NCBI RefSeq assembly: GCF_024346875.1
Contig: NZ_AP024872.1
Coordinates: 1 to 64,000 of the forward strand
DNA from: Vibrio gallicus
GTDB lineage: Bacteria > Pseudomonadota > Gammaproteobacteria > Enterobacterales > Vibrionaceae
Direction: 5' to 3'
DNA: 64,000 nt
Every line of letters begins with the position of its first letter. The first letter of the stretch is position 1. Below are positions 1 through 64,000 of the stretch, piece by piece. The position numbers and the translations under genes were made by a program. The notes beneath the pieces were generated by a model. The model did no database searches. It was not told where the DNA came from and worked only from the letters and a program-made list of their open reading frames with translations.

Positions 1-2
1 GA

Positions 3-824
3 ACCCGTATGTCGCGTCGAATGAGCGACAGTATGTTACTTACTGAGCTTAACCAGAAACTGGCTCGTAATATTGAATGGCGACGTTTTTCGATGGATCT
101 TTTACGGGAGCTTAAAAAGCTGTCCAAAGGGAAGGGCGATGACGAATTGTTTGCGGTCAATCTATGGGGTTACCACCTCACATTAACTGCCCTTGAACCC
201 AGCGATAAACTTAAAGACTACCAGGTTGATATCAAGTGTAATGCGGAAGAGGTACTCAAATACTCTAGAGCGCGCACTACCAACGCGGGTAAACGTAACA
301 TGGCTCCTACACTGCCCAATCCTCTTAGGCACGAAATGGTGTCCAAACAGAAGCTTGAAGAGCTTGCTGAAATCATTGATGGTGAATTTGAGCCTATTCA
401 GCGTAAAAAGAGCTCCCCTAAGGGAAATCTTGGACGCAGAGTGAAGCTCAGAAAGCACCTAGTGGAGATAAATGCAGAAGAGCTGACCATCAGCCTTACC
501 AAATACACCTCTCCAGAGGCGCTAGAAAGAAGTATAACGGCTTTATCAGCAATGACAGGACACTCACCTTCATCAATACAGGAAGAGTGTCAGGAGCTTA
601 TACAGAAGCTTGATTGGCTTAAAGTTGGTGACAGCGTTGTGAGCTATGAAATATTAAGTCACACGATTGAGTTGTATAACCAGCAAACAACCGGCACCCA
701 GCTCTCAATAGAGAGGTTGATCTTAGGTCTTGCTGTGCGTCGTAAGGTATGTCGTCAGATCTTCGAAGGACACTTTGATGAGAGCGTGATTCGCGTATTG
801 AGAGAAATAGCGTCCGGCTCTTGA
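3..824 (+). CDS. rctB: RctB, chromosome 2 replication initiator (C-terminal part)
   Basis: The frame is open at the left edge, so this is the C-terminal part (about 273 residues of a protein usually near 658). It matches what I remember of V. cholerae RctB almost residue for residue in segments such as LARNIEWRRFSMDL, SRARTTNAGKRNMAPTLPNP and AVRRKVCRQI. RctB binds 12-mer and 39-mer sites in oriCII and starts replication of Vibrio chromosome 2; this C-terminal part is linked to regulation of initiation. The methionine at 9 is internal, because codons read through upstream of it. The gene places the window next to oriCII, which should lie to the left. Confidence 0.95.
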   Translation, partial: TRMSRRMSDSMLLTELNQKLARNIEWRRFSMDLLRELKKLSKGKGDDELFAVNLWGYHLTLTALEPSDKLKDYQVDIKCNAEEVLKYSRARTTNAGKRNMAPTLPNPLRHEMVSKQKLEELAEIIDGEFEPIQRKKSSPKGNLGRRVKLRKHLVEINAEELTISLTKYTSPEALERSITALSAMTGHSPSSIQEECQELIQKLDWLKVGDSVVSYEILSHTIELYNQQTTGTQLSIERLILGLAVRRKVCRQIFEGHFDESVIRVLREIASGS

Positions 825-858
825 TCATAGTTCCGTTATTGTAATGAACACCATACTC

Positions 859-1350
859 TCATTTGGAGGATGGTTTCGAGCTTTGACAAGGCTTTAAGCT
901 CGGAATAGGGGGATCGTTTAGCGGATAAGCGGTCATAAACTTAATATGGCCCTCGATATGTGATCTCATTTGCTGTTGCCAAAATGGATCTCGGCGATGT
1001 TTGCAAAATTGGATGATTAAAACAGTGACATTTTCTAGTTTGCGACTACAACACATTCGTATGTTTTGATCGACCTCAGCTCGTCCAACTACATTTTGCA
1101 GTTTAGCTTGAGCTAAACACAGATATTGATAGGCGAGCTGTTCTTCTGCCAAGCCCAAATGATGTTTATACATGCGTGCGCAGCTATCTAACCAGCAGCC
1201 CAAGGCCTTACTTTGTTCAATAGATAGCTCCGGCCCCCAAATATCGTCAGGGGCGTTGTGTATTAACTTGGCTAGGGTTTGTACTTGATCATGCTTCCCG
1301 TTGCTATGCCATTTTGATACCTGTTGTTGCCAATATACAAGTGTTGTCAC
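859..1350 (-). CDS. Conserved hypothetical protein, rctB-proximal
   Basis: A 163-residue soluble protein, convergent with rctB and 34 bp from its stop. It is mostly helical in composition, with scattered Cys and His (CCSRKLENV, FCKHRRD) and a Ser/Pro/Lys-rich tail. No signal peptide or membrane segment is seen. I do not recognise the family. Codon use looks like that of its neighbours and the frame is intact, so I believe it is a real gene, probably one of the small conserved genes beside oriCII in vibrios. Function unknown. Confidence 0.7.
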   Translation of the reverse strand: MTTLVYWQQQVSKWHSNGKHDQVQTLAKLIHNAPDDIWGPELSIEQSKALGCWLDSCARMYKHHLGLAEEQLAYQYLCLAQAKLQNVVGRAEVDQNIRMCCSRKLENVTVLIIQFCKHRRDPFWQQQMRSHIEGHIKFMTAYPLNDPPIPSLKPCQSSKPSSK

Positions 1351-1627
1351 ATGCTTCTCTCGGTTCGAATCTCATATAAGTTTATGCCAGAAACGGTGCT
1401 TTTGTGACCAATTGATGATCTAATCCACATAAAGATTTGTACAAGGCTAACCTAAGTCACAAATTGCTTTTAAACTCCTTAACACATTGCTATTTGATTG
1501 GTATCTATACGTCTATCGAGAGGGGGTACTTATAGAAGGATTCTATCGGCTCTTCTCTGTATGTAATATTGTGAAATTTAACGTTAAATAATTGTTTTAT
1601 AAAAGTTTATTATATTTGGAGCAAGTT

Positions 1628-1825
1628 ATGTCTATTAATTCTATAAGCCGAGAAGATATGAAAGATCTTGCGGGTTCGTGGGATGAATTGAACGCGATGC
1701 CAGCACCAACGACGAACAAACAATTAAAATCTGCGGAAGCTCGTCGCCGTATAGAGCAAATGCGTGAAATTAGAGAAAGTGGTTTAACCCTTGAAGAGGC
1801 AAGAGAGCTTGGTTTGCTTCATTAG
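1628..1825 (+). CDS. Small charged hypothetical protein (65 aa)
   Basis: I chose the ATG at 1628 rather than an upstream in-frame ATG at 1592 because TTTGGAG lies 7-8 bp before it. The protein starts MSINSISREDM and carries a basic helix (SAEARRRIEQMREIRESG) followed by LTLEEARELGLL. Short proteins with a central RRRIE helix occur in many gammaproteobacteria, for example the PA3496-type family, but I cannot assign it with confidence. It is monocistronic, with a parS2 motif about 55 bp downstream. Function unknown. Confidence 0.6.
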   Translation: MSINSISREDMKDLAGSWDELNAMPAPTTNKQLKSAEARRRIEQMREIRESGLTLEEARELGLLH

Positions 1826-1878
1826 TTTCTGCTTACTACGTTAGATGGGCGGTGTTTTCGCTGCCCTTTTATAGCTAG

Positions 1879-1893
1879 ATTTACACTGTAAAC
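1879..1893. promoter_or_regulatory. parS2: parS2 centromere-like site
   Basis: ATTTACACTGTAAAC is a perfect match to the Vibrio chromosome-2 partition site NTTTACANTGTAAAN, which ParB2 binds. It is intergenic and close to rctB, where parS2 sites cluster. A second perfect copy is at 18995-19009. Confidence 0.85.
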
Positions 1894-1960
1894 TGCAATT
1901 TTTGAATCCTATCGAAATGTGCTATATTACCCGCACTGATTTTTTTACATATAATCCTTC

Positions 1961-2167
1961 ATGTCGATAAACCTTTCTACACTTCCTGCAGAGGAAAAGT
2001 ACCGAGTTGAACTAGACAAACAAGCATCTTACTTAGTTTGGAAGGTAAAGCACTCGCAAGGCACTGAACTGGAAATAAATGAGCAACGAGCTAAATTATC
2101 CTCAGAGCAGCATCTTGAGTGGTTTAATGAGTCTGTTGAAAAATATCGACAGATTATGGGATTGTAA
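1961..2167 (+). CDS. DUF3283-like small protein
   Basis: A 68-residue soluble protein. The segments EEKYRVELDKQASYLVWKVK and WFNESVEKYRQIMGL resemble a small gammaproteobacterial family of unknown function that I recall as DUF3283. Length is as expected, with no export signal. The gene stands between the parS2 site and the YebC-like gene on the same strand. The family assignment is from memory of its appearance and is moderate; the reading frame itself looks real. Confidence 0.65.
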   Translation: MSINLSTLPAEEKYRVELDKQASYLVWKVKHSQGTELEINEQRAKLSSEQHLEWFNESVEKYRQIMGL

Positions 2168-2227
2168 GGTAACGTCGTCTTATGGCGAATCAATCTTTGA
2201 TTAATAGAATTTAGAGAGTAGATCCCA

Positions 2228-2944
2228 ATGGGAAGAAGTTTTGAAGTGCGCAAGGCCTCAATGGCCAAAACTGCCGGCGCAAAAATTAAAGTTTATTCTA
2301 AATACGGTAAAGAAATTTACATGTGTGCTAAGAACGGTGGTTCTGATCCAGACATGAACTTGTCTTTAAAACATTTGATCGCAAAAGCGAAAAAAGACCA
2401 AGTTCCAGCACACGTTATCGATAAAGCGATCGATAAAGCAACTGGCGGTGGTGGTGAAGATTACCAACCTGCTCGTTATGAAGGCTTTGGCCCAGGTGGT
2501 ACTAGCGTTATCGTTGACTGCCTAACGGATAACGGCAACCGTACCTTCCAAGATGTACGTCAATGCTTTGTTAAAGTAGGGGCTAAGATTGGTGTTGAAG
2601 GCTCTGTTTCTCACATGTTTGATCACCAAGCGGTATTCCAGTTTAAGGGTGACGATGACGAAGTGATTCTTGAAGCGCTTATGATGGAAGATGTGGATGT
2701 AACAGACGTTGAAGTAGAAGACGGCGTTGTAACCGTATTTGCGCCACATACTGAATTCTTTAAAACCAAGACTGCTCTAATCGCTGCATTCCCTGAGTTA
2801 ACCTTGGATGTAGAAGAGATCACCTTCGTACCTCAAACTCAAACCCCGATAACGGGCGATGACGCTGAAAAATTCCAGAAGTTCCAAGACCTTTTGGATG
2901 ATTGTGATGATGTTCAGCAGGTTTATCACAACGCTGAATTGTAA
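2228..2944 (+). CDS. YebC/PmpR (TACO1) family protein, YeeN-like
   Basis: A 238-residue protein of the YebC/TACO1 family. Members were long annotated as transcription regulators and more recently as ribosome-associated factors that relieve stalling at proline stretches. Family landmarks are [39 protein letters not shown] and the C-terminal DDVQQVYHN. It is closer to E. coli YeeN than to canonical YebC. A GAGAG ribosome site precedes the ATG. It is followed by a strong terminator and appears monocistronic. An equivalent gene sits near the origin of V. cholerae chromosome 2. Confidence 0.9.
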
Positions 2945-2968
2945 GATTCACTACTGACTTATATTAGA

Positions 2969-2998
2969 ACCGAGCGTATAAACGCTCGGTTTTTTTTG
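2969..2998 (+). terminator. Rho-independent terminator of yebC-like gene
   Basis: Eight-bp stem ACCGAGCG/CGCTCGGT with a six-base loop followed by a run of T residues, 25 bp after the stop codon. Confidence 0.9.
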
Positions 2999-3108
2999 TT
3001 CTATTTTTGGATAAAGGATAGTAATCATTCTTTTCAAAATAGAAAGTTTTGTGTCATAACTAGCGTGCTATTCTGAACAGATAATGGACTAATAAATAGG
3101 AGTAACAG

Positions 3109-3984
3109 ATGCAAGTAAGTTTTCTAGGATTGGGGGTCATGGGGTACCCAATGGCGGGTCATCTCACTAAAGCTGGCTTTGATGTAAAGGTGTACAACCG
3201 TACTCATCAAAAAGCGTTGCAATGGGCTCAAGAGTATCCAGGTGTTGCTGTAGAAACTGTTGCTCAAGCTGTTGAAGGATCAGATGTGGTGCTGGTGTGT
3301 GTTGGTAACGACGATGATGTACGCAGTGTCGTTACCGCTGATGATGGTGCGCTTGCGAATATGAAAGCGGGAGCGATTCTTATTGATCACACCACCACAT
3401 CAGCCACTTTAGCGGAAGAAATTTTTAGCGCGGCTAAACAAGCTGGGATTCGCTTTATGGATGCGCCTGTGTCTGGCGGTCAAGCGGGGGCTGAAAATGG
3501 TGTGCTCACGGTAATGACTGGTGGTTCAACACAAGACTTTGATGCTATGCAGCCTGTTTTTGACGCCTACGCCAAATCAAGCGTACTTATGGGAGAGGCA
3601 GGACAAGGTCAAAGAGCGAAAATGGTCAATCAGATCTGTATTGCTGGCGCATTGAGCGGCCTCTCTGAAGGCCTGCTACTTGCAGAGAAATCTGGTTTAG
3701 ATATTAAAACAGTGGTTGATTGCCTGAAGTTTGGTGCAGCCGGCTCCTGGCAGATGGAAAATCGTGCTGAGACAATGGCGCAAGATAAATTTGATTTTGG
3801 GTTTGCCATCGATTGGATGATCAAAGACCTAGGTTTTTGCTTGGATGAAGCACAGCGTCATCAATTAAAGCTTCCTTTAACTCAAGATAGCTATGATGCC
3901 TACCAGGCATTATCAAGCGATGGACTAGGTAGAATGGATACCTCTGTTTTGATTAAAGCCATCCGTCAAAAAGCAGAATCTTGA
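3109..3984 (+). CDS. 3-hydroxyisobutyrate dehydrogenase family NAD(P)-dependent oxidoreductase
   Basis: A 291-residue beta-hydroxyacid dehydrogenase. The N-terminal Rossmann motif is FLGLGVMGYPMAGHL; DAPVSGGQAGAENG is the substrate-binding signature, and the catalytic Lys lies in GQGQRAKMVNQI. The family oxidises 3-hydroxyisobutyrate, tartronate semialdehyde or similar short hydroxyacids with NAD(P); the true substrate cannot be told from sequence. It stands alone with an AGGAG ribosome site before the ATG, not in a valine-degradation operon, which argues against a certain mmsB role. Confidence 0.9.
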   Translation: MQVSFLGLGVMGYPMAGHLTKAGFDVKVYNRTHQKALQWAQEYPGVAVETVAQAVEGSDVVLVCVGNDDDVRSVVTADDGALANMKAGAILIDHTTTSATLAEEIFSAAKQAGIRFMDAPVSGGQAGAENGVLTVMTGGSTQDFDAMQPVFDAYAKSSVLMGEAGQGQRAKMVNQICIAGALSGLSEGLLLAEKSGLDIKTVVDCLKFGAAGSWQMENRAETMAQDKFDFGFAIDWMIKDLGFCLDEAQRHQLKLPLTQDSYDAYQALSSDGLGRMDTSVLIKAIRQKAES

Positions 3985-4363
3985 GCATTTAAGATATTCG
4001 GTAAGCCTGCACTTCAATTATAATCCTCGGAGAGTGAATTCGAGGATTCCTCTTTATTATTCGCTACATCCTTACATACCTGTCAATTCCTATAATTATT
4101 TTTGGCGTAAAAAGGCAAAAGTATAAGACTCAATGCTAGTCAATAGTATTGTGTGCAATTTGTTACCTATGTCTTTGTTCTTGCCTAAGTTTATGAAATA
4201 CCTATAGGAAGTGGTTAGAATCCATAACCTAGATGTATGGCTTTGTTGAAATTAAGCATAATCAACGCGTTATTAACCACACATATAACTATTGCTTGTT
4301 TTTTCATCAAACTTGCCTCTTAAAGGGATTTAAGTACAATCCGACTGTCTATTTTTTAATCGT
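3985..4363. other. Intergenic region with one hairpin
   Basis: About 380 bp with no convincing gene. AATCCTCG/CGAGGATT at 4022-4048 forms an 8-bp stem followed by a CCTCTTTATT tract, a possible weak terminator of the dehydrogenase gene. The rest is AT-rich and presumably carries the promoter of the M23/bactofilin pair. Confidence 0.5.
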
Positions 4364-5323
4364 ATGGTTAGGTCAATGAAAGAGCACGTCATCGTCACCG
4401 TGTCTACCATCGAGGGAACACGTCATTATCAGCTAGGGAAATGGTTGCAAAAATGCTTAAAAGGCATTGGTTATCTATCGTTAGCCTTGGTTATTACTGC
4501 GGCAGGGCTAATCTACTATCTCAACAATGAGGTAGATGTTGCCCTTTTAAAGCAGTCTGAATTTGAAAGTCGGTCTACAGAACTCACTGAAGAGGTGAAG
4601 CAACTGCAAGATCTTAAACATGATCTAGAAAATGACCTAACCAATCGTGAGGAGCGCTTGCAGAAGGTTTCAGATCGTCTTGGTGACCTTGAAACAGTAT
4701 TGGGTGTTGCTGAGACTGATGGTGAGATTGAACGACGGATAGACACAGCGATGCTTACCTCATCGGTACGTCTATATATGTTAAATAATATCCCTAATGG
4801 CTCTCCGGTTGGCGCAGTTCGTGTTTCATCTAAATTTGGCTATCGAACTCACCCAGTAACGGGTCGTAAAACCATGCACCGAGGTATGGACTACGCAGTT
4901 AATGTTGGTGCACCAATTTATGCACCTGCTGACGGGGTAGTTGAGGTAACAAGATCCAGTAAAACCGGATCTGGAAACTTTTTGAGATTGCAGCATTCCT
5001 ATGGGTTTTCAAGCTCTTATTCTCATTTGCAAAAGTTTAAGGTGAAGCAGGGAGAGTTTGTTGAAAAAGGCCAGTTAATTGCTTATTCCGGTAATACCGG
5101 CATATCAACAGGACCACATCTACATTACGAGATACGCTTTGTGGGGCGCGCTCTCGATCCTATGGCATTCCATAACTGGAGTGCTGATAACTTTGAATCA
5201 TTATTTGAAAAAGAACGAGGCGTTAGATGGGACTCTTTGGTCAAAAAGATAGAAAATCGAGCAAGCAATCAGCTACAACTCTCATCGCAAGCGGTTGTCA
5301 AATTGAAGGACAGCTCAAGTTAG
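4364..5323 (+). CDS. Membrane-anchored M23 family metallopeptidase
   Basis: A 319-residue inner-membrane peptidase. A short cytoplasmic N-terminus is followed by one membrane segment (about residues 33-52), a coiled coil (about 60-115, rich in E, L, K) and a LytM/M23 domain (about 145-270). Zinc ligands are visible in HRGMDYA (H and D) and GPHLHYEIR (HxH). The family cleaves peptidoglycan cross-bridges in the periplasm. The ATG at 4376 (MKEHVIV) is an alternative start. The 3' end overlaps the bactofilin gene by 97 bp in another frame, so the two are co-expressed. M23 peptidase plus bactofilin pairs are known cell-shape modules, for example Csd1/CcmA in Helicobacter. Confidence 0.9.
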   Translation: MVRSMKEHVIVTVSTIEGTRHYQLGKWLQKCLKGIGYLSLALVITAAGLIYYLNNEVDVALLKQSEFESRSTELTEEVKQLQDLKHDLENDLTNREERLQKVSDRLGDLETVLGVAETDGEIERRIDTAMLTSSVRLYMLNNIPNGSPVGAVRVSSKFGYRTHPVTGRKTMHRGMDYAVNVGAPIYAPADGVVEVTRSSKTGSGNFLRLQHSYGFSSSYSHLQKFKVKQGEFVEKGQLIAYSGNTGISTGPHLHYEIRFVGRALDPMAFHNWSADNFESLFEKERGVRWDSLVKKIENRASNQLQLSSQAVVKLKDSSS

Positions 5324-5643
5324 AGAGTGATATGCATGTTGACGGTACAGTTGTAGGCCATGTGACGGTAGAGCAATCCCTTATAATTAGCCAAACTGGG
5401 CGTGTTGTGGGAGATGTATTCGCAGGTAAGCTTATTGTGAACGGCGTCGTCGAAGGCACTGTGCACGCGAATTCACTCGAAATCCTTGAAAACGGACGAG
5501 TTCAGGGCACCATTTTTACCGATGACCTAAGTATTGAACGCGGTGGGAAGTTTATCGGTGATATTAAAGATGCAATCAAAGAGCAGATTGTAGAGTTAAA
5601 CGAAAAAGAAGCGACAGTAAAGAAAAGTCGTAAGACGGCGTAG
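5227..5643 (+). CDS. Bactofilin (polymer-forming cytoskeletal protein)
   Basis: A 138-residue bactofilin. After a basic Ser/Gln-rich N-terminus there is a beta-helix core of short hydrophobic repeats (HVDGTVVGHV, GRVVGDVFAGKLIVNGVVEG, GRVQGTIFTDD), then a charged tail rich in Lys/Glu. Bactofilins polymerise without nucleotide and often scaffold cell-wall hydrolases. The start lies inside the M23 gene and is supported by GAGG 6-7 bp upstream. The 97-bp overlap implies translational coupling to the peptidase it probably positions. Confidence 0.92.
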   Translation: MGLFGQKDRKSSKQSATTLIASGCQIEGQLKLESDMHVDGTVVGHVTVEQSLIISQTGRVVGDVFAGKLIVNGVVEGTVHANSLEILENGRVQGTIFTDDLSIERGGKFIGDIKDAIKEQIVELNEKEATVKKSRKTA

Positions 5644-5689
5644 GGGTGGGGGCGGTGAATCGATGTTTCGATGTAGCGCCATACTCAAC

Positions 5690-6516
5690 AGCGTCATGCC
5701 GGTAGTGTTTTAAGCCGGCATCTGTGATTGCTCAGTGTTTGTATTGGTCGATGTGCTTTGCTTGAGACCGAGTGTCTACAGATCCCCGCCTGCGCGGGGA
5801 AGACGTGAAGGGTCGGAGTCGATGTAGCGCCACTCTCAACCTCGTCATGCCGGTGGTGTTTTAAGCCGGCATCTGTGGTTGCTCGGGTGTTTGCTTTGAG
5901 CGATGTGCTTTGCTTGAGACCGAGTGCTTACAGATCCCCGCTTGCGCGGGGAAGACGTGGGGGTGGAGTTGATGTGGCGGTGAATTGGTGTATCGATGAG
6001 TCGATGTAGCGCCACGCTCAACAGCGTCATGCCGGTGGTGTTTTAAGCCGGCATCAGTGGTTACTTGGTGGTTGTTTTGAGCGATGTGCTTTGCTTGAGC
6101 CCGAGTGTTTACAGATCCCCGCCTTCGCGGGGAAGACGTGGGGGCAGGAGTCGATGTGGCGGTGAATCGGTGTATCGGTGTGGCGGTGAGTCTATGTATC
6201 GCCACGCTCAACAGCGTCATGCCGGTGGTGTTTTGAGCCGGCATCAGTGGTTACTTGGTGGTTGTTTTGAGCGATGTGCTTTGCTTGAGCCCGAGTGCTT
6301 ACAGATCCCCGCCTGCGCGGGGAAGACGTGAGAGACGGAATCGGTGTGGCGGTGAATTGGTGCTTCGATGAGTCGATGTAGCGCCGCACTCAACCTCGTC
6401 ATGCCGGTGGTGTTTTGAGCCGGCATCTGTGGTTGCTCGGGTGTTTGCTTTGAGCGATGTGCTTTGCTTGAGAGCGAGCGTCTACAGATCCCCGCCTACG
6501 CGGGGGAGCCTGTTGT
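5690..6516. repeat. Tandem repeat array 1 (five hairpin-bearing units)
   Basis: Five imperfect direct copies. GTCATGCCGG occurs at 5693, 5844, 6026, 6216 and 6398 (steps of 151, 182, 190 and 182 bp). Each unit has hairpin 1 (ATGCCGG...CCGGCAT), a GATGTGCTTTGCTTGAG linker, hairpin 2 (TCCCCGC...GCGGGGA) and a degenerate TCGATG/GGTG-rich spacer. Small open frames on both strands are by-products of the repeat. The same family recurs at 56211-57120. The array lies between bactofilin and cti, which converge on it. Confidence 0.95.
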
Positions 6517-6546
6517 TTTAGCTGTTTACCGTTAACTACGAACCAC

Positions 6547-8898
6547 TCATCTATTCCCAAAGCGGTTGTAATCCAATAAACCGTATTCTATCGGCTGGTC
6601 TTTTTTATACCATGCGTGCAGCTTGTCGCTAAATGGCCAGAATCTAACGTCGGTGCGTCGGATGGCAAATCTATCGAGTAGCTCTTCATAGTCATCGTCG
6701 TCATCGAGCTCACGCATCCTTTGTATTAATTCTGGTATCTCACGCTCTTGTAGAGACAAGAATGCCGCTGGATAACTTCCTAAAACCCCGTTAACTAAAG
6801 TTAAGCGATCCTTTTCCGGTACGCGGTTGTCTTCTTCATTAAATAAACTAGAGATATTGGTGTGGGCGTTATTATGTAATAGGGTGAAAATGTGCTGTTC
6901 ACCACTATCAGCTTCGATATTGATGAGCAGCATCTGTGGAAACTGCTCTATTCCGCCACCTACTAGCTCATTTATCTCAGCCAATAGCAGTTCATTGCTA
7001 CGTGTAAGGGGCGTATCTACTATGTCATAACGCGTATTGAGTACTGGAGCTACACGTTCAGTAAGCAGGGTTAATAGCTCCTCTTTGGGATTATCTGAGC
7101 GATAGGTGATACCGCTTTCTTGGTCAAATGGTTTGGCGTTGCGGGTCAGGAAATCACTAAACTCAATAGATTGCCCCTCATACCAACTAGAAAGTGTTTG
7201 ATGTCGAGACGCCTTAGGAAGAAAGGCAATGAAGTTGGTTTCTCCCTCAATACGTAATAGGTCCATATACATGCGGGTTATCAGTTGATGCCCAAAGTTT
7301 CCGTAGATATCAAAGCCCGCTACCAATAGATAATGAATGCGTTCTAGCAGTGAATAATCAATAACCCAAGCGGTTTTCGGTTGGTTTCCAACTAATCCTT
7401 TGGCAACGGAGGCACTATCAAAATGCCTAAATATTGTGAGGGCGGCGTTGTCATTCACGCCATCACCATCCCAGATCATATCTAGATTTAGATGTACGTC
7501 ATCTTTAAAGTGATTATTCATGAAGTTCATCTTTTCACTCATGAATTTAGACTGACTTTTTGAGAAAGCGATCCAATTTAGTAGTGGTGTGGTATTGCTA
7601 TCAAGCTCGCTCGGTAAGCGCATATTTTCTGCCTGCCCTCTAAAGAATTGATCCGCTTCCGAATTGCTTGATAGTTCTGGGTCGGTAAAGAAAACCCAAA
7701 AATGGTCGTTAATAACATTAAGCGCCAATTGACCCCGACAAACCGGTCCCTTGATAAAGGCCATAATTGTATTTTGCGCCTCATCTAATAGAAATTTATA
7801 GCGAGATTTAACGGGAATATCAGCAAACGCTAAGATTGGATTAGATGCCACATGTAATGTATAGCTTGGAAGGGATTTGACCTCGTATTTCTCTTGTTCA
7901 AACCAAGCTAGCCAATTGTTCATTCGCTGATTATTGAGTGCAAATGGCATATGGGTTTTATCAACAATCGTTTCACGCTCAGGAATAAGGCGGTAATAGA
8001 CTCTTTCCACGCCAGGATCATCATATGGTCGACGTGTTGCTATACGTTGTACTGGTTCACCAGGTGGGGTAGATGATCTTACTAGGCTGAAGAATGTCTT
8101 CTCATCAAGATCTGAAAAATAGAAGTGTGAAAGAAACAGATGCTCAAAGATATAACGACTGGTTATCTGACGCTTGAGCGAGTCATGATTGAAGTAATTT
8201 TCCCAGTGGGAGATACGTTCCATTAGTGGTTTACTTAGTGGTACTTGGGTCGACATACTCGCGCCTTGTCGTAACCACCCTAATAGGATTTGTTGTTCTT
8301 TATTGGCTAGCGCAGGTAGACCATAAGGCATACCCCACAATGGGTTTTCTTCTACATAGGCTTGTACTGTATTTGAGGTTGGGCAATAGAAGCTTCTATC
8401 TAAACTAAAGTCGAAGTCGTCGTCATCTAATTGAGTATCATTGGGTAATGGATGACGCTGTTTTTGTATTAAAAGTTGCGCCATAACGCCAGATTCAATA
8501 TTGGCATCAGCTCTTTGAAGGCGCTCATTGAGTACTGGAAAAAATCCGTGTTCACGCCACTGCTGGGTATCAGTAGCATCTTCATACAGGCGAGTAGGCT
8601 TGGTTGCAGTCAGTCTAGCCCCTTGATATACCAAGTGCTTACTTGAACCTCTGTCTATTCCCTCAGCAGAGGTTAGCTTAAGCTGGCATGGCGCATCATA
8701 GCAGGCATGACACACCACGCAGCGTTTATCTAGTACAGGTTTTACCTGATCTTCAAAATAGTGGGCTTGAGCTAAATCATGGGAGATGATGCGCTGTTGT
8801 ACTCGTTCTTCACCAAATAGTTCATCAAAATTAAGCCCCGTGTAGGTTGCACAACCAGCCACAATTGAAAGCAGAGCCCCAACTAAAAATTTTTTCAT
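6547..8898 (-). CDS. cti: Fatty acid cis/trans isomerase, heme-binding lipoprotein
   Basis: A 783-residue protein of the expected family length. It begins with a lipoprotein signal (MKKFLVGALLSIVAGC, acylated Cys16) and has a single c-type heme site, CVVCH, at residues 60-64. Cti works in the periplasm on unsaturated membrane phospholipids, turning cis into trans double bonds to stiffen the membrane under solvent, heat or other stress. In Pseudomonas the heme motif is needed for activity. The C-terminal half includes an acidic stretch (RELDDDDDYEELLD). The gene is monocistronic and convergent with bactofilin across array 1. Confidence 0.92.
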   Translation of the reverse strand: MKKFLVGALLSIVAGCATYTGLNFDELFGEERVQQRIISHDLAQAHYFEDQVKPVLDKRCVVCHACYDAPCQLKLTSAEGIDRGSSKHLVYQGARLTATKPTRLYEDATDTQQWREHGFFPVLNERLQRADANIESGVMAQLLIQKQRHPLPNDTQLDDDDFDFSLDRSFYCPTSNTVQAYVEENPLWGMPYGLPALANKEQQILLGWLRQGASMSTQVPLSKPLMERISHWENYFNHDSLKRQITSRYIFEHLFLSHFYFSDLDEKTFFSLVRSSTPPGEPVQRIATRRPYDDPGVERVYYRLIPERETIVDKTHMPFALNNQRMNNWLAWFEQEKYEVKSLPSYTLHVASNPILAFADIPVKSRYKFLLDEAQNTIMAFIKGPVCRGQLALNVINDHFWVFFTDPELSSNSEADQFFRGQAENMRLPSELDSNTTPLLNWIAFSKSQSKFMSEKMNFMNNHFKDDVHLNLDMIWDGDGVNDNAALTIFRHFDSASVAKGLVGNQPKTAWVIDYSLLERIHYLLVAGFDIYGNFGHQLITRMYMDLLRIEGETNFIAFLPKASRHQTLSSWYEGQSIEFSDFLTRNAKPFDQESGITYRSDNPKEELLTLLTERVAPVLNTRYDIVDTPLTRSNELLLAEINELVGGGIEQFPQMLLINIEADSGEQHIFTLLHNNAHTNISSLFNEEDNRVPEKDRLTLVNGVLGSYPAAFLSLQEREIPELIQRMRELDDDDDYEELLDRFAIRRTDVRFWPFSDKLHAWYKKDQPIEYGLLDYNRFGNR

Positions 8899-9018
8899 TT
8901 ACTACTACTCCTTTGTACTAGATTAAGAATGGTAAGGAGTTGGGAATTAGTCAAAATTTCTATTTAATCATATGTTTAACATCACAGATAACTATATGAA
9001 AACGCATCAATACCACAT

Positions 9019-9036
9019 TTAGAGTATATACTCTAA
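9019..9036. promoter_or_regulatory. Perfect 18-bp palindrome ahead of export operon
   Basis: TTAGAGTATATACTCTAA is its own reverse complement and ends 2 bp before the ATG at 9039. Its position suggests an operator for a dimeric regulator of the tolC-hlyD-permease operon. No regulator gene is adjacent, so the protein is unknown. Confidence 0.55.
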
Positions 9037-9038
9037 GT

Positions 9039-10454
9039 ATGAGTGAGTTTATGGATGACTTAGTATTGAACATCAAAAATTTAGTGTCGGTGTGCTGTTT
9101 TGCTATTGCACTACCAGTAAGTGCGCAGCCGGTTAGTTTTACGCAAGCGTGGTCGATGTTGCAGATGGGAAATAACGGCCTTGCGGCCAGTCAAGCTAAT
9201 GTATCTCGCTATCAAAACCTACAATCAGCGAAAAAGAGCTTGAATCTGCCCTCAGTCACGCTTAGTGCTAATTACACTCGACTTGATGATGATATCACCT
9301 TAGATGGCAACCAGATTGTGGGCAGTACTGGTAACTCAGCGCCACCTGTATTAGCTCCCATCCTAGGCAATATTGTATCGACTATCGCTGAAAAGGATGT
9401 ATTTACCTCTTCTATACGAGCAATATGGCCCATCTTTACTGGCGGAAAGATCATATCGGCTCAATCGATAGCTGAGGCGCAAACGGATGAAGCGCGAGCG
9501 CAATTGGATATGGACCGCCAAGCGAAATATGAAGACTTAACCAAGTATTATTTTGGTGTGGTGCTGTCTAAGCAGGTTCTACAAACCTATATAGCGGTGG
9601 AAAATGGGCTGCAGCAACATGCTGAGTTTGCAGAAAAACTCCAGCAACAAGGACAGATTGCGCGCGTAGAGCGACTACAAGCGGATGCGTCTCTAGCCAA
9701 AGCAGTAGTAGATAGAAAAAAGGCGCAGCGTGACCTTGAGATAGCCACCAGCGCCCTGACTCAGATCCTGAATCAGTCACAATCCGTAAGCCCTTCAACA
9801 AATCTCTTTACTAACAAAAGTTTGCCACCATTACAGGCATTTACCGATGAAACCCTATCGAGTTACCCCGGCTTATCGATTTTAGATGCGAAAGAGCAGC
9901 AAGCTAAGGGGCTGACCAAGATTGAGAAGGGGAAGTACTACCCAGATGTGTATCTGTATGGTGATTATAGCCTGTATGAGGATGACTCCCTTGCCGCTCA
10001 ACTTAAACCAGACTGGTTTGTTGGTATTGGAGTCAATGTGCCGCTTATCGAAAATAGTGGCCGTTCAAGTAACCTAGAGGCGGCGCATAGCGCTGTTTTA
10101 CAGATTTCTCACCTTAGAGCTCAAGCCAAGCAAGACCTTTCGGTATTGGTACAAAAAACGTACCTCGAGGCGCAGCAATCACGTGAAGAGGTTGAGGGGC
10201 TTGAGCCGAGTATTGAGTTGGCGCAAGAGAACCTTCGCCTACGCAAAAAAGCGTTTAGCCAAGGGCTATCAAATTCTCTGGCGGTCGTGGACGCTGAGCT
10301 CTATTTAGCGAGCATTCGTACTCAGCAATATGTGGCTGAGTTTAATTATTTGATTTCATTAAATAAACTTCTCGCTCTAAGTAGCAAAATGAATACCTTC
10401 AAGCAATATGAAAGTCGACAAGTCGTGCAATCAGGAGTAACGATAGATGGGTAA
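9039..10454 (+). CDS. TolC-family outer membrane efflux protein
   Basis: About 471 residues with an N-terminal signal peptide (hydrophobic LVSVCCFAIALPVSAQ, likely cleaved after Ala) and two TolC repeats with long helical hairpins. It should form the outer-membrane channel of the exporter encoded downstream. Two starts are possible: ATG 9039, which abuts the 18-bp palindrome, or ATG 9051, preceded by GAGTGAG. The latter leaves the palindrome fully in the 5' region. The end overlaps the hlyD-like gene by 8 bp. Confidence 0.88.
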   Translation: MSEFMDDLVLNIKNLVSVCCFAIALPVSAQPVSFTQAWSMLQMGNNGLAASQANVSRYQNLQSAKKSLNLPSVTLSANYTRLDDDITLDGNQIVGSTGNSAPPVLAPILGNIVSTIAEKDVFTSSIRAIWPIFTGGKIISAQSIAEAQTDEARAQLDMDRQAKYEDLTKYYFGVVLSKQVLQTYIAVENGLQQHAEFAEKLQQQGQIARVERLQADASLAKAVVDRKKAQRDLEIATSALTQILNQSQSVSPSTNLFTNKSLPPLQAFTDETLSSYPGLSILDAKEQQAKGLTKIEKGKYYPDVYLYGDYSLYEDDSLAAQLKPDWFVGIGVNVPLIENSGRSSNLEAAHSAVLQISHLRAQAKQDLSVLVQKTYLEAQQSREEVEGLEPSIELAQENLRLRKKAFSQGLSNSLAVVDAELYLASIRTQQYVAEFNYLISLNKLLALSSKMNTFKQYESRQVVQSGVTIDG

Positions 10455-11439
10455 TAAAAGATCAACAGCACTGCCGTTTATCGTTGCTATTGCAGCCGTA
10501 ATTGCGCTTATCGGCTATGGGGTTTATCAAGCTTATAAGCCAAAGCCGATTCGAGTACACGGTCAGATCACAGCTCAGCAATACAGCATATCTTCAAAGG
10601 TGGCTGGGCGTATCGATAGTATCGAGGTGAAAAAGGGAGATGTGGTTAGCAAAGGTGACCTTATATTTACCCTATATAGTCCCGAGATTGATGCCAAGTT
10701 GGAACAGGCGAAAGCCGGCCAAGAGGCGGCCGGAGCTCTTGCGCAAGAGGCAGAGAAAGGAGCACGTGATCAGCAAATATCTGCCGCCCGCGATCAATGG
10801 AAAAAGGCGCAAGCTGCGGCTAGTTTGATGCAGAAAACCTTTGGTCGTGTAGATAGCCTATATAAAGATGGTGTCGTAGCCGAACAAAAACGAGACGAAG
10901 CCTTTACCCAGTGGCAAGCAGCTAAGTATACCCAGAGTGCGGCATATCAGATGTATTTGATGGCTCAAGAAGGGGTGCGTGAAGAAACCAAGAAAGCCGC
11001 TAATGAAAAAGTACGTATGGCTGCGGGAGCGGTTGCTGAGGTTGAAGCATATGCAGCGGATACCCAGATAACAAGTTGGTTTGATGGCGAAGTATCACAG
11101 GTGCTGTTACATAGTGGAGAGCTTGCGCCACAAGGTTTTCCAGTAGTGACGCTGACTGACATCGCAGATGTATGGGCGGTATTTAATGTTAGAGAAGATC
11201 TATTGAAGTATTTTGTCAAAGATAGCCAATTTAAAGCCTTTGTGCCGGCATTAGATAAAATGGTGGAGTTTCAGGTGACACATCAAGCGGTAATGGGAGA
11301 TTTTGCCACGTGGCGTGCTACAGATAGCAGTCAAGGATTTGACCTGCGTACCTTTGAGGTAGAAGCCAGACCAATGCAAAATAACGGTGAGTATAAGGTT
11401 GGAATGAGTGTCGCGGTTACTGTGGATGCAACTGAGTAA
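10447..11439 (+). CDS. HlyD-family periplasmic adaptor (membrane fusion protein)
   Basis: A 330-residue protein with an N-terminal membrane anchor (residues about 8-27), a first half lipoyl domain (ISSKVAGRIDSIEVKKGDVVSKGDLIFTLYSPE), a long alpha hairpin rich in Ala, Gln and Lys (about 80-200) and the returning lipoyl/beta-barrel part (SWFDGEVSQVLLHSGELAPQG). It links the inner-membrane permeases to TolC. An AGGAG ribosome site lies inside the end of the tolC-like gene, and 3 bp separate it from the next gene, indicating one operon. Confidence 0.9.
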   Translation: MGNKRSTALPFIVAIAAVIALIGYGVYQAYKPKPIRVHGQITAQQYSISSKVAGRIDSIEVKKGDVVSKGDLIFTLYSPEIDAKLEQAKAGQEAAGALAQEAEKGARDQQISAARDQWKKAQAAASLMQKTFGRVDSLYKDGVVAEQKRDEAFTQWQAAKYTQSAAYQMYLMAQEGVREETKKAANEKVRMAAGAVAEVEAYAADTQITSWFDGEVSQVLLHSGELAPQGFPVVTLTDIADVWAVFNVREDLLKYFVKDSQFKAFVPALDKMVEFQVTHQAVMGDFATWRATDSSQGFDLRTFEVEARPMQNNGEYKVGMSVAVTVDATE

Positions 11440-11442
11440 GCG

Positions 11443-12567
11443 ATGATGAATGCTTTGGTTAGTGAATGGCGTAGGGCTTGGCAAGATAAATGGTTGATTG
11501 CCGCCTTAACTTGGATGCCTATATTAGTGGTTACGCTGATCTGGTGGATATTTTCTAGTGGTATCGCTCGTGAGTTGCCTGTGGGAGTGGTTGATCATCA
11601 GTCGAGTGTAATGTCAGCTGAGTTAGTGCGCTTTATTGATGCTACCGACACCTTAAATGTGAGTGCTCACTACCTAAGTGAGCCGGATGCAGCAGCGGCT
11701 TTAAAAGCCGGAGATATCTATGCTTATGTATCCGTGCCGCTTAATTTCGATCGGGACATCTTTTTTTCAAGCCCGCCCCAGGTATCGGTGTTATACAACA
11801 GCCAGTTTATTTTAGTGGGCAAACTGATTAATGCCGCGATGTTGCGCGCCTTGGGAACCTTTGATGCTCAAATAGAGGTGGTAAAGAAGCTTTCGAGAGG
11901 TAATGCAACCACAATGAGCGCACTGGGGCAATCGGTCGCCGTACAGACTCAGATAACCCCTTTGTTTAATCACAACAGCAACTATTCTCAATTTTTAGTC
12001 TCCGCAATAGTGCCAGCTATCTGGCAGATCAGTATTTTTGCTGCAACCATCTTATTGTTGGCTATGCACCAACGAACAGGCAGCTTTGCGCAAGGGTTCT
12101 GCGTTAGGCGACTGTTTGCAGTATTGGCTTGTTACTGGCCGCTGTTTGTTGGGCAAGGAGCGGTATTTTTAATGTGGATGTATGGCGTGCTAGGCTGGCC
12201 AATGCATGGCAGTTTTGTGGTGCTAATCATTGGGCAAATGGCTGCGGTATGCGCGTGTATGCTGATGGCTTCATTATTCTTTTTTATCACCTTGGATGCC
12301 GCCAGATCTATGAGTCTGGCAGCCGCTCTGACTGCCCCAAGTTTTGCCTTTATGGGAGTAACATTCCCAACTACTGATATGAACAGCTTGGCACTGATCT
12401 GGCGAAGCCTATTGCCAATTAGCCACTATATAGAATTGCAGATTAGTCAGGTTTCATACGGAGCGGATGCGATAAGCTCGTTGGCGCACCTTATGCCAAT
12501 GCTTGGCTATCTAGTAGTGGTGATTCTACTATCTAGAATTATTCCCAAAAAGCTGGGGGCTGTATGA
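11443..12567 (+). CDS. ABC-2 type permease, exporter subunit 1
   Basis: A 374-residue protein with the ABC-2 membrane fold: an N-terminal membrane helix (about 18-38), a periplasmic domain of about 130 residues, and five or six helices in the C-terminal half. It resembles YhhJ/YbhR-type permeases. It starts 3 bp after the hlyD-like gene and overlaps the second permease by 4 bp (ATGA). Its substrate is unknown; related systems export drugs or lipophilic compounds. Confidence 0.85.
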   Translation: MMNALVSEWRRAWQDKWLIAALTWMPILVVTLIWWIFSSGIARELPVGVVDHQSSVMSAELVRFIDATDTLNVSAHYLSEPDAAAALKAGDIYAYVSVPLNFDRDIFFSSPPQVSVLYNSQFILVGKLINAAMLRALGTFDAQIEVVKKLSRGNATTMSALGQSVAVQTQITPLFNHNSNYSQFLVSAIVPAIWQISIFAATILLLAMHQRTGSFAQGFCVRRLFAVLACYWPLFVGQGAVFLMWMYGVLGWPMHGSFVVLIIGQMAAVCACMLMASLFFFITLDAARSMSLAAALTAPSFAFMGVTFPTTDMNSLALIWRSLLPISHYIELQISQVSYGADAISSLAHLMPMLGYLVVVILLSRIIPKKLGAV

Positions 12568-13685
12568 GTTGGCGAGATGTTCTATATGCTGAAATTAAGG
12601 CTATAATCTGCAATCCCGTAGTGATGTTAACGGTATTTGGCGGGGTACTATTTTATTCGCTGCTGTACCCATTACCTTATGCAAAGCAAACGCCATTAGA
12701 GCAAAAGGTTACTATCGTAAACCTTGATAACAGTAAGCTGAGCTATGATTTGGAACGCATGGTTGATGCGACGCCTCAAGTCAGTATTGCGCGGCGAGCG
12801 CACTCTATAGAGCAAGCAAAACAGCAGTTTTTGGATGGCACGGTGAGTGGGGTCTTGGTCATTCCTGAGCACTTCTATAAAGACCTATTACTAGGTAAAT
12901 CACCAACCTTAGCCTATGCAGGAGATGCATCGTACTTTTTAGTATACGGCACTATTGTTGAAGGACTGGCGAGAGCTGGGGGTACTATAGCCGCACAGGC
13001 GAAGGTTGCTCGTCTAATTATGGATGGGGAGCCGAGTGTTAGCGCACAAAGCCATTACCACTCGATAGATACCAATATTAAGCCGGTTTTCAACGCCAGT
13101 ATGGGGTATATCAATTATGTAGTGCCGGCTGTGTTCGTGCTAATTCTACAACAGACCCTGATCATTGGTATTGGCGTGGTTGGAGCGAGCGATAAAGCGC
13201 GACATAGCCCTAAACAATTGCTAGTTAGAGTGACGCTGTTTATTGCTATCTATCTGATTTTAATGGGGTACTACTTTGGATGGAGCTTTCATTTGTATGG
13301 AATCGAGACCCATGCACAGCTATTCCAGTTATTGTTATTTGCGATACCTTTCCTGTTGAGTGCTTGTCTACTCGGGGTTTGCCTCGGACTGTGGGTGCCG
13401 CGCAGAGAGTGGGTCACAGTGGTTGTTCTGATGAGCTCTATGCCCTTGGTGTTCAGCGCAGGCTTTATCTGGCCTTTAGAAAGCCTTCCTCAGCCGATGA
13501 TCTGGCTATCGAACCTATTTCCAAGTACTCCTGCAATACAAGGATTTTTGCGATTAAATCAAATGGGAGGGGAGTTTGAGCAGGTTTTGCAAGCGTATTT
13601 TTTGATGCTAGGACAAAGTGTACTGTGGGGAGGCATCATGCTGGTATTACGCCGATTTAAAGGCCGCGCTCATCAATTAGCCTAG
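12564..13685 (+). CDS. ABC-2 type permease, exporter subunit 2
   Basis: A 373-residue paralogue of the preceding permease with the same layout: N-terminal helix, periplasmic domain, C-terminal membrane helices including a conserved MPLVFSAGFIWPLESLP segment. The pair presumably forms a heterodimer. No ATP-binding cassette gene follows (the next gene is on the opposite strand), so energy must come from an ATPase encoded elsewhere or from another mechanism. Last gene of the operon. Confidence 0.85.
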   Translation: MSWRDVLYAEIKAIICNPVVMLTVFGGVLFYSLLYPLPYAKQTPLEQKVTIVNLDNSKLSYDLERMVDATPQVSIARRAHSIEQAKQQFLDGTVSGVLVIPEHFYKDLLLGKSPTLAYAGDASYFLVYGTIVEGLARAGGTIAAQAKVARLIMDGEPSVSAQSHYHSIDTNIKPVFNASMGYINYVVPAVFVLILQQTLIIGIGVVGASDKARHSPKQLLVRVTLFIAIYLILMGYYFGWSFHLYGIETHAQLFQLLLFAIPFLLSACLLGVCLGLWVPRREWVTVVVLMSSMPLVFSAGFIWPLESLPQPMIWLSNLFPSTPAIQGFLRLNQMGGEFEQVLQAYFLMLGQSVLWGGIMLVLRRFKGRAHQLA

Positions 13686-13774
13686 ACTCACAGATATTAC
13701 TGTATAAATGAAAATGAGGGAATAAGGCCCCCAACGCTACAACGAAAGGGGCTGTCGATTCACAAAAGCGGCGG

Positions 13775-15970
13775 TTAGATATGCTTCTTTAGCAGGTATT
13801 GGGTAAATAGATCCGCATCTACCGGTTTACTGTAGTAGTAGCCTTGCGCGTAGTGACACTCTCTGTCGGATAGATAGTCGGCAGTCCATTTATCCTCAAC
13901 CCCTTCAGCTACAACAGCTAAACCTAAAGATTTTGCCATTGCTAGGACCGCGTTTACCAGAGTTTGTGACTGTATGTCTTGCTCTAAATTGGTAAAGAAG
14001 CTGCGATCGATTTTTAGTTTATCAAATGGAAATTTTTGTAGATAGCTAAGGGTTGAGTATCCGGTACCAAAGTCATCCAAAGATAGCCCAACGCCCAATC
14101 GCTTTAGGTTGTTTAGGGTTTCAAGGACATCACCATTAGAGTCGATCAGCACAGTTTCAGTTATTTCCATGTTTAGATACTTAGGGTCTAATGCGGTGGA
14201 GTGTAAAACATCATTAATCATACGCAGTAGAATATCTGTATTTCTAAACTGTATTGAAGAAAAGTTTACATTGATAATAATAGGGTTAATCTCATGCCAT
14301 TCACGGGCTTTTTTACATGCTTCTAATAGCACAAACTCACCCACATTCATTATCATGCCATTTTTTTCAGCAATCGGTATAAATTCAGATGGTGATATAA
14401 AGCCTAACTCATCGTCATTCCACCTAAGTAGTGCTTCGGCACTAATTATTTTCCCAGATGAAATATCGATAATTGGCTGATAGTAAACCTCCAAATCTTT
14501 ATTGATAATGGCTTTACGCATCTTCATATCAATTTCAATATTTCGTTTGTTTATTTTCTCTAGACTAGTATCAAAGTAATTATACCCATTACGACCGGTG
14601 TTTTTGGTACGATACATGGCCATATCTGCGCGATTTAGAAGTAGAGTTGCATTGTCACCGTCTTCAGGATAGCGAGAGATACCCATACTGGCTGAGATAT
14701 ATAGATATTCGTTGTTGATTAGAAATGCTTTGTTGAAGGCTGTTTTTATATTTTCTAAAATAGCATTTGAATCATCTTTTATTTTAGGCAATAGCACCAA
14801 AAACTCATCGCCACTGAGTCGTGCTACACTCGCACTCTCTCCGACTACGGACTTGAGCCTCGTTGACACCTGTTTGAGTAGCTCATCACCGACTAAATGC
14901 CCTCGAATATCGTTGATACCTTTAAAGTTGTCTAAATCAATAAACATGGCAAGTAGCTTTTCGCTGGTGGCTTGACACTCTTCAATAGCGGATTCAAACA
15001 AACTAATCGCATACTTTCGATTTGGAAGGTTGGTTAAGTCATCATAATTTGCTTGTTTTGTTAATTTGTTCTCGATTTCATTGCGAGAGCTGATTTCTGA
15101 TTCAAGGTTTTTATTAACCTTTATTATTTCTTTAAATTTGGTTTCTTGAGATAAGAAAACTTTATATTGATATAAGCTGTATATTAAAAATAAAGCAATA
15201 GGAATGAAAAATAAATATATTATCCACACTGTAAAATCTGGATTTACAAAGTAATCACTTTGTTTTTTATTGATGAGTGCATGTATATGGAAAGGTGTGC
15301 CTTGTACCAATGAATTATAATACAGACTTTCTTTTGAATATCCTGTGTTATAAAGTACTACCTTATTGTTATTTACGTTAAAGTATATCTGGCCGTCTAG
15401 ATGAATTTGAGTATCTATATTTGTTGTTATTTCATTTAATTTGTCGGCGCTAATATTTCCGACCCAGTATACAGTATGGTTATCTTTAAATATTATAGGG
15501 AGCGATAGCTTAAGTGAGTTATTATCAAAGCTGAATGTTATTTTATCTTTGATGTCATTGTTGTTGAGTGAAAAGTCGGCTTTATTAAAACTATTACTAC
15601 TTATCCTATTACCATAGATATCTTGCATGGTGACTGTATCAAAAGATGAAGGTGAAATGACATATTCACCAGCCTCACCTGATTTACCATTATTATTTAT
15701 AGCTGAATGTGAGTCATTAACACTGTTTTCAATTGCCGATTCAATTAATGATGATTTTAGCTCACTGATTACATAAGATATTGATGTGATGTAGTTATTT
15801 AGCTCTAGGCTCTCTTCAATCGACTTAGATTGCTTGAGTTTGTCATGTTGAGATTGTGAAAAAGATACAATCAATACGATGTACGATATGGCGACCAGCG
15901 TGCTGAACTTCAGCAGTATTTTGGATTTCTTCAGGTTCATCATTATTTTATCTAAATTTAGTAATATCAA
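13775..15970 (-). CDS. GGDEF-EAL c-di-GMP turnover protein with periplasmic sensor
   Basis: About 731 residues: one membrane helix near the N-terminus, a periplasmic sensor region of about 210 residues, a second helix near 250-270, then GGDEF (about 305-465) and EAL (about 480-730) domains. The cyclase signature reads SGDEF, a variant compatible with activity. The phosphodiesterase motifs look complete (EALLRW, EITET, DDFGTGYS, KIDRSF). It may therefore make, degrade or do both to c-di-GMP according to the sensed signal. Possible later starts are the tandem Met at about 15943/15940 (MMNLKKSK). Monocistronic. Confidence 0.92.
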   Translation of the reverse strand: MILLNLDKIMMNLKKSKILLKFSTLVAISYIVLIVSFSQSQHDKLKQSKSIEESLELNNYITSISYVISELKSSLIESAIENSVNDSHSAINNNGKSGEAGEYVISPSSFDTVTMQDIYGNRISSNSFNKADFSLNNNDIKDKITFSFDNNSLKLSLPIIFKDNHTVYWVGNISADKLNEITTNIDTQIHLDGQIYFNVNNNKVVLYNTGYSKESLYYNSLVQGTPFHIHALINKKQSDYFVNPDFTVWIIYLFFIPIALFLIYSLYQYKVFLSQETKFKEIIKVNKNLESEISSRNEIENKLTKQANYDDLTNLPNRKYAISLFESAIEECQATSEKLLAMFIDLDNFKGINDIRGHLVGDELLKQVSTRLKSVVGESASVARLSGDEFLVLLPKIKDDSNAILENIKTAFNKAFLINNEYLYISASMGISRYPEDGDNATLLLNRADMAMYRTKNTGRNGYNYFDTSLEKINKRNIEIDMKMRKAIINKDLEVYYQPIIDISSGKIISAEALLRWNDDELGFISPSEFIPIAEKNGMIMNVGEFVLLEACKKAREWHEINPIIINVNFSSIQFRNTDILLRMINDVLHSTALDPKYLNMEITETVLIDSNGDVLETLNNLKRLGVGLSLDDFGTGYSTLSYLQKFPFDKLKIDRSFFTNLEQDIQSQTLVNAVLAMAKSLGLAVVAEGVEDKWTADYLSDRECHYAQGYYYSKPVDADLFTQYLLKKHI

Positions 15971-16242
15971 CTTTGGCTATATTGATTGTAAGTGAATAGT
16001 TATGGTTTGAAATTGTCATTAATCAATATTAGCTGTGACTTTATGAATTTTATCCCTAGTGGTTAGGATAAATATTACTAGTCATATGCATTGGGTTTCT
16101 TGTGGTTGGTGTTTTTAATACTTAGTTAAAATAATCTGCGCGGATAATTTATTGAATAAGAGAGTGAAATACTAAGGCTATTTTACATTGCGACAAAGGA
16201 AGCTAAGGGGGGAGTATCGGTTGTTATCAATTACAAAGTAAT
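15971..16242. other. AT-rich intergenic region
   Basis: No gene or RNA recognised. It should contain the promoter of the GGDEF-EAL gene on the minus strand. Confidence 0.4.
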
Positions 16243-16265
16243 AGGGCTGGAATTAATCCAGCCCT
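16243..16265 (-). terminator. Hairpin after 96-aa gene
   Basis: Nine-bp perfect stem AGGGCTGGA/TCCAGCCCT just beyond the minus-strand stop. The following tract (ATTACTTTGT) is only moderately T-rich. Confidence 0.6.
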
Positions 16266-16270
16266 AGGGT

Positions 16271-16561
16271 TTACTGCATGAGCTCATTCTGCTGTATATC
16301 TTGATAAACAGCACTTAATACAAACAAGTCTCCTTGCCATATTTTAAAGTCGAGGCACCACTTGGCGAACTCTTCTCTCTTTGGTTGAGCAATACCGACC
16401 ATTTCACAATGGCGTTCACAAAATACGTCCCAATCATCAGGGTGTAAAAAGCGAGTGGCAGGCGTTTCTAAAAGGTAGCTATCCATAAATTGTTTACGCT
16501 TATTTGCCAAATCCTGCTGGCTCAAGCTAAGGGTGTCGAATCGGCTAGAATAGGGATTCAT
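16271..16561 (-). CDS. Hypothetical protein (96 aa)
   Basis: A small soluble protein starting MNPYSSRFDTLSLSQ, with aromatic and acidic content (HPDDWDVFCERHCEMVG, KIWQGDLFVLSAVYQDI). No signal or membrane segment. I do not recognise it. The intact frame and the hairpin after it support a real monocistronic gene. Confidence 0.6.
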   Translation of the reverse strand: MNPYSSRFDTLSLSQQDLANKRKQFMDSYLLETPATRFLHPDDWDVFCERHCEMVGIAQPKREEFAKWCLDFKIWQGDLFVLSAVYQDIQQNELMQ

Positions 16562-16822
16562 AGTCTTTTTTACCTTAGTTCTGGAGTCAAATTCAGGGTA
16601 TGGATAGTGGAGGTAAATAACAATGAATATCGTTTATTAAGTATTGTATTCGTGAGCTACTAGACACTAATCTGAAAGTGATTTACCGCAACCAAGTGCA
16701 TTAAATTGGCGACATATAGATGGATTTTTAGCTGGTTTGGTGGGTTTTTATGCGTAAATTGATTGATAATGAGTCAATCCACCCTATTGAAGGATGGATT
16801 TATAATAAAGCTAAACGTATGC

Positions 16823-17383
16823 TTATAGAGCGAAGTTGACGATTGGGAAGCACTTCAAGAAGCCGTTGTCGGCACAGTTGATAAGACCGACTTGCACACC
16901 TTTAATATTGTGGGTGTGGTTGAAAATACCAACCTGTACTTCGGATTGATTTGACAAACTAACCGCACCAAGGTCGACAAGGGTTTGCCCTTTAGAGAAG
17001 TTGACAAATGAAAGGTTTACACCGTTTACATTGTGGGTGAGGTTCACAGCGCCAACGTTGACACCTTTCGTCAGGCCTTTGTTGTAGTTAAAAATACCAA
17101 AGCTTGCTCCAGTCATCGATTGATTGACTTTATTACCGCCAAAAATACCCCAGTTTACACCTACAGTATTGTTAGTTTCAGACATACCCAATAGTGAGAT
17201 ATCAAGGCCTGTAACGCTGTTTACTTTACCGTGAAGCGCCGATAAACGTACGCCTTTGACTGCGGATTGATGTGGTGCATTGAAGTGATTCACAGAAGAA
17301 AACATAACTGGGCTTTCTGATGCAAATGCCATTGAAGACGCGAGAGACGCTGCCGCTACAGCAGTAACTAATAGTTTTTTCAT
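16823..17383 (-). CDS. Secreted LA_2272-like surface repeat protein
   Basis: A 186-residue protein with a clear signal peptide (MKKLLVTAVAAASLASSMAFA). The mature part is built of about 20-residue repeats of the type GVNVGAVNLTHNV and GVQVGLIN, alternating Gly-Val/aliphatic and Asn, as in the LA_2272 family. Such repeats suggest a beta-solenoid or an outer-surface/periplasmic role. Two Cys near the C-terminus (NCADNGFLKC) could form a disulfide. Monocistronic; function unknown. Confidence 0.72.
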   Translation of the reverse strand: MKKLLVTAVAAASLASSMAFASESPVMFSSVNHFNAPHQSAVKGVRLSALHGKVNSVTGLDISLLGMSETNNTVGVNWGIFGGNKVNQSMTGASFGIFNYNKGLTKGVNVGAVNLTHNVNGVNLSFVNFSKGQTLVDLGAVSLSNQSEVQVGIFNHTHNIKGVQVGLINCADNGFLKCFPIVNFAL

Positions 17384-17566
17384 TTTCTACCTGTGTGTTA
17401 AACATAACAAATATCACCTAGGTTCATGATATGTAATAAGAATGAACAAAATAAGTACAAATAATGGAATGTAAGGTTTAGAGGAAAAAACGGGGAGTGA
17501 TTACTGACTTTACTGTGGTGGCAACTGCGCGGATAGCGGTTAAACAGGTTGCGGGTCTGCGCCAGT

Positions 17567-17588
17567 CACCCCAGCTGTAGCTGGGGTG
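17567..17588. terminator. Hairpin between S33 peptidase and repeat-protein genes
   Basis: Ten-bp perfect stem CACCCCAGCT/AGCTGGGGTG with a two-base loop, about 30 bp beyond the peptidase stop. No T-run follows, so this may be an attenuator or processing hairpin instead of a true terminator. Confidence 0.45.
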
Positions 17589-17618
17589 TAGAGTGAAGGA
17601 TCTCGAGTCAGCGACTTA

Positions 17619-18917
17619 TTAACCCTGATCGAGATTGGATTGAATGGCATCAGTTAGGGAAGTGAGTCGAGTTAGAATTCGACTGCCATCGGCACGCAAG
17701 CCATTGTGCTCATACTCATTGGTTATCCAAGCGCGGCTATTTGGTATCTGAGAAAGGGTTTGGCGGCTCAAATCCATCTCAACAAACATATCATCCGCAT
17801 ACACAGCGCATGCCACAGGTACTGTGTTCTGTGCGAGTAGCTCTGCATTATAAAGTGCAGGCCAGTCTGCTTTGTTAGCTAGTATTTCGGCGGCAGATTG
17901 AAGAGGCTTTAGGTTGGTATATTGTTCAAACATCCACGGAAAGACCATTTCTCCTGTGAAGTAGAAGCTATTGCCTGGTTTATAGTTGAACTCTGGGTAC
18001 TGCTGGCGAACGCGATGAGCGCTCCATTGTGAAGCAAATCCTTGGCAGTAGATCGATTCGTGTAAGATGGCGTAGATAGGGTTGGTTTGAAATCCTTGCT
18101 GAGCGAGCATTTCATTTAGGAAGGCATAGTTAAGCACTTGCTTACCATCGACCTCGATAAATGCGCTTTCAAGTAGGTAATAGGTAGGCAAGAAAGTACC
18201 ACTCATACCAAAATTGATCCCGAGCTGTTGGAACTGCTGTACGGTAAAGCGTTGTCCATTTGGAAGAAACTCTTCATGGGTCATCAAGTGATCAGCTATC
18301 TGTTGACACATCTGCTGCGCTTTAGGGAATTGCTCGAAGAAAGCCTCGTTTTTTTGCTTGGTGCGCTTGAAGGTTGCGTTGTATACCTCGTCAGGATGCG
18401 CAGATATAGAGGGTACGCCTCCGGTAATATATGAACGCAATAGGCTTTGCGGAAACATAGAAAGGTAGGTAAGGGTACAAAACCCGCCGAAGCTTTGGCC
18501 TAGGGTTGCCCATTTGTCTATGCTTAACTGTTCACGTATTTTTTCCGCATCACGGATAATATTGTCAGCTCTAAATAGGCTTAAATAGTCAGCTTGCTGC
18601 TGTGCATTCATATGAGCCAGAGTTTGATGATTTATCGGGCTACTAAATCCAGTACCTCTTTGATCTAAAAGAAGTATTCTATAATTTCGTAATGCAGTAT
18701 TTAGCCAAGCCAAATCAGAAGTAGGGCGGGGCGATTGAAATCCTGGTCCCCCTTGAAAGAACACCAGCCACGGCGTATCTGCGTTGTGCTCTGCTGTCGT
18801 TACCTCACGAGCAAAGACGGTGATCTGCTTGGATTTCGGGTCTTGGTAGTCTAATGGAAGACTAAAATAATGAGGAACGAAGTGCTGTCCGTTATCGGTA
18901 AAGGTTTGTCCTTTCAT
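17619..18917 (-). CDS. S33 family alpha/beta hydrolase (prolyl aminopeptidase type)
   Basis: A 432-residue cytoplasmic hydrolase of the proline iminopeptidase family, which removes N-terminal proline from peptides. The oxyanion motif is FFQGGPG, DQRGTG is the family signature, the nucleophile lies in GQSFGG, and the acid and base candidates are in YADDMFVEMD and EYEHNGLRADG. No signal peptide. The length is typical of the longer, V. cholerae-type branch. Monocistronic. Confidence 0.88.
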   Translation of the reverse strand: MKGQTFTDNGQHFVPHYFSLPLDYQDPKSKQITVFAREVTTAEHNADTPWLVFFQGGPGFQSPRPTSDLAWLNTALRNYRILLLDQRGTGFSSPINHQTLAHMNAQQQADYLSLFRADNIIRDAEKIREQLSIDKWATLGQSFGGFCTLTYLSMFPQSLLRSYITGGVPSISAHPDEVYNATFKRTKQKNEAFFEQFPKAQQMCQQIADHLMTHEEFLPNGQRFTVQQFQQLGINFGMSGTFLPTYYLLESAFIEVDGKQVLNYAFLNEMLAQQGFQTNPIYAILHESIYCQGFASQWSAHRVRQQYPEFNYKPGNSFYFTGEMVFPWMFEQYTNLKPLQSAAEILANKADWPALYNAELLAQNTVPVACAVYADDMFVEMDLSRQTLSQIPNSRAWITNEYEHNGLRADGSRILTRLTSLTDAIQSNLDQG

Positions 18918-18994
18918 GTCAAATACTGCAGTTTGGAGAGTTGAGCCGATATTTTATCATTATCCATGAGCTGTGGCTTATTAAGATATGTCCG

Positions 18995-19009
18995 CTTTAC
19001 AGTGTAAAT
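18995..19009. promoter_or_regulatory. parS2: parS2 centromere-like site
   Basis: CTTTACAGTGTAAAT is a perfect match to NTTTACANTGTAAAN. It lies in the divergent intergenic region between the peptidase and ktrA, about 17 kb from the first copy. Confidence 0.8.
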
Positions 19010-19131
19010 CAGCGATTACTTGCTTAAATGATATTCATTGTTGAGAAATATCTTTTAAGATTTCATTATTTCGTTATCAAAATATAGCCCTATACTCAAT
19101 CAGTTACATTAAGTTCAAATGGAGAATATGG

Positions 19132-19794
19132 ATGAAGTCAGCCAAAAAGCAGTTTGCCGTAATTGGTTTAGGTAGATTCGGTAGATCAGTATGTCAGGAG
19201 CTGGCTGAAGCTGGATCGCAGGTGTTGGCGATCGATATCAACGAAGAGCACGTAAAAGGCGCTATGGAGTTTGCTTCAGAGGCTATCGTTGCTGATTGCA
19301 CTCACGAGGATACCGTAGCAGAGCTCAAGCTCGAAGAATACGATATGGTTATGGTTTCGATTGGTAGTGATATCAACGCCAGTATTCTAGCTACTCTAGT
19401 GCTCAAAGAGGCACACTGCAAAACGGTATGGGTGAAGGCGAACGATAAATTCCACGCTAAGATCTTACAAAAAGTGGGCGCGGATCGCGTCATTATGCCT
19501 GAGAAGGAAATGGGCGTTCGTATAGCCAGTCAGATGCTAGATAAGCGTGTGAAGGATTTCCATTTGCTTGGTAGCGGATTGGCGTTGACCGAGGTAGTGA
19601 TTAGCTCTTCTTTACTCGGTAAGTCGTTAAAAGATTTTGCGGTGTGCAAACTGGAAGATACCAAGGTTATTGCCCTCAAACGTGGCCCTGAAGTTATCAC
19701 GCAACCGAGCTTTGATAAGCCGTTAGAAACGGGTGATGTGATTATCTTAGTCGGACCTCACATTGAACTTGCACAGAAACTAAGATTGTTATGA
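19132..19794 (+). CDS. ktrA: KtrA, K+ uptake regulatory subunit
   Basis: A 220-residue RCK protein, the same length as Vibrio alginolyticus KtrA. The N-terminal Rossmann fold starts VIGLGRFGRSVCQELAEAG and binds nucleotide (ATP/ADP or NADH); the C-terminal RCK_C domain occupies about 140-220. It forms a cytoplasmic ring that gates KtrB. The stop overlaps the ktrB start by 4 bp (ATGA), so translation is coupled. It matters for growth under salt stress. Confidence 0.95.
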   Translation: MKSAKKQFAVIGLGRFGRSVCQELAEAGSQVLAIDINEEHVKGAMEFASEAIVADCTHEDTVAELKLEEYDMVMVSIGSDINASILATLVLKEAHCKTVWVKANDKFHAKILQKVGADRVIMPEKEMGVRIASQMLDKRVKDFHLLGSGLALTEVVISSSLLGKSLKDFAVCKLEDTKVIALKRGPEVITQPSFDKPLETGDVIILVGPHIELAQKLRLL

Positions 19795-21158
19795 TTCCTC
19801 GCTTCCATGACAGCCGTGTTTATTCTATAGGGCACGAAAAAAATAACGGCAAGGGTCAAGAGCCACGCATCATCATGGTGACCTTCTTGCTTATACTGCT
19901 GCCATGTGCGGTGCTACTGACTTTGCCTGTTTTTTCAGTATCTGGGCTATCGATTACCGATGCACTATTCACTGCTACCTCGGCCATCAGTGTAACTGGC
20001 TTAGGGGTGGTTGATACTGGGCAGCACTTTACGCTGAGTGGCAAAATCCTGCTGATGTTTCTGATGCAAATTGGCGGATTGGGACAGATGACGCTTTCTG
20101 CAGTATTGCTGTATATGTTTGGAGTGCGGCTTTCGCTACAACAGCAGGCATTGGCAAAAGAGGCGTTAGGACAAGATAGACGAGTTAACTTGCGTAAGTT
20201 GGTTAAGCGTATCATTTACTTTGCTCTAATTGCTGAGTTTATCGGTTTTGTACTTCTGAGTTATCGATGGGTGCCGGAGATGGGATGGAGTACTGGATTA
20301 TTTTATGCGCTATTTCACTCAATTTCGGCATTCAATAATGCAGGTTTTTCTCTGTTTTCTGACAGCATGGTTGGTTATGTAGGGGATCCATTAGTCATCT
20401 TCTGCCTTGCTGGATTGTTTATTATGGGTGGGTTGGGCTTTACGGTTATCGGTGATGTCACCAATAGGATATCTGGAGAGCGCCGCCATCTTCAGTTGCA
20501 TACCAAGATAATGCTAATTGCAACCCCCACACTATTGATTATCGGTACCTTGATGTTTTGGATTCTAGAGCGTCATAACGGCGCAACTCTAGGATCTCTT
20601 TCACAATCACAGCAATGGTTAGCGGCTTTCTTCCAATCTGCAACTGCACGTACCGCTGGATTCAACAGTATCGATCTTTCGTCGATGTCATCAGCTTCTA
20701 TGCTGTTCATGATTTTGTTAATGCTTATCGGAGCAGGTTCAACCTCAACCGGCGGTGGCATCAAGGTGTCGACCTTTGTTGTAGCGGCTGCGGCAACGTG
20801 GAGCTTCTTGCGCCAAAAAGAACATATCGTATTGTTTAGGCGAGCGGTGAGTAATCAAATAGTTACTCGTGCATTGGCGATAATCGTGGTGAGCTCTCTG
20901 ATCTTATTTATTGCAACGTTTGCCTTGATGGTGACTGAGAAAGCCTCGTTTGAGGTAGTTGTGTTTGAAACTATTTCAGCCTTTGCTACGGTTGGGGTGA
21001 GTGCTGGCCTTACGGCGCATCTTTCTGAACCCGGAAAGTTAATAATGGTTGTGGTGATGATTATTGGCCGTATCGGGCCCCTGACCTTAGCGTATATGTT
21101 AGCGCGGCCAGAAAAGACCTTAGTTAAATACCCAGAAGAGACGGTATATACCGGATAG
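19791..21158 (+). CDS. ktrB: KtrB, Na+-dependent K+ transporter
   Basis: A 455-residue membrane protein of the Trk/Ktr/HKT superfamily with four M1-P-M2 modules. Selectivity loops are visible around SVTGLGVVD, FNNAGFSLF, TAGFNSID and ATVGVSAGL. The intracellular gate loop Gly/Ser-rich GAGSTSTGGGIKVST in the third module is as in V. alginolyticus KtrB. With KtrA it imports K+ in a Na+-dependent way. Confidence 0.95.
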   Translation: MIPRFHDSRVYSIGHEKNNGKGQEPRIIMVTFLLILLPCAVLLTLPVFSVSGLSITDALFTATSAISVTGLGVVDTGQHFTLSGKILLMFLMQIGGLGQMTLSAVLLYMFGVRLSLQQQALAKEALGQDRRVNLRKLVKRIIYFALIAEFIGFVLLSYRWVPEMGWSTGLFYALFHSISAFNNAGFSLFSDSMVGYVGDPLVIFCLAGLFIMGGLGFTVIGDVTNRISGERRHLQLHTKIMLIATPTLLIIGTLMFWILERHNGATLGSLSQSQQWLAAFFQSATARTAGFNSIDLSSMSSASMLFMILLMLIGAGSTSTGGGIKVSTFVVAAAATWSFLRQKEHIVLFRRAVSNQIVTRALAIIVVSSLILFIATFALMVTEKASFEVVVFETISAFATVGVSAGLTAHLSEPGKLIMVVVMIIGRIGPLTLAYMLARPEKTLVKYPEETVYTG

Positions 21159-21165
21159 ATAAACT

Positions 21166-21192
21166 AAGCCTCCAGATTATGGGGGCTTTTTT
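21166..21192 (+). terminator. Terminator of ktrAB
   Basis: Stem AAGCCTCC/GGGGGCTT (one wobble) followed by a T-run, directly after ktrB. Confidence 0.85.
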
Positions 21193-21304
21193 GTGGAACT
21201 GTTTTTTAGACGCGAGAGGTATGGATTAACTGTGCTATACAGCTGTCTATTATTCAATTTACACGTTACATTAAACTTATTATTTTCAAATATGGATTGA
21301 TAAC

Positions 21305-22240
21305 GTGCTGTTACAAGATCTCGAGGTCATATTAAAAGTTGCGGAATTTCGAAGCATTACTGCTGCCGCTACTAATCTTGATATGCGAACTGCTACTGCC
21401 AGTGCTGCGGTGAAGCGTGTAGAGGCTGAGTTAGGTGTTGAGTTGTTTGTCCGTACCACACGTCAATTACGCCTATCGTCCGCTGGCGAGCGTTATCTAC
21501 CTCAATGTGAACAGGCGATGCTGATCCTGAAACAGGCTAAGCAAAATGTAAAACAAGACCAAGGTATATTCGATGGTGAAGTTCGTATTGCGCTGTCATC
21601 AGATCTGGGGCGTAATATCATTACTCCTTGGCTAGATAGCTTTTTGGAATCCTATCCGAATGTAAAGCTCAGAAGCAGTATCAGTGATAGTAATATCGAT
21701 TTTTATCGAGATTCTGTGGATATGGCATTGCGTTATGGGTCTCCTAATGATGCCAATATGTATGGTTTCAAGATCTGTAATGTACCGCGACTGCTATGCG
21801 CAAGTCCGGCTTACCTAGATAAAAAAGGCTGCCCAGAAACTTTATCTGAGCTAAGTGAACATAACGGCCTGTTCTATCAACTGCATGATATTCTTCAAGA
21901 TGAATGGGTGTTTACCTATGATGGTGAAGTCCATAAGGTTAAGTTAAATGGTAATCGAGCCTCCAATGATGGCGATCTGGTGCGCCATTGGTGCGTTTCT
22001 GGTCAAGGACTTGCTATCAAATCGAGCTTAGATATGTCTAGCGACCTACTGAGTGGCAAGGTACTTAGCATCATGCCCGAGTACCAACCAACAGCAACCG
22101 AGTTGTGGTTGGTTTGCCCTAGCAGGCAGTCTATTACCCCAACGGTTCGCTTGCTTCGAGATTACTTTCGACAGCAAACCGCACAGGTCCTTTCTCAATT
22201 GGTTGACAAGGGTATCCTTGATAAATCCGTGCTTAAATAA
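21305..22240 (+). CDS. LysR-family transcriptional regulator
   Basis: A 311-residue regulator with a GTG start. The N-terminal winged helix (ITAAATNLDMRTATASAAVKRVEAELGVELFVRTTRQLRLS) is followed by a periplasmic-binding-type effector domain. It belongs to the broad CrgA/DmlR-like branch. The neighbours give no obvious target: ktrB upstream has its own terminator, and a repeat element separates it from grxB. Confidence 0.88.
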   Translation: MLLQDLEVILKVAEFRSITAAATNLDMRTATASAAVKRVEAELGVELFVRTTRQLRLSSAGERYLPQCEQAMLILKQAKQNVKQDQGIFDGEVRIALSSDLGRNIITPWLDSFLESYPNVKLRSSISDSNIDFYRDSVDMALRYGSPNDANMYGFKICNVPRLLCASPAYLDKKGCPETLSELSEHNGLFYQLHDILQDEWVFTYDGEVHKVKLNGNRASNDGDLVRHWCVSGQGLAIKSSLDMSSDLLSGKVLSIMPEYQPTATELWLVCPSRQSITPTVRLLRDYFRQQTAQVLSQLVDKGILDKSVLK

Positions 22241-22253
22241 TCCGCTATAAAAC

Positions 22254-22397
22254 AGGACACACACCTATCTCACCCCCTAATTTCCCGACCATAATAGGTG
22301 CCTGTCCTAGATTCTGGATAGCCATTATTGCTAGTAGAGTTAGTGTTTTTAATTGGGGCAGGCACCTTATTTTCTGAATCATTGAGGTGTGTGTCCT
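22254..22397. repeat. REP-like palindromic element (family 1)
   Basis: AGGACACACACCT (22254) pairs imperfectly with AGGTGCCTGTCCT (22296). GGCAGGCACCTT (22357) and AGGTGTGTGTCCT (22385) follow in the opposite sense, so the whole is a nested inverted repeat able to form long hairpins. It lies between lysR and grxB. The same core recurs at 24484, 31522, 37400, 40325 and 42238, and in the 43-bp array at 51883. Confidence 0.85.
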
Positions 22398-22521
22398 GTA
22401 TTGTCTATTAATATTTGATGGTGTTTCAAAGGATAACGACCTAACCGAAGGTGTTTAGTTTTGGTACCTTAATCTAAGTGGATTAACCAGTATTTAGCTT
22501 CTGCATTGATAAGGATGACAC

Positions 22522-23154
22522 ATGAAATTATATATTTACGAGCACTGCCCGTTTTGTGCTCGCGTTGCGTTTGTGGCTCAGACGCTTGGCTTAGACATAG
22601 AGTATGTAGTGGTTGATTACGCTGATGCAGACACTCTGATAAACCTTATTGGCCAAAAAATGGTGCCTGTCCTAGAAAAGGATGATGGTTCTATTATGGC
22701 TGAAAGCTTAGACATGATTGCTTATTTCCTAGATACCGCGAATAGTAGTCAAGCGCGTTTGCCATCGGCAGCAACATTAGCCTTTCAACAGCAAGCATTT
22801 CCGTGGATACAGCGTATTGGCTATCCTAGATGGTCGAATTTGGATCTGAAAGAGTTCCAGTCAGATAGTAGTAAAATGGCATGGCGCGCTAAAAAAGAGA
22901 CACAAGCCCTGAATTTTGACCACTTGCTTGAGCAGACCAAGCCTATTGTAGAGCAAGTAAATAGTCTGCTTATTGATGCTCAGGCTTTAATTGAACCAAA
23001 TTCGGGAGTGTCGACATTGCCAATTGTGGATCAAGCGCTGTATTTTTCTTTATTGCGTGGGTTCTTTGCTGAGCCATCGATTGAATGGCCTACAGAGCTA
23101 AAGCAGTGGTTGGTTACATGTAGTCAAAGTAAAAGGTTGCGCTTGGTACAATAA
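22522..23154 (+). CDS. grxB: Glutaredoxin 2
   Basis: A 210-residue Grx2 with the active site CPFC near the N-terminus (YEHCPFCARV), the cis-proline in MVPVLEKDDG and an all-helical GST-like C-terminal domain. It reduces protein and glutathione mixed disulfides in the cytoplasm using glutathione. A terminator follows. The codons for MVPVL contain a 15-base match to the nearby repeat element, see findings. Confidence 0.93.
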   Translation: MKLYIYEHCPFCARVAFVAQTLGLDIEYVVVDYADADTLINLIGQKMVPVLEKDDGSIMAESLDMIAYFLDTANSSQARLPSAATLAFQQQAFPWIQRIGYPRWSNLDLKEFQSDSSKMAWRAKKETQALNFDHLLEQTKPIVEQVNSLLIDAQALIEPNSGVSTLPIVDQALYFSLLRGFFAEPSIEWPTELKQWLVTCSQSKRLRLVQ

Positions 23155-23189
23155 AGGTAAGAGCAAAACTCAAAATTTGTATTTTCTGC

Positions 23190-23224
23190 AACGGTTTAAG
23201 GCATATGCTTTAAGCCGTTTTTTA
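23190..23224 (+). terminator. Terminator of grxB
   Basis: Stem AACGGTTTAA/TTAAGCCGTT (one G-U pair) followed by TTTTT. Confidence 0.8.
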
Positions 23225-23369
23225 CTTGGAGAATGAGCTTTGGCTATAGCTCACTAATTATCAAATTAAATTTGATAATGTTTCATTGTTTGGCCTGTTT
23301 ATTAAGCAAGTAATAGGCGTAACCTATATTGCGAACACACATCAAGTGGATTAACTGGAGAATACGGAT

Positions 23370-24395
23370 ATGTCATTGCCATCAAATATTAAAGCTATAG
23401 GTTTTACTCAATCACTTCCTATTAGTGAACAAGCGAGCCTTGTAGAATTTACCAAAGCGTTGCCAGAAATTGGAGATAAAGACCTACTAGTTAAGGTTAA
23501 AGCCACTTCCATTAATCCAGCTGATGCAAAAATACGTGTGCGCAGTGCTAAGGATAAAGTACTAGATCAAGCGCGAGTGCTTGGCTACGATGCGGTTGCT
23601 GAAGTCGTGGCGCTTGGTTGTGAGGTTACAGGCTTTGAGCTTGGAGACCGTATCTATTATGCAGGAGACGTAACTCGTCAAGGAGCACATGCTCAATACC
23701 AAGCTGTTGATTATCGCATTGCTTCCCACGCTCCATTGAGCCTAACTGATGAAGAAGCCGCTGTGATGCCATTAACCAGTCTTACTGCCTGGGAGGCTCT
23801 ATTTGACCGACTTCGTATCCGAGCAGAGGAAAATAAGACCTTGCTTGTAATTGGTGGTGCTGGTGGTGTGGGTTCAATCACCATTCAACTTGCGAAGCAA
23901 CTGACTAATCTTACCGTTATCGGTACCGCATCTCGCCCAGAAACTGAGCAGTGGGTGAAGGATATGGGGGCGGATTACGTTGTTAACCACCGTGATCTTG
24001 TACAATCGGTTCGCGAGCAAGGTATTGAGCATGTTGACTACATCTTTAATGTCGCAGATACCAAGGGTCACTGGGAGTCGATGGTAGAGCTTATTGCGCC
24101 TCAAGGCATGATCAGCTCTATTGTTGAGTTTGATGGAGGTATTGATTTATCTGCCTTGCAGGGTAAATCTGCGGGCTTTATTTGGGAGTTAATGTTTACC
24201 CGCTCTCTATTTACTACCGAAGATATTCAGCAACAGCAACACATTCTTTTCCAAGTAGCAAACCTGATTGATAGCGGAAGAATTAAATCGACCCTCACTC
24301 AAACCCTGCACGGTTTTGAAGTAGAAACGTTTAAACAAGCCCATAGTTTGATTGAAAGTGGTACTACGATTGGCAAGATAGCAATCAAATACTAG
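23370..24395 (+). CDS. Zinc-type alcohol dehydrogenase-like / quinone oxidoreductase family protein
   Basis: A 341-residue MDR-superfamily reductase. A GroES-like N-terminal domain (SINPADAKIRVR) precedes a Rossmann domain with VIGGAGGVGSITIQLAKQL. The catalytic zinc cysteine and structural zinc site of true alcohol dehydrogenases are not visible, so an NADPH-dependent quinone or enal reductase is more likely. An AATTAACTGGAGAA ribosome site precedes the ATG; a terminator follows. Monocistronic. Confidence 0.88.
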   Translation: MSLPSNIKAIGFTQSLPISEQASLVEFTKALPEIGDKDLLVKVKATSINPADAKIRVRSAKDKVLDQARVLGYDAVAEVVALGCEVTGFELGDRIYYAGDVTRQGAHAQYQAVDYRIASHAPLSLTDEEAAVMPLTSLTAWEALFDRLRIRAEENKTLLVIGGAGGVGSITIQLAKQLTNLTVIGTASRPETEQWVKDMGADYVVNHRDLVQSVREQGIEHVDYIFNVADTKGHWESMVELIAPQGMISSIVEFDGGIDLSALQGKSAGFIWELMFTRSLFTTEDIQQQQHILFQVANLIDSGRIKSTLTQTLHGFEVETFKQAHSLIESGTTIGKIAIKY

Positions 24396-24421
24396 TACTA
24401 CTCTTTCTACCCAACCTGAAC

Positions 24422-24453
24422 AAAACGCCAATAGATGATATTGGCGTTTTATT
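24422..24453 (+). terminator. Terminator of oxidoreductase gene
   Basis: Eleven-bp stem AAAACGCCAAT/ATTGGCGTTTT with T-rich 3' arm. Confidence 0.88.
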
Positions 24454-24483
24454 ATTTATCAATTACTTACCTGTTTAAAAAAC

Positions 24484-24760
24484 AGGACACACACCTATCT
24501 AGCTCCCTAATTTCTCGACCGTAATAGGTGTCTGTCCTAGATTCTGGATAGCTAATTCCCGCTAGTAGACTTAGTGCTATAAAATAGGACACACACCTAT
24601 CTAGATCCCTAATTTTCCGACCGTAATAGGTGTCTGTCCTAGATTCTGGATAGCTAATTCCCGCTAGTAGACTTAGTGCTATAAAACAGGACACACACCT
24701 ATCTAGCTCCCTAATTTCCCGACCGTAATAGGTGCCTGTCCTAGATTCTGCTAGATTCTG
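24484..24760. repeat. Three-copy tandem array of 102-bp REP-like unit (family 1)
   Basis: AGGACACACACCT begins at 24484, 24586 and 24688, exactly 102 bp apart. Each is followed about 42 bp later by AGGTGTCTGTCCT or AGGTGCCTGTCCT, so each unit forms an imperfect palindrome of about 55 bp plus a GATTCTGGATAGC spacer. The third unit has a short GATTCTG duplication. A minus-strand open frame across the array is repeat-derived and not called. Confidence 0.92.
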
Positions 24761-24769
24761 GATAAGCAA

Positions 24770-25040
24770 ATTCTTGCCAGCGGACTCAGTGCAGAGGCTA
24801 TGTCATTATTGATACGAGATAGTTTGCCATGTTTAGTGAGGATAACTGTTGATGGGCTAACCGGCGTCATGCGTTTGAGAAAGGGGTGCGTAAGCTACGC
24901 AAAGTAGTATGAGTAACCTAATCTTAGTGATATATGAACGGTACTTGATGTTGTTCTAGGGGGATGAGAAGTGTTTAACGGAAGGTGAAGATTGGTTTAG
25001 GAATGATTGATATTATTGTACGAAATTTACTGGTTTCCAA
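24770..25040. other. Intergenic region, no gene seen
   Basis: About 270 bp with no convincing ORF or RNA. A small palindrome GCGTAAGCTACGC occurs near 24888. It may be decayed repeat or gene remnant. Confidence 0.4.
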
Positions 25041-25044
25041 ACGA

Positions 25045-25073
25045 AAAAAAGCAAGCCATAGGCTTGCTTTTTT
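25045..25073 (-). terminator. Terminator of cold-shock gene
   Basis: Stem AAAAAAGCAAGCC/GGCTTGCTTTTTT, A/T-flanked on both sides so usable on either strand, 15 bp after the csp stop. Confidence 0.9.
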
Positions 25074-25087
25074 CTAAAAAGGTAAGC

Positions 25088-25300
25088 TTAGATAACAGTA
25101 ACGTTAGCAGCTTGAAGACCTTTTTGACCTTGCTCAACTTCGAAAGACACTTTTTGGCCTTCAGCAAGAGTACGGAAACCGTCAGAAGCGATTGCACGGA
25201 AGTGAACGAATACGTCAGCACCGCCGTTATCTTGAGAAATGAAACCGAAACCTTTCTCTTCGTTAAACCATTTTACTGAACCAGTTGCTTTATTTGACAT
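25088..25300 (-). CDS. CspA-family cold-shock protein
   Basis: A 70-residue cold-shock domain protein. RNP1 is KGFGFISQ and RNP2 is VFVHF. It binds single-stranded RNA and DNA and melts mRNA structure at low temperature. An AAGGGA ribosome site lies upstream. The gene-free stretch upstream (about 370 bp) leaves room for the long structured leader typical of cspA mRNAs. Confidence 0.95.
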
Positions 25301-25672
25301 GATATGTCCCTTGATGTTTTTTGATTAAATTATATCGCCATTTGCGATTGAACTGAGTTTAAGAGTTATCTAAATTTAAGATGAAGCTAAGGGATCACAG
25401 AGGTTTACAACAACTACGAAGGAATTCTCAAGACTTACTTTTACTTACTGTTCTTAAATAACTCTACGTTACAGAGCGAGGGTGATATTACAGCAGTTTC
25501 GATCATTGTAAAGCCTTATTTTTATTTTGTTACACCTTTATGGGCTAAACACCTATGAAATTAAGCTCTTATGCTATTTTCAATTAATTTTTGAATATTA
25601 TTCAAAAATTACGCTGTTTATTCGATAGTTATAAGATTCTATTATGCATCCATACCAGTGAGGCGTTGAGCC
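25301..25672. other. Divergent intergenic region with probable csp leader
   Basis: No gene seen. On the minus strand it probably encodes a long 5' leader of the cold-shock mRNA; the start point cannot be fixed by eye. The plus-strand promoter of the quinol-monooxygenase-like gene should be near 25560-25650. Confidence 0.45.
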
Positions 25673-25708
25673 TTGCATCGTTACCAAACCACAGTAGAGA
25701 CTATGATC

Positions 25709-25999
25709 ATGACTAAATTAACTATCGTTGCAAACATCATTGCTAAAGCAGACTCAATTGAACTTGTAAAAGAAGAGCTTTTAAAGCTGATTGATATCAC
25801 TCGTGCTGAAGATGGATGCATTAACTATGACCTCCACCAAGACAATGAGAATCCAGCGCACTTTACCTTTTATGAAAACTGGGTTTCTCGTGAACTATGG
25901 CAAATCCACATGGCAAATACGCACTTAGCTGACTATATGGCGGCAACTGAGGGTGCAGTAGAGGCATTTACTCTCAACGAAATGACTCAAATTGCTTAA
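25709..25999 (+). CDS. Antibiotic biosynthesis monooxygenase (ABM/YgiN-like) domain protein
   Basis: About 97 residues from the ATG at 25709, chosen because GAGA lies 8 bp upstream; an ATG at 25703 is too close to it. It is a single ferredoxin-like ABM domain: AEDGCINYDLHQDNENPAHFTFYENWVSRELWQIHMA is the family core. Such proteins are small cofactor-free monooxygenases or quinol-linked enzymes (YgiN). Monocistronic with a terminator downstream. Confidence 0.85.
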   Translation: MTKLTIVANIIAKADSIELVKEELLKLIDITRAEDGCINYDLHQDNENPAHFTFYENWVSRELWQIHMANTHLADYMAATEGAVEAFTLNEMTQIA

Positions 26000-26090
26000 T
26001 CTATTTGAGTCTATAAGGTACTGATATTGCTCTACACATTGTTACTAATGTGAGTGCTTAAAGGCTTGTTCGTAACAGTATCACATTGCA

Positions 26091-26128
26091 AAAGCGCCGA
26101 GGATTGAATAGATCCTCGGCGCTTTTTT
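26091..26128 (+). terminator. Strong shared terminator
   Basis: Fourteen-bp stem AAAGCGCCGAGGAT/ATCCTCGGCGCTTT with T-run on the plus strand and T/A-rich flank on the minus strand. It serves the ABM gene and the convergent MFS gene. Confidence 0.92.
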
Positions 26129-27311
26129 ATTGTTTGTTTTCTGCTTTCTTAGCTGCGGATACTAGGTTGTTGGTAATGAGGCTACCTAAAACCATAATTA
26201 CGCTAAACCCAGCGACACCACTCCAACCAAGGTGTTCAAATGCCATTACCCCCGCAAAAGACCCAAATGCGCCACCTAGATAATATCCGAGCATATAGAT
26301 GCCATTGATGCGACTTTGCGCCGTAGGGTCAATCGAGAATACACGTACCTGGTTTGAAACTTGCGCGCTAAACACGCCAAGGTCGACCAAGATAATACCT
26401 GCGATAAGTCCAATTAAATTATTACCAAATAGCGCCGATACAATAAAGCCTGATGCGATAAGCAATAGGGCTGCGTTGATCATGTTACGCGACCCGACCT
26501 TTGCAACTAATACACCCGAAACCCTTGCTCCAACAACCCCGGCTAAGGCTATGATGCCAAATAATCCTGCTTGTTGTGCATCGTAGTTAAATGGTGATTG
26601 ATGCACATGTAATGCTAGGGTTGCCCAGAGTGCATTAAATGAGGCGAACCAGAATGCACCGGTTAATGCTGATTGACGCAAAATTAGATGCTGTTTGAGT
26701 AAAGAGCCCATACTTGCCACTAGCTGTAGATAGGGCATGTTATTGGTTGGTTTGTTTTCCGGAAGAAACTTATATAGCAATAAACCAAATAGGGTTGCTA
26801 GTGAGGCTGACATTAAGAACACGGCCCGCCACCCAAATTGCTCCCCTATAAATCCGCTTAAGGTTCGAGACAGCAATATACCGATAGTTAGTCCTGTCAT
26901 TAAGGTGCCAATTACCTTGCCTTTGTTTTCGGGGGTGCTTAGTGATGCAGCAAATGGAATCAACTGCTGAGTAATGTTTGCGCTTAAGCCAATAGCAAAA
27001 CAAGCGACAATTAACACCAATAAACTATTAGCTGAGAACGCGAGTAAAGAAGAGGTGATTAACAGCATGGATAAGACGCTGATTAAGCGTCTACGTGGCA
27101 GTTTATCTCCGAGAGGGGACAATAACAGGAGTGCCGTAGCATAACCAATTTGACCCGCAGCAGGAATGGTTCCAAGTTGGGCACTGGTTAACCCAAGGTC
27201 ATGCCCAATTTGTGGCAATATTGGTTGATTATAATAAAGGTTGGCGGCGGTAGCGGACACTGCGCTCGACATTAAAAGTAGGCGAGCTTTACTTAAAGGT
27301 TGTTGTTGCAT
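26127..27311 (-). CDS. MFS transporter
   Basis: A 394-residue major-facilitator protein with 12 predicted helices. The A-like motif between helices 2 and 3 is SPLGDKLPRRRLI, and the N-terminus ATAANLYYNQPILPQIG is typical of the YnfM/YgaY-like drug-exporter branch. The substrate is unknown. A LysR gene lies about 100 bp upstream on the same strand and is a likely regulator. Confidence 0.88.
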   Translation of the reverse strand: MQQQPLSKARLLLMSSAVSATAANLYYNQPILPQIGHDLGLTSAQLGTIPAAGQIGYATALLLLSPLGDKLPRRRLISVLSMLLITSSLLAFSANSLLVLIVACFAIGLSANITQQLIPFAASLSTPENKGKVIGTLMTGLTIGILLSRTLSGFIGEQFGWRAVFLMSASLATLFGLLLYKFLPENKPTNNMPYLQLVASMGSLLKQHLILRQSALTGAFWFASFNALWATLALHVHQSPFNYDAQQAGLFGIIALAGVVGARVSGVLVAKVGSRNMINAALLLIASGFIVSALFGNNLIGLIAGIILVDLGVFSAQVSNQVRVFSIDPTAQSRINGIYMLGYYLGGAFGSFAGVMAFEHLGWSGVAGFSVIMVLGSLITNNLVSAAKKAENKQ

Positions 27312-27414
27312 GGGATTACCCTATTAACTTGCGGTTGATGCGGCTAGTTTAGGGAATACACATTAATAACAGAAATAGCCATTTAATTTAGATTCAATAC
27401 AATTTTGGTATAGA

Positions 27415-28326
27415 TCACCTTTGCATTGTATTGCGAATGGAAGGGATGTTGCGCTCGACAAGTTCGATAAACTTTTTGGTTGTAGGGGAGAGGGCGTGAG
27501 ACTGATAGGTCATTTGTAAGGGTATATCGGCATTAATTGTGCGAATTGAGATAAACCGGCATTCGCTACAGCGCAGATCTTTTACCGCATAAGGCGTGAT
27601 TGAAACGCCAAGGCCGGACGCAACCTGAGTCAAAACGGTTTGCATATGAGTGGGTTGGCTTTTTATTTGAGGCGAAAACCCAGCTAACTGGCAATGTTTA
27701 ATGACCGAATCGAACAGTCCTACTGCTTCATCTCGTGCAAATAGGATAAAAGCTTCATGCTGTAACTGTTTAAGATCGATAGTTTTTTGGTTAGCAAGAG
27801 GGTGATCAATAGGTACGGTAGCCACCAACTGATCGGTGTAGATATTAGTTGAAGAGAATTCTTGTTGGACCGACTCAGGCAGTGGTCGAGATAGGCTAAG
27901 GTCAATTTTTCTATTCTGTAGGGCAACAAGCTGTTCGGATGCGGTCATTTCTATCAAATCGACTTCAATGGCAGGGTTATTTTGGATGTATTGGCGCACT
28001 AGACCGGGAAGAAATGAAAGTGTAGCGCCTCCCAGGTAACCTATAGTTAAGTGACCTATCTGCCCGTTTGCGGCGTTGATAATGGCTTGTTTTGAGCGTT
28101 CAGTTTGTTCGATTAGATGTGTCGCATCCTTTAACAATTGCTCACCTGCCGCAGTAATGATGACTTCGCGAGAGGTTCGAAAAAATAACTTTACCCCAAG
28201 TTCATCTTCTAGGCGTGATATGTGGCGACTGATAGCCGGTTGAACCGTATTTAACTCCTGAGCCGCTTTAGAGAAACTGCGATGCTGTGCAACCACCACA
28301 AAGCTTTTAAGTATTTTTATTTCCAT
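27415..28326 (-). CDS. LysR-family transcriptional regulator
   Basis: I start at 28326 (MEIKILKSFVVVAQHRSF) because the upstream 30 codons lack LysR similarity. 303 residues: winged helix with FSKAAQELNTVQPAISRHISRLEDELGVKLFFRTSREVIIT, then an effector domain. Transcribed toward the MFS gene and divergent from another LysR gene at 28479. It probably controls the MFS exporter. Confidence 0.88.
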   Translation of the reverse strand: MEIKILKSFVVVAQHRSFSKAAQELNTVQPAISRHISRLEDELGVKLFFRTSREVIITAAGEQLLKDATHLIEQTERSKQAIINAANGQIGHLTIGYLGGATLSFLPGLVRQYIQNNPAIEVDLIEMTASEQLVALQNRKIDLSLSRPLPESVQQEFSSTNIYTDQLVATVPIDHPLANQKTIDLKQLQHEAFILFARDEAVGLFDSVIKHCQLAGFSPQIKSQPTHMQTVLTQVASGLGVSITPYAVKDLRCSECRFISIRTINADIPLQMTYQSHALSPTTKKFIELVERNIPSIRNTMQR

Positions 28327-28478
28327 ATTACTTATACCAACAATAACAACCGCTTGAGATAAATAGTAAAGCATCTTTACGCCTTTAGAGCGACCCATGC
28401 TTTGATTGCAAATCAATGGCTAGTGATCGCAATGCATGCCATGCTTAGTGGGAAACTATAACAGATGGAGCAAGTGTT

Positions 28479-29417
28479 TTGATTCATGAAAGAGCTGGGC
28501 AAATGGTGGTGTTTCATACCCTAGTTTTAGCAGGAAGCTTTACTAATGCAGCGAAAAGGCTTGGAGTTTCAACTTCTTACGTAAGCAAACAGCTTTCTTT
28601 ATTAGAGAAAGAGCTCAACATTCAACTCCTTCAACGCACCACGCGCAGCTTGGCTTTGACCCAAGCTGGACAGCATTATTTTGATTATGCAGAGCAGGTA
28701 GTACAGGCGGTGAATGAAGCCAGTAGTGCGATCGAAACCGACCGCAATGACGTGACTGGGACTATAAAAATAGGGCTGGCACAGTCTTTTGGTACTATGC
28801 ATATATTACCAGCTATCAATGAATTACGAGCGCTATTTCCTGAATTACAGGTTGAATTGAGCCTGTTTGACCATAAAGCAGATATGTTGGCTGAAGGGTT
28901 GGACTTGTGGATCACCAATTATGAAGTGCTTCCTGAAGGGTATGTTGCACAGCGATTAGCCGAATCTAAATTTATCGTAGTAGCTTCACCGGATTACCTC
29001 ACGCACTATCAAGCGCCCACTCACCCAGAGCAATTGGCTAGTCATAACTGTTTAATATATAGAAGCTTACAAAGAGACTATAGCCGTTGGTCTTTTGCTA
29101 AAAATGGAGAGTCATTGACGGTAGGGGTCTCTGGTAACTATAAGGTAGATCTTGCCGAAGCCGTCAGAGATGCCGCTCTTTCTGGGTGGGGAGTGGCCTA
29201 TTTAGCGAGCTACTTGCTTACGGATGAGTTTAAGAGTGGTAAGTTGATACAGTTACTACCCGATTGGAAAGCGAATCAAAGTATGCCGTTTTATGCTGTC
29301 TATCCAAAGCGAAAGCATCTGCCGACTAAGATAAGTGCGGTAATCGAGTTCTTTAAGCAACGCATCGGTCGTCCAACATATTGGGATCAGGCTTTGCGGC
29401 CGCAAGTGAAATTCTAG
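28479..29417 (+). CDS. LysR-family transcriptional regulator
   Basis: About 312 residues. A TTG start at 28479 has a good GGAG site 9-10 bp upstream; the first in-frame ATG is at 28503. The winged helix FTNAAKRLGVSTSYVSKQLSLLEKELNIQLLQRTTRSLALT and effector domain are those of the DmlR/CrgA-like branch. Divergent from the other LysR gene; the next gene downstream is nupC, 204 bp away. Confidence 0.87.
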   Translation: MIHERAGQMVVFHTLVLAGSFTNAAKRLGVSTSYVSKQLSLLEKELNIQLLQRTTRSLALTQAGQHYFDYAEQVVQAVNEASSAIETDRNDVTGTIKIGLAQSFGTMHILPAINELRALFPELQVELSLFDHKADMLAEGLDLWITNYEVLPEGYVAQRLAESKFIVVASPDYLTHYQAPTHPEQLASHNCLIYRSLQRDYSRWSFAKNGESLTVGVSGNYKVDLAEAVRDAALSGWGVAYLASYLLTDEFKSGKLIQLLPDWKANQSMPFYAVYPKRKHLPTKISAVIEFFKQRIGRPTYWDQALRPQVKF

Positions 29418-29621
29418 GTAAAATATTTTCCATATACAAATAATCACCTTTTCCACTTGGAAAATATAGGTTTTAAATTACTTTATTTTCAATGGCTTAT
29501 TTTTTTTGTTGGTTGGTGGTGATTGATTTTGAGATTCTTTTGCAACAATTGTGACTTGTTAAGTTTTGCCCTGCAATTAGAATGCGCGCCTTTAGTCTAA
29601 AGACCGTTAAGGCCACCTGAA

Positions 29622-30830
29622 ATGAACTCAATATTTGGTGTAATTGCCATTTTTGCTTTTGCTTATTTATTGTCTACCAACCGCACTAAAATAAATCTAA
29701 GAACCGTTGGTTTGGCTTTTAGTCTGCAAATCCTTTTTGCATTACTTGTATTGTATGTTCCTGCCGGAAAGGAGGCATTGCACTCATTTACTCAAGGTGT
29801 ATCGAGTGTGATTGAGTACGGGCAACAAGGCATTGGTTTTATGTTTGGCGACCTTGCTAAAGGTAAAGTTGGGTTTGTGTTTGCAATTAACGTGCTTGGC
29901 ATTATTATTTTTTTCTCGGCACTGATATCTGCCCTTTATCACCTTGGTATTATGCCAAAAGTTATCAATATTTTAGGTGGTGGCTTGCAAAAGCTACTTG
30001 GTACCGGGCGTGCTGAATCCTTATCTGCGACAGCCAATATCTTTGTGGGTATGGTTGAAGCACCATTAGTCGTTAAGCCATATCTTAAAAACATGAGTGA
30101 TTCGCAGTTCTTTGCTGTTATGACTTGCGGGTTAGCTTCAGTTGCTGGTGGCACCTTGGTGGGTTATGCCTCGTTGGGTGTTGATCTTAATTTCTTAATC
30201 GCTGCGGCGTTTATGTCCGCTCCTGCTGGGTTGTTGATGGCTAAAATTATGATGCCTGAAACTGATAATCAATATTCAGAGCAGGAAATTACCTCGGTAG
30301 AGTTGCCGCGTGCAGCCAATGTAGTTGAAGCCCTTGCTGATGGTGCAATGTCTGGCTTACGTATAGCGGTTTCCGTAGGGGCAACCTTAATCGCTTTTAT
30401 TAGCGTGATTGCGCTGTTAAATGGCTTGCTAGGTAGTATCGGTGATTTCTTCGGATATCAAGGCTTAAGCTTTGAAATGATTTTGGGTTACGTGTTTGCT
30501 CCAGTGGCTTATCTTATCGGTATACCTTGGAGCGAAGCCTTAACCGCAGGTTCACTGATCGGTAGTAAGGTTGTCGTGAACGAATTTGTCGCCTTTATCC
30601 AGATGATGCAGGTTAAAGACCAATTGAGTGCACACTCTTTGGCGATTGTGACTTTTGCATTGTGTGGCTTTGCCAATATTTCTACTATGGCGATGCTCAT
30701 CGGTGGGCTAGGTAGCCTTATCCCTGAACGCAGAACCTTTATTGCTAAGATGGGCTTTAGAGCAATTGCAGCCGGGGTGCTTGCTAACTTAATGAGTGCT
30801 TCTATTGCAGGCATTATCCTTTCGTTATAA
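29622..30830 (+). CDS. NupC-family concentrative nucleoside transporter
   Basis: A 402-residue inner-membrane protein of the CNT family, which imports nucleosides with H+ or Na+. Typical segments are GFVFAINVLGIIIFFSALISALYHLG, GRAESLSATANIFVGMVEAPLVVKPYL, LIGSKVVVNEFVAF and CGFANISTMAMLIGGLGSLIP. A half-site TTGTGAC for CRP lies near 29548, as expected for nucleoside uptake genes. Terminator downstream. Confidence 0.93.
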   Translation: MNSIFGVIAIFAFAYLLSTNRTKINLRTVGLAFSLQILFALLVLYVPAGKEALHSFTQGVSSVIEYGQQGIGFMFGDLAKGKVGFVFAINVLGIIIFFSALISALYHLGIMPKVINILGGGLQKLLGTGRAESLSATANIFVGMVEAPLVVKPYLKNMSDSQFFAVMTCGLASVAGGTLVGYASLGVDLNFLIAAAFMSAPAGLLMAKIMMPETDNQYSEQEITSVELPRAANVVEALADGAMSGLRIAVSVGATLIAFISVIALLNGLLGSIGDFFGYQGLSFEMILGYVFAPVAYLIGIPWSEALTAGSLIGSKVVVNEFVAFIQMMQVKDQLSAHSLAIVTFALCGFANISTMAMLIGGLGSLIPERRTFIAKMGFRAIAAGVLANLMSASIAGIILSL

Positions 30831-30849
30831 ATAATTTAAACAGATTAGC

Positions 30850-30906
30850 GGCGCTTTCATCCATGAAGTATCAGGCTCAACGACATGGAAGAGAGCGCCC
30901 TTTTTT
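30850..30906 (+). terminator. Terminator of nupC-like gene
   Basis: Long imperfect stem with GGCGCT...AGCGCC base and a CATGGA/TCCATG upper stem, followed by six T residues. Confidence 0.75.
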
Positions 30907-30919
30907 GTTTATCTGCTTA

Positions 30920-31396
30920 TCAGGCCTCATTAACCATGTTTGATGTAGGCTTGTCATCTAATGCAAAGTAGATCCTAGAGATAATAATCTCTGCAATCAG
31001 TATGCTGAAAACCACCGCAAAAAACGCCACCACGCCATTCCATGGGCCTGTAAATTGCACCTTGTCACCAAATAAGATATTGATGGCTTCTAGCATCACA
31101 AACTTAGAGCCAACCAAGATAATGTACGTTGATATTGCTCGGTAAAATTTCGGTGCTTTACCTGGCTTTGATTTAAAATAGTTGGCGCATTTATGCTCTA
31201 AGCCAATAGACAGCTTAAGTAAAAGCTGTAGCAAAATCGCGGCTATTAAAGAGATAGTAAATGATTCTATGTTAACAAAGCCCCAATACTCATCGAAGAA
31301 ATTCAGCACCACTAGGTCAACCAATATGGCTAGCGTGTAACCAACAAATAAGCGTTGTGAAGTGTTGAACCCATAAGTTTTCTCGATGTTTGTCAT
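30920..31396 (-). CDS. Hypothetical four-helix membrane protein
   Basis: A 158-residue protein with about four hydrophobic segments (15-33, 45-62, 88-108, 120-142) and a basic loop (KSKPGKAPKFYR). The N-terminus MTNIEKTYGFNTSQRLFVGYTL has no signal cleavage site. I do not recognise the family. Convergent with the nupC-like gene. Likely a real inner-membrane protein of unknown role. Confidence 0.65.
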   Translation of the reverse strand: MTNIEKTYGFNTSQRLFVGYTLAILVDLVVLNFFDEYWGFVNIESFTISLIAAILLQLLLKLSIGLEHKCANYFKSKPGKAPKFYRAISTYIILVGSKFVMLEAINILFGDKVQFTGPWNGVVAFFAVVFSILIAEIIISRIYFALDDKPTSNMVNEA

Positions 31397-31714
31397 GCAC
31401 TCTTCTCTCTATTGAATTAGTAACTTGATTGAGCTTAAACGCTGTAATCTGAGTGCTATTTTAGCTAATAGATATGACAATAATTGCCATTTAGCGACAA
31501 CTCCACAATCCAGCCAAATTCAGGACACACACCTAATCTAAAAGCCAGTTAAAGAGACACACACTTCAATTTAGGTGTATGTCCCAAATTCATATGTACA
31601 TTTGTAGTATTTTATAACTAATAGGTGTGATTTTAGAGATCGCCTTATCAGATTAACTGGTTCGCTAATGATATGTTTACCTTCTCTCTAGACTCATGAC
31701 CCAATCAAATACGT
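31397..31714. repeat. Intergenic region with REP-like element
   Basis: AGGACACACACCT at 31522 and AGGTGTATGTCC at 31573 form an imperfect palindrome with an internal AGAGACACACACTT copy. The remaining sequence holds the promoters of the membrane-protein gene and of the two-component operon. Confidence 0.75.
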
Positions 31715-32404
31715 ATGACAAATAAGCGTGTACTCATTGTTGAAGATAAACTTAATGTTCAGCACCTTCTAACCGACTTTCTGACTAGCAATCATTTTGC
31801 AGTGAGCTGTGCATCAAATGGATTGGATGCGATGCATTGTATTGAGCATGACAATCCCGATTTAGTGTTACTTGATATCATGATGCCGGTGATGGATGGA
31901 TATGCATTTATCAAAAAATTACGAGCTAAAAGCAGCCTACCTGTCATCGTGATTAGCGCCAAGCAACAAGAGCAAGACATAGTTACAGGGTTTGAGCTAG
32001 GAGCGGATGACTACATCAGTAAACCTTTTCGTATGATGGAGTTACTGGCTAGAGTAAATGCGGTTTTAAAAAGAGCTTCTATCTCGCATCCAACCGGGGT
32101 TAGCTTACAGGCAGGCCCACTAAGCTTAGATCTCAACTCAAGTGAAGTGTTTGTGAAAGCAGAGCGTATAGCAGTAACCAAAGTTGAATATACTTTATTG
32201 GTCACCTTACTACGAAATAAAACTCGCGCAGTTTCCAAGTCGGAATTGTGCTGTCAAATGATGGAACAAGGTTTTAGTGGTAGTGAAGCGACACTAAAAA
32301 TTCATATCCGAAATCTGCGTAAAAAACTGCATCCTTATTGTGGCAATGGGCTAGAAATCGAATCCATATTTGGAGTGGGATACAGACTGAAGGAGGGAGC
32401 CTGA
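31715..32404 (+). CDS. OmpR-family response regulator
   Basis: A 229-residue regulator. The receiver domain has acidic pair ED (10-11), phosphoacceptor D54 (LVLLDIMMPVMDGY) and Lys in YISKPF; the C-terminal winged helix spans about 130-228 (GSEATLKIHIRNLRKKL). It resembles BaeR/PhoP-like regulators. The stop overlaps the kinase start by one base (TGATG). Confidence 0.93.
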   Translation: MTNKRVLIVEDKLNVQHLLTDFLTSNHFAVSCASNGLDAMHCIEHDNPDLVLLDIMMPVMDGYAFIKKLRAKSSLPVIVISAKQQEQDIVTGFELGADDYISKPFRMMELLARVNAVLKRASISHPTGVSLQAGPLSLDLNSSEVFVKAERIAVTKVEYTLLVTLLRNKTRAVSKSELCCQMMEQGFSGSEATLKIHIRNLRKKLHPYCGNGLEIESIFGVGYRLKEGA

Positions 32405-33792
32405 TGCGAGTATCGCTGCGCTGTCAGTTGATTGCAACTTACCTGTTAGTGAGTTTATTGACTGCAACCACCACCTATTTCATTACTTATTTTACCTCTG
32501 AACAGCGTGTAAATGAGCTTACGCTTACCTATCAAACAAAAGAAATGAAGCAAGAAGTTATTGCATGGTATCAGAGCGAACAAAGCTGGGAAGGCTTCTC
32601 TGACTATTTTGCAATACTGCACCCTAATTATGGTCCTGATCGTCCTAGAATGCAGGTCCATCCTGACCCTCGCCAGAATTTAAGATATCCAAAGCGGCAC
32701 GGTATCGTGACCTCAGAGAATCATGCTTTAGTGCCATTTCTAACTTTTCTTGAGGGGGACTATGTGTCCTCAGCGTTTTTGTCTAACGCGCAACCTATCT
32801 ATGTTCATAATCAGCTAGTGGCGTGGATTATTCTGCCGGAGGCAACCGGCTTAAGTCTTGAATCTCAACTCGATGTGTTCTTAGGGAACCTACATGAGAC
32901 ACTTTTTGTTGCAGTAGTTATCGGTATGTTTGCTTCGTTAATCCTAGGCTTGATACTTTCGCGATGGCTACTTAAACCTATGGATTTACTACACAACGCT
33001 ATGTCTTCCATGTCACAGGGGCGGCTTTTGCAGAAGGTGCCTATTACTGCAAATAATGAATTAGGTGAATTGGCTAAAGGGTTTAATTCTATGAGTAGCA
33101 GTATCTCTCAAGCGGATCAAAAGCGGCGTCAATTAACCGCAGATGTTACCCATGATTTGAGCTCTCCGTTGCAAGTTATTTCTGGTTATCTAGAAATGGC
33201 TCAACAGGGTGATATTCACTTGGATAGCGCTAGATTAGAAATAATGGCCTCTGAAGTAGATCGGATGGACAGGCTAATTAAGGATATGAACCTATTAGCA
33301 AAAACGGACTCTCAGAGCTTGGAGCTTGAGCTTGCATCAGTGCCAGTTACTGAGTTTATGCAAGATGCTAGAAAACGCTTTGATGCAAACTGCCGTGCGG
33401 TCAATATTTCACTTCATCTTGAGTTAAACTCACAGTTGCCTAGTGTTTATATCGATGAAGGGCGAATGCTGCAAGTCATGGGAAACCTAATCAATAATGC
33501 TCTTAGATATACTCCAGAATTTGGCGTAATTGGCCTGTCTGCTCGCCGTGCTGGTGAGCGTTGTGAAATAGAGGTATCTGACAATGGCTGCGGGATAGAT
33601 CCGGCCATACTTGAGAATATCTTTGAACGATTCTACAAGGTAGAGGTTGCTCGCAGTGGGTATGATGGTCAATCAGGACTGGGACTAAGTATTGTTAAAG
33701 GACTATTAGAAGTACAGGGCGGAACGATTTATGCGGACTCTGATGGGGTGAAGGGAGCACGGTTTGTTATTTCGCTGCCTATTCTAGTTTAA
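32404..33792 (+). CDS. Sensor histidine kinase
   Basis: A 462-residue kinase. I start at 32404, inside the upstream stop, because AAGGAGGGA lies just before it. Two membrane helices (about 8-30 and 165-190) flank a periplasmic sensor of about 130 residues. A HAMP domain follows, then the phosphoacceptor box THDLSSPL (His near residue 250) and a catalytic domain with N (NLINNALRY), G1 (DNGCGIDP), F (ERFYK) and G2 (GLGLSIV) boxes. Partner of the upstream regulator; signal unknown. Confidence 0.92.
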   Translation: MRVSLRCQLIATYLLVSLLTATTTYFITYFTSEQRVNELTLTYQTKEMKQEVIAWYQSEQSWEGFSDYFAILHPNYGPDRPRMQVHPDPRQNLRYPKRHGIVTSENHALVPFLTFLEGDYVSSAFLSNAQPIYVHNQLVAWIILPEATGLSLESQLDVFLGNLHETLFVAVVIGMFASLILGLILSRWLLKPMDLLHNAMSSMSQGRLLQKVPITANNELGELAKGFNSMSSSISQADQKRRQLTADVTHDLSSPLQVISGYLEMAQQGDIHLDSARLEIMASEVDRMDRLIKDMNLLAKTDSQSLELELASVPVTEFMQDARKRFDANCRAVNISLHLELNSQLPSVYIDEGRMLQVMGNLINNALRYTPEFGVIGLSARRAGERCEIEVSDNGCGIDPAILENIFERFYKVEVARSGYDGQSGLGLSIVKGLLEVQGGTIYADSDGVKGARFVISLPILV

Positions 33793-33798
33793 TAAAAT

Positions 33799-33836
33799 AA
33801 CCCCAGCTAAGCATGAGTTTAACTGGGGTTAGGGTT
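33799..33836. terminator. Convergent terminator between kinase gene and katG
   Basis: Eight-bp stem AACCCCAG/CTGGGGTT with a 16-base loop and a short T-run on the plus strand. Confidence 0.7.
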
Positions 33837-33845
33837 TTGATTTAT

Positions 33846-36044
<2,199 letters not shown>

Positions 36045-36157
36045 CTAGTATTAGCTAAATTTAGAGTTCGAACTCAACATAGCATGACTAATCAGCGCAA
36101 TGGTTTATAAAAAGTTTAGTAGTACAAGAAAATACAAATTTCATGATGTAGCAAGCA

Positions 36158-36190
36158 AAAGAAAACCCCACCCGGTTACCCGAGTGGGGT
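36158..36190 (-). terminator. Terminator of the CsrB-type RNA
   Basis: On the minus strand ACCCCAC...GTGGGGT with inner CGGGT/ACCCG pairing (loop AACC region), then TTTTCTTTT. Confidence 0.9.
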
Positions 36191-36442
36191 CTATTTCTCT
36201 TTGCAGCAATCCGGCTACTAAAAGTGCTCCCTGCATCATTCCTTGATAGTGGTTAAATTCCGTTAACCTAAATCCCTGTCATCGCCATCCTAGCGGTGTC
36301 CATTTGAGCCTGTCATCCTGACTGGCAAACTCTATCCTAGAGTGTCACTTCCATGCTGATAACTAATCCTAAGTCATCAAATCTTCATCCTGAAGATACC
36401 TAATCCATTAGGTTTTGTTCCATTCCTGCCAACATCCTGTCG
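36158..36442 (-). ncRNA. CsrB-family regulatory RNA (CsrA sponge)
   Basis: The minus strand carries 16 GGA triplets in about 285 nt, eight as AGGA. Many lie in hairpin loops with perfect stems: ATCTTC-AGGAT-GAAGAT (36381-36397), CTCT-AGGAT-AGAG, GTC-AGGAT-GAC, CGCT-AGGAT-GGCG and CCTAA-TGGA-TTAGG. The RNA ends in a strong terminator at 36158-36190. There is no ORF. This is the architecture of CsrB/C/D, which titrate the translational regulator CsrA (VarS/VarA-CsrA circuit of vibrios). A promoter and a distal activator box are listed separately. Which paralogue it is cannot be told. Confidence 0.9.
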
Positions 36443-36448
36443 ACACAT

Positions 36449-36476
36449 TTAGTATCGCTGTTTGAGTGGGAAACAA
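36449..36476 (-). promoter_or_regulatory. Predicted promoter of CsrB-type RNA
   Basis: Minus-strand TTGTTT (36471-36476), 16-bp spacer and TACTAA (36449-36454) would start transcription near 36442, just before the first GGA motif. Elements are imperfect, as expected for an activator-dependent promoter. Confidence 0.5.
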
Positions 36477-36603
36477 CAATAGGGTGGGTTAGATACTTTT
36501 TAATATCTATTAATGTAATTCTAATATTAATCAATAAAAACAATATCTTATGTTGTTATGTGCCTATTGTATGTGCTGGTTTTGCTACGATCTCTGCCTT
36601 CTT

Positions 36604-36621
36604 TGTAAGATATCTCGCACA
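36604..36621. promoter_or_regulatory. Candidate VarA/GacA (UvrY) binding box
   Basis: TGTAAGATATCTCGCACA fits the upstream activating sequence TGTAAGN6CTTACA with the left half perfect and the right half 4 of 6. It lies about 165-180 bp upstream of the predicted RNA start, the usual position for csrB/rsm genes. Confidence 0.6.
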
Positions 36622-36815
36622 AAGTAACGAGTGAAGTGCCCGATAAGGCGCTTCACAATACGAAATGATGATAATAGTGTGAGCATCGGCGCATAATGGT
36701 AAGTATTGAGGATACTTATTGGTTAGGATCTCTATTATTCAAGCGCATACATCAGGGTTGATTTTAACTTCAGTCACTAGCAGGGTGTATTTGTATATTA
36801 ATAGAGGCGATAACA

Positions 36816-36995
36816 ATGTATGAACTAACACTAATTGTTAGCTTAATGGTGGGAACAAACCAAGACACCGCAGAGTTTGAGGTTAATAGGCAATTTACCA
36901 CTCTTGAACAATGCCAGCAGCAAGGTGCTACTTTGGCGGAAAAGCTCAAACAGTCTGATATGGAAACTATCCAAGTTCAATGCGATCTAGACTGA
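36816..36995 (+). CDS. Small hypothetical protein (59 aa)
   Basis: ATG at 36816 preceded by AGAGG with 8-bp spacing; TGA at 36993. The product starts MYELTLIVSLMVGTNQDT and ends IQVQCDLD, with two Cys (FTTLEQCQQQ and VQCDLD). The periodic pattern and clear ribosome site suggest a real small protein, possibly periplasmic or secreted after a weak hydrophobic N-terminus. Not recognised. Confidence 0.6.
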   Translation: MYELTLIVSLMVGTNQDTAEFEVNRQFTTLEQCQQQGATLAEKLKQSDMETIQVQCDLD

Positions 36996-37051
36996 TGTTG
37001 TTGGGCGGACAAAGGTGATTTGTCCGTTTAATTTTTAGAGAAAGTGTGAAG

Positions 37052-37399
37052 CTACACCTCTAACACTAACTTTCCAATATGCTGTTTTTGTATGAAGATT
37101 TCCTGCATTTCATTAATTGCCTGCAGGGGCAAACTCTTGGCGACGATAGGCGTAACTTTTCCAGATTCAATCCAGCCAATAAGGTTTTGAAATACTCTCT
37201 CATCGAGCACTGTACAACCAAAGAAGCTTAGGTCTTTGAGATAAAGGGTTCTTACGTCTAACTCTACAAGCGCACCACCTATTGCACCTGAAACGGCGTA
37301 GCGACCTTTAGGTTGCAGCACTTCTAGGAATTCAGGCCACTTTTCTCCGGCTACTAAATCAATAACCACATTTACGCTATTCTCACTGAGGGTTATTTA
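37052..37399 (-). pseudogene. C-terminal remnant of a zinc-binding/quinone oxidoreductase
   Basis: The frame reads ITLSENSVNVVIDLVAGEKWPEFLEVLQPKG and on to KQHIGKLVLEV, the last 115 or so residues of an MDR-superfamily reductase (cofactor domain end). Both the GroES-like domain and the nucleotide-binding glycine motif are missing. Upstream the frame meets a stop at about 37400, exactly where an AGGACACACACC repeat half-site begins. The only in-frame start is a GTG at 37369 without a ribosome site. It is a decayed gene whose 5' part was lost at a repeat junction. Confidence 0.8.
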
Positions 37400-37411
37400 G
37401 GACACACACCA
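37400..37411. repeat. REP-like half-site at pseudogene break
   Basis: AGGACACACACC, a single family-1 half-site, at the broken 5' end of the oxidoreductase remnant. Confidence 0.7.
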
Positions 37412-37449
37412 ATGATTTTACTCTAAAACCGTTAAAAAATTTTATAAGT

Positions 37450-37468
37450 AGGGGGCTAAAAGCCCCCT
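37450..37468 (-). terminator. Hairpin after hydratase gene
   Basis: Seven-bp GC stem AGGGGGC/GCCCCCT with TAAAA loop, 15 bp beyond the minus-strand stop. The T-run lies somewhat downstream. Confidence 0.6.
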
Positions 37469-37483
37469 TATTTCATTTATAAC

Positions 37484-38248
37484 TTATTTATTTTCAATAA
37501 AAGTAACTTTATATTCACCAATGCCGTCGTAAGAAATCAGTGTTGGCTTTTCAAATTCTACTTCGACGATACCACAATATGATCCAGTAATTATTGCTTC
37601 TCCAGCCTTGAAGGTTGCTCCTCGGCGTGTCATGAAGTCTATTAACCAATGGATCGGGCTTGCAGGCATTGTATTAGGGTGCTTGCCGTCGAAATTTTGA
37701 GTTGTCTCACCTTGAGTTACTGAAACATTAATATTGCTTGCAGAAAAAGCAGTATCTTTATCGATTTCAGGCCCAATGTACATCCCCTGGTTCACTAAAC
37801 AATCGGCCAATCTTTCATAAAATTCTGCACCACTGTCATCAGCAAAGCGTGATTGCATTAGCTCTAGAGCCATATGACATGAACCGATAGCATCGTTGAT
37901 CTGTTGTTCTGTATAACCATCAGGATTGGCAGGAAGATCTTTATTCAATAAAAATGCAATTTCGGGTTCAACGCGGGCTTTCCCGTTATCTCTGAAAAGA
38001 GCGCAGTTTGCACCTTTCGATATGGTATCAGCAAAGATAGGAGCGACAACATACTGCTCTTCTGAAATAGGTTGTAAACATTTCCAACCGGCAACTGAAT
38101 CATTGCGTTGTTCAATAATATTCACTTGAATTTCAAGTGCTTGCTCAATATTAGTAGGGCGAAGTTCTTCAGGTAAACGTGGGGCCTTAGTACCGGCTAC
38201 ACGACGAGATAACAGCTCGCTAGCTGCATTTACAAATTGCTTGGTCAT
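37484..38248 (-). CDS. Fumarylacetoacetate hydrolase-fold hydratase (MhpD-like)
   Basis: A 254-residue protein of the 2-keto-4-pentenoate hydratase / 2-oxopent-4-enoate family. Landmarks are RVEPEIAFLLNKDLP (metal-ligand Glu pair), the AGWKCLQPIS region and the C-terminal GEAIITGSYCGIVEVE. Relatives hydrate or decarboxylate ring-cleavage products of aromatic acids in the cytoplasm. No other aromatic-degradation gene is nearby, so the substrate is open. Monocistronic beside the pseudogene. Confidence 0.82.
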   Translation of the reverse strand: MTKQFVNAASELLSRRVAGTKAPRLPEELRPTNIEQALEIQVNIIEQRNDSVAGWKCLQPISEEQYVVAPIFADTISKGANCALFRDNGKARVEPEIAFLLNKDLPANPDGYTEQQINDAIGSCHMALELMQSRFADDSGAEFYERLADCLVNQGMYIGPEIDKDTAFSASNINVSVTQGETTQNFDGKHPNTMPASPIHWLIDFMTRRGATFKAGEAIITGSYCGIVEVEFEKPTLISYDGIGEYKVTFIENK

Positions 38249-38551
38249 ATGGTATTACCTTTGGGTGATTTCCTAGATAATATAAGAAATTCTAGTCAAG
38301 TAAAACTCGATACCTCTCATTAATGTATTTCTTTTGTAGGGTATACATGAGCAATTGAGGACAGTCTATAAGTCAATAATTCATGGTATTTAAGGACAGT
38401 CTCTTAAGTCAGAAGGTAGGCAGTTGAGTTTATTGGTAGTTTTGAGTGATTGTTAGCTGAGATTTCTTGTGTATTATCGAAGATCTTGGATGTTTTAGAT
38501 GCTTAAGTTTGGTTAGTCGAATTGCTCTGTCATCAACAGTGTTGATTGATA
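38249..38551. repeat. Region downstream of RAYT with two GGACAGTCT repeats
   Basis: AGGACAGTCT at 38358 and at 38393 are direct copies 35 bp apart, each soon followed by TAAGTCA. They lie 150-190 bp beyond the transposase stop. No other gene seen; the hydratase promoter should be near 38270-38330. Confidence 0.7.
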
Positions 38552-39511
38552 TTAGTCTAATTTATATGCATGTATCTTGGCTTTTCCCAAGGCGCGTTTG
38601 GCTGGTTCAATGGTAACTGGAGCACCAATAGCAGTTATGTTTGTTTTTTCCAGCTCAGAGCATACAGTAAGCCAATTTTTTTGATTGAAGGATAATCTGT
38701 CTAATATGGGAGGAACATTATCGGGTATAGAGCCTTTATTACCTCTGAATTGTCTCGCTGACCAATCAACAAGATTTATGTAGTCAAAGATGTCGAAAGG
38801 AATACTGTATTGAGTGTTTTGTTTGTTCGTCGGCTGAAATGGATGTAGAAATGACGGGTTGGGCAATTTATTCTGCAATGCTTTTAGTCTAATTTGTATT
38901 GACGTAAAGTCAGAGGACTCGGGAGTTTTAGCTATCCCCGCTCTAACGGGATTAAGGTCCACATAAGCCATGGCCGCTGCAAGTGCTTTTTCGTCAAGTA
39001 GCGCTTGGCTTTTAAATCTACTCTCCCAAAAATGACCTTTACACCCATCTTCTTGGTTTGCTCTACAGGCGATATAAAAGTTAATCTCTTTCATGTACCA
39101 ACTAAGACTACAAAGTCTCTCACGCCATAAGCTAATGATTTCAAGGCATTGATTTTCTTCATGTTGAGTTGTAATTAGCTGCTGGCACCATCGAGCGATT
39201 AATGATGGGAGTTTGTGCAGTCTTGCCCATCGTTCAATTACCTCAATATTTGAGAGTGACTCAAGCTGTTCAAGATTTATATGGACGACTACATGGTAAT
39301 GATTACTCATAATTGCATAGGAGCAGAGGTTGATACAATAGACTTGGCTTAACAGTTTTAAACGCTTTTCGATCCAACTCTTTCGGTGTTCATAGCTAAT
39401 ATTTTTTTTCTTATCTCGACCACAGAGATAACTTTGCCTTACACACCGAGATACGCAGTGGTAATAAGGAGTTGCTTCAACTGAAATTAGTTGCTTTCTG
39501 GCGGTTGTCAC
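38552..39511 (-). CDS. REP-associated tyrosine transposase (RAYT, Y1/IS200-like HUH)
   Basis: A 319-residue Y1-transposase-like protein. The HUH metal motif is NHYHVVVHI (H71, H73), and two typical RAYT/COG1943 signatures follow: GHFWESRFKSQALLDE and YVDLNPVRAG. RAYTs are single-copy, host-fixed transposases linked to dispersed REP palindromes, which they cut as single-stranded DNA. Complete gene, no flanking inverted repeats of a classic IS. The C-terminal extension (about 200-319) is longer than in E. coli TnpA-REP. It is the likely mobiliser of the family-1 repeats in this window. Confidence 0.88.
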   Translation of the reverse strand: MTTARKQLISVEATPYYHCVSRCVRQSYLCGRDKKKNISYEHRKSWIEKRLKLLSQVYCINLCSYAIMSNHYHVVVHINLEQLESLSNIEVIERWARLHKLPSLIARWCQQLITTQHEENQCLEIISLWRERLCSLSWYMKEINFYIACRANQEDGCKGHFWESRFKSQALLDEKALAAAMAYVDLNPVRAGIAKTPESSDFTSIQIRLKALQNKLPNPSFLHPFQPTNKQNTQYSIPFDIFDYINLVDWSARQFRGNKGSIPDNVPPILDRLSFNQKNWLTVCSELEKTNITAIGAPVTIEPAKRALGKAKIHAYKLD

Positions 39512-39632
39512 AATATGCCCTTAATAGGTTCAGCTTATGAAGTGATAGCTCAATCTAACTTAAAGTGCGTAAAAAACTGCCGTTTTGGGGTGAAATTCAT
39601 ACTAAATTTCATACTTTTTACATGCGTATCTT

Positions 39633-39658
39633 AAAAAATGGAGACACATAGTGCCTCC
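39633..39658 (-). terminator. Terminator of universal stress gene
   Basis: Minus-strand stem GGAGGCAC/GTGTCTCC followed by ATTTTTT, 13 bp after the stop. Confidence 0.82.
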
Positions 39659-39670
39659 ATATCTAGCCTG

Positions 39671-40102
39671 TCATTCCCCCTTTGGAAGTGGAACAATTAA
39701 GATATCGGCGGGAGAATAATCTATAAGGTGTTTGGAATAAGAAACAATACGACTCCAAAAATCATGGTGGTGACCACAAATGATAAGGTCAATATGATTA
39801 TCGTTAACCATATGCTCAACTTTCTCACTAAGATCACCAGTGCCAACCCAAATATGACTAACCGGGTATTGAGTGGATTTAATTAGAGAACTAAGTTGTT
39901 CAACGGAGCGTTTTTTTAATGGGGGTTCACTATCAGTGGCTTGCAGATCAATTAGTTCAGGGTAAATTTCACCATGTGAACCATCGACATGAACAAATGA
40001 CAACTTAGAATTAAACTGCTCAGCGATTAAACTAGCCTTGTTAATTAAGGTTTGGCACTCTTTGGATAGCTCCAGTGCAACTAGAATATGTTTGTAGCGC
40101 AT
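39671..40102 (-). CDS. Universal stress protein (UspA family)
   Basis: A 143-residue Usp: N-terminal YKHILVALELS strand-helix, C-terminal IDLIICGHHHDFWSRIVSYSKHLIDYSPADILIVPLP. The ATP-type G-2x-G-9x-G motif is altered (GHHH), which points to the non-ATP UspA class. Cytoplasmic stress protein; monocistronic. Confidence 0.88.
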   Translation of the reverse strand: MRYKHILVALELSKECQTLINKASLIAEQFNSKLSFVHVDGSHGEIYPELIDLQATDSEPPLKKRSVEQLSSLIKSTQYPVSHIWVGTGDLSEKVEHMVNDNHIDLIICGHHHDFWSRIVSYSKHLIDYSPADILIVPLPKGE

Positions 40103-40518
40103 ATACAGACCTCATTTTTATTGAAGACCCTTAAAGCATACAAGTAGTTGGTAAAAAATGATGTAGCCCATACCTCACATCTTTTGGAATATTCAACGTT
40201 TATCACATTGATTTTTATATCGCCCACCTTTAGTAAGTGTGCACTTACTTTTATTCAATTCATTTAACTACAACTTACCTCAATGTTGGTGTATGCCCTC
40301 GATTGATTTGGATTTCTGATGGTTAGGTGTGTGTCCTTGATGTGATTTTTATTTGAGTATTAGAGCGAATTTATTTTGTGATAACTACCACACTAATTAG
40401 GCGTTCTTTTGCATATGTTGGAAACTCATACTTAGATCACATCTACTAATACAATAGGATTGTATTCTTTTATTACTTTATAAAAGGGACATACACCATA
40501 GAGGTTAGGGTTTAAATT
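40103..40518. repeat. Intergenic region with REP-like half-sites
   Basis: GGTGTATGCCC at 40288, AGGTGTGTGTCCT at 40325 and GGGACATACACC at 40486 are family-1 half-sites. No gene seen. The last one lies 20-30 bp before the lipoprotein start and could form part of its leader. Confidence 0.7.
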
Positions 40519-41202
40519 ATGAAAAAAGTATATTTAGGTTTGGCTATTGCTGGACTTTTAGCTGGCTGTGCTTCAACAACAGAGACTACAACATCAGCTA
40601 AAAAAGAAATGAACACAGCTACAGGACCTGTTGCTGTAATTACTTCAAGTGCAAGCTCTTTAATTCAAGACCCTCAACTCACTGCTTTTAGAAGCAACAG
40701 TGGCAAAAGTGATGTTTGGAACAAGGATGCAAACAAAAACAATGGGCTTGGTGATGTAGGTAGTTCTAAAGACACTGCATACGGTGACGAAGGCTCAGCA
40801 CGTATTCGCTTCATCGATTCTTCAGATGATTTCTCAGCAACTCCAGGCTTGAGCCAAACTGTAACCGGACTAAAGTCGAACACAGATTACGTTTTATCGT
40901 TCTACTATAATGATAAAAAAGGTGACAACTCTCCAAGTGAATTGCTTGCGGGTGCTAAGGGCGCTGATGGCAAGGTCTTAGGTGAAAAAGCAATCCATGT
41001 GAGAGATCTAAGCACTAGCCCAAGAGGTGAAGTTAAAAAAGATTTCCGCCAAGCTCAAGTAGAATTTAATAGCGGTGATAACACTAGCGTGACTATCTAT
41101 ACCCATATGAGCATTGTTGATCTTAACAACATTGATATGAATGGTGATATCGGTAAACAAACGGAAGTTCGTGTTGATGAGTTTGCACTTACGACTAAGT
41201 AA
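40519..41202 (+). CDS. Predicted lipoprotein, possible carbohydrate-binding-like domain
   Basis: A 227-residue lipoprotein with lipobox LLAGC (Cys18) and a Ser/Thr/Lys linker. The mature domain contains LSQTVTGLKSNTDYVLSFYYND and QAQVEFNSGDNTSVTIYTHM, the pattern of beta-sandwich carbohydrate-binding modules and of lipoproteins found near polysaccharide lyases. No lyase is nearby. Residue +2 after Cys is Ala, suggesting outer-membrane sorting. Function uncertain. Confidence 0.72.
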   Translation: MKKVYLGLAIAGLLAGCASTTETTTSAKKEMNTATGPVAVITSSASSLIQDPQLTAFRSNSGKSDVWNKDANKNNGLGDVGSSKDTAYGDEGSARIRFIDSSDDFSATPGLSQTVTGLKSNTDYVLSFYYNDKKGDNSPSELLAGAKGADGKVLGEKAIHVRDLSTSPRGEVKKDFRQAQVEFNSGDNTSVTIYTHMSIVDLNNIDMNGDIGKQTEVRVDEFALTTK

Positions 41203-41223
41203 TAATCAATAATCATTTAAATG

Positions 41224-41255
41224 GGCTCGGCTAAAAATGCAGAGCCTTTTTTATT
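41224..41255 (+). terminator. Terminator of lipoprotein gene
   Basis: Stem GGCTC/GAGCC with a loop of about 13 bases, followed by TTTTTT. It abuts the MATE stop codon. Confidence 0.7.
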
Positions 41256-42609
41256 GGGGAATGCTATTTGTTCTTATAAAACAAGGGAATGATTGTATCT
41301 TTTGTTTGATTTTATACCAAGCATATAAGCCGGATAAAATATATGCGCTAGCTACCGACAATATTAAAGCATGTATATCAGATAGTATTATCCCAACTGT
41401 AACCGCAGGAATATATAGAACAATCAAGCGTATAAAAGAAATGGAAAGTGCGGTATTGGGCGCTCTAAGAGCGTTGCACGCTGATACCATTAACATGCAC
41501 ACACCTAATGGTCCGTAACTTATAGGCACAATCTTAAGTGCATAATTTAACCAACTGGCAATATTAGCTTGCTGGTCAATCAAAGCGACGACACTATGCG
41601 CACAAAAGATCAATATCAAGGCAATACAGGCATGATATATAAGTAAAAACCGAGTAGTGATTGCTAACAGCTTAGTGATTTTCTCATGCTTATTCTCACC
41701 TAGATAGCGGCCAATCATTGGTGGTACCGACATGGTAAGGGCTAAAGTAAATACGAGTAGGAAGCTTTCTATACGAGCAAATAGACTCCAGAAAGCGATA
41801 GCATCTGTTCCCAAGCGTGATACTAGCATCATAGCGATAAAGCTACTGATTGACGGCAGCATTTGATTGGTTGTGGTTGGAACCGCCATCGAAATAAGGT
41901 CTTTTGTATACTCCCATGTGGAGCGATCCCATCTTATAACACCAAACCAACTTAATTTATTAGCGCGATAAACCATAAACAGCGCACAGCTAGCATAACC
42001 AATACTTGAGGAGATTGCCGCTCCAATCATCCCTAGCTTAAAAGTAAAGATAAGCAGCGGATCTAAAACAAGATTGATAAGACTAGCCGCGAGGAACATT
42101 TTCCCCGTAATTTTGGTATCTTGATTGGCTCTATACACACAAGATGTGAGATAGAGTACGGCTACCATAAGCGCACTAAATAACCAGTATGGCCAATAGT
42201 TGGTAAACAAAATCTGAAGATGATAACGCTGTGCTAAAGGTGTGTGTCCTGAAATAAAGGCGTTAAATATGTGGTGTTGGTTTATCCATAAAATCACACA
42301 GATACTCGCCATGAATAAAGTGCCACCAACAACAGATAGTGTTGCTGTCGTCGTGGCTTTTATTTGATGGCAGGCACCGCAAGCTTGCGCAATTATTGAT
42401 GTGGCCGCAACCCCTATACCAACTTGAAGACCAACCAATAGAGCCTGAAAGGGTAGGGTTAAACCATGAACGGTTAGCTCATCAACACCCAGCATGCCAA
42501 TGAACACCGAATCTACCAGCTGCACTAGCATGATAGAAAATAGCCCGAGTGTTAATGGCAAAGTTCGAAGTATGATTTGTTTTAGGGTTGGTGAGAGTTT
42601 AAGCATCAT
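41251..42609 (-). CDS. MATE-family multidrug/Na+ antiporter
   Basis: About 452 residues with 12 helices in two pseudo-symmetric halves (VDSVFIGMLGVDELTVHGLTLPFQALLVGLQVGIGVAATSIIAQ opens the first half). A start at 42606 (MLKLS) is equally possible. Relatives export drugs or flavin-like compounds in exchange for Na+ or H+. The coding stretch for GHTPLA contains a perfect 13-base copy of the family-1 repeat (42238-42250). Convergent with the lipoprotein gene. Confidence 0.88.
   Translation of the reverse strand: MMLKLSPTLKQIILRTLPLTLGLFSIMLVQLVDSVFIGMLGVDELTVHGLTLPFQALLVGLQVGIGVAATSIIAQACGACHQIKATTTATLSVVGGTLFMASICVILWINQHHIFNAFISGHTPLAQRYHLQILFTNYWPYWLFSALMVAVLYLTSCVYRANQDTKITGKMFLAASLINLVLDPLLIFTFKLGMIGAAISSSIGYASCALFMVYRANKLSWFGVIRWDRSTWEYTKDLISMAVPTTTNQMLPSISSFIAMMLVSRLGTDAIAFWSLFARIESFLLVFTLALTMSVPPMIGRYLGENKHEKITKLLAITTRFLLIYHACIALILIFCAHSVVALIDQQANIASWLNYALKIVPISYGPLGVCMLMVSACNALRAPNTALSISFIRLIVLYIPAVTVGIILSDIHALILSVASAYILSGLYAWYKIKQKIQSFPCFIRTNSIPQ
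42238..42250. repeat. REP-like half-site inside the MATE gene
   Basis: AGGTGTGTGTCCT (complement AGGACACACACCT), read in frame through the loop encoding SGHTPL. Confidence 0.65.
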
Positions 42610-42633
42610 GGGTAGCTTTTATGTTGAGATATA

Positions 42634-42657
42634 AAAAAGGGGCCCAGTTAGGCCCCT
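42634..42657 (-). terminator. Terminator of alcohol dehydrogenase-like gene
   Basis: Minus-strand stem AGGGGCC/GGCCCCT with T-run, 18 bp after the stop. Confidence 0.88.
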
Positions 42658-42675
42658 ATTGGGATAGAATCGATA

Positions 42676-43665
42676 TTATTGAATATCTACAACCACTTTA
42701 CCCATCGCTTGGCCACTAGCAAGACGCTTGTGTGCGTCTGCAGTTTGTTCAAGAGTGAATGATGAATCATCGAGAACCGGTTTTAGTGCCCCTGCTTCTA
42801 CGATTTTGGCTAGAGCTGCTAGAATTTCACCGTGTGCAGTGCGATTTACGTTGTGGATCATAGGAAGCAGCATAAATACGACGTGCAGTGACAATCCCTT
42901 CATATGTAGCATAGTGAGATCTTGCTCATGGAAGGCGAGTGTTGTAGCAATTTGACCATTGAGTTTCGCCGCTTCAATTGAGTTGTTCGTGTTTGCTCCA
43001 CCTACTGAGTCTAGGATGACATCAAAACCAGTACCTTGCGTGTACTGTTCAACGTAATCGGATACAGATTCAGTTTTGAAATCAATAGAGGTGGCACCTA
43101 ATTTCTCAATGAGAGAGCTTTGTTGTTCACCAGTACCGGTAGCATAGACTTCAGTACCGAAATATTTAGCAAGTTGGATAGCTACGTGACCTACGCCACC
43201 AGCACCACCATGTACTAAAACCTTTTGGCCTTCTTTAATGCCCGCTCGGGTAAGTCCTTCATAAGCGGTAATACCAACCAAAGGAAGTGCTGCTGCTTCG
43301 CGCATGCTTAGGTTACTAGGTTTATGTGCGATAAGACGAACATCTGCTAGCATAAATTGCGCAAGAGAACCTGGCAGGTCACCTAAACCACCAGCACAGC
43401 CGTAAACTTCATCGCCAACAGTATATTCTGTTACGCCTTCACCAACTGCTTCTACCGTACCAGCAAAGTCCATACCCAGAATACCAGGTAGGCTTGGTGC
43501 GAATGGAAGGGATTCACCCATTTCACGAATCATCATGTCGATGGTGTTGATACTTGAAGCTGCGATTTTAACTAGTACATTGCCTGCTTTGATTTCTGGG
43601 GTAGGTAGTTCCGCAGTTTCAAATACATCTGCACCACCAAATTCACGAATAATTGAAGCTTTCAT
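42676..43665 (-). CDS. Zinc-binding/quinone oxidoreductase (MDR superfamily)
   Basis: A 329-residue reductase: GroES-like domain (ASSINTIDMMIREMG), Rossmann motif VHGGAGGVGHVAIQLAKYFG, C-terminal ASGQAMGKVVVDI. No catalytic zinc cysteines are visible; an NADPH-quinone or enone reductase is likely. Monocistronic, with REP-like sites upstream. Confidence 0.88.
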   Translation of the reverse strand: MKASIIREFGGADVFETAELPTPEIKAGNVLVKIAASSINTIDMMIREMGESLPFAPSLPGILGMDFAGTVEAVGEGVTEYTVGDEVYGCAGGLGDLPGSLAQFMLADVRLIAHKPSNLSMREAAALPLVGITAYEGLTRAGIKEGQKVLVHGGAGGVGHVAIQLAKYFGTEVYATGTGEQQSSLIEKLGATSIDFKTESVSDYVEQYTQGTGFDVILDSVGGANTNNSIEAAKLNGQIATTLAFHEQDLTMLHMKGLSLHVVFMLLPMIHNVNRTAHGEILAALAKIVEAGALKPVLDDSSFTLEQTADAHKRLASGQAMGKVVVDIQ

Positions 43666-43975
43666 AGGATTAACTCTCTGTAATGATGTTGTGTGCAGCC
43701 AGTATATTGATTTTCCAAATAATGATAATACAGCAGATAACTAAATCAGTTTCAATATTTTGTATATAATGTCCGCGCACAAATGAGACTGTCCTGAAAT
43801 CAAGTTAGATTTAGGTGGGTATACAAACGAGACTGTCCCGAAATCAAAGTAGGCTTTTGATAATGTAAAATTATCAAATAGATAATTTATGATAATTTTT
43901 AGTGATTACTGTTTGGGCATATACTCTCCTCATCGCAACAGAATATGAAATAGATATTAAAGGGTGAGGTAGATT
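43666..43975. repeat. Divergent region with duplicated GAGACTGTCC repeats
   Basis: GAGACTGTCCTGAAATCAA at 43785 and GAGACTGTCCCGAAATCAA at 43829 are direct copies 44 bp apart. The rest is AT-rich and holds promoters for the two flanking genes. Confidence 0.75.
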
Positions 43976-44461
43976 ATGAAGATGAATCATGTAGGCATTA
44001 TGGTCGGTGATATGGAAAAAGCTGTTGAGTTTTATACTAAAGCTTTAGGTCTAAAGATCGTAATGAATAACACTAAGGTAATCGAAGAGCGTGAATCTGC
44101 AATCGGCAGAATGTGTATCGCCGTTTTTGGAGAAGGCTTTAAGGGCTTTAATATTGCACATCTTGTGACAAGTGATGGTATCGGTGTTGAGATGTTTGAG
44201 ATGAAGGAACGTCAGCAGCGTCATGAGGTTGATTTCTCTCGCTTGGGTATCTTTCATTTCTGTTTGCAAACCGATGACTTTGAAGGCGCTATTAAAAGAG
44301 TCGAGCAATTTGGCGGTAAGGCGCGTATGGATATTATGCGCTATCACCCAGAAGATGATTCTAAGCCAGCACAAATGGTCTATTTAGAAGACCCGTTTGG
44401 TAATCTTTTTGAGTTGTACTCGCACACTTATGAAGAGACATACGCTTCAGACTACGAGTAG
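43976..44461 (+). CDS. VOC-superfamily metalloprotein (glyoxalase/dioxygenase-like)
   Basis: A 161-residue vicinal-oxygen-chelate protein with two beta-alpha-beta-beta-beta modules. Candidate metal ligands: H5 (MNHVGIMV), Glu in VEMFE, His in IFHFCLQTDD and Glu in GNLFELYSHT. It could be a glyoxalase, epimerase or dioxygenase; the substrate is not evident. A GGGTGAGG ribosome site precedes the start. A repeat-derived terminator follows. Confidence 0.85.
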   Translation: MKMNHVGIMVGDMEKAVEFYTKALGLKIVMNNTKVIEERESAIGRMCIAVFGEGFKGFNIAHLVTSDGIGVEMFEMKERQQRHEVDFSRLGIFHFCLQTDDFEGAIKRVEQFGGKARMDIMRYHPEDDSKPAQMVYLEDPFGNLFELYSHTYEETYASDYE

Positions 44462-44480
44462 TCATAGCGTCTATTATTGA

Positions 44481-44508
44481 AGACTGTCCCATCTGGGACA
44501 GTCTTTTT
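44481..44508 (+). terminator. Terminator built from repeat half-sites
   Basis: Ten-bp perfect stem AGACTGTCCC/GGGACAGTCT with ATCT loop and T-run, 19 bp after the VOC stop. The arms match the family-1 AGACTGTCC/GGACAGTCT motif. Confidence 0.9.
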
Positions 44509-44720
44509 GTTTAGAGGTAACAACATAGGCTGGCGATAAAAGGTGAACAATATGAAACCATGTGTTCATGGTAAAAAATATTTTAAAGGTTACAATTTTT
44601 GTTAAGTGTGTGGCTATATCATTTTGCTTTTTAGGCTCTAGTTATTTATCGCGTCAGTTGTTATTGCAGATAACGTAAAAAGTAGATTAAAGACCACCTT
44701 AATAGATATGAGGTAACACC

Positions 44721-45695
44721 ATGAAAATTAAACTTTTAGCACTAGTAGTTGCGCCAATCATTCTCAGTGGTTGTGGTGGCGGTAGTTCAAGTGATCATGC
44801 TGTGAACAACGATCTAGATGGAAGTTCTATTGATACCAGTTGGAGTAAAGATACGACTCCTATGCCCCTAACTGAGCTTACGCCAACTACTGAAATACCA
44901 AAGTATGTAGAAGTGCCTGAGCCGAATAAGCAGTTTGAACCCATCCCATATGTGGTAGATCAACCAGATTCGTATCGATGGATACAAGACAACCAAAACA
45001 TAGTTATGGAATTTGCCGATGCCGGATTTAATGAGGTCCAGGTATACGATCTGTGTAGTAATATACCGGATGATGCAAAGGTTTCTTTTTGTGTTGCCAA
45101 TGATCCAGCTGATACCAATCAATCTGCGTATTACAAGTTTGATTCACAAAGCTATGATCTAGATAAGGTTAAGCAGGTCTTCGGTCAAACGACGCTTGTT
45201 TATACCCCTAAAAAGAAAGAAATGGTGATCACTAAGTCGGTTTCTCAAAGCCAAACTGAACAGCTGCACAATAAGTGTGGGATAGCAAACCCGTTAGCTA
45301 GTATAGATAAATTGGTACTTGAAAATGGGGTAGCGACGCCAGCCTCATTGGCTGCAACGGTGAATTCTCAAGCTGATCCGCAAGGTTCTGAGGTCAGAAG
45401 TACATATGTTGACTATAGCTGTACACCTGCAGGTCAATCCTTTACTGCGGCCAATTGGCATCCAGTAACCTATACAGAGACAGTTTCCGTAACCCTTCCT
45501 ATGGACAGTGAGGCGGTTAAGGAATTGAGAGAGATGTACTTGAATCACAACCCAGATAAGATAGCAACGCCGATAGAACACTTGCAACTTATCAATAATA
45601 CATCGAAAGTCTCTCTTACCGAAGGCATGACCCCAAGCCTAATATCTTCACTCAATGACCATATCGAGAAAATACTTATCGGCGTGGATTATTAA
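44721..45695 (+). CDS. Predicted lipoprotein of unknown function
   Basis: A 324-residue lipoprotein with lipobox ILSGC (Cys18) then GGGSSSDH. The mature protein is Pro/Thr-rich early on, has four or more Cys (LCSNIPDD, SFCVAND, NKCGIAN, YSCTPAG) that may pair, and ends with a helical region. No known domain recognised. Monocistronic between good terminators. Location: outer membrane or periplasm. Confidence 0.7.
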   Translation: MKIKLLALVVAPIILSGCGGGSSSDHAVNNDLDGSSIDTSWSKDTTPMPLTELTPTTEIPKYVEVPEPNKQFEPIPYVVDQPDSYRWIQDNQNIVMEFADAGFNEVQVYDLCSNIPDDAKVSFCVANDPADTNQSAYYKFDSQSYDLDKVKQVFGQTTLVYTPKKKEMVITKSVSQSQTEQLHNKCGIANPLASIDKLVLENGVATPASLAATVNSQADPQGSEVRSTYVDYSCTPAGQSFTAANWHPVTYTETVSVTLPMDSEAVKELREMYLNHNPDKIATPIEHLQLINNTSKVSLTEGMTPSLISSLNDHIEKILIGVDY

Positions 45696-45716
45696 GTGAT
45701 TGTCCGTTCGTTGTAT

Positions 45717-45742
45717 AGGAGCTCTGATGAGCTCCTTTTTTT
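45717..45742 (+). terminator. Terminator of lipoprotein gene
   Basis: Eight-bp stem AGGAGCTC/GAGCTCCT, TGAT loop, seven T residues. Confidence 0.92.
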
Positions 45743-45782
45743 GCAAACTCGATATCAACCTACTTTCAAGTAACTCCTGCGG

Positions 45783-46763
45783 CTAACACCGATAGACGTT
45801 CACTCTGTCGTCAAATACAAATCCATCGACATTTTGTCCTTTATTGCCATTTAGCACCGCATCAAAGAAATTCTTGGTAGGATTATTGGTAGCTCTGTTA
45901 AAGGTGCCTTTCTTGTTTTTATAGAATATGCCGTGGGTATTACCAATATCCGCACCATCAGTAAAATCAAAATAGGTTGCATTATCGGCATTGAGGTTAC
46001 GTGCTGTGCGGCCTAAACGGTCTTTTTGGAAGTTCGCATCTGACCACTTTAAGACATAGTCATTTTCATTGATGGTGATATAGACATGTTTACCTGATTG
46101 GATCTGCTCTACCCATAGTGCGTGGTTGTGATTATCAACATCTGCTTGGCACAAGATAATGTTGTCAAATATATGAGTTTCGTCTTCATATTGGGCGTTA
46201 TTTATATAGTTTTGTAGCAAGAAGTTGCCTTGGCTATAAGCCATGAGGGACAGTTTAGTTTCGCAAGTTTCAAGGGCTGGTTTATTGAAAGGTGTTTTAA
46301 GATAGACTCCAATTTTTTCAAGTGTTGCATCTAGTGCGCCAACAGATGCTTGTGCGTTGCGCTTGGCTTGTCGATACTCTGAAGTCATAAACCCGCCTGG
46401 GTTGGATGGCCATGAGAAAGCGATGACTTCGACATTATAAGCCTGTTCAATGGCCAGTGATTTCTCTAAATTTTTGCTAAAGCTTTGATTGAAGCCATGT
46501 ATGAAGAAAACACAATTCTTATTGCTGGTGGCGAGATCACGACGCATGCTATTAAACACGTGTTTTGATGGAATATTGTCTAGGGTTAATTTTGACGGCT
46601 CGGCAACCAAGCGCACTTGCCATTGGTCATCTACTTTTACGGCGTGAGCTAGCCGTACTTCATTTGGTCCCTTGGCATTGATTTTGTCACCAAACGCTTG
46701 GTGATCTCCCACGCCATCTTTAAAGTTTGCGTGATTGATGTTTCTATTGGTAATGATAAGCAT
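45783..46763 (-). CDS. DUF900-type alpha/beta hydrolase
   Basis: A 326-residue cytoplasmic alpha/beta hydrolase. The HG oxyanion motif is VFFIHGFNQSF, the nucleophile elbow AYSQGN, with a likely acid in LCQADVDN and a candidate His near GNTHGIFY. The pattern FIHGFN plus AFSWPS is that of the DUF900 family, whose substrates are not known. Monocistronic. Confidence 0.8.
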   Translation of the reverse strand: MLIITNRNINHANFKDGVGDHQAFGDKINAKGPNEVRLAHAVKVDDQWQVRLVAEPSKLTLDNIPSKHVFNSMRRDLATSNKNCVFFIHGFNQSFSKNLEKSLAIEQAYNVEVIAFSWPSNPGGFMTSEYRQAKRNAQASVGALDATLEKIGVYLKTPFNKPALETCETKLSLMAYSQGNFLLQNYINNAQYEDETHIFDNIILCQADVDNHNHALWVEQIQSGKHVYITINENDYVLKWSDANFQKDRLGRTARNLNADNATYFDFTDGADIGNTHGIFYKNKKGTFNRATNNPTKNFFDAVLNGNKGQNVDGFVFDDRVNVYRC

Positions 46764-46930
46764 GGATATAAATCCTTTTATATCAAGTTATAGTTTGCCG
46801 ACTATCATTAGCATAGTTCAGTTTGTAGGCTTGTCGTAACCACTGTTTTTAAGTGAGTTAGTCAGAATTTGAGGGCTTGTATAACAAGCAAAAGGAAGGC
46901 TTGGGGTGATATTTCTGAGCTCAGAGCAAT

Positions 46931-46960
46931 AAAAAAGCAGCGATTAAAAATCACTGCTTT
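46931..46960 (-). terminator. Terminator of small membrane-protein gene
   Basis: Minus-strand stem AAAGCAGTGATT/AATCGCTGCTTT (one G-U or mismatch) followed by TTTTTTATT. Confidence 0.82.
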
Positions 46961-46988
46961 TATCTGGAGTTTGAATTCTTAACGCCGA

Positions 46989-47480
46989 TTAGTCTTTACT
47001 AGTAAACACGTAGTATATCGTTAATGCTGTACCAAAAACGAGCGCCAAACCGGTTGGAATAGCTAATGCGGCAATGGTTTCATGCGCCGCTGACTTACCA
47101 ATAATTGGGGTAACAAAGGCCATTAGTGTCCATACAAATACACCGTAACCTGCAGCACCTAGACCGGTAATAGTACTAACAACTTTTTTCTTTTTATCAG
47201 AAATGTTACAAAAACCTAGTGCAAGGATGGTTGCCAGTGACGCTGTACCCATAGCAGCAGAGTGTAAGTGAGCGCGCTTAATGTAATCTTTTGCTTTTGA
47301 AAAAGCAGTATCTTGATCTTTCACTGAATCAAAGTTGCTGGCATGCACAACATAAACTTGGTCATGAAAATATGCTTTCATTGTGCTGTTCGCAGCTCCA
47401 AATACACAGCCCAAGCCGTATCCAAATAGTATTGTGATTAAGCTTAGCAGTACGCCAATTTTAATTGGTTTGATTTTCAT
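46989..47480 (-). CDS. Hypothetical four-helix membrane protein
   Basis: A 163-residue inner-membrane protein with four hydrophobic segments (about 8-28, 77-92, 103-124, 132-158). A conserved-looking HLHSAAMGTASL and a periplasmic or cytoplasmic polar loop (QDTAFSKAKDYIKRAH) lie between helices 1 and 2. Not recognised by name. Monocistronic. Confidence 0.65.
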   Translation of the reverse strand: MKIKPIKIGVLLSLITILFGYGLGCVFGAANSTMKAYFHDQVYVVHASNFDSVKDQDTAFSKAKDYIKRAHLHSAAMGTASLATILALGFCNISDKKKKVVSTITGLGAAGYGVFVWTLMAFVTPIIGKSAAHETIAALAIPTGLALVFGTALTIYYVFTSKD

Positions 47481-47721
47481 TGTATTCCCTAATGCGCTAA
47501 TAGAATTTAATGCACTTTACCATGATAGGAAAAAATACAGGCTTCGCAATGTAATGTTGCAATTTTGTACTGTCAGTCGACTTTTTAGTGTCGTGTGTGC
47601 TAAAAATCTGGCTGCTTTCTATGTGATTTGGCTCACATTTATTATGGATGTTTGATAATTTTATTATTATTTATCTAATTTTTAGCCGGTAGCATAGGAG
47701 AGATTAGTTGCAACAACCAAG

Positions 47722-48855
47722 TTAATACGTTGTTATTTTTCTTATAGTGTGCTGTTGGCAGTTATTGAAATTAGAAAACTCAATTAGCTCATGTTCAAGG
47801 GCAGAAAAAAAAGCATCATTGTGCTTGAGTTTGCTTTCAACAACCAAGTTTTTTACGATTAAACTAGCTGATGATTTATCAACCTTACAGTCTACTTGAG
47901 CTACGAGTCGACCATCCCACAGTATAGGTAAGCTAAAATAACCAAACCTTCGCTTACTTTCAGGAACGTAGCACTCTAATAAGTAATCAAAATTAAAAAG
48001 TGTCTGGGTGCGCTTTCTTTGTATAAGTAAATTGTCAAACGGCGATAGGATTTTTGCTTGTTTTCGATTTAGCCTACGCTGTAAAAGATTAATGTAATCT
48101 GGAAGTGAGAAATAGGTGCTTTGTTGAACCTTTACGATAACTATCTTTTGTTGTTGTACGAGCTCATTGAGGCGAGATTGAACCTCACTTTTAGTGTTTT
48201 TTAATAAGTAGGTGATCTGCGCTAATGTGCCAAGCCCATTCGCTTTTAAATAACGGATGATGAGAAAGTGGGCATACTCTTTTGGTGAGGGAATACGAGT
48301 GTCAATATTATCAGGTAACACCCTGTTAGTGATATCGTAGACTTTGTGGAATTTTTTGCGCTCGCGAATCATAAGATCGCCTTGCATATATAGACACTCC
48401 AACGCCTGTTTAGTCGGTTTACTCCCCCAAACGTGTTTCTGTTTTTGTTGTGATTCGAAATCTTTGGCCATTAGTGGTCCTTCATCTTCTATTCGTTGAA
48501 GGATCCTCGCCATTAGTTGTTCATCTTTTTTAAACCAGTGGTGCAGCTCTCCTGTCTTAATGGCAAGTTTTCTGGGAAGTGAGTAGCGATAATCCCGCAT
48601 TGGTAAATAGGAAGCGGCATGGGACCAGTATTCGAAAATCTTGCGCTCAGCTAACAGGTTATCAAGTTGACTAGGGTGATAGTTTGAATTGCGACTCCAT
48701 AATATATGATGGTGAGCGCGCTGAACTACCGATATAGTATCTATCTGTACATAGCCCAACTGTTCAAAGATATCTAAACTGCTATTTCCGCCTTTGCTTG
48801 GTAACCATTGGCAAAGGAGAATCAGTTTTTGAGCTTGTGCGCGCGACAATATCAT
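47722..48855 (-). CDS. YcaQ/AlkX-type winged-helix DNA glycosylase
   Basis: A 377-residue HTH_42 superfamily protein. The catalytic motif of the family appears as VQIDTIS (Q-x-D, as in YcaQ/AlkX, rather than Q-x-Q of AlkZ). Other landmarks are HHILWSRN and FEYWSHAASYLP. E. coli YcaQ unhooks DNA interstrand crosslinks. It starts 2 bp after a MarR gene, so the two form an operon and this repair enzyme may be MarR-controlled. Confidence 0.85.
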   Translation of the reverse strand: MILSRAQAQKLILLCQWLPSKGGNSSLDIFEQLGYVQIDTISVVQRAHHHILWSRNSNYHPSQLDNLLAERKIFEYWSHAASYLPMRDYRYSLPRKLAIKTGELHHWFKKDEQLMARILQRIEDEGPLMAKDFESQQKQKHVWGSKPTKQALECLYMQGDLMIRERKKFHKVYDITNRVLPDNIDTRIPSPKEYAHFLIIRYLKANGLGTLAQITYLLKNTKSEVQSRLNELVQQQKIVIVKVQQSTYFSLPDYINLLQRRLNRKQAKILSPFDNLLIQRKRTQTLFNFDYLLECYVPESKRRFGYFSLPILWDGRLVAQVDCKVDKSSASLIVKNLVVESKLKHNDAFFSALEHELIEFSNFNNCQQHTIRKITTY

Positions 48856-48857
48856 AA

Positions 48858-49280
48858 TTAATTCAGGTTTTGATGCATGGTTTCGGTAACCTCTTGGAAG
48901 CTATCAAGCTGTTGCTCAGATAGATTGTGGCACATATTCTGGAATATTTTTTTCTCCAATCCTTCCATTTTTTTCAGGATATCTATACCGGAGTCCGTAG
49001 TACTAAGTAATTGGCTGCGTTTATCTTTCGGGTTTGGAATCCGCATTATCATCTGCTCTTCAACGAGTGAGTTAATTAGGCGAGTGACTTGTGCTTTGTC
49101 TCGGTTAAGAAATTGAGCGATGTCATTAGCAGTGCAGTGCTGTTTTCTATCAATGATCTTGATTACACGGATATGCATTGGTGTGATACCAAGGTTGAGG
49201 GTTTCAACTTGCTCATGCATTTTGCGTTTTAACATCAAAACGAGATGGAACAAGCTATCAAATGATCTTGGCTTAGGCAT
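48858..49280 (-). CDS. MarR-family transcriptional regulator
   Basis: About 140 residues from the ATG at 49280, which has GAGAGG 5 bp upstream (an upstream ATG at 49313 lacks one). Winged helix: CTANDIAQFLNRDKAQVTRLINSLVEEQMIMRIPNPKDKRSQLLSTT. It is the first gene of the marR-ycaQ operon and divergent from a DUF3861 gene. The repeat-rich shared promoter suggests autoregulation. Confidence 0.88.
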   Translation of the reverse strand: MPKPRSFDSLFHLVLMLKRKMHEQVETLNLGITPMHIRVIKIIDRKQHCTANDIAQFLNRDKAQVTRLINSLVEEQMIMRIPNPKDKRSQLLSTTDSGIDILKKMEGLEKKIFQNMCHNLSEQQLDSFQEVTETMHQNLN

Positions 49281-49296
49281 AAAACCTCTCTGAAAT

Positions 49297-49349
49297 ATAG
49301 TTGACTTTATCAATTAATAGTATATAGTGGACTTTATCAACTATATACT
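49297..49349. promoter_or_regulatory. Nested repeats, candidate MarR operator
   Basis: ATATAGTTGACTTTATCAA (49295-49313) is repeated with one change at 49322-49340. The second copy is flanked by AGTATATAG/CTATATACT (49319-49327 and 49341-49349). It sits between the divergent marR and DUF3861 starts. Confidence 0.6.
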
Positions 49350-49388
49350 AGGTTGATAAAAAATCCTATATTTATAAGCGGAGTTATT

Positions 49389-49700
49389 ATGGAACGTTTA
49401 GTTAAAAAAGGTCATACATATCGCGTTGTCATCGAAGAGATCGGTAATGAGGATTTGAACAGTGCACAGAGTCTAGAATTTGAATTTCAAGACCGTGAAG
49501 ACTTGTTTAATGCGGTACAAAATATTCGCAAAGGAAGTGGTTTAGAGTCAGATAAAGCGACAAGGGTTGCAGTGGCACTGCGCTTATTGGGCCCGATAAT
49601 GATGGCTGATCGTAAGCACCCACTATTTATTGATTTTATGCCGCACTTTAAAACCTTTATGCAAAATTTAAAAACAACGGTAAAAAACGCCATCTCTTAA
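49389..49700 (+). CDS. DUF3861 family protein
   Basis: About 103 residues from ATG 49389, chosen because GCGGAG lies 5-7 bp upstream. The pattern YRVVIEEI, FEFQDREDLFNAVQNIR and HPLFIDFMPHFKTFMQNLK is that of the DUF3861 family of small cytoplasmic proteins of unknown function, often beside redox or stress genes. Divergent from marR and probably its target. Confidence 0.82.
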   Translation: MERLVKKGHTYRVVIEEIGNEDLNSAQSLEFEFQDREDLFNAVQNIRKGSGLESDKATRVAVALRLLGPIMMADRKHPLFIDFMPHFKTFMQNLKTTVKNAIS

Positions 49701-49737
49701 GCTTAGCTAAATTGCCGCCCAAGGATGGCGCTGACTT

Positions 49738-50841
49738 CTATTCTGCCTTAGCTACAATACTAAGTGGTAGAGACTGAAACATTTCAGGGTTGTGCGCAAT
49801 GCTTGGACCACTGTTAGGTTGTTGCCAATCTAGAAGCATAATCGCAAGAACATTGCGGTGCTCCCCTAATGAGAAGTTAAAGTCACCTTTGTGCGACGGA
49901 ACCATAAGTTCGGTCTGGTTTACAGATGCATAAATTCGACTTTCAATTTTTTGAACAATAGGGTCATCGCTAAGCCCTGCAAGCTTAAAGCTCAATCCTA
50001 TCTCTGCAATTATATCCTCTTTGGCATTTGCCAGAATATCATCAATATTTTTTCTAAAATAGGCGTAAATCCAAGGGTGATCTGATTCTTTGACTGTATG
50101 TTGATAGTAACCAGAGTCAGCGATTATCACGTGAGTCATCCCGTACAACTTATTACCAAATTGTTGCTCTGACAGTTTGTAGTCATCGTGATCGGGATAG
50201 GTGTCTTTTAAGGTTTGGACAAATAGCTGGGTATAGTCTTTCTCGCCAATCTGCTTTAACCAATATGCCTGATTGGCAAGCTGCGCGGCCCATGCCCTTG
50301 TCATCACTTTGTCGGTAAAGAGCGCCTGAAAATCATAGTTGCGTAGCAGGCTTCTAAAGTAGGCATCTTTTTTATGCTTTAAGCCATAGTCATCTAAGCG
50401 AGCAATGTGATGGAGCAGATCAAGTGCAATATAAAAGTATTCGGGACGGTTTTTAGTCGCAGCATAGCGCAATTTGCTACGCTCATCGGTTCCTTTTTTA
50501 TAGCCGGCAAGCCTGTCTTTTACATAGTCGTCCATCTCAGATTTAAAACGTAATTGGTGGGCGAGTTTATCCAGCCGAAGAGACATATCAGCAACATCTA
50601 GTCGTATTGGGGTTGTGTATTTAGGGTCAAGGGTTTGTCTATACATCCTTAAACCAAAATGGCTTTGTTTATAGACAGAAAGGGTGAAGAGATTATTTTC
50701 GTAATGTTGTTTAATCTTGGAAGAAGTAGAGACAAATGCTTGTTCTGTATTGGAGTGGCTGTGCCAATACGTAAAAACGATGCCGCTTAGAATAACAAGC
50801 GCTAATATGGTGAGTTTTAATCTATTACTTGAGGCTTTCAT
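49738..50841 (-). CDS. DUF3541-like membrane-anchored protein
   Basis: A 367-residue protein with an N-terminal signal anchor (LKLTILALVILSGIVFTYW, residues 9-27) and a large, mostly helical periplasmic part (KHKKDAYFRSLLRNYDFQALF, EQQFGNKLYGMTHVIIADSGYYQ, GEHRNVLAIMLLDW). I recall similar Vibrio proteins annotated as DUF3541, but this is not certain. Function unknown; monocistronic. Confidence 0.65.
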   Translation of the reverse strand: MKASSNRLKLTILALVILSGIVFTYWHSHSNTEQAFVSTSSKIKQHYENNLFTLSVYKQSHFGLRMYRQTLDPKYTTPIRLDVADMSLRLDKLAHQLRFKSEMDDYVKDRLAGYKKGTDERSKLRYAATKNRPEYFYIALDLLHHIARLDDYGLKHKKDAYFRSLLRNYDFQALFTDKVMTRAWAAQLANQAYWLKQIGEKDYTQLFVQTLKDTYPDHDDYKLSEQQFGNKLYGMTHVIIADSGYYQHTVKESDHPWIYAYFRKNIDDILANAKEDIIAEIGLSFKLAGLSDDPIVQKIESRIYASVNQTELMVPSHKGDFNFSLGEHRNVLAIMLLDWQQPNSGPSIAHNPEMFQSLPLSIVAKAE

Positions 50842-50956
50842 GAATGCATCTTTATTTATAGGTTAGATACAGACTAGCAAATTTATTCAGACTTTTATTA
50901 GAGATGTGTGAATATTTTTTGATTGGGGAAAGAGCGGCCATCCGTGGCGAGCAACC

Positions 50957-51442
50957 CTAGAATACACCTAGACGGCGACGTACAGATAATTCACACAGCT
51001 CGATTTCAGCAATAGACTTAGGAATAATCAATACAGTGTCATTCCCGCCAACCGTTCCTAAAATTGTTGGATCTGGATTGAAATCAATAAGGCGAGCTAC
51101 CAGTTGTGCGCTGCCTGAATGGGTTTTAACAATAACCATGGATTGGTTATGTGTGATGAGTTCAATTTGAGATGCAATAGATGAGTTGAAGTGTACGGCA
51201 GTGTTTTCTGGCTGTAGGCAATAGACTTTTTTACCCATAGAGTTTGGTACCTTAACCACACCAAGTTGGCAAAGCAAACGCGAAACAGTTGATTGACTAA
51301 TACCTTCAAAGCCACGTTGTTCTAAAGTAGCTCTAAGCTCATTTTGATTGTGAAAGCTTTGCTCTTGAAGTAACTGCTTACATACATGAGTCAGTTTCTT
51401 TTCTTCATTTCTTGACGTTCTTGCTGCTATCAATGCGTCCAT
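50957..51442 (-). CDS. argR: ArgR-family arginine repressor, paralogue linked to arc operon
   Basis: A 161-residue ArgR: N-terminal winged helix with QSTVSRLLCQLGV and C-terminal hexamerisation/arginine-binding domain. The effector motif reads GTVGGNDTVL, whereas E. coli ArgR has GTIAGDDTIF; one of the two arginine-contacting Asp is Asn here. It sits about 900 bp beyond the arcB end, on the same strand, and is probably the arginine-responsive activator of the deiminase operon rather than the biosynthetic repressor. Confidence 0.88.
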   Translation of the reverse strand: MDALIAARTSRNEEKKLTHVCKQLLQEQSFHNQNELRATLEQRGFEGISQSTVSRLLCQLGVVKVPNSMGKKVYCLQPENTAVHFNSSIASQIELITHNQSMVIVKTHSGSAQLVARLIDFNPDPTILGTVGGNDTVLIIPKSIAEIELCELSVRRRLGVF

Positions 51443-51882
51443 AGTATCACCTTAGTAATTTATTATTGTTGTGGTTATGCATCCCTTTGCATCCTCTCGC
51501 GTCAATTAGTCTGACTTTGAGATAAAAATCCATTTTACTAAATTTTAGGTGGGTATTTTACCAATCTATATGCATTAATAACATGAAGACGATCACTTAA
51601 ATCAAGTAATTATGCGGATATTCAATACTTAAAACATAAGATACAGGAATTATTATTAAACGCATCCCATACGCATATTGTTTTTTATTTAGGTATTTTT
51701 ACAGGCAGCTTGATGCTATTAGCTGGTTGTTTTATGTTTTTTTAGATCTAAATTGAATAAAATATCGCCAGTAGGATGCTTTTTATAAAGGTTATTGATG
51801 ACACGATTAATATATTACGAGCATTAGAGTCGAAAATTGGCTTACCACTAACCCCTTAAACCTAAGAACCATAGAATTCATA
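51443..51882. other. Upstream region of argR
   Basis: No gene seen. AT-rich, with motifs such as ATTATGCGGATATTCAA (near 51610) and GCATCCCTTTGCATCC (near 51480) that loosely resemble ARG-box halves. Presumed to hold the argR promoter. Confidence 0.4.
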
Positions 51883-52140
51883 GATTCGAGGACAGGCACC
51901 TTATGATTGATTTCACACAGATATAGATTTGAGGACAGGCACCTTATGATTGGTTTCACACGGATATAGATTTAAGGACAGGCGCCTTATGATTGGTTTC
52001 GTACGGATATAGATTTAAGGACAGGCGCCTTATGATTGGTTTCGTACGGATATAGATTCGAGGACAGGCGCCTTATGATTGGTTTCATACGGATATAGAT
52101 TCGAGGACAGGCACCTTATGCGCGGTTCCACACCGTCATA
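51883..52140. repeat. Six-copy tandem array of 43-bp unit (family 1)
   Basis: Units begin at 51883, 51926, 51969, 52012, 52055 and 52098, exactly 43 bp apart. Each starts GATT(C/T)(G/A)AGGACAGGC(A/G)CCTTATG and ends ACGGATATA. The core AGGACAGGCACCT is the complement of AGGTGCCTGTCCT in the elements at 22296 and 24730. The last copy is diverged. The array lies between argR and the arcB terminator. Confidence 0.93.
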
Positions 52141-52318
52141 GGTTTCAAGTAGAAGGGTTACTTAAGTTGCTGCTGAGCAATGATAAAGGGTGGCGACATG
52201 GATTCATTGCAAATGAGGGAGGAGCTTAGAATACCAGTAAAGATAAGACAGTTTCTCTACCTTAATTTTACCTGCCGCCATAATTTAGAACTAATAATTT
52301 AAGGTTGGGAGCATTAAG

Positions 52319-52356
52319 TGGGCGACTCACTGGGTTTATTCCAGTAAAGCCGCCCG
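52319..52356 (-). terminator. Hairpin at the end of the arc operon
   Basis: Long interrupted stem (GGGCG...CGCCC with inner ACTGG/CCAGT) directly after the arcB stop. No strong T-run on the minus strand. Confidence 0.55.
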
Positions 52357-52362
52357 AATGGA

Positions 52363-53373
52363 TTAGCTACCTAATGTAGCAACCATTACCGCCTTGATTG
52401 TGTGCATGCGGTTTTCTGCTTCGTCAAATACGATAGAGTGGTCTGACTCTAAAACTTCATCCGTTACTTCACATCCATCTTTTAGTACTGGGTATTCTGA
52501 AGCAAGTTGTTTACCAACTGCGGTATCTTCACCATGGAATGCAGGTAAGCAGTGCATAAACTTAACTTGTGGATTGCCAGTTGCTTTGATCATGTCCATG
52601 TTAACTTGGTAAGGAAGCATTAGGTTGATGCGCTCGTCCCAAGCTTCTTTTGCTTCGCCCATAGATACCCATACATCAGTGTATAAGAAATCACAGCCCT
52701 GAACGCCTTCAGCTACATCATCAGTCATGGTGATTTTCGCACCAGTGTGCTCAGCAATGGCGCGACATTCAGCTACAAGCTCTTCTTCTGGCCAGAATGC
52801 TTTTGGAGCAACTAGGTTGATTTCCATTCCCATTTTAGCCGCGCCAACCATTAGTGAGTTACCCATGTTGTTACGAGCATCACCTAAGTAAGCAAATTTC
52901 ATTTCACTCAGTTGTTTAGTCGGGCAGTGTTCAATCATAGTTAGGAAGTCAGCTAAGATTTGAGTTGGGTGGAACTCATCGGTTAGGCCATTCCATACCG
53001 GTACGCCAGCATAAGCACCAAGTTCTTCAACAATTTCTTGACCATAGCCACGATATTCAATGCCGTCATACATGCGGCCTAGCACACGCGCTGTGTCTTT
53101 CATTGATTCTTTGTGTCCAATTTGAGAGCCAGTTGGGCCAAGGTAAGAAACTTGTGCGCCTTGGTCAAAAGCGGCTACTTCAAATGCGCAGCGAGTACGA
53201 GTTGAGGTTTTCTCAAAGATAAGAGCAATATTTTTGCCTTTAAGGCGAGGTTGCTCGTAACCATTGTATTTTGCTTTTTTCAATTCCATAGATAGGTCTA
53301 AGAAATGTTGAATCTCACGTGGAGTGAAGTCTAGTAGTTTTAAGAAATTACGGTTACGTAGATTAAAAGCCAT
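52363..53373 (-). CDS. arcB: Ornithine carbamoyltransferase, catabolic (ArcB)
   Basis: A 336-residue OTCase. The carbamoyl-phosphate site is [16 protein letters not shown], the ornithine/citrulline site includes [11 protein letters not shown] and [10 protein letters not shown]. In the deiminase pathway it converts citrulline and phosphate to ornithine and carbamoyl phosphate. Third gene of arcA-arcC-arcB, 78 bp after arcC. Operon context favours the catabolic role over arginine synthesis (argF). Confidence 0.93.
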
Positions 53374-53451
53374 GGTATTTTCCTTATTAGGGTATATGGC
53401 GCTATTCGTGTTTTGAAAAGCGCTTTATTATTATTTTAAAGTTCTATTGTG

Positions 53452-54366
53452 TTACACGTCACGGGTGATATTGGTTCCAGCGGTACCTTTTAGGATATCA
53501 AGGCCGTCTTTTAATGAACCGATACCAACAACTGTGCCGCCATTTTTGATAAATTCACATGAAGCATCGATCTTAGGCCCCATAGAGCCGGCATCAAATT
53601 CAATCTTTGATAGCTCACGTGGCGTAGCGTTTTTAATAACATGTTGGGTTGGTTTACCCCAATCAAGAAATACGCCATCGGCATCGGTTAGAATAAGCAG
53701 TGCATCGGCATTTAGTTGACGCGCTAGATAGGCCGCAGACATATCTTTATCGATTACCGCTTCAACACCAATAAGCTTGCCGTTTTCACGCTTAACTGGG
53801 ATACCACCACCACCAGTACAGATCACTAGGTGACCTTCATCGACTAGTTTTTCAATCGCTTCATGCTCAACGATTCCAGTTGGCTCAGGGCTTGGAACAA
53901 CGCGACGGAAATATTCACCATCAGGCTTTATTGTCCAGTGATACTTCTCTGCCATCTCACGTGCTTCAGTCTCAGCGTACACAGGGCCAATAGGTTTTGT
54001 TGGGTCTGCAAATGCTGGGTCTTTAGGGTCAACTGTCATTTGGGTAAGCATGCAGGTGACATTGGTGTTAGGCATTTTGTTTTTGAACTCTTGCATCAGC
54101 ATATAACCGATCATGCCCTGAGTTTCACTACCAAGTACGTCGAGCGGGTATGGGCTTACCTTTTTGTACTCCAAACCTTGTAGTGCAAGTAGGCCAACTT
54201 GAGGTCCATTACCGTGTACTAGTACAACATTATATTCTTGAGCAATTTGAGAAATTGTCTCTACTGCAATCTGAATATTTTTGCGTTGAACATCCGCTTC
54301 CAATGGCTCGCCACGACGAAGTAGAGCATTACCACCAAGGGCAACGACAACAGTTTGTTTTGCCAT
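53452..54366 (-). CDS. arcC: Carbamate kinase
   Basis: A 304-residue kinase of normal length: VVALGGNALLRRGEP at the N-terminus, VHGNGPQVGLLALQ, CTGGGGIPV and LILTDADGVFLDWGKP. It transfers phosphate from carbamoyl phosphate to ADP, the ATP-yielding step of arginine fermentation. Lies 53 bp downstream of arcA on the same strand. Confidence 0.96.
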   Translation of the reverse strand: MAKQTVVVALGGNALLRRGEPLEADVQRKNIQIAVETISQIAQEYNVVLVHGNGPQVGLLALQGLEYKKVSPYPLDVLGSETQGMIGYMLMQEFKNKMPNTNVTCMLTQMTVDPKDPAFADPTKPIGPVYAETEAREMAEKYHWTIKPDGEYFRRVVPSPEPTGIVEHEAIEKLVDEGHLVICTGGGGIPVKRENGKLIGVEAVIDKDMSAAYLARQLNADALLILTDADGVFLDWGKPTQHVIKNATPRELSKIEFDAGSMGPKIDASCEFIKNGGTVVGIGSLKDGLDILKGTAGTNITRDV

Positions 54367-54419
54367 AATTTTTACTCTCTATAATAAGTGGGGCTTTCGC
54401 CCCAGCTTGGACCATTGAA

Positions 54420-55640
54420 TTAGATGCCATCACGCTCGATTGGGCAGCTCATGCAGCGAGCGCCACCTCGTCCACGACCAAGCTCATCGCCAGGAATAGG
54501 GAGTACAGTGATACCAGCTTTATCATATTTTTCATTGGTATAGGTGTTACGCTCGTATCCGATTACAACTCCAGGGCGAACGGTCAAGACGTTGTTCGCA
54601 TCGTTCCATTGCTCACGCTCCGCTTCAAAGCTATCACCACCAGTGGTAATCAGATTCAACTTATCGACATGCAGTGCTTTTTCAATTGTGTGAATATATG
54701 AGTCTTGTTGTTTCGCCGTTACTCGGCCAGATTCATCACCAGTTAAACTCCACGTTTTCACATCATCAGGGATAACATTTGGATAGACAGAGAAAGTGTC
54801 TTCACGCATGTGAGTCATCACTGTATCTAGATGCATACATGAGCGGTCTTTCGGTAGCTCAAGAGCAATAACTTGCTTCGCTTGTCCGTGTTTGAATAGG
54901 TTTGATGCTAATTGTTCAACGCCTTGTGGGGTTGTACGCTCAGACATGCCAATCAATACAGCACCTTTACCGATAACCAATACATCACCACCTTCAATGG
55001 TTGAGTGATCATAGGTTTGTTGCTCATCACCAAAGTACTTAATGAAGTCTTGGCCTGCAAAAGTAGGGTGCCAGCGATAAATAGCACGGACATGATTAGT
55101 TTCACGTTGGCGAGCGACTTTTGCCATTGGGTTAATAGAAACACCACCGTAAATCCAGCAAGATGTGTCTCGCGTAAATAGATGGTTAGGTAGAGGGTCA
55201 ATAATAAAGTCTGTTGGTTTAGACATTGAGTTAAGAATTGCAGAAGACTGCATTGGCATCTGACCGAAAGCTAGGCCGCCAGTTAGAATCTTCGCCAGCT
55301 CAAGGTTTGGCATATCAGCAAGGTAGCAGCGAACGTCATTAGCAAACATTGGCCCAAGGCGCATATCAGAGATTTGTGTTTGTAGTAACCATTCTTTAGC
55401 TTCAGAGACTGCAAGTGTTTCAGCGAGTAAATTGGTAAGAAGAAGAACCTCGACTCCTTGATCTCTTAACGTGTTTGCAAAAATATCATGTTCTTCACCT
55501 GCGCGCTCTACTGCAAGCACGTCATCAAATAATAAATCATGACAGTTAGAAGGAGTTAAATGTGTAAGGGAACGCTTTGGACGATGAAGAAGAACTCTTC
55601 GTAATTGCCCAACTTCTGAGCCTACATAGAATTTGCTCAT
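54420..55640 (-). CDS. arcA: Arginine deiminase
   Basis: A 406-residue deiminase from ATG 55640, supported by AAGAGAGA upstream; an in-frame ATG at 55673 would add 11 polar residues. Motifs [28 protein letters not shown] and the C-terminal catalytic Cys396 (GGARCMSCP). It hydrolyses arginine to citrulline and ammonium. First gene of the arc operon, which supplies ATP without respiration and raises pH in acid. The leader is long, with an FNR box about 390 bp upstream. Confidence 0.96.
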
Positions 55641-55810
55641 ATTATTATCTCTCTTATTATTTTGTGTGTTCACGTTATTTTCGTGTGGGTTTAACTAATT
55701 AAATCCCCGTTCTTTTCTGGAATTAATACTACTCCTAGGTTGCCATTTGTCACGAGAGGTTAATCACACATTTATTTAAAATAACCGATGCATTATTGTT
55801 TCTTCTGTTA

Positions 55811-55850
55811 ACAATTAATATTCATTTTCACATGAGTGAATAACTAATTA
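55811..55850. promoter_or_regulatory. Candidate ArgR box pair upstream of arcA
   Basis: ACAATTAATATTCATT (55811-55826) and AGTGAATAACTAATTA (55835-55850) each fit the ARG box TGAATWWWWATTCA in one half well and in the other poorly; two adjacent boxes are the usual arrangement. Confidence 0.4.
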
Positions 55851-56032
55851 TCTATGCATTAAAAATGACTCCATAATCAGTTGTCGTTGTTAAGTTATTG
55901 TTTTTGAGTGATTTATTGAGGTGATATGTGATTATTCGTATTGTTTGTATGCATTCAGGTGCGCGTAATCTGCATAAAGTATCTAGGTGTAGTTGGTTGT
56001 AACATTTCGTTAACTTTAAATGTGAAAGTAAA

Positions 56033-56046
56033 TTGATTTTAATCAA
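56033..56046. promoter_or_regulatory. Perfect FNR box
   Basis: TTGATTTTAATCAA matches TTGATNNNNATCAA at all positions, with the palindrome extending to AAATTGAT/ATCAATTT. Oriented for activation of arcA about 390 bp away, implying a long leader or a second promoter. Deiminase operons are commonly FNR/ANR-activated under oxygen limitation. Confidence 0.75.
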
Positions 56047-56210
56047 TTTGAGTTATATTTAATTCAACTTCTTAATTAAATATAACTAGAAATAGAATGG
56101 GAGATATATTTATTTAGGTAAATATTAATAACGAATAAAACACATTACTTATTCTATTTAACCTAATTTATATTTGTGAACTTGGTATTAATTATTATAT
56201 GTATTTAATT

Positions 56211-57120
56211 AAATGAGCGGTGTATCGATGTATCGATGATGCGATCCACAGAACCAAAGGACCATAGGGCCACAGAACCGCACTTCCTCCCCCGTCATGC
56301 CGGTGGTCTTTTAAGCCGGAATCTGTGGTAGCTCGGTGCGTGTTTGAGTGCGGTGCACCTTGTTTGAGTTCGAGTACACACAGAGCCCCCTGCGCGGGGA
56401 AGACAGAGGAAGAGCGTATCGGTGAGTCGATGTATCTATGATGCGATCCACAGAACCAAAGGACCATAGGGCCACAGAACCGCACCTCCTCCCCCCGTCA
56501 TGCCGGTGGTCTTTTAAGCCGGCATCTGTGATAGCTCGGTGCCTGTTTGAGTGCGGTATACCTTGTTTGAGTTCGAGTACACACAGATCCCCACCTGCGC
56601 GGGGAAGACGGAGGAAGAGCGTATCGGTGAGTCGGTGTATCGATGATGCGATCCACAGAACTAAAGGGCCACAGGGCCACAGAACCACAGAACCACAGAA
56701 CCGCACTTCCTCCCCCCGTCATGCCGGTGGTCTTTTAAGCCGGCATCTGTGATAGCTCGGTGCCTGTTTGAGTGCGGTATACCTTGTTTGAGTTCGAGTA
56801 CACACAGAGCCCCCTGCGCGGGGAAGACAGAGGAAGAGCGTATCGGTGAGTCGATGTATCGATGATGCGATCCACAGAACCAAAGGACCATAGGGCCACA
56901 GAACCGCACCTCCTCCCCCCGTCATGCCGGTGGTCTTTTAAGCCGGCATCTGTGGTGGCTCAGTGCCGTTTGAGAGCGGTATACCTTATTTTAGTTCGAG
57001 TACACACAGATCCTCACCTGCGCGGGGAAGACGATAGAAGAGCGTATCGGTGAGTCGATGTATCGATGATGCGATCCACAGAACCATAGGGCCACAGAAC
57101 CACAGAACCACAGAACCGCC
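56211..57120. repeat. Tandem repeat array 2 (four units plus partial flanks)
   Basis: GTCATGCCGGTGGTC occurs at 56294, 56497, 56718 and 56921 (steps of 203, 221 and 203 bp). Each unit has the ATGCCGG/CCGGCAT hairpin, a GTTTGAGTGCGGT linker, a CCCCNCCTGCGCGGGG hairpin and a variable CACAGAACC-type microrepeat tract. The second hairpin alternates between two forms, giving a 424-bp higher-order period. Same family as array 1. Open frames across it are repeat-derived. It separates arcA from the transporter gene. Confidence 0.95.
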
Positions 57121-57158
57121 CCTCCCATCCCCCGACAAAAAAGGGTGCGAGAAAAACG

Positions 57159-57186
57159 TAAAAAGCCACCCGAAGGTGGCTTTTAC
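57159..57186 (-). terminator. Terminator of transporter gene
   Basis: Stem GTAAAAGCCACC/GGTGGCTTTTAC-type with CGAA tetraloop, 17 bp beyond the minus-strand stop. Confidence 0.88.
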
Positions 57187-57202
57187 ACAGACAAAGGTGA
57201 AA

Positions 57203-58648
57203 TTAGATAAGCGCGCCTACGCTCAACACTGCCATGCAGAATACCGTTAGGATCCCAATCAGAGGCATTACCCATTTAACCCAACGTACATAAGGGACAC
57301 GAGCAATTGCTAGACCGCCCATAACCACAGCAGAAGTTGGTGTAATGAGGTTTACTAGACCTGCGGCAGACTGATAAGCCGTGATAACAAGTTCACGCCC
57401 TACGCCAGCAAAGTCAGCAAGTGGAGCCATAATCGGCATGGTAAGCACTGCTAGACCAGATGTTGACGGTACTAAGAACGACAGTAGTACCTCGATGAAG
57501 AACATTACGTTGATAAAGACTACTGAAGACAGGCCAGTAATCAGCTGTTCAGCGTTGAACAAAATGGTGTCAGTGATCATGCCATTGTCCATGACAACAA
57601 CAATACCGCGTGCAATACCGATAATAAGAGCGACACCAAGTAGGTCTCGTGCACCGTCGATAAAGCTATTGGTGAAGTCTTCTTCGCTCATGCGCGACAC
57701 AAGGCCGACAATGATTGAAGCGGCAATAAACATTGCTGAAATTTCAGCCATCCACCAACCTGCAACCGCAACACCGTATATCATTACACCGAATGACGCA
57801 GCAAAGATGCTAAGTATCAGCTTACGTGTGCCGGTAAACTCAAGTTGTTCAGTGCCTTTGTTACCCAAAAAGTGCGCTTGGTTCTCTTCAAATTTGTCGT
57901 AAACAACAGATTTAGTCTCGTCTTGGCGAACCATGCGTGCATAGCGCATTACATAAGCCACACAGATTAGCCAACCTACAACCAGCATAAATACGCGCAG
58001 CATAATGCCTTCTGTAAATGGTATAGCTGAAGCGTTAGCCGCGATTACAGTTGCAAACGGGTTGATGGTTGAGCCAAGCACACCGATACCAGCGCCAAGG
58101 AGGATTGTTGCTGCTGCAACCATAGGGTCAAAACGGGCTGCCATCATCACTGGGACGAGTAGGGCATAGAAAGGAAGAGACTCCTCGGCCATACCATAGA
58201 CAGTACCGCCTGCGGCAAACAGTGCCATTAGTATGGGAATCATCAGCTCTTCACGGCCTTGAAGCCTCGCAGTTACTCGTTCTATACCTGCATCAATTGC
58301 ACCTGTCTTAGTCACTAAACCAAGAAAGCCGCCAATAATTAGGATAAATAGAGAAACATCAATAGCAGCGGCTTCGTAGCTACTGTGGTCATAGAAGCCA
58401 TCAATAGGTGCTAATAGGACATCTACCACGCCTTGTGGATTTGCGTCCACAGCTTGATAAGTACCCGTAACAGGCACTTCACGTCCGAGCTCTTCGTTCA
58501 TCTCGCGATTGTACTGACCCGCAGGAATAATCCACGTCATCAGTGCTACAAGCGCAATCAGCGCGAATAGTATTGTATATGCTGAAGGAAATTTAAAATT
58601 GGCAAAGAAACCATTTTTTTTCGCTTCGGGTAGTGTTTGCGTTGTCAT
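57203..58648 (-). CDS. YfcC-family transporter, probable arginine/ornithine exchanger
   Basis: A 481-residue inner-membrane protein with 11-12 helices of the YfcC/ArcD-like (DcuC-related) family. Landmarks: ALMTWIIPAGQYNRE, LFILIIGGFLGLVTKTGAIDAGI, GTVYGMAEESLPFYALLVPVMMA, SFLVPSTSGLAVLTMPIMAPLAD and GLVNLITPTSAVVMGGLAIARV. Next to arcACB in the same direction, it most likely brings in arginine in exchange for ornithine. It has its own terminator and leader, and a 1.5-kb repeat/regulatory region separates it from arcA. Confidence 0.85.
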   Translation of the reverse strand: MTTQTLPEAKKNGFFANFKFPSAYTILFALIALVALMTWIIPAGQYNREMNEELGREVPVTGTYQAVDANPQGVVDVLLAPIDGFYDHSSYEAAAIDVSLFILIIGGFLGLVTKTGAIDAGIERVTARLQGREELMIPILMALFAAGGTVYGMAEESLPFYALLVPVMMAARFDPMVAAATILLGAGIGVLGSTINPFATVIAANASAIPFTEGIMLRVFMLVVGWLICVAYVMRYARMVRQDETKSVVYDKFEENQAHFLGNKGTEQLEFTGTRKLILSIFAASFGVMIYGVAVAGWWMAEISAMFIAASIIVGLVSRMSEEDFTNSFIDGARDLLGVALIIGIARGIVVVMDNGMITDTILFNAEQLITGLSSVVFINVMFFIEVLLSFLVPSTSGLAVLTMPIMAPLADFAGVGRELVITAYQSAAGLVNLITPTSAVVMGGLAIARVPYVRWVKWVMPLIGILTVFCMAVLSVGALI

Positions 58649-58664
58649 TGCTTATCTCCTGATC

Positions 58665-58712
58665 ACAACTTGAATCAAAAATTCCATGTAGTTCCGGTGA
58701 ACTACAAGTTGT
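58665..58712 (-). promoter_or_regulatory. Structured leader of arc transporter
   Basis: Two overlapping stems: GTAGTTC/GAACTAC with a four-base loop (58688-58705) and ACAACTTG/CAAGTTGT (58665-58672 with 58705-58712). On the minus strand the first is followed by a T6 tract, and the second closes just before AGGAG and the ATG. Possible attenuator or translation switch. Confidence 0.45.
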
Positions 58713-59484
58713 TTAGAAAAGAACGGAAGATCTAAGCATTAAACATTACCCAGCCATTTTACGGTTATTTGGCAAAGTAGAATGTCTGCTGGTTCACATC
58801 TTTAGAGGTTGTTATTTGGTGGTTTTTTCTGTGTTTGGTGCTACTTGGATAAATATCTATCGATATGGGAGAACATGCATTGACATGTATTGAATACCGA
58901 CTATCTTTTGAAATGTTATTCATCGTAACTTGTTGTGTGTCAAGGAGGATTTCATTATGAACTGTGCCGTTAATCACAAAAGCAAACTCCCTTATGACCG
59001 TGGCGGTGGATGATTCTTATCAAATTTAGCTCATCTTTAAAGAAGCCGATAGGTCAGTGCTTCAGCCAACCAAACAAAATTTTTACCTGATCTATATCAA
59101 AGAATGAGTCATTGTTTTTTTTAGCGGTTTTATTGATGTCGTTATTCCGATGTGGTTATGCAATAGCGGTGTTATGTGCCTATAAGTAATACAAATGAAA
59201 TGGTGTTATTACACCAAAATCCATAGGGGTATATATTCATATTTTGGTTTGAAAACGCACCTTTTTGATTGAATAAGCTTCAAAAGATCAAAAAACTATG
59301 GTTGCGATCTCAAAAATGAAATGATTGATGTCGATATTTGGCGTTTTTATCACAGTAATTTAGGAGTAACTTTATCTCTAAGGGTGCAATAGTAAATGAG
59401 TTTTATATTACTACTGTGTCCTGATAAGAAATATATATGAATTGTCGTATGTATATTCTTAGCCACTAACAAACGAGGTTTATT
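58713..59484. other. Divergent region between arc transporter and atp operon
   Basis: About 770 bp without a believable gene (a 70-codon minus-strand frame at 58765-58977 has no coding look). CTGATCTATATCAA at 59087-59100 is a one-mismatch FNR box that could serve the transporter or the atp operon. AT-rich tracts on both sides fit promoters. Confidence 0.5.
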
Positions 59485-60653
<1,169 letters not shown>

Positions 60654-60701
60654 GTTTTATTTAACCGAATCAATTAACAAATTAAAGATTGGAGACATTC
60701 A

Positions 60702-60938
60702 ATGGATATCGTAAGCGCAGTTTTATATGTAGCAGGTGCATTGCTAATCGGTCTAGGTGCGGCAGGTGCAGCTTCAGGTATCGGTAACTTGGCAGGTAAA
60801 TACTTAGAAGGTGTTGCTCGTCAACCAGATCTAACTCCTATGCTTCGTACTCAGTTTTTCATCATGATGGGTCTTGTGGATGCGGTTCCTATGATCGGTG
60901 TTGGTATCGGTCTATACATCATCTTTGCTGTAGCGTAA
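60702..60938 (+). CDS. atpE: ATP synthase Fo subunit c
   Basis: A 78-residue hairpin proteolipid. The ion-binding carboxylate is Asp in [18 protein letters not shown]. The absence of the Gln/Glu...Ser/Thr set of Na+ rings argues for proton coupling, as in E. coli. Gly-rich first helix ([12 protein letters not shown]). A TTGGAGA ribosome site precedes it. Confidence 0.96.
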
Positions 60939-60986
60939 TCAAAGTAAACACCGATTTAGTCGTAATCAAGATTTAGTGAGGAAGCT

Positions 60987-61457
60987 ATGAACTTAAATGC
61001 AAGTATGCTTGGCCAAGCAATCTCATTCGTGATTTTTGTTTGGTTATGCATGAAATATGTATGGCCACCTCTCACTGCGATGCTAGATGAACGCGAAAAG
61101 ATGATTTCTGACGGTCTTCGTCATTCTGAGAATGCTGCAAAAGAGCTTGATATTGCAAAAGCAAATGCAGCAGACCTAGTTAACGAAGCTAAACGCAACG
61201 TGTCTGAGCTGATTGAGCAAGGCAACAAGCGTCGTAACGAGATCATCACTCAAGCTCAGCAAGATGCTGAGAAAGAGAAAGCACGCATCCTTGAGCAGGG
61301 AAGAGCTGAATTAGAAGGCGAACGCCAGAAAATTCGTCAAGAGCTTCAAGCGCAAATGGCTGATGCCGTTATCGAAAGTGCTCAAAAGTTGATTAATAAG
61401 AATCTAGATTCAGACGCGAACCGCGCTCTGGTTGATCAATTAATCAAAGAAATCTAG
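60987..61457 (+). CDS. atpF: ATP synthase Fo subunit b
   Basis: A 156-residue stator subunit (same length as E. coli): one N-terminal membrane helix (SMLGQAISFVIFVWLCMKYVWPPL) and a long charged coiled coil that dimerises and binds delta. Confidence 0.96.
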   Translation: MNLNASMLGQAISFVIFVWLCMKYVWPPLTAMLDEREKMISDGLRHSENAAKELDIAKANAADLVNEAKRNVSELIEQGNKRRNEIITQAQQDAEKEKARILEQGRAELEGERQKIRQELQAQMADAVIESAQKLINKNLDSDANRALVDQLIKEI

Positions 61458-61469
61458 TAAGGGAGCGAT

Positions 61470-62021
61470 ATGTCAGAGAACACTAATATTGCTCATCCTT
61501 ACGCTAAAGCATCGTTTGACTTTGCTTTAAGTGAGAACAAGTTACAAGAATGGCAGAAGATGCTGGAAGTTCTTGTGACCGTGGTAAATGAAGAAAGCAT
61601 CGCGAATGCTATTGCTTCAGCCGACGGCGCTGGTGCTCAACAAGCAGAACAGATTGCGGACGTTATCCTCGAAATATGCGAAGGCATAATCGATGAACAT
61701 GTACAGAACCTTATTAAGGTAATGTCAGAAAACGGCCGTTTGTCTATTGTTGACCAAATGTATCAGCTGTTTTGTGGGCTAAAGGATGAGTACGAACGTG
61801 TTATTCCTGTCACCGTCACAGTATCCGAGCCACTTTCAGAGCAGCAAGTATCTTCATTGACTGCTGCACTAGAGAAGAAATTAGAGCGTCAAGTTGAACT
61901 AGAGCAAGAGACTGATGCCACCCTAGTTGGCGGTATTGTCATCAAAGCGGGTGAGACCATTATCGATGGGTCGTTGAACACATCCATCGAACGTTTAGCT
62001 AGTCAACTTCGCGCGAGATAG
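61470..62021 (+). CDS. atpH: ATP synthase F1 subunit delta
   Basis: A 183-residue subunit linking F1 to the b stator. Starts [14 protein letters not shown]; the signature [24 protein letters not shown] is near the end. Slightly longer than the E. coli protein (177). 9 bp before atpA. Confidence 0.95.
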
Positions 62022-62030
62022 GTAACGAAT

Positions 62031-63572
62031 ATGCAACTAAATTCAAATGAAATCAGCGATCTGATCAAAGAGAGAATCGCTCGATTTAATGTGAGCACTG
62101 AAGCTCGCAATGAAGGTACCATCGTATCTGTACGTGACGGTATCATCACCATCAACGGCCTAGCAGATGTCATGCAAGGTGAGATGATTGAACTGCCAGG
62201 TGGCAAATACGCACTTGCACTTAACCTTGAGCAATACTCTGTAGGTGCCGTGGTTATGGGCCCTTACACTGACCTTTCTGAAGGCATGAAAGTGAAAGGT
62301 ACTGGTCGTATCCTTGAGGTTCCAGTAGGTAAAGGTCTGCTAGGTCGTGTTGTAAACACACTAGGTGAGCCTATCGATGGTAAAGGCGCTGTTAAAGCAG
62401 AGCAATTTAACTCTATCGAAATTATCGCACCGGGTGTAATCGAACGTAAATCAGTAGATCAACCTATCCAGACTGGTTATAAAGCTGTTGATACCATGGT
62501 GCCAATCGGTCGTGGTCAACGTGAGCTTATCATCGGTGACCGTCAAACTGGTAAAACAGCGATGGCGATCGATGCCATCATCAACCAGAAAGACTCTGGC
62601 GTTAAGTGTATCTACGTTGCTATCGGTCAGAAAGCCTCAACTATCGCTAACGTGGTACGTAAGCTTGAAGATCATGGCGCTCTTGAGAACACTATCGTTG
62701 TTGTAGCATCAGCTTCTGAATCAGCGGCACTTCAATACCTTGCTCCTTATGCAGGTTGTACCATGGGTGAATACTTCCGTGACCGTGGTGAAGATGCGTT
62801 GATCATTTATGATGATCTTTCAAAACAAGCAGTAGCTTATCGTCAAATTTCACTTCTTCTTAAACGCCCACCGGGTCGTGAAGCATTCCCTGGTGACGTT
62901 TTCTATCTTCACTCACGTCTTCTAGAGCGCGCAGCTCGAGTAAACGAAGAGTATGTAGAGAAGTTTACTAATGGCGAAGTGAAAGGTAAAACCGGTTCTC
63001 TAACCGCACTACCTATCATCGAAACACAAGCGGGTGACGTATCTGCGTTCGTACCAACTAACGTAATCTCTATCACAGATGGTCAGATCTTCCTTCAGAC
63101 TCAACTGTTCAACTCAGGTCTACGCCCAGCGGTTGACCCAGGTATTTCGGTATCTCGTGTTGGTGGTGCAGCTCAGACTAAGATCATCAAGAAACTATCT
63201 GGTGGTATTCGTACTGCACTGGCTCAGTATCGTGAACTTGCAGCGTTTGCTCAGTTCTCTTCTGATCTTGATGAAGCTACGCGCAAGCAACTTGACCACG
63301 GTGAACGTGTTACAGAGCTGATGAAACAGAAGCAATACGCTCCTATGTCAGTTTCTGAGCAAGCACTGGTTATCTTTGCTGCTGAAAAGGGTTACTTGTC
63401 AGGTGTTGAACTGAAGCAAGTTGCGCGTTTTGAAGAAGAACTTCTTTCTTACGCTAAAGCTCAAAACCCTGGATTGATCGATACGATCAATGCAACGGGT
63501 GATTACAACGACGAAATCGAAGGCGCTCTACGTGAGATTCTGGAAGGTTTTGTGGCGTTGAAGCCTTGGTAA
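62031..63572 (+). CDS. atpA: ATP synthase F1 subunit alpha
   Basis: A 513-residue alpha subunit, canonical length. Walker A is GDRQTGKTA, and [17 protein letters not shown] is the ATP synthase alpha/beta signature. Carries non-catalytic nucleotide sites in the F1 head. Confidence 0.98.
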
Positions 63573-63619
63573 TCGCTCCGGTTTGTTGACTGGAAATCCA
63601 AAACAAATAGGAGCAGATA

Positions 63620-64000
63620 ATGGCTAATACAAAAGAGATTCGCACCAAGATCGGAAGTGTATCTAATACACAGAAGATCACCAGTGCTATGGAAATGGTT
63701 GCGGCAAGTAAGATGCGTAAAGTTCAAGACCGTATGGAGCTTACTCGCCCATACGCCGAGAGCATGCGTCAAGTTATCGCTCATGTCGCTTCAGGTACAT
63801 TGGAGTATCAACACCCGTACCTTCAACAACGCGAACCAAAGCGTGTTGCTTACATCATCATCTCGTCAGACCGTGGTCTGTGTGGCGGTTTGAACAGTAA
63901 CCTGTTCAAGCGTGTGCTAGAAGAGATGGAAGAATGGCGAGCAAAAGGTGTTGAAGTCGATACAACCTTAATCGGTTCAAAGGCTATCAACTTCTTCCAA
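63620..64000 (+). CDS. atpG: ATP synthase F1 subunit gamma (N-terminal part)
   Basis: The first 127 codons are present and the gene continues past the window edge. It starts [34 protein letters not shown], the N-terminal rotor helix, and includes the [14 protein letters not shown] signature. An ATAGGAG ribosome site precedes the ATG. Beta and epsilon genes should follow. Confidence 0.97.

Follow-up and report, generated by a model that had tools for sequence, protein, structure and literature searches.

A CsrB-family small RNA gene upstream of katG in Vibrio gallicus and a candidate CsrC-like RNA on chromosome 1

The window analysed in this study, the first 64,000 nucleotides of the smaller contig (989,994 bases) of the two-contig, 3,518,157-base Vibrio gallicus genome (G000), carries on its minus strand a small RNA gene of a known type, Vibrio CsrB, which is a real yet ordinary member of that family. 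Judged from sequence comparison, the gene very probably encodes a CsrB-family sRNA that is activated by VarA and binds CsrA, and is one of four CsrB-type copies in the genome. The Rfam CsrB model (RF00018) matches it over its full length from 36462 to 36154 (-) with 82.3 bits (E = 2.4e-20) against a gathering score of 71. The family assignment proposed in an earlier note on this DNA is thereby borne out, and its placement on chromosome 2 fits the smaller contig. The features discussed below are listed in Table 1.

Table 1. Coordinates of the window csrB gene, its neighbour and related RNA loci (positions without prefix are those of the window; C1 and C2, the two contigs)
Feature	Position	Strand	Basis or remark
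CsrB-family sRNA, inferred transcript ~288 nt, 16 GGA	36158..36445	-	Rfam RF00018, conserved -10 box, predicted fold
Intrinsic terminator, 13-pair stem and T-run	36163..36192	-	stem pairs compensated across orthologues
Putative -10 hexamer GATACT, 17-nt spacer	36451..36456	-	ATACT identical in 23/23 aligned rows, assigned by eye
Putative -35 hexamer TTGTTG	36474..36479	-	ATTG identical in 23/23 aligned rows, assigned by eye
VarA/UvrY (GacA)-type box TGTGCGAGATATCTTACA	36604..36621	-	sequence match, spacing kept in orthologues
katG (catalase-peroxidase), next gene downstream, beyond the terminator and outside the sRNA gene	33846..36035	-	Pfam peroxidase
CsrB copy (locus L116)	C2:940158-940467	-	80.3 bits (Rfam CsrB), above cut-off
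CsrB copy	C1:2457514-2457829		79.4 bits (Rfam CsrB), above cut-off
CsrB-type copy, divergent (locus L117)	C2:236045-236327	-	37.2 bits, below cut-off
Fifth CsrB-model match	C1:84816-85028		25.7 bits, below cut-off
GGA-rich RNA, weakest CsrB match	C1:84839-85022 (own model) = L119:8840-9022	+ of L119	conserved, syntenic

The minus-strand segment 36440-36154 (287 nt) contains 16 GGA motifs and is the GGA-richest stretch of this length on both strands of the window, the runners-up having 11 (plus strand) and 10 (minus strand). This count was reached in none of 5000 mononucleotide shuffles (mean 7.0) and in 49 of 5000 dinucleotide shuffles, the stricter null (mean 10.7; p ~0.01); taken alone, the excess over dinucleotide shuffles is modest. 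The predicted minimum free energy fold of the 285-nt core places 12 of the 16 motifs in hairpin loops, and the predicted fold of 36445-36158 is more stable than 200 of 200 shuffles (z = -4.29). No ORF of at least 60 aa, the length from which ORFs were listed, overlaps the RNA, and a terminator scan of 36030-36700 returned only the one given in Table 1 (shuffle mean 0.3). These results agree with the earlier description of 16 GGA in about 285 nt of minus strand free of ORFs, of GGA in the loops of perfect small stems (ATCTTC-AGGAT-GAAGAT is present as stated) and of a strong terminator. The limits first proposed, 36158-36621, hold as the span from terminator to VarA-type box, but the likely 5' end of the RNA lies at ~36445, at neither 36621 nor 36462, the latter being the start of the Rfam model match somewhat upstream.

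The start at ~36445, where the sequence reads (T)GTCGACAGG, was placed by visual inspection, guided by the conserved -10 box; the putative promoter pair was missed by a consensus promoter scan. The VarA-type box has no mismatches and is the lone match in the window at one mismatch or fewer, where shuffles average 2.2. It is identical at 16 of 18 positions to the E. coli csrB inverted repeat, and its centre is ~168 bp before the inferred RNA start, compared with -183/-182 for the E. coli UvrY box TGTGAGAGATCTCTTACA in the portion of PMC4682653 available. The E. coli csrB gene occupies a different genomic position, and its likeness to the window RNA was assessed on motifs only. Among 26 aligned csrB rows, 25 have the box, 24 of them at 156-168 nt before the aligned start and the remaining one, that of the divergent copy at C2:236k in the same genome, at 133 nt in a partial alignment. 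The single row lacking it comes from G221, where it is a partial second copy; in G191 the last base of the box is mismatched.

In the Csr system, the RNA gene is switched on by VarS-VarA and the RNA titrates CsrA. The genome contains a single gene over the cut-off for CsrA (C1:2034500-2034655, 89.6 bits), a single match for VarA (C1:1084894-1085538, 426 bits, with an intact ORF of 214 aa) and a single match for VarS/BarA (C1:2059093-2061855, 1377 bits), which together with the VarA box support the operation of this pathway. VarS would activate VarA, and phosphorylated VarA most likely binds the 18-bp box ~168 bp upstream and would activate transcription at the -35/-10 pair. The resulting RNA of ~288 nt is predicted to fold into small hairpins presenting GGA in their loops and could bind several CsrA dimers, so that the mRNA targets of CsrA would be freed. 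The window RNA thus most likely soaks up CsrA. Its transcription, VarA control and CsrA binding are what we infer from the observed sequence, predicted fold, conservation, box and terminator and from the presence of the CsrA, VarA and VarS genes.

A structure alignment of 23 rows (22 distinct), comprising the window copy and the best matches from 21 other genomes or records, shows that the GGA loops are conserved in relatives: 14 GGA columns persist in 90% or more of the rows, each of which has 16-19 GGA. Standard pairs fill 97.9% of the cells of the 88 predicted pairs, and 14 of the 88 are compensated by changes on both sides, although these counts lean towards the consensus structure because it was derived from the same related rows, without a shuffle control. 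Searching the genus with the csrB stretch of the window recovers some csrB from 225 of 227 genomes. Its closest relatives are those of G124 (two copies, 91 and 88% identity), G080 (87%) and G123 (85%), and since the alaS-csrA region puts the same three genomes first (82, 79 and 78%, respectively), the window csrB follows descent. In G124 (L207, C2:457000-474000), the two window-type copies are ~4.8 kb apart and both have VarA boxes.

An 80-row csrB tree, from which the csrC-like RNA of this genome, the similar ones of G001 and G036, and the partial THAF190c and second G221 sequences were dropped, groups the window copy with those of G080, G123 and the two of G124 (100/97). That group nests in a 27-row clade (100/100) that takes in every one of the 18 rows of a single synteny group; according to a warning of the tree program, long branches meet this clade. 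The branch of the C2:236k copy is very long, and its placement is unsure. In the synteny group, to which V. campbellii belongs, csrB is surrounded by RimK-like and/or PhoX-like genes together with the neighbours of these (names by eye), none of which occur around the window, G124, G080 and G123 copies. A plasmid collection with chromosome II records gave seven matches, six in Vibrio and one in Photobacterium, including V. campbellii (97% coverage at 82.7%); of three records inspected, two annotate no gene in the csrB stretch. Carriage by a phage was considered and rejected, as the phage collection gave no match.

Five places in the genome match the Rfam CsrB model at E <= 0.001, with the window copy scoring best. 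Four of them are CsrB-type copies, three above the cut-off and three on the smaller contig. The VarA boxes of these four are identical to the E. coli repeat at 15-17 of 18 positions; the fifth match has no such box, reaching 12 of 18, a level also attained by random stretches. The divergent copy has 11 GGA and the VarA box TGTAAGAGATCGCTTACA. The copy at C2:940158-940467 clusters in the tree with one from G015 (100/100) and also, at 100/99, with the recQ-uvrD copy of chromosome 1; it looks like a lineage-specific duplicate. According to the portion of PMC6262261 available, vibrios usually have two to three csrB copies, and V. tasmaniensis and P. profundum each have four; the four CsrB-type copies found here exceed the usual number, and the csrB neighbours are not shared with the published Vibrio loci. 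Genomes with four CsrB-model matches are not unusual in the genus: 11 of 36 same-genus relatives have this number, three of them (G001, G025 and G036) by counting the csrC-like RNA. The window csrB is a well-supported addition to a 3.5-Mb Vibrio genome with four CsrB-type copies. Like CsrB, CsrC and CsrD of V. cholerae and csrB1-4 of V. tasmaniensis, as described in excerpts of PMC6550530 and PMC6262261, respectively, the window RNA belongs to the Rfam CsrB family with GGA hairpins, an upstream VarA box and several copies per genome, but its 16 GGA compare with 28 in V. cholerae CsrB and 23 each in CsrC and CsrD (PMC6550530, in part).

With three other CsrB-type copies present, one of them clearly divergent, and with window neighbours unlike those of most orthologues examined, the window RNA might be a degenerate, non-functional copy, relocated on chromosome 2 and now in decay. 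We consider this very unlikely, because the window copy is the highest-scoring CsrB match of the genome, retains its box, promoter pair, GGA loops and terminator, and is more similar to the G124 copies (91 and 88%) than the alaS-csrA region is to that of G124 (82%).

The earlier note had also regarded the position beside katG as worth comparing with other vibrios, and this neighbourhood turned out to carry no evident meaning. Neither katG nor any other specific neighbour from the window occurs in 82 fetched loci around CsrB-model or csrB blast hits (60 + 20 + 2, up to 18 kb each, four from this genome and three of the csrC-like type), eight of which match only a histidine kinase of the window at 23-32% identity. 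Conversely, among the 80 best katG loci (flanks up to 3 kb) there is not one with the window csrB. Because the pairing is absent from both sets, the katG address of the window csrB is probably recent. The window KatG is 79% identical to that of V. profundi and 76% to that of Vibrio sp. Of7-15, and just 61-62% identical to those of the nearest relatives G124, G080 and G123, which suggests that it probably represents a different katG lineage from theirs. Joint transfer of csrB and katG found no support, since the order of csrB relatedness to these three genomes equals that of alaS-csrA and their katG genes, besides being this dissimilar, are placed elsewhere.

Alternatively, the RNA could belong to katG as a cis-acting 5' leader and not be an sRNA of its own, as it is on the same strand and ends ~120 nt upstream of the katG start, and AGGAT lies within the katG ribosome site. 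This reading is even less probable, and we regard it as extremely unlikely: a strong terminator separates the RNA from katG, and its orthologues adjoin other genes. The katG ribosome site itself, 36033-36049 (-), reads ACTAGGATGCAGATATG and includes a CsrA-type GGA, a motif common in ribosome sites; control of katG by CsrA may be possible. Least probable of all, to a negligible degree, is a small protein-coding gene, in favour of which no point was found and against which stand the lack of an ORF of at least 60 aa, indels of one or two bases among orthologues and the conserved RNA structure.

The RNA behind the weakest CsrB match, on chromosome 1, does not look like a CsrB copy and is a more novel result than the window RNA. 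Besides the four CsrB-type RNAs, we favour with moderate confidence a fifth Csr RNA that would be a direct descendant of csrC at the ancestral locus polA-spf-yihA-[csrC]-yihI-hemN. The gene order in this genome is polA-Spot 42-yihA-cytochrome c4-[RNA]-methyltransferase-yihI-DUF2489-hemN (proteins were named by eye, and matches to the E. coli stretch bear out PolA, YihA, YihI and HemN), and that of E. coli MG1655 is polA-spf-yihA-csrC-yihI-hemN. The RNA thus occupies the csrC position between yihA and yihI, flanked in Vibrio by two extra genes for cytochrome c4 and the methyltransferase. In the available part of PMC3295665, csrC of E. coli is noted as lying downstream of spf, and a different RNA, VSsrna24, is described beside spf.

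A model of this RNA built from 17 Vibrio sequences (R1) finds matches at E <= 0.001 in 185 of the 227 Vibrio genomes, a count that includes the 17. At least one neighbour gene is present in 42 of 42 fetched loci of this type (30 from among the best blastn matches and 12 from among the best order-wide R1 matches, some genomes occurring twice). Across 197 genomes of the order, 36 were matched, 24 of them outside the genus; 20 of these 24 were fetched, of which 16 have the same gene neighbourhood and four do not. The RNA has three consensus hairpins with GGA in their loops, with 5 of 24 pairs compensated.

Sequence likeness to E. coli CsrC is less straightforward. R1 finds csrC of E. coli with 31.8 bits (E = 1.4e-6, such E-values being rough), and the same search gives 25.0 and 22.0 bits to two other places in L119 and 14.4 bits to the window csrB. 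When the terminator is left out (model R2), csrC receives just 8.4 bits (E = 2.8), which is not significant, and two CsrB copies of this genome score higher (15.0 and 12.7 bits); the sequence evidence is therefore mainly the shared terminator stem. Compared with E. coli CsrC, the chromosome 1 RNA (not the window RNA) shares gene order and terminator stem, but falls below the Rfam CsrC cut-off as well as lacking a significant match beyond the terminator. The Rfam CsrC model (RF00084) passes its gathering score in none of the 227 Vibrio genomes, and the csrC-like RNA is below Rfam cut-offs wherever scanned. Some match at E <= 0.001 was found in 75 of the 227, many of them short and on the terminator part, and because only some are full-length ones at the csrC-like locus, these matches are weak evidence. 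The case for CsrC rests on position, GGA hairpins and the terminator stem.

A csrC-type box, like the one located 168 nt before the annotated E. coli csrC start, is found with 13-15 of 18 identities in 15 of 37 scored Vibrio rows (four further rows were left unscored); in 13 of the 15 it lies between -272 and -304 relative to the conserved hairpin. Outside the genus, 5 of 16 syntenic loci have it with 14-16 of 18. At least 13 of 18 is also reached by 43 of 1200 random stretches, and V. gallicus itself scores 11. The E. coli csrC box may be the UvrY site mapped in E. coli, which fits the region given in the available portion of PMC4682653.

Literature searches found no description of the chromosome 1 RNA in Vibrio. 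In the accessible part of PMC6262261, csrC of V. cholerae is treated as a csrB copy, and extra Csr RNAs were found by a similar route in Pseudoalteromonas, according to excerpts of PMC11882849. If the proposed descent is true, the chromosome 1 RNA would be a true CsrC, and models of the Vibrio Csr system drawn from CsrB-type RNAs alone would be incomplete; many vibrios would then have a further CsrA antagonist beyond the CsrB-type RNAs deleted in published strains.

Two other features of the window were observed. A 105-aa ORF at 37052-37369 (-) corresponds to positions 27-134 of the 134 of a zinc-binding dehydrogenase domain, with the N-terminal half missing, and is possibly a gene remnant. 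At 25043-25464 (-), the Rfam cspA thermoregulator model gives a match of 109.1 bits.
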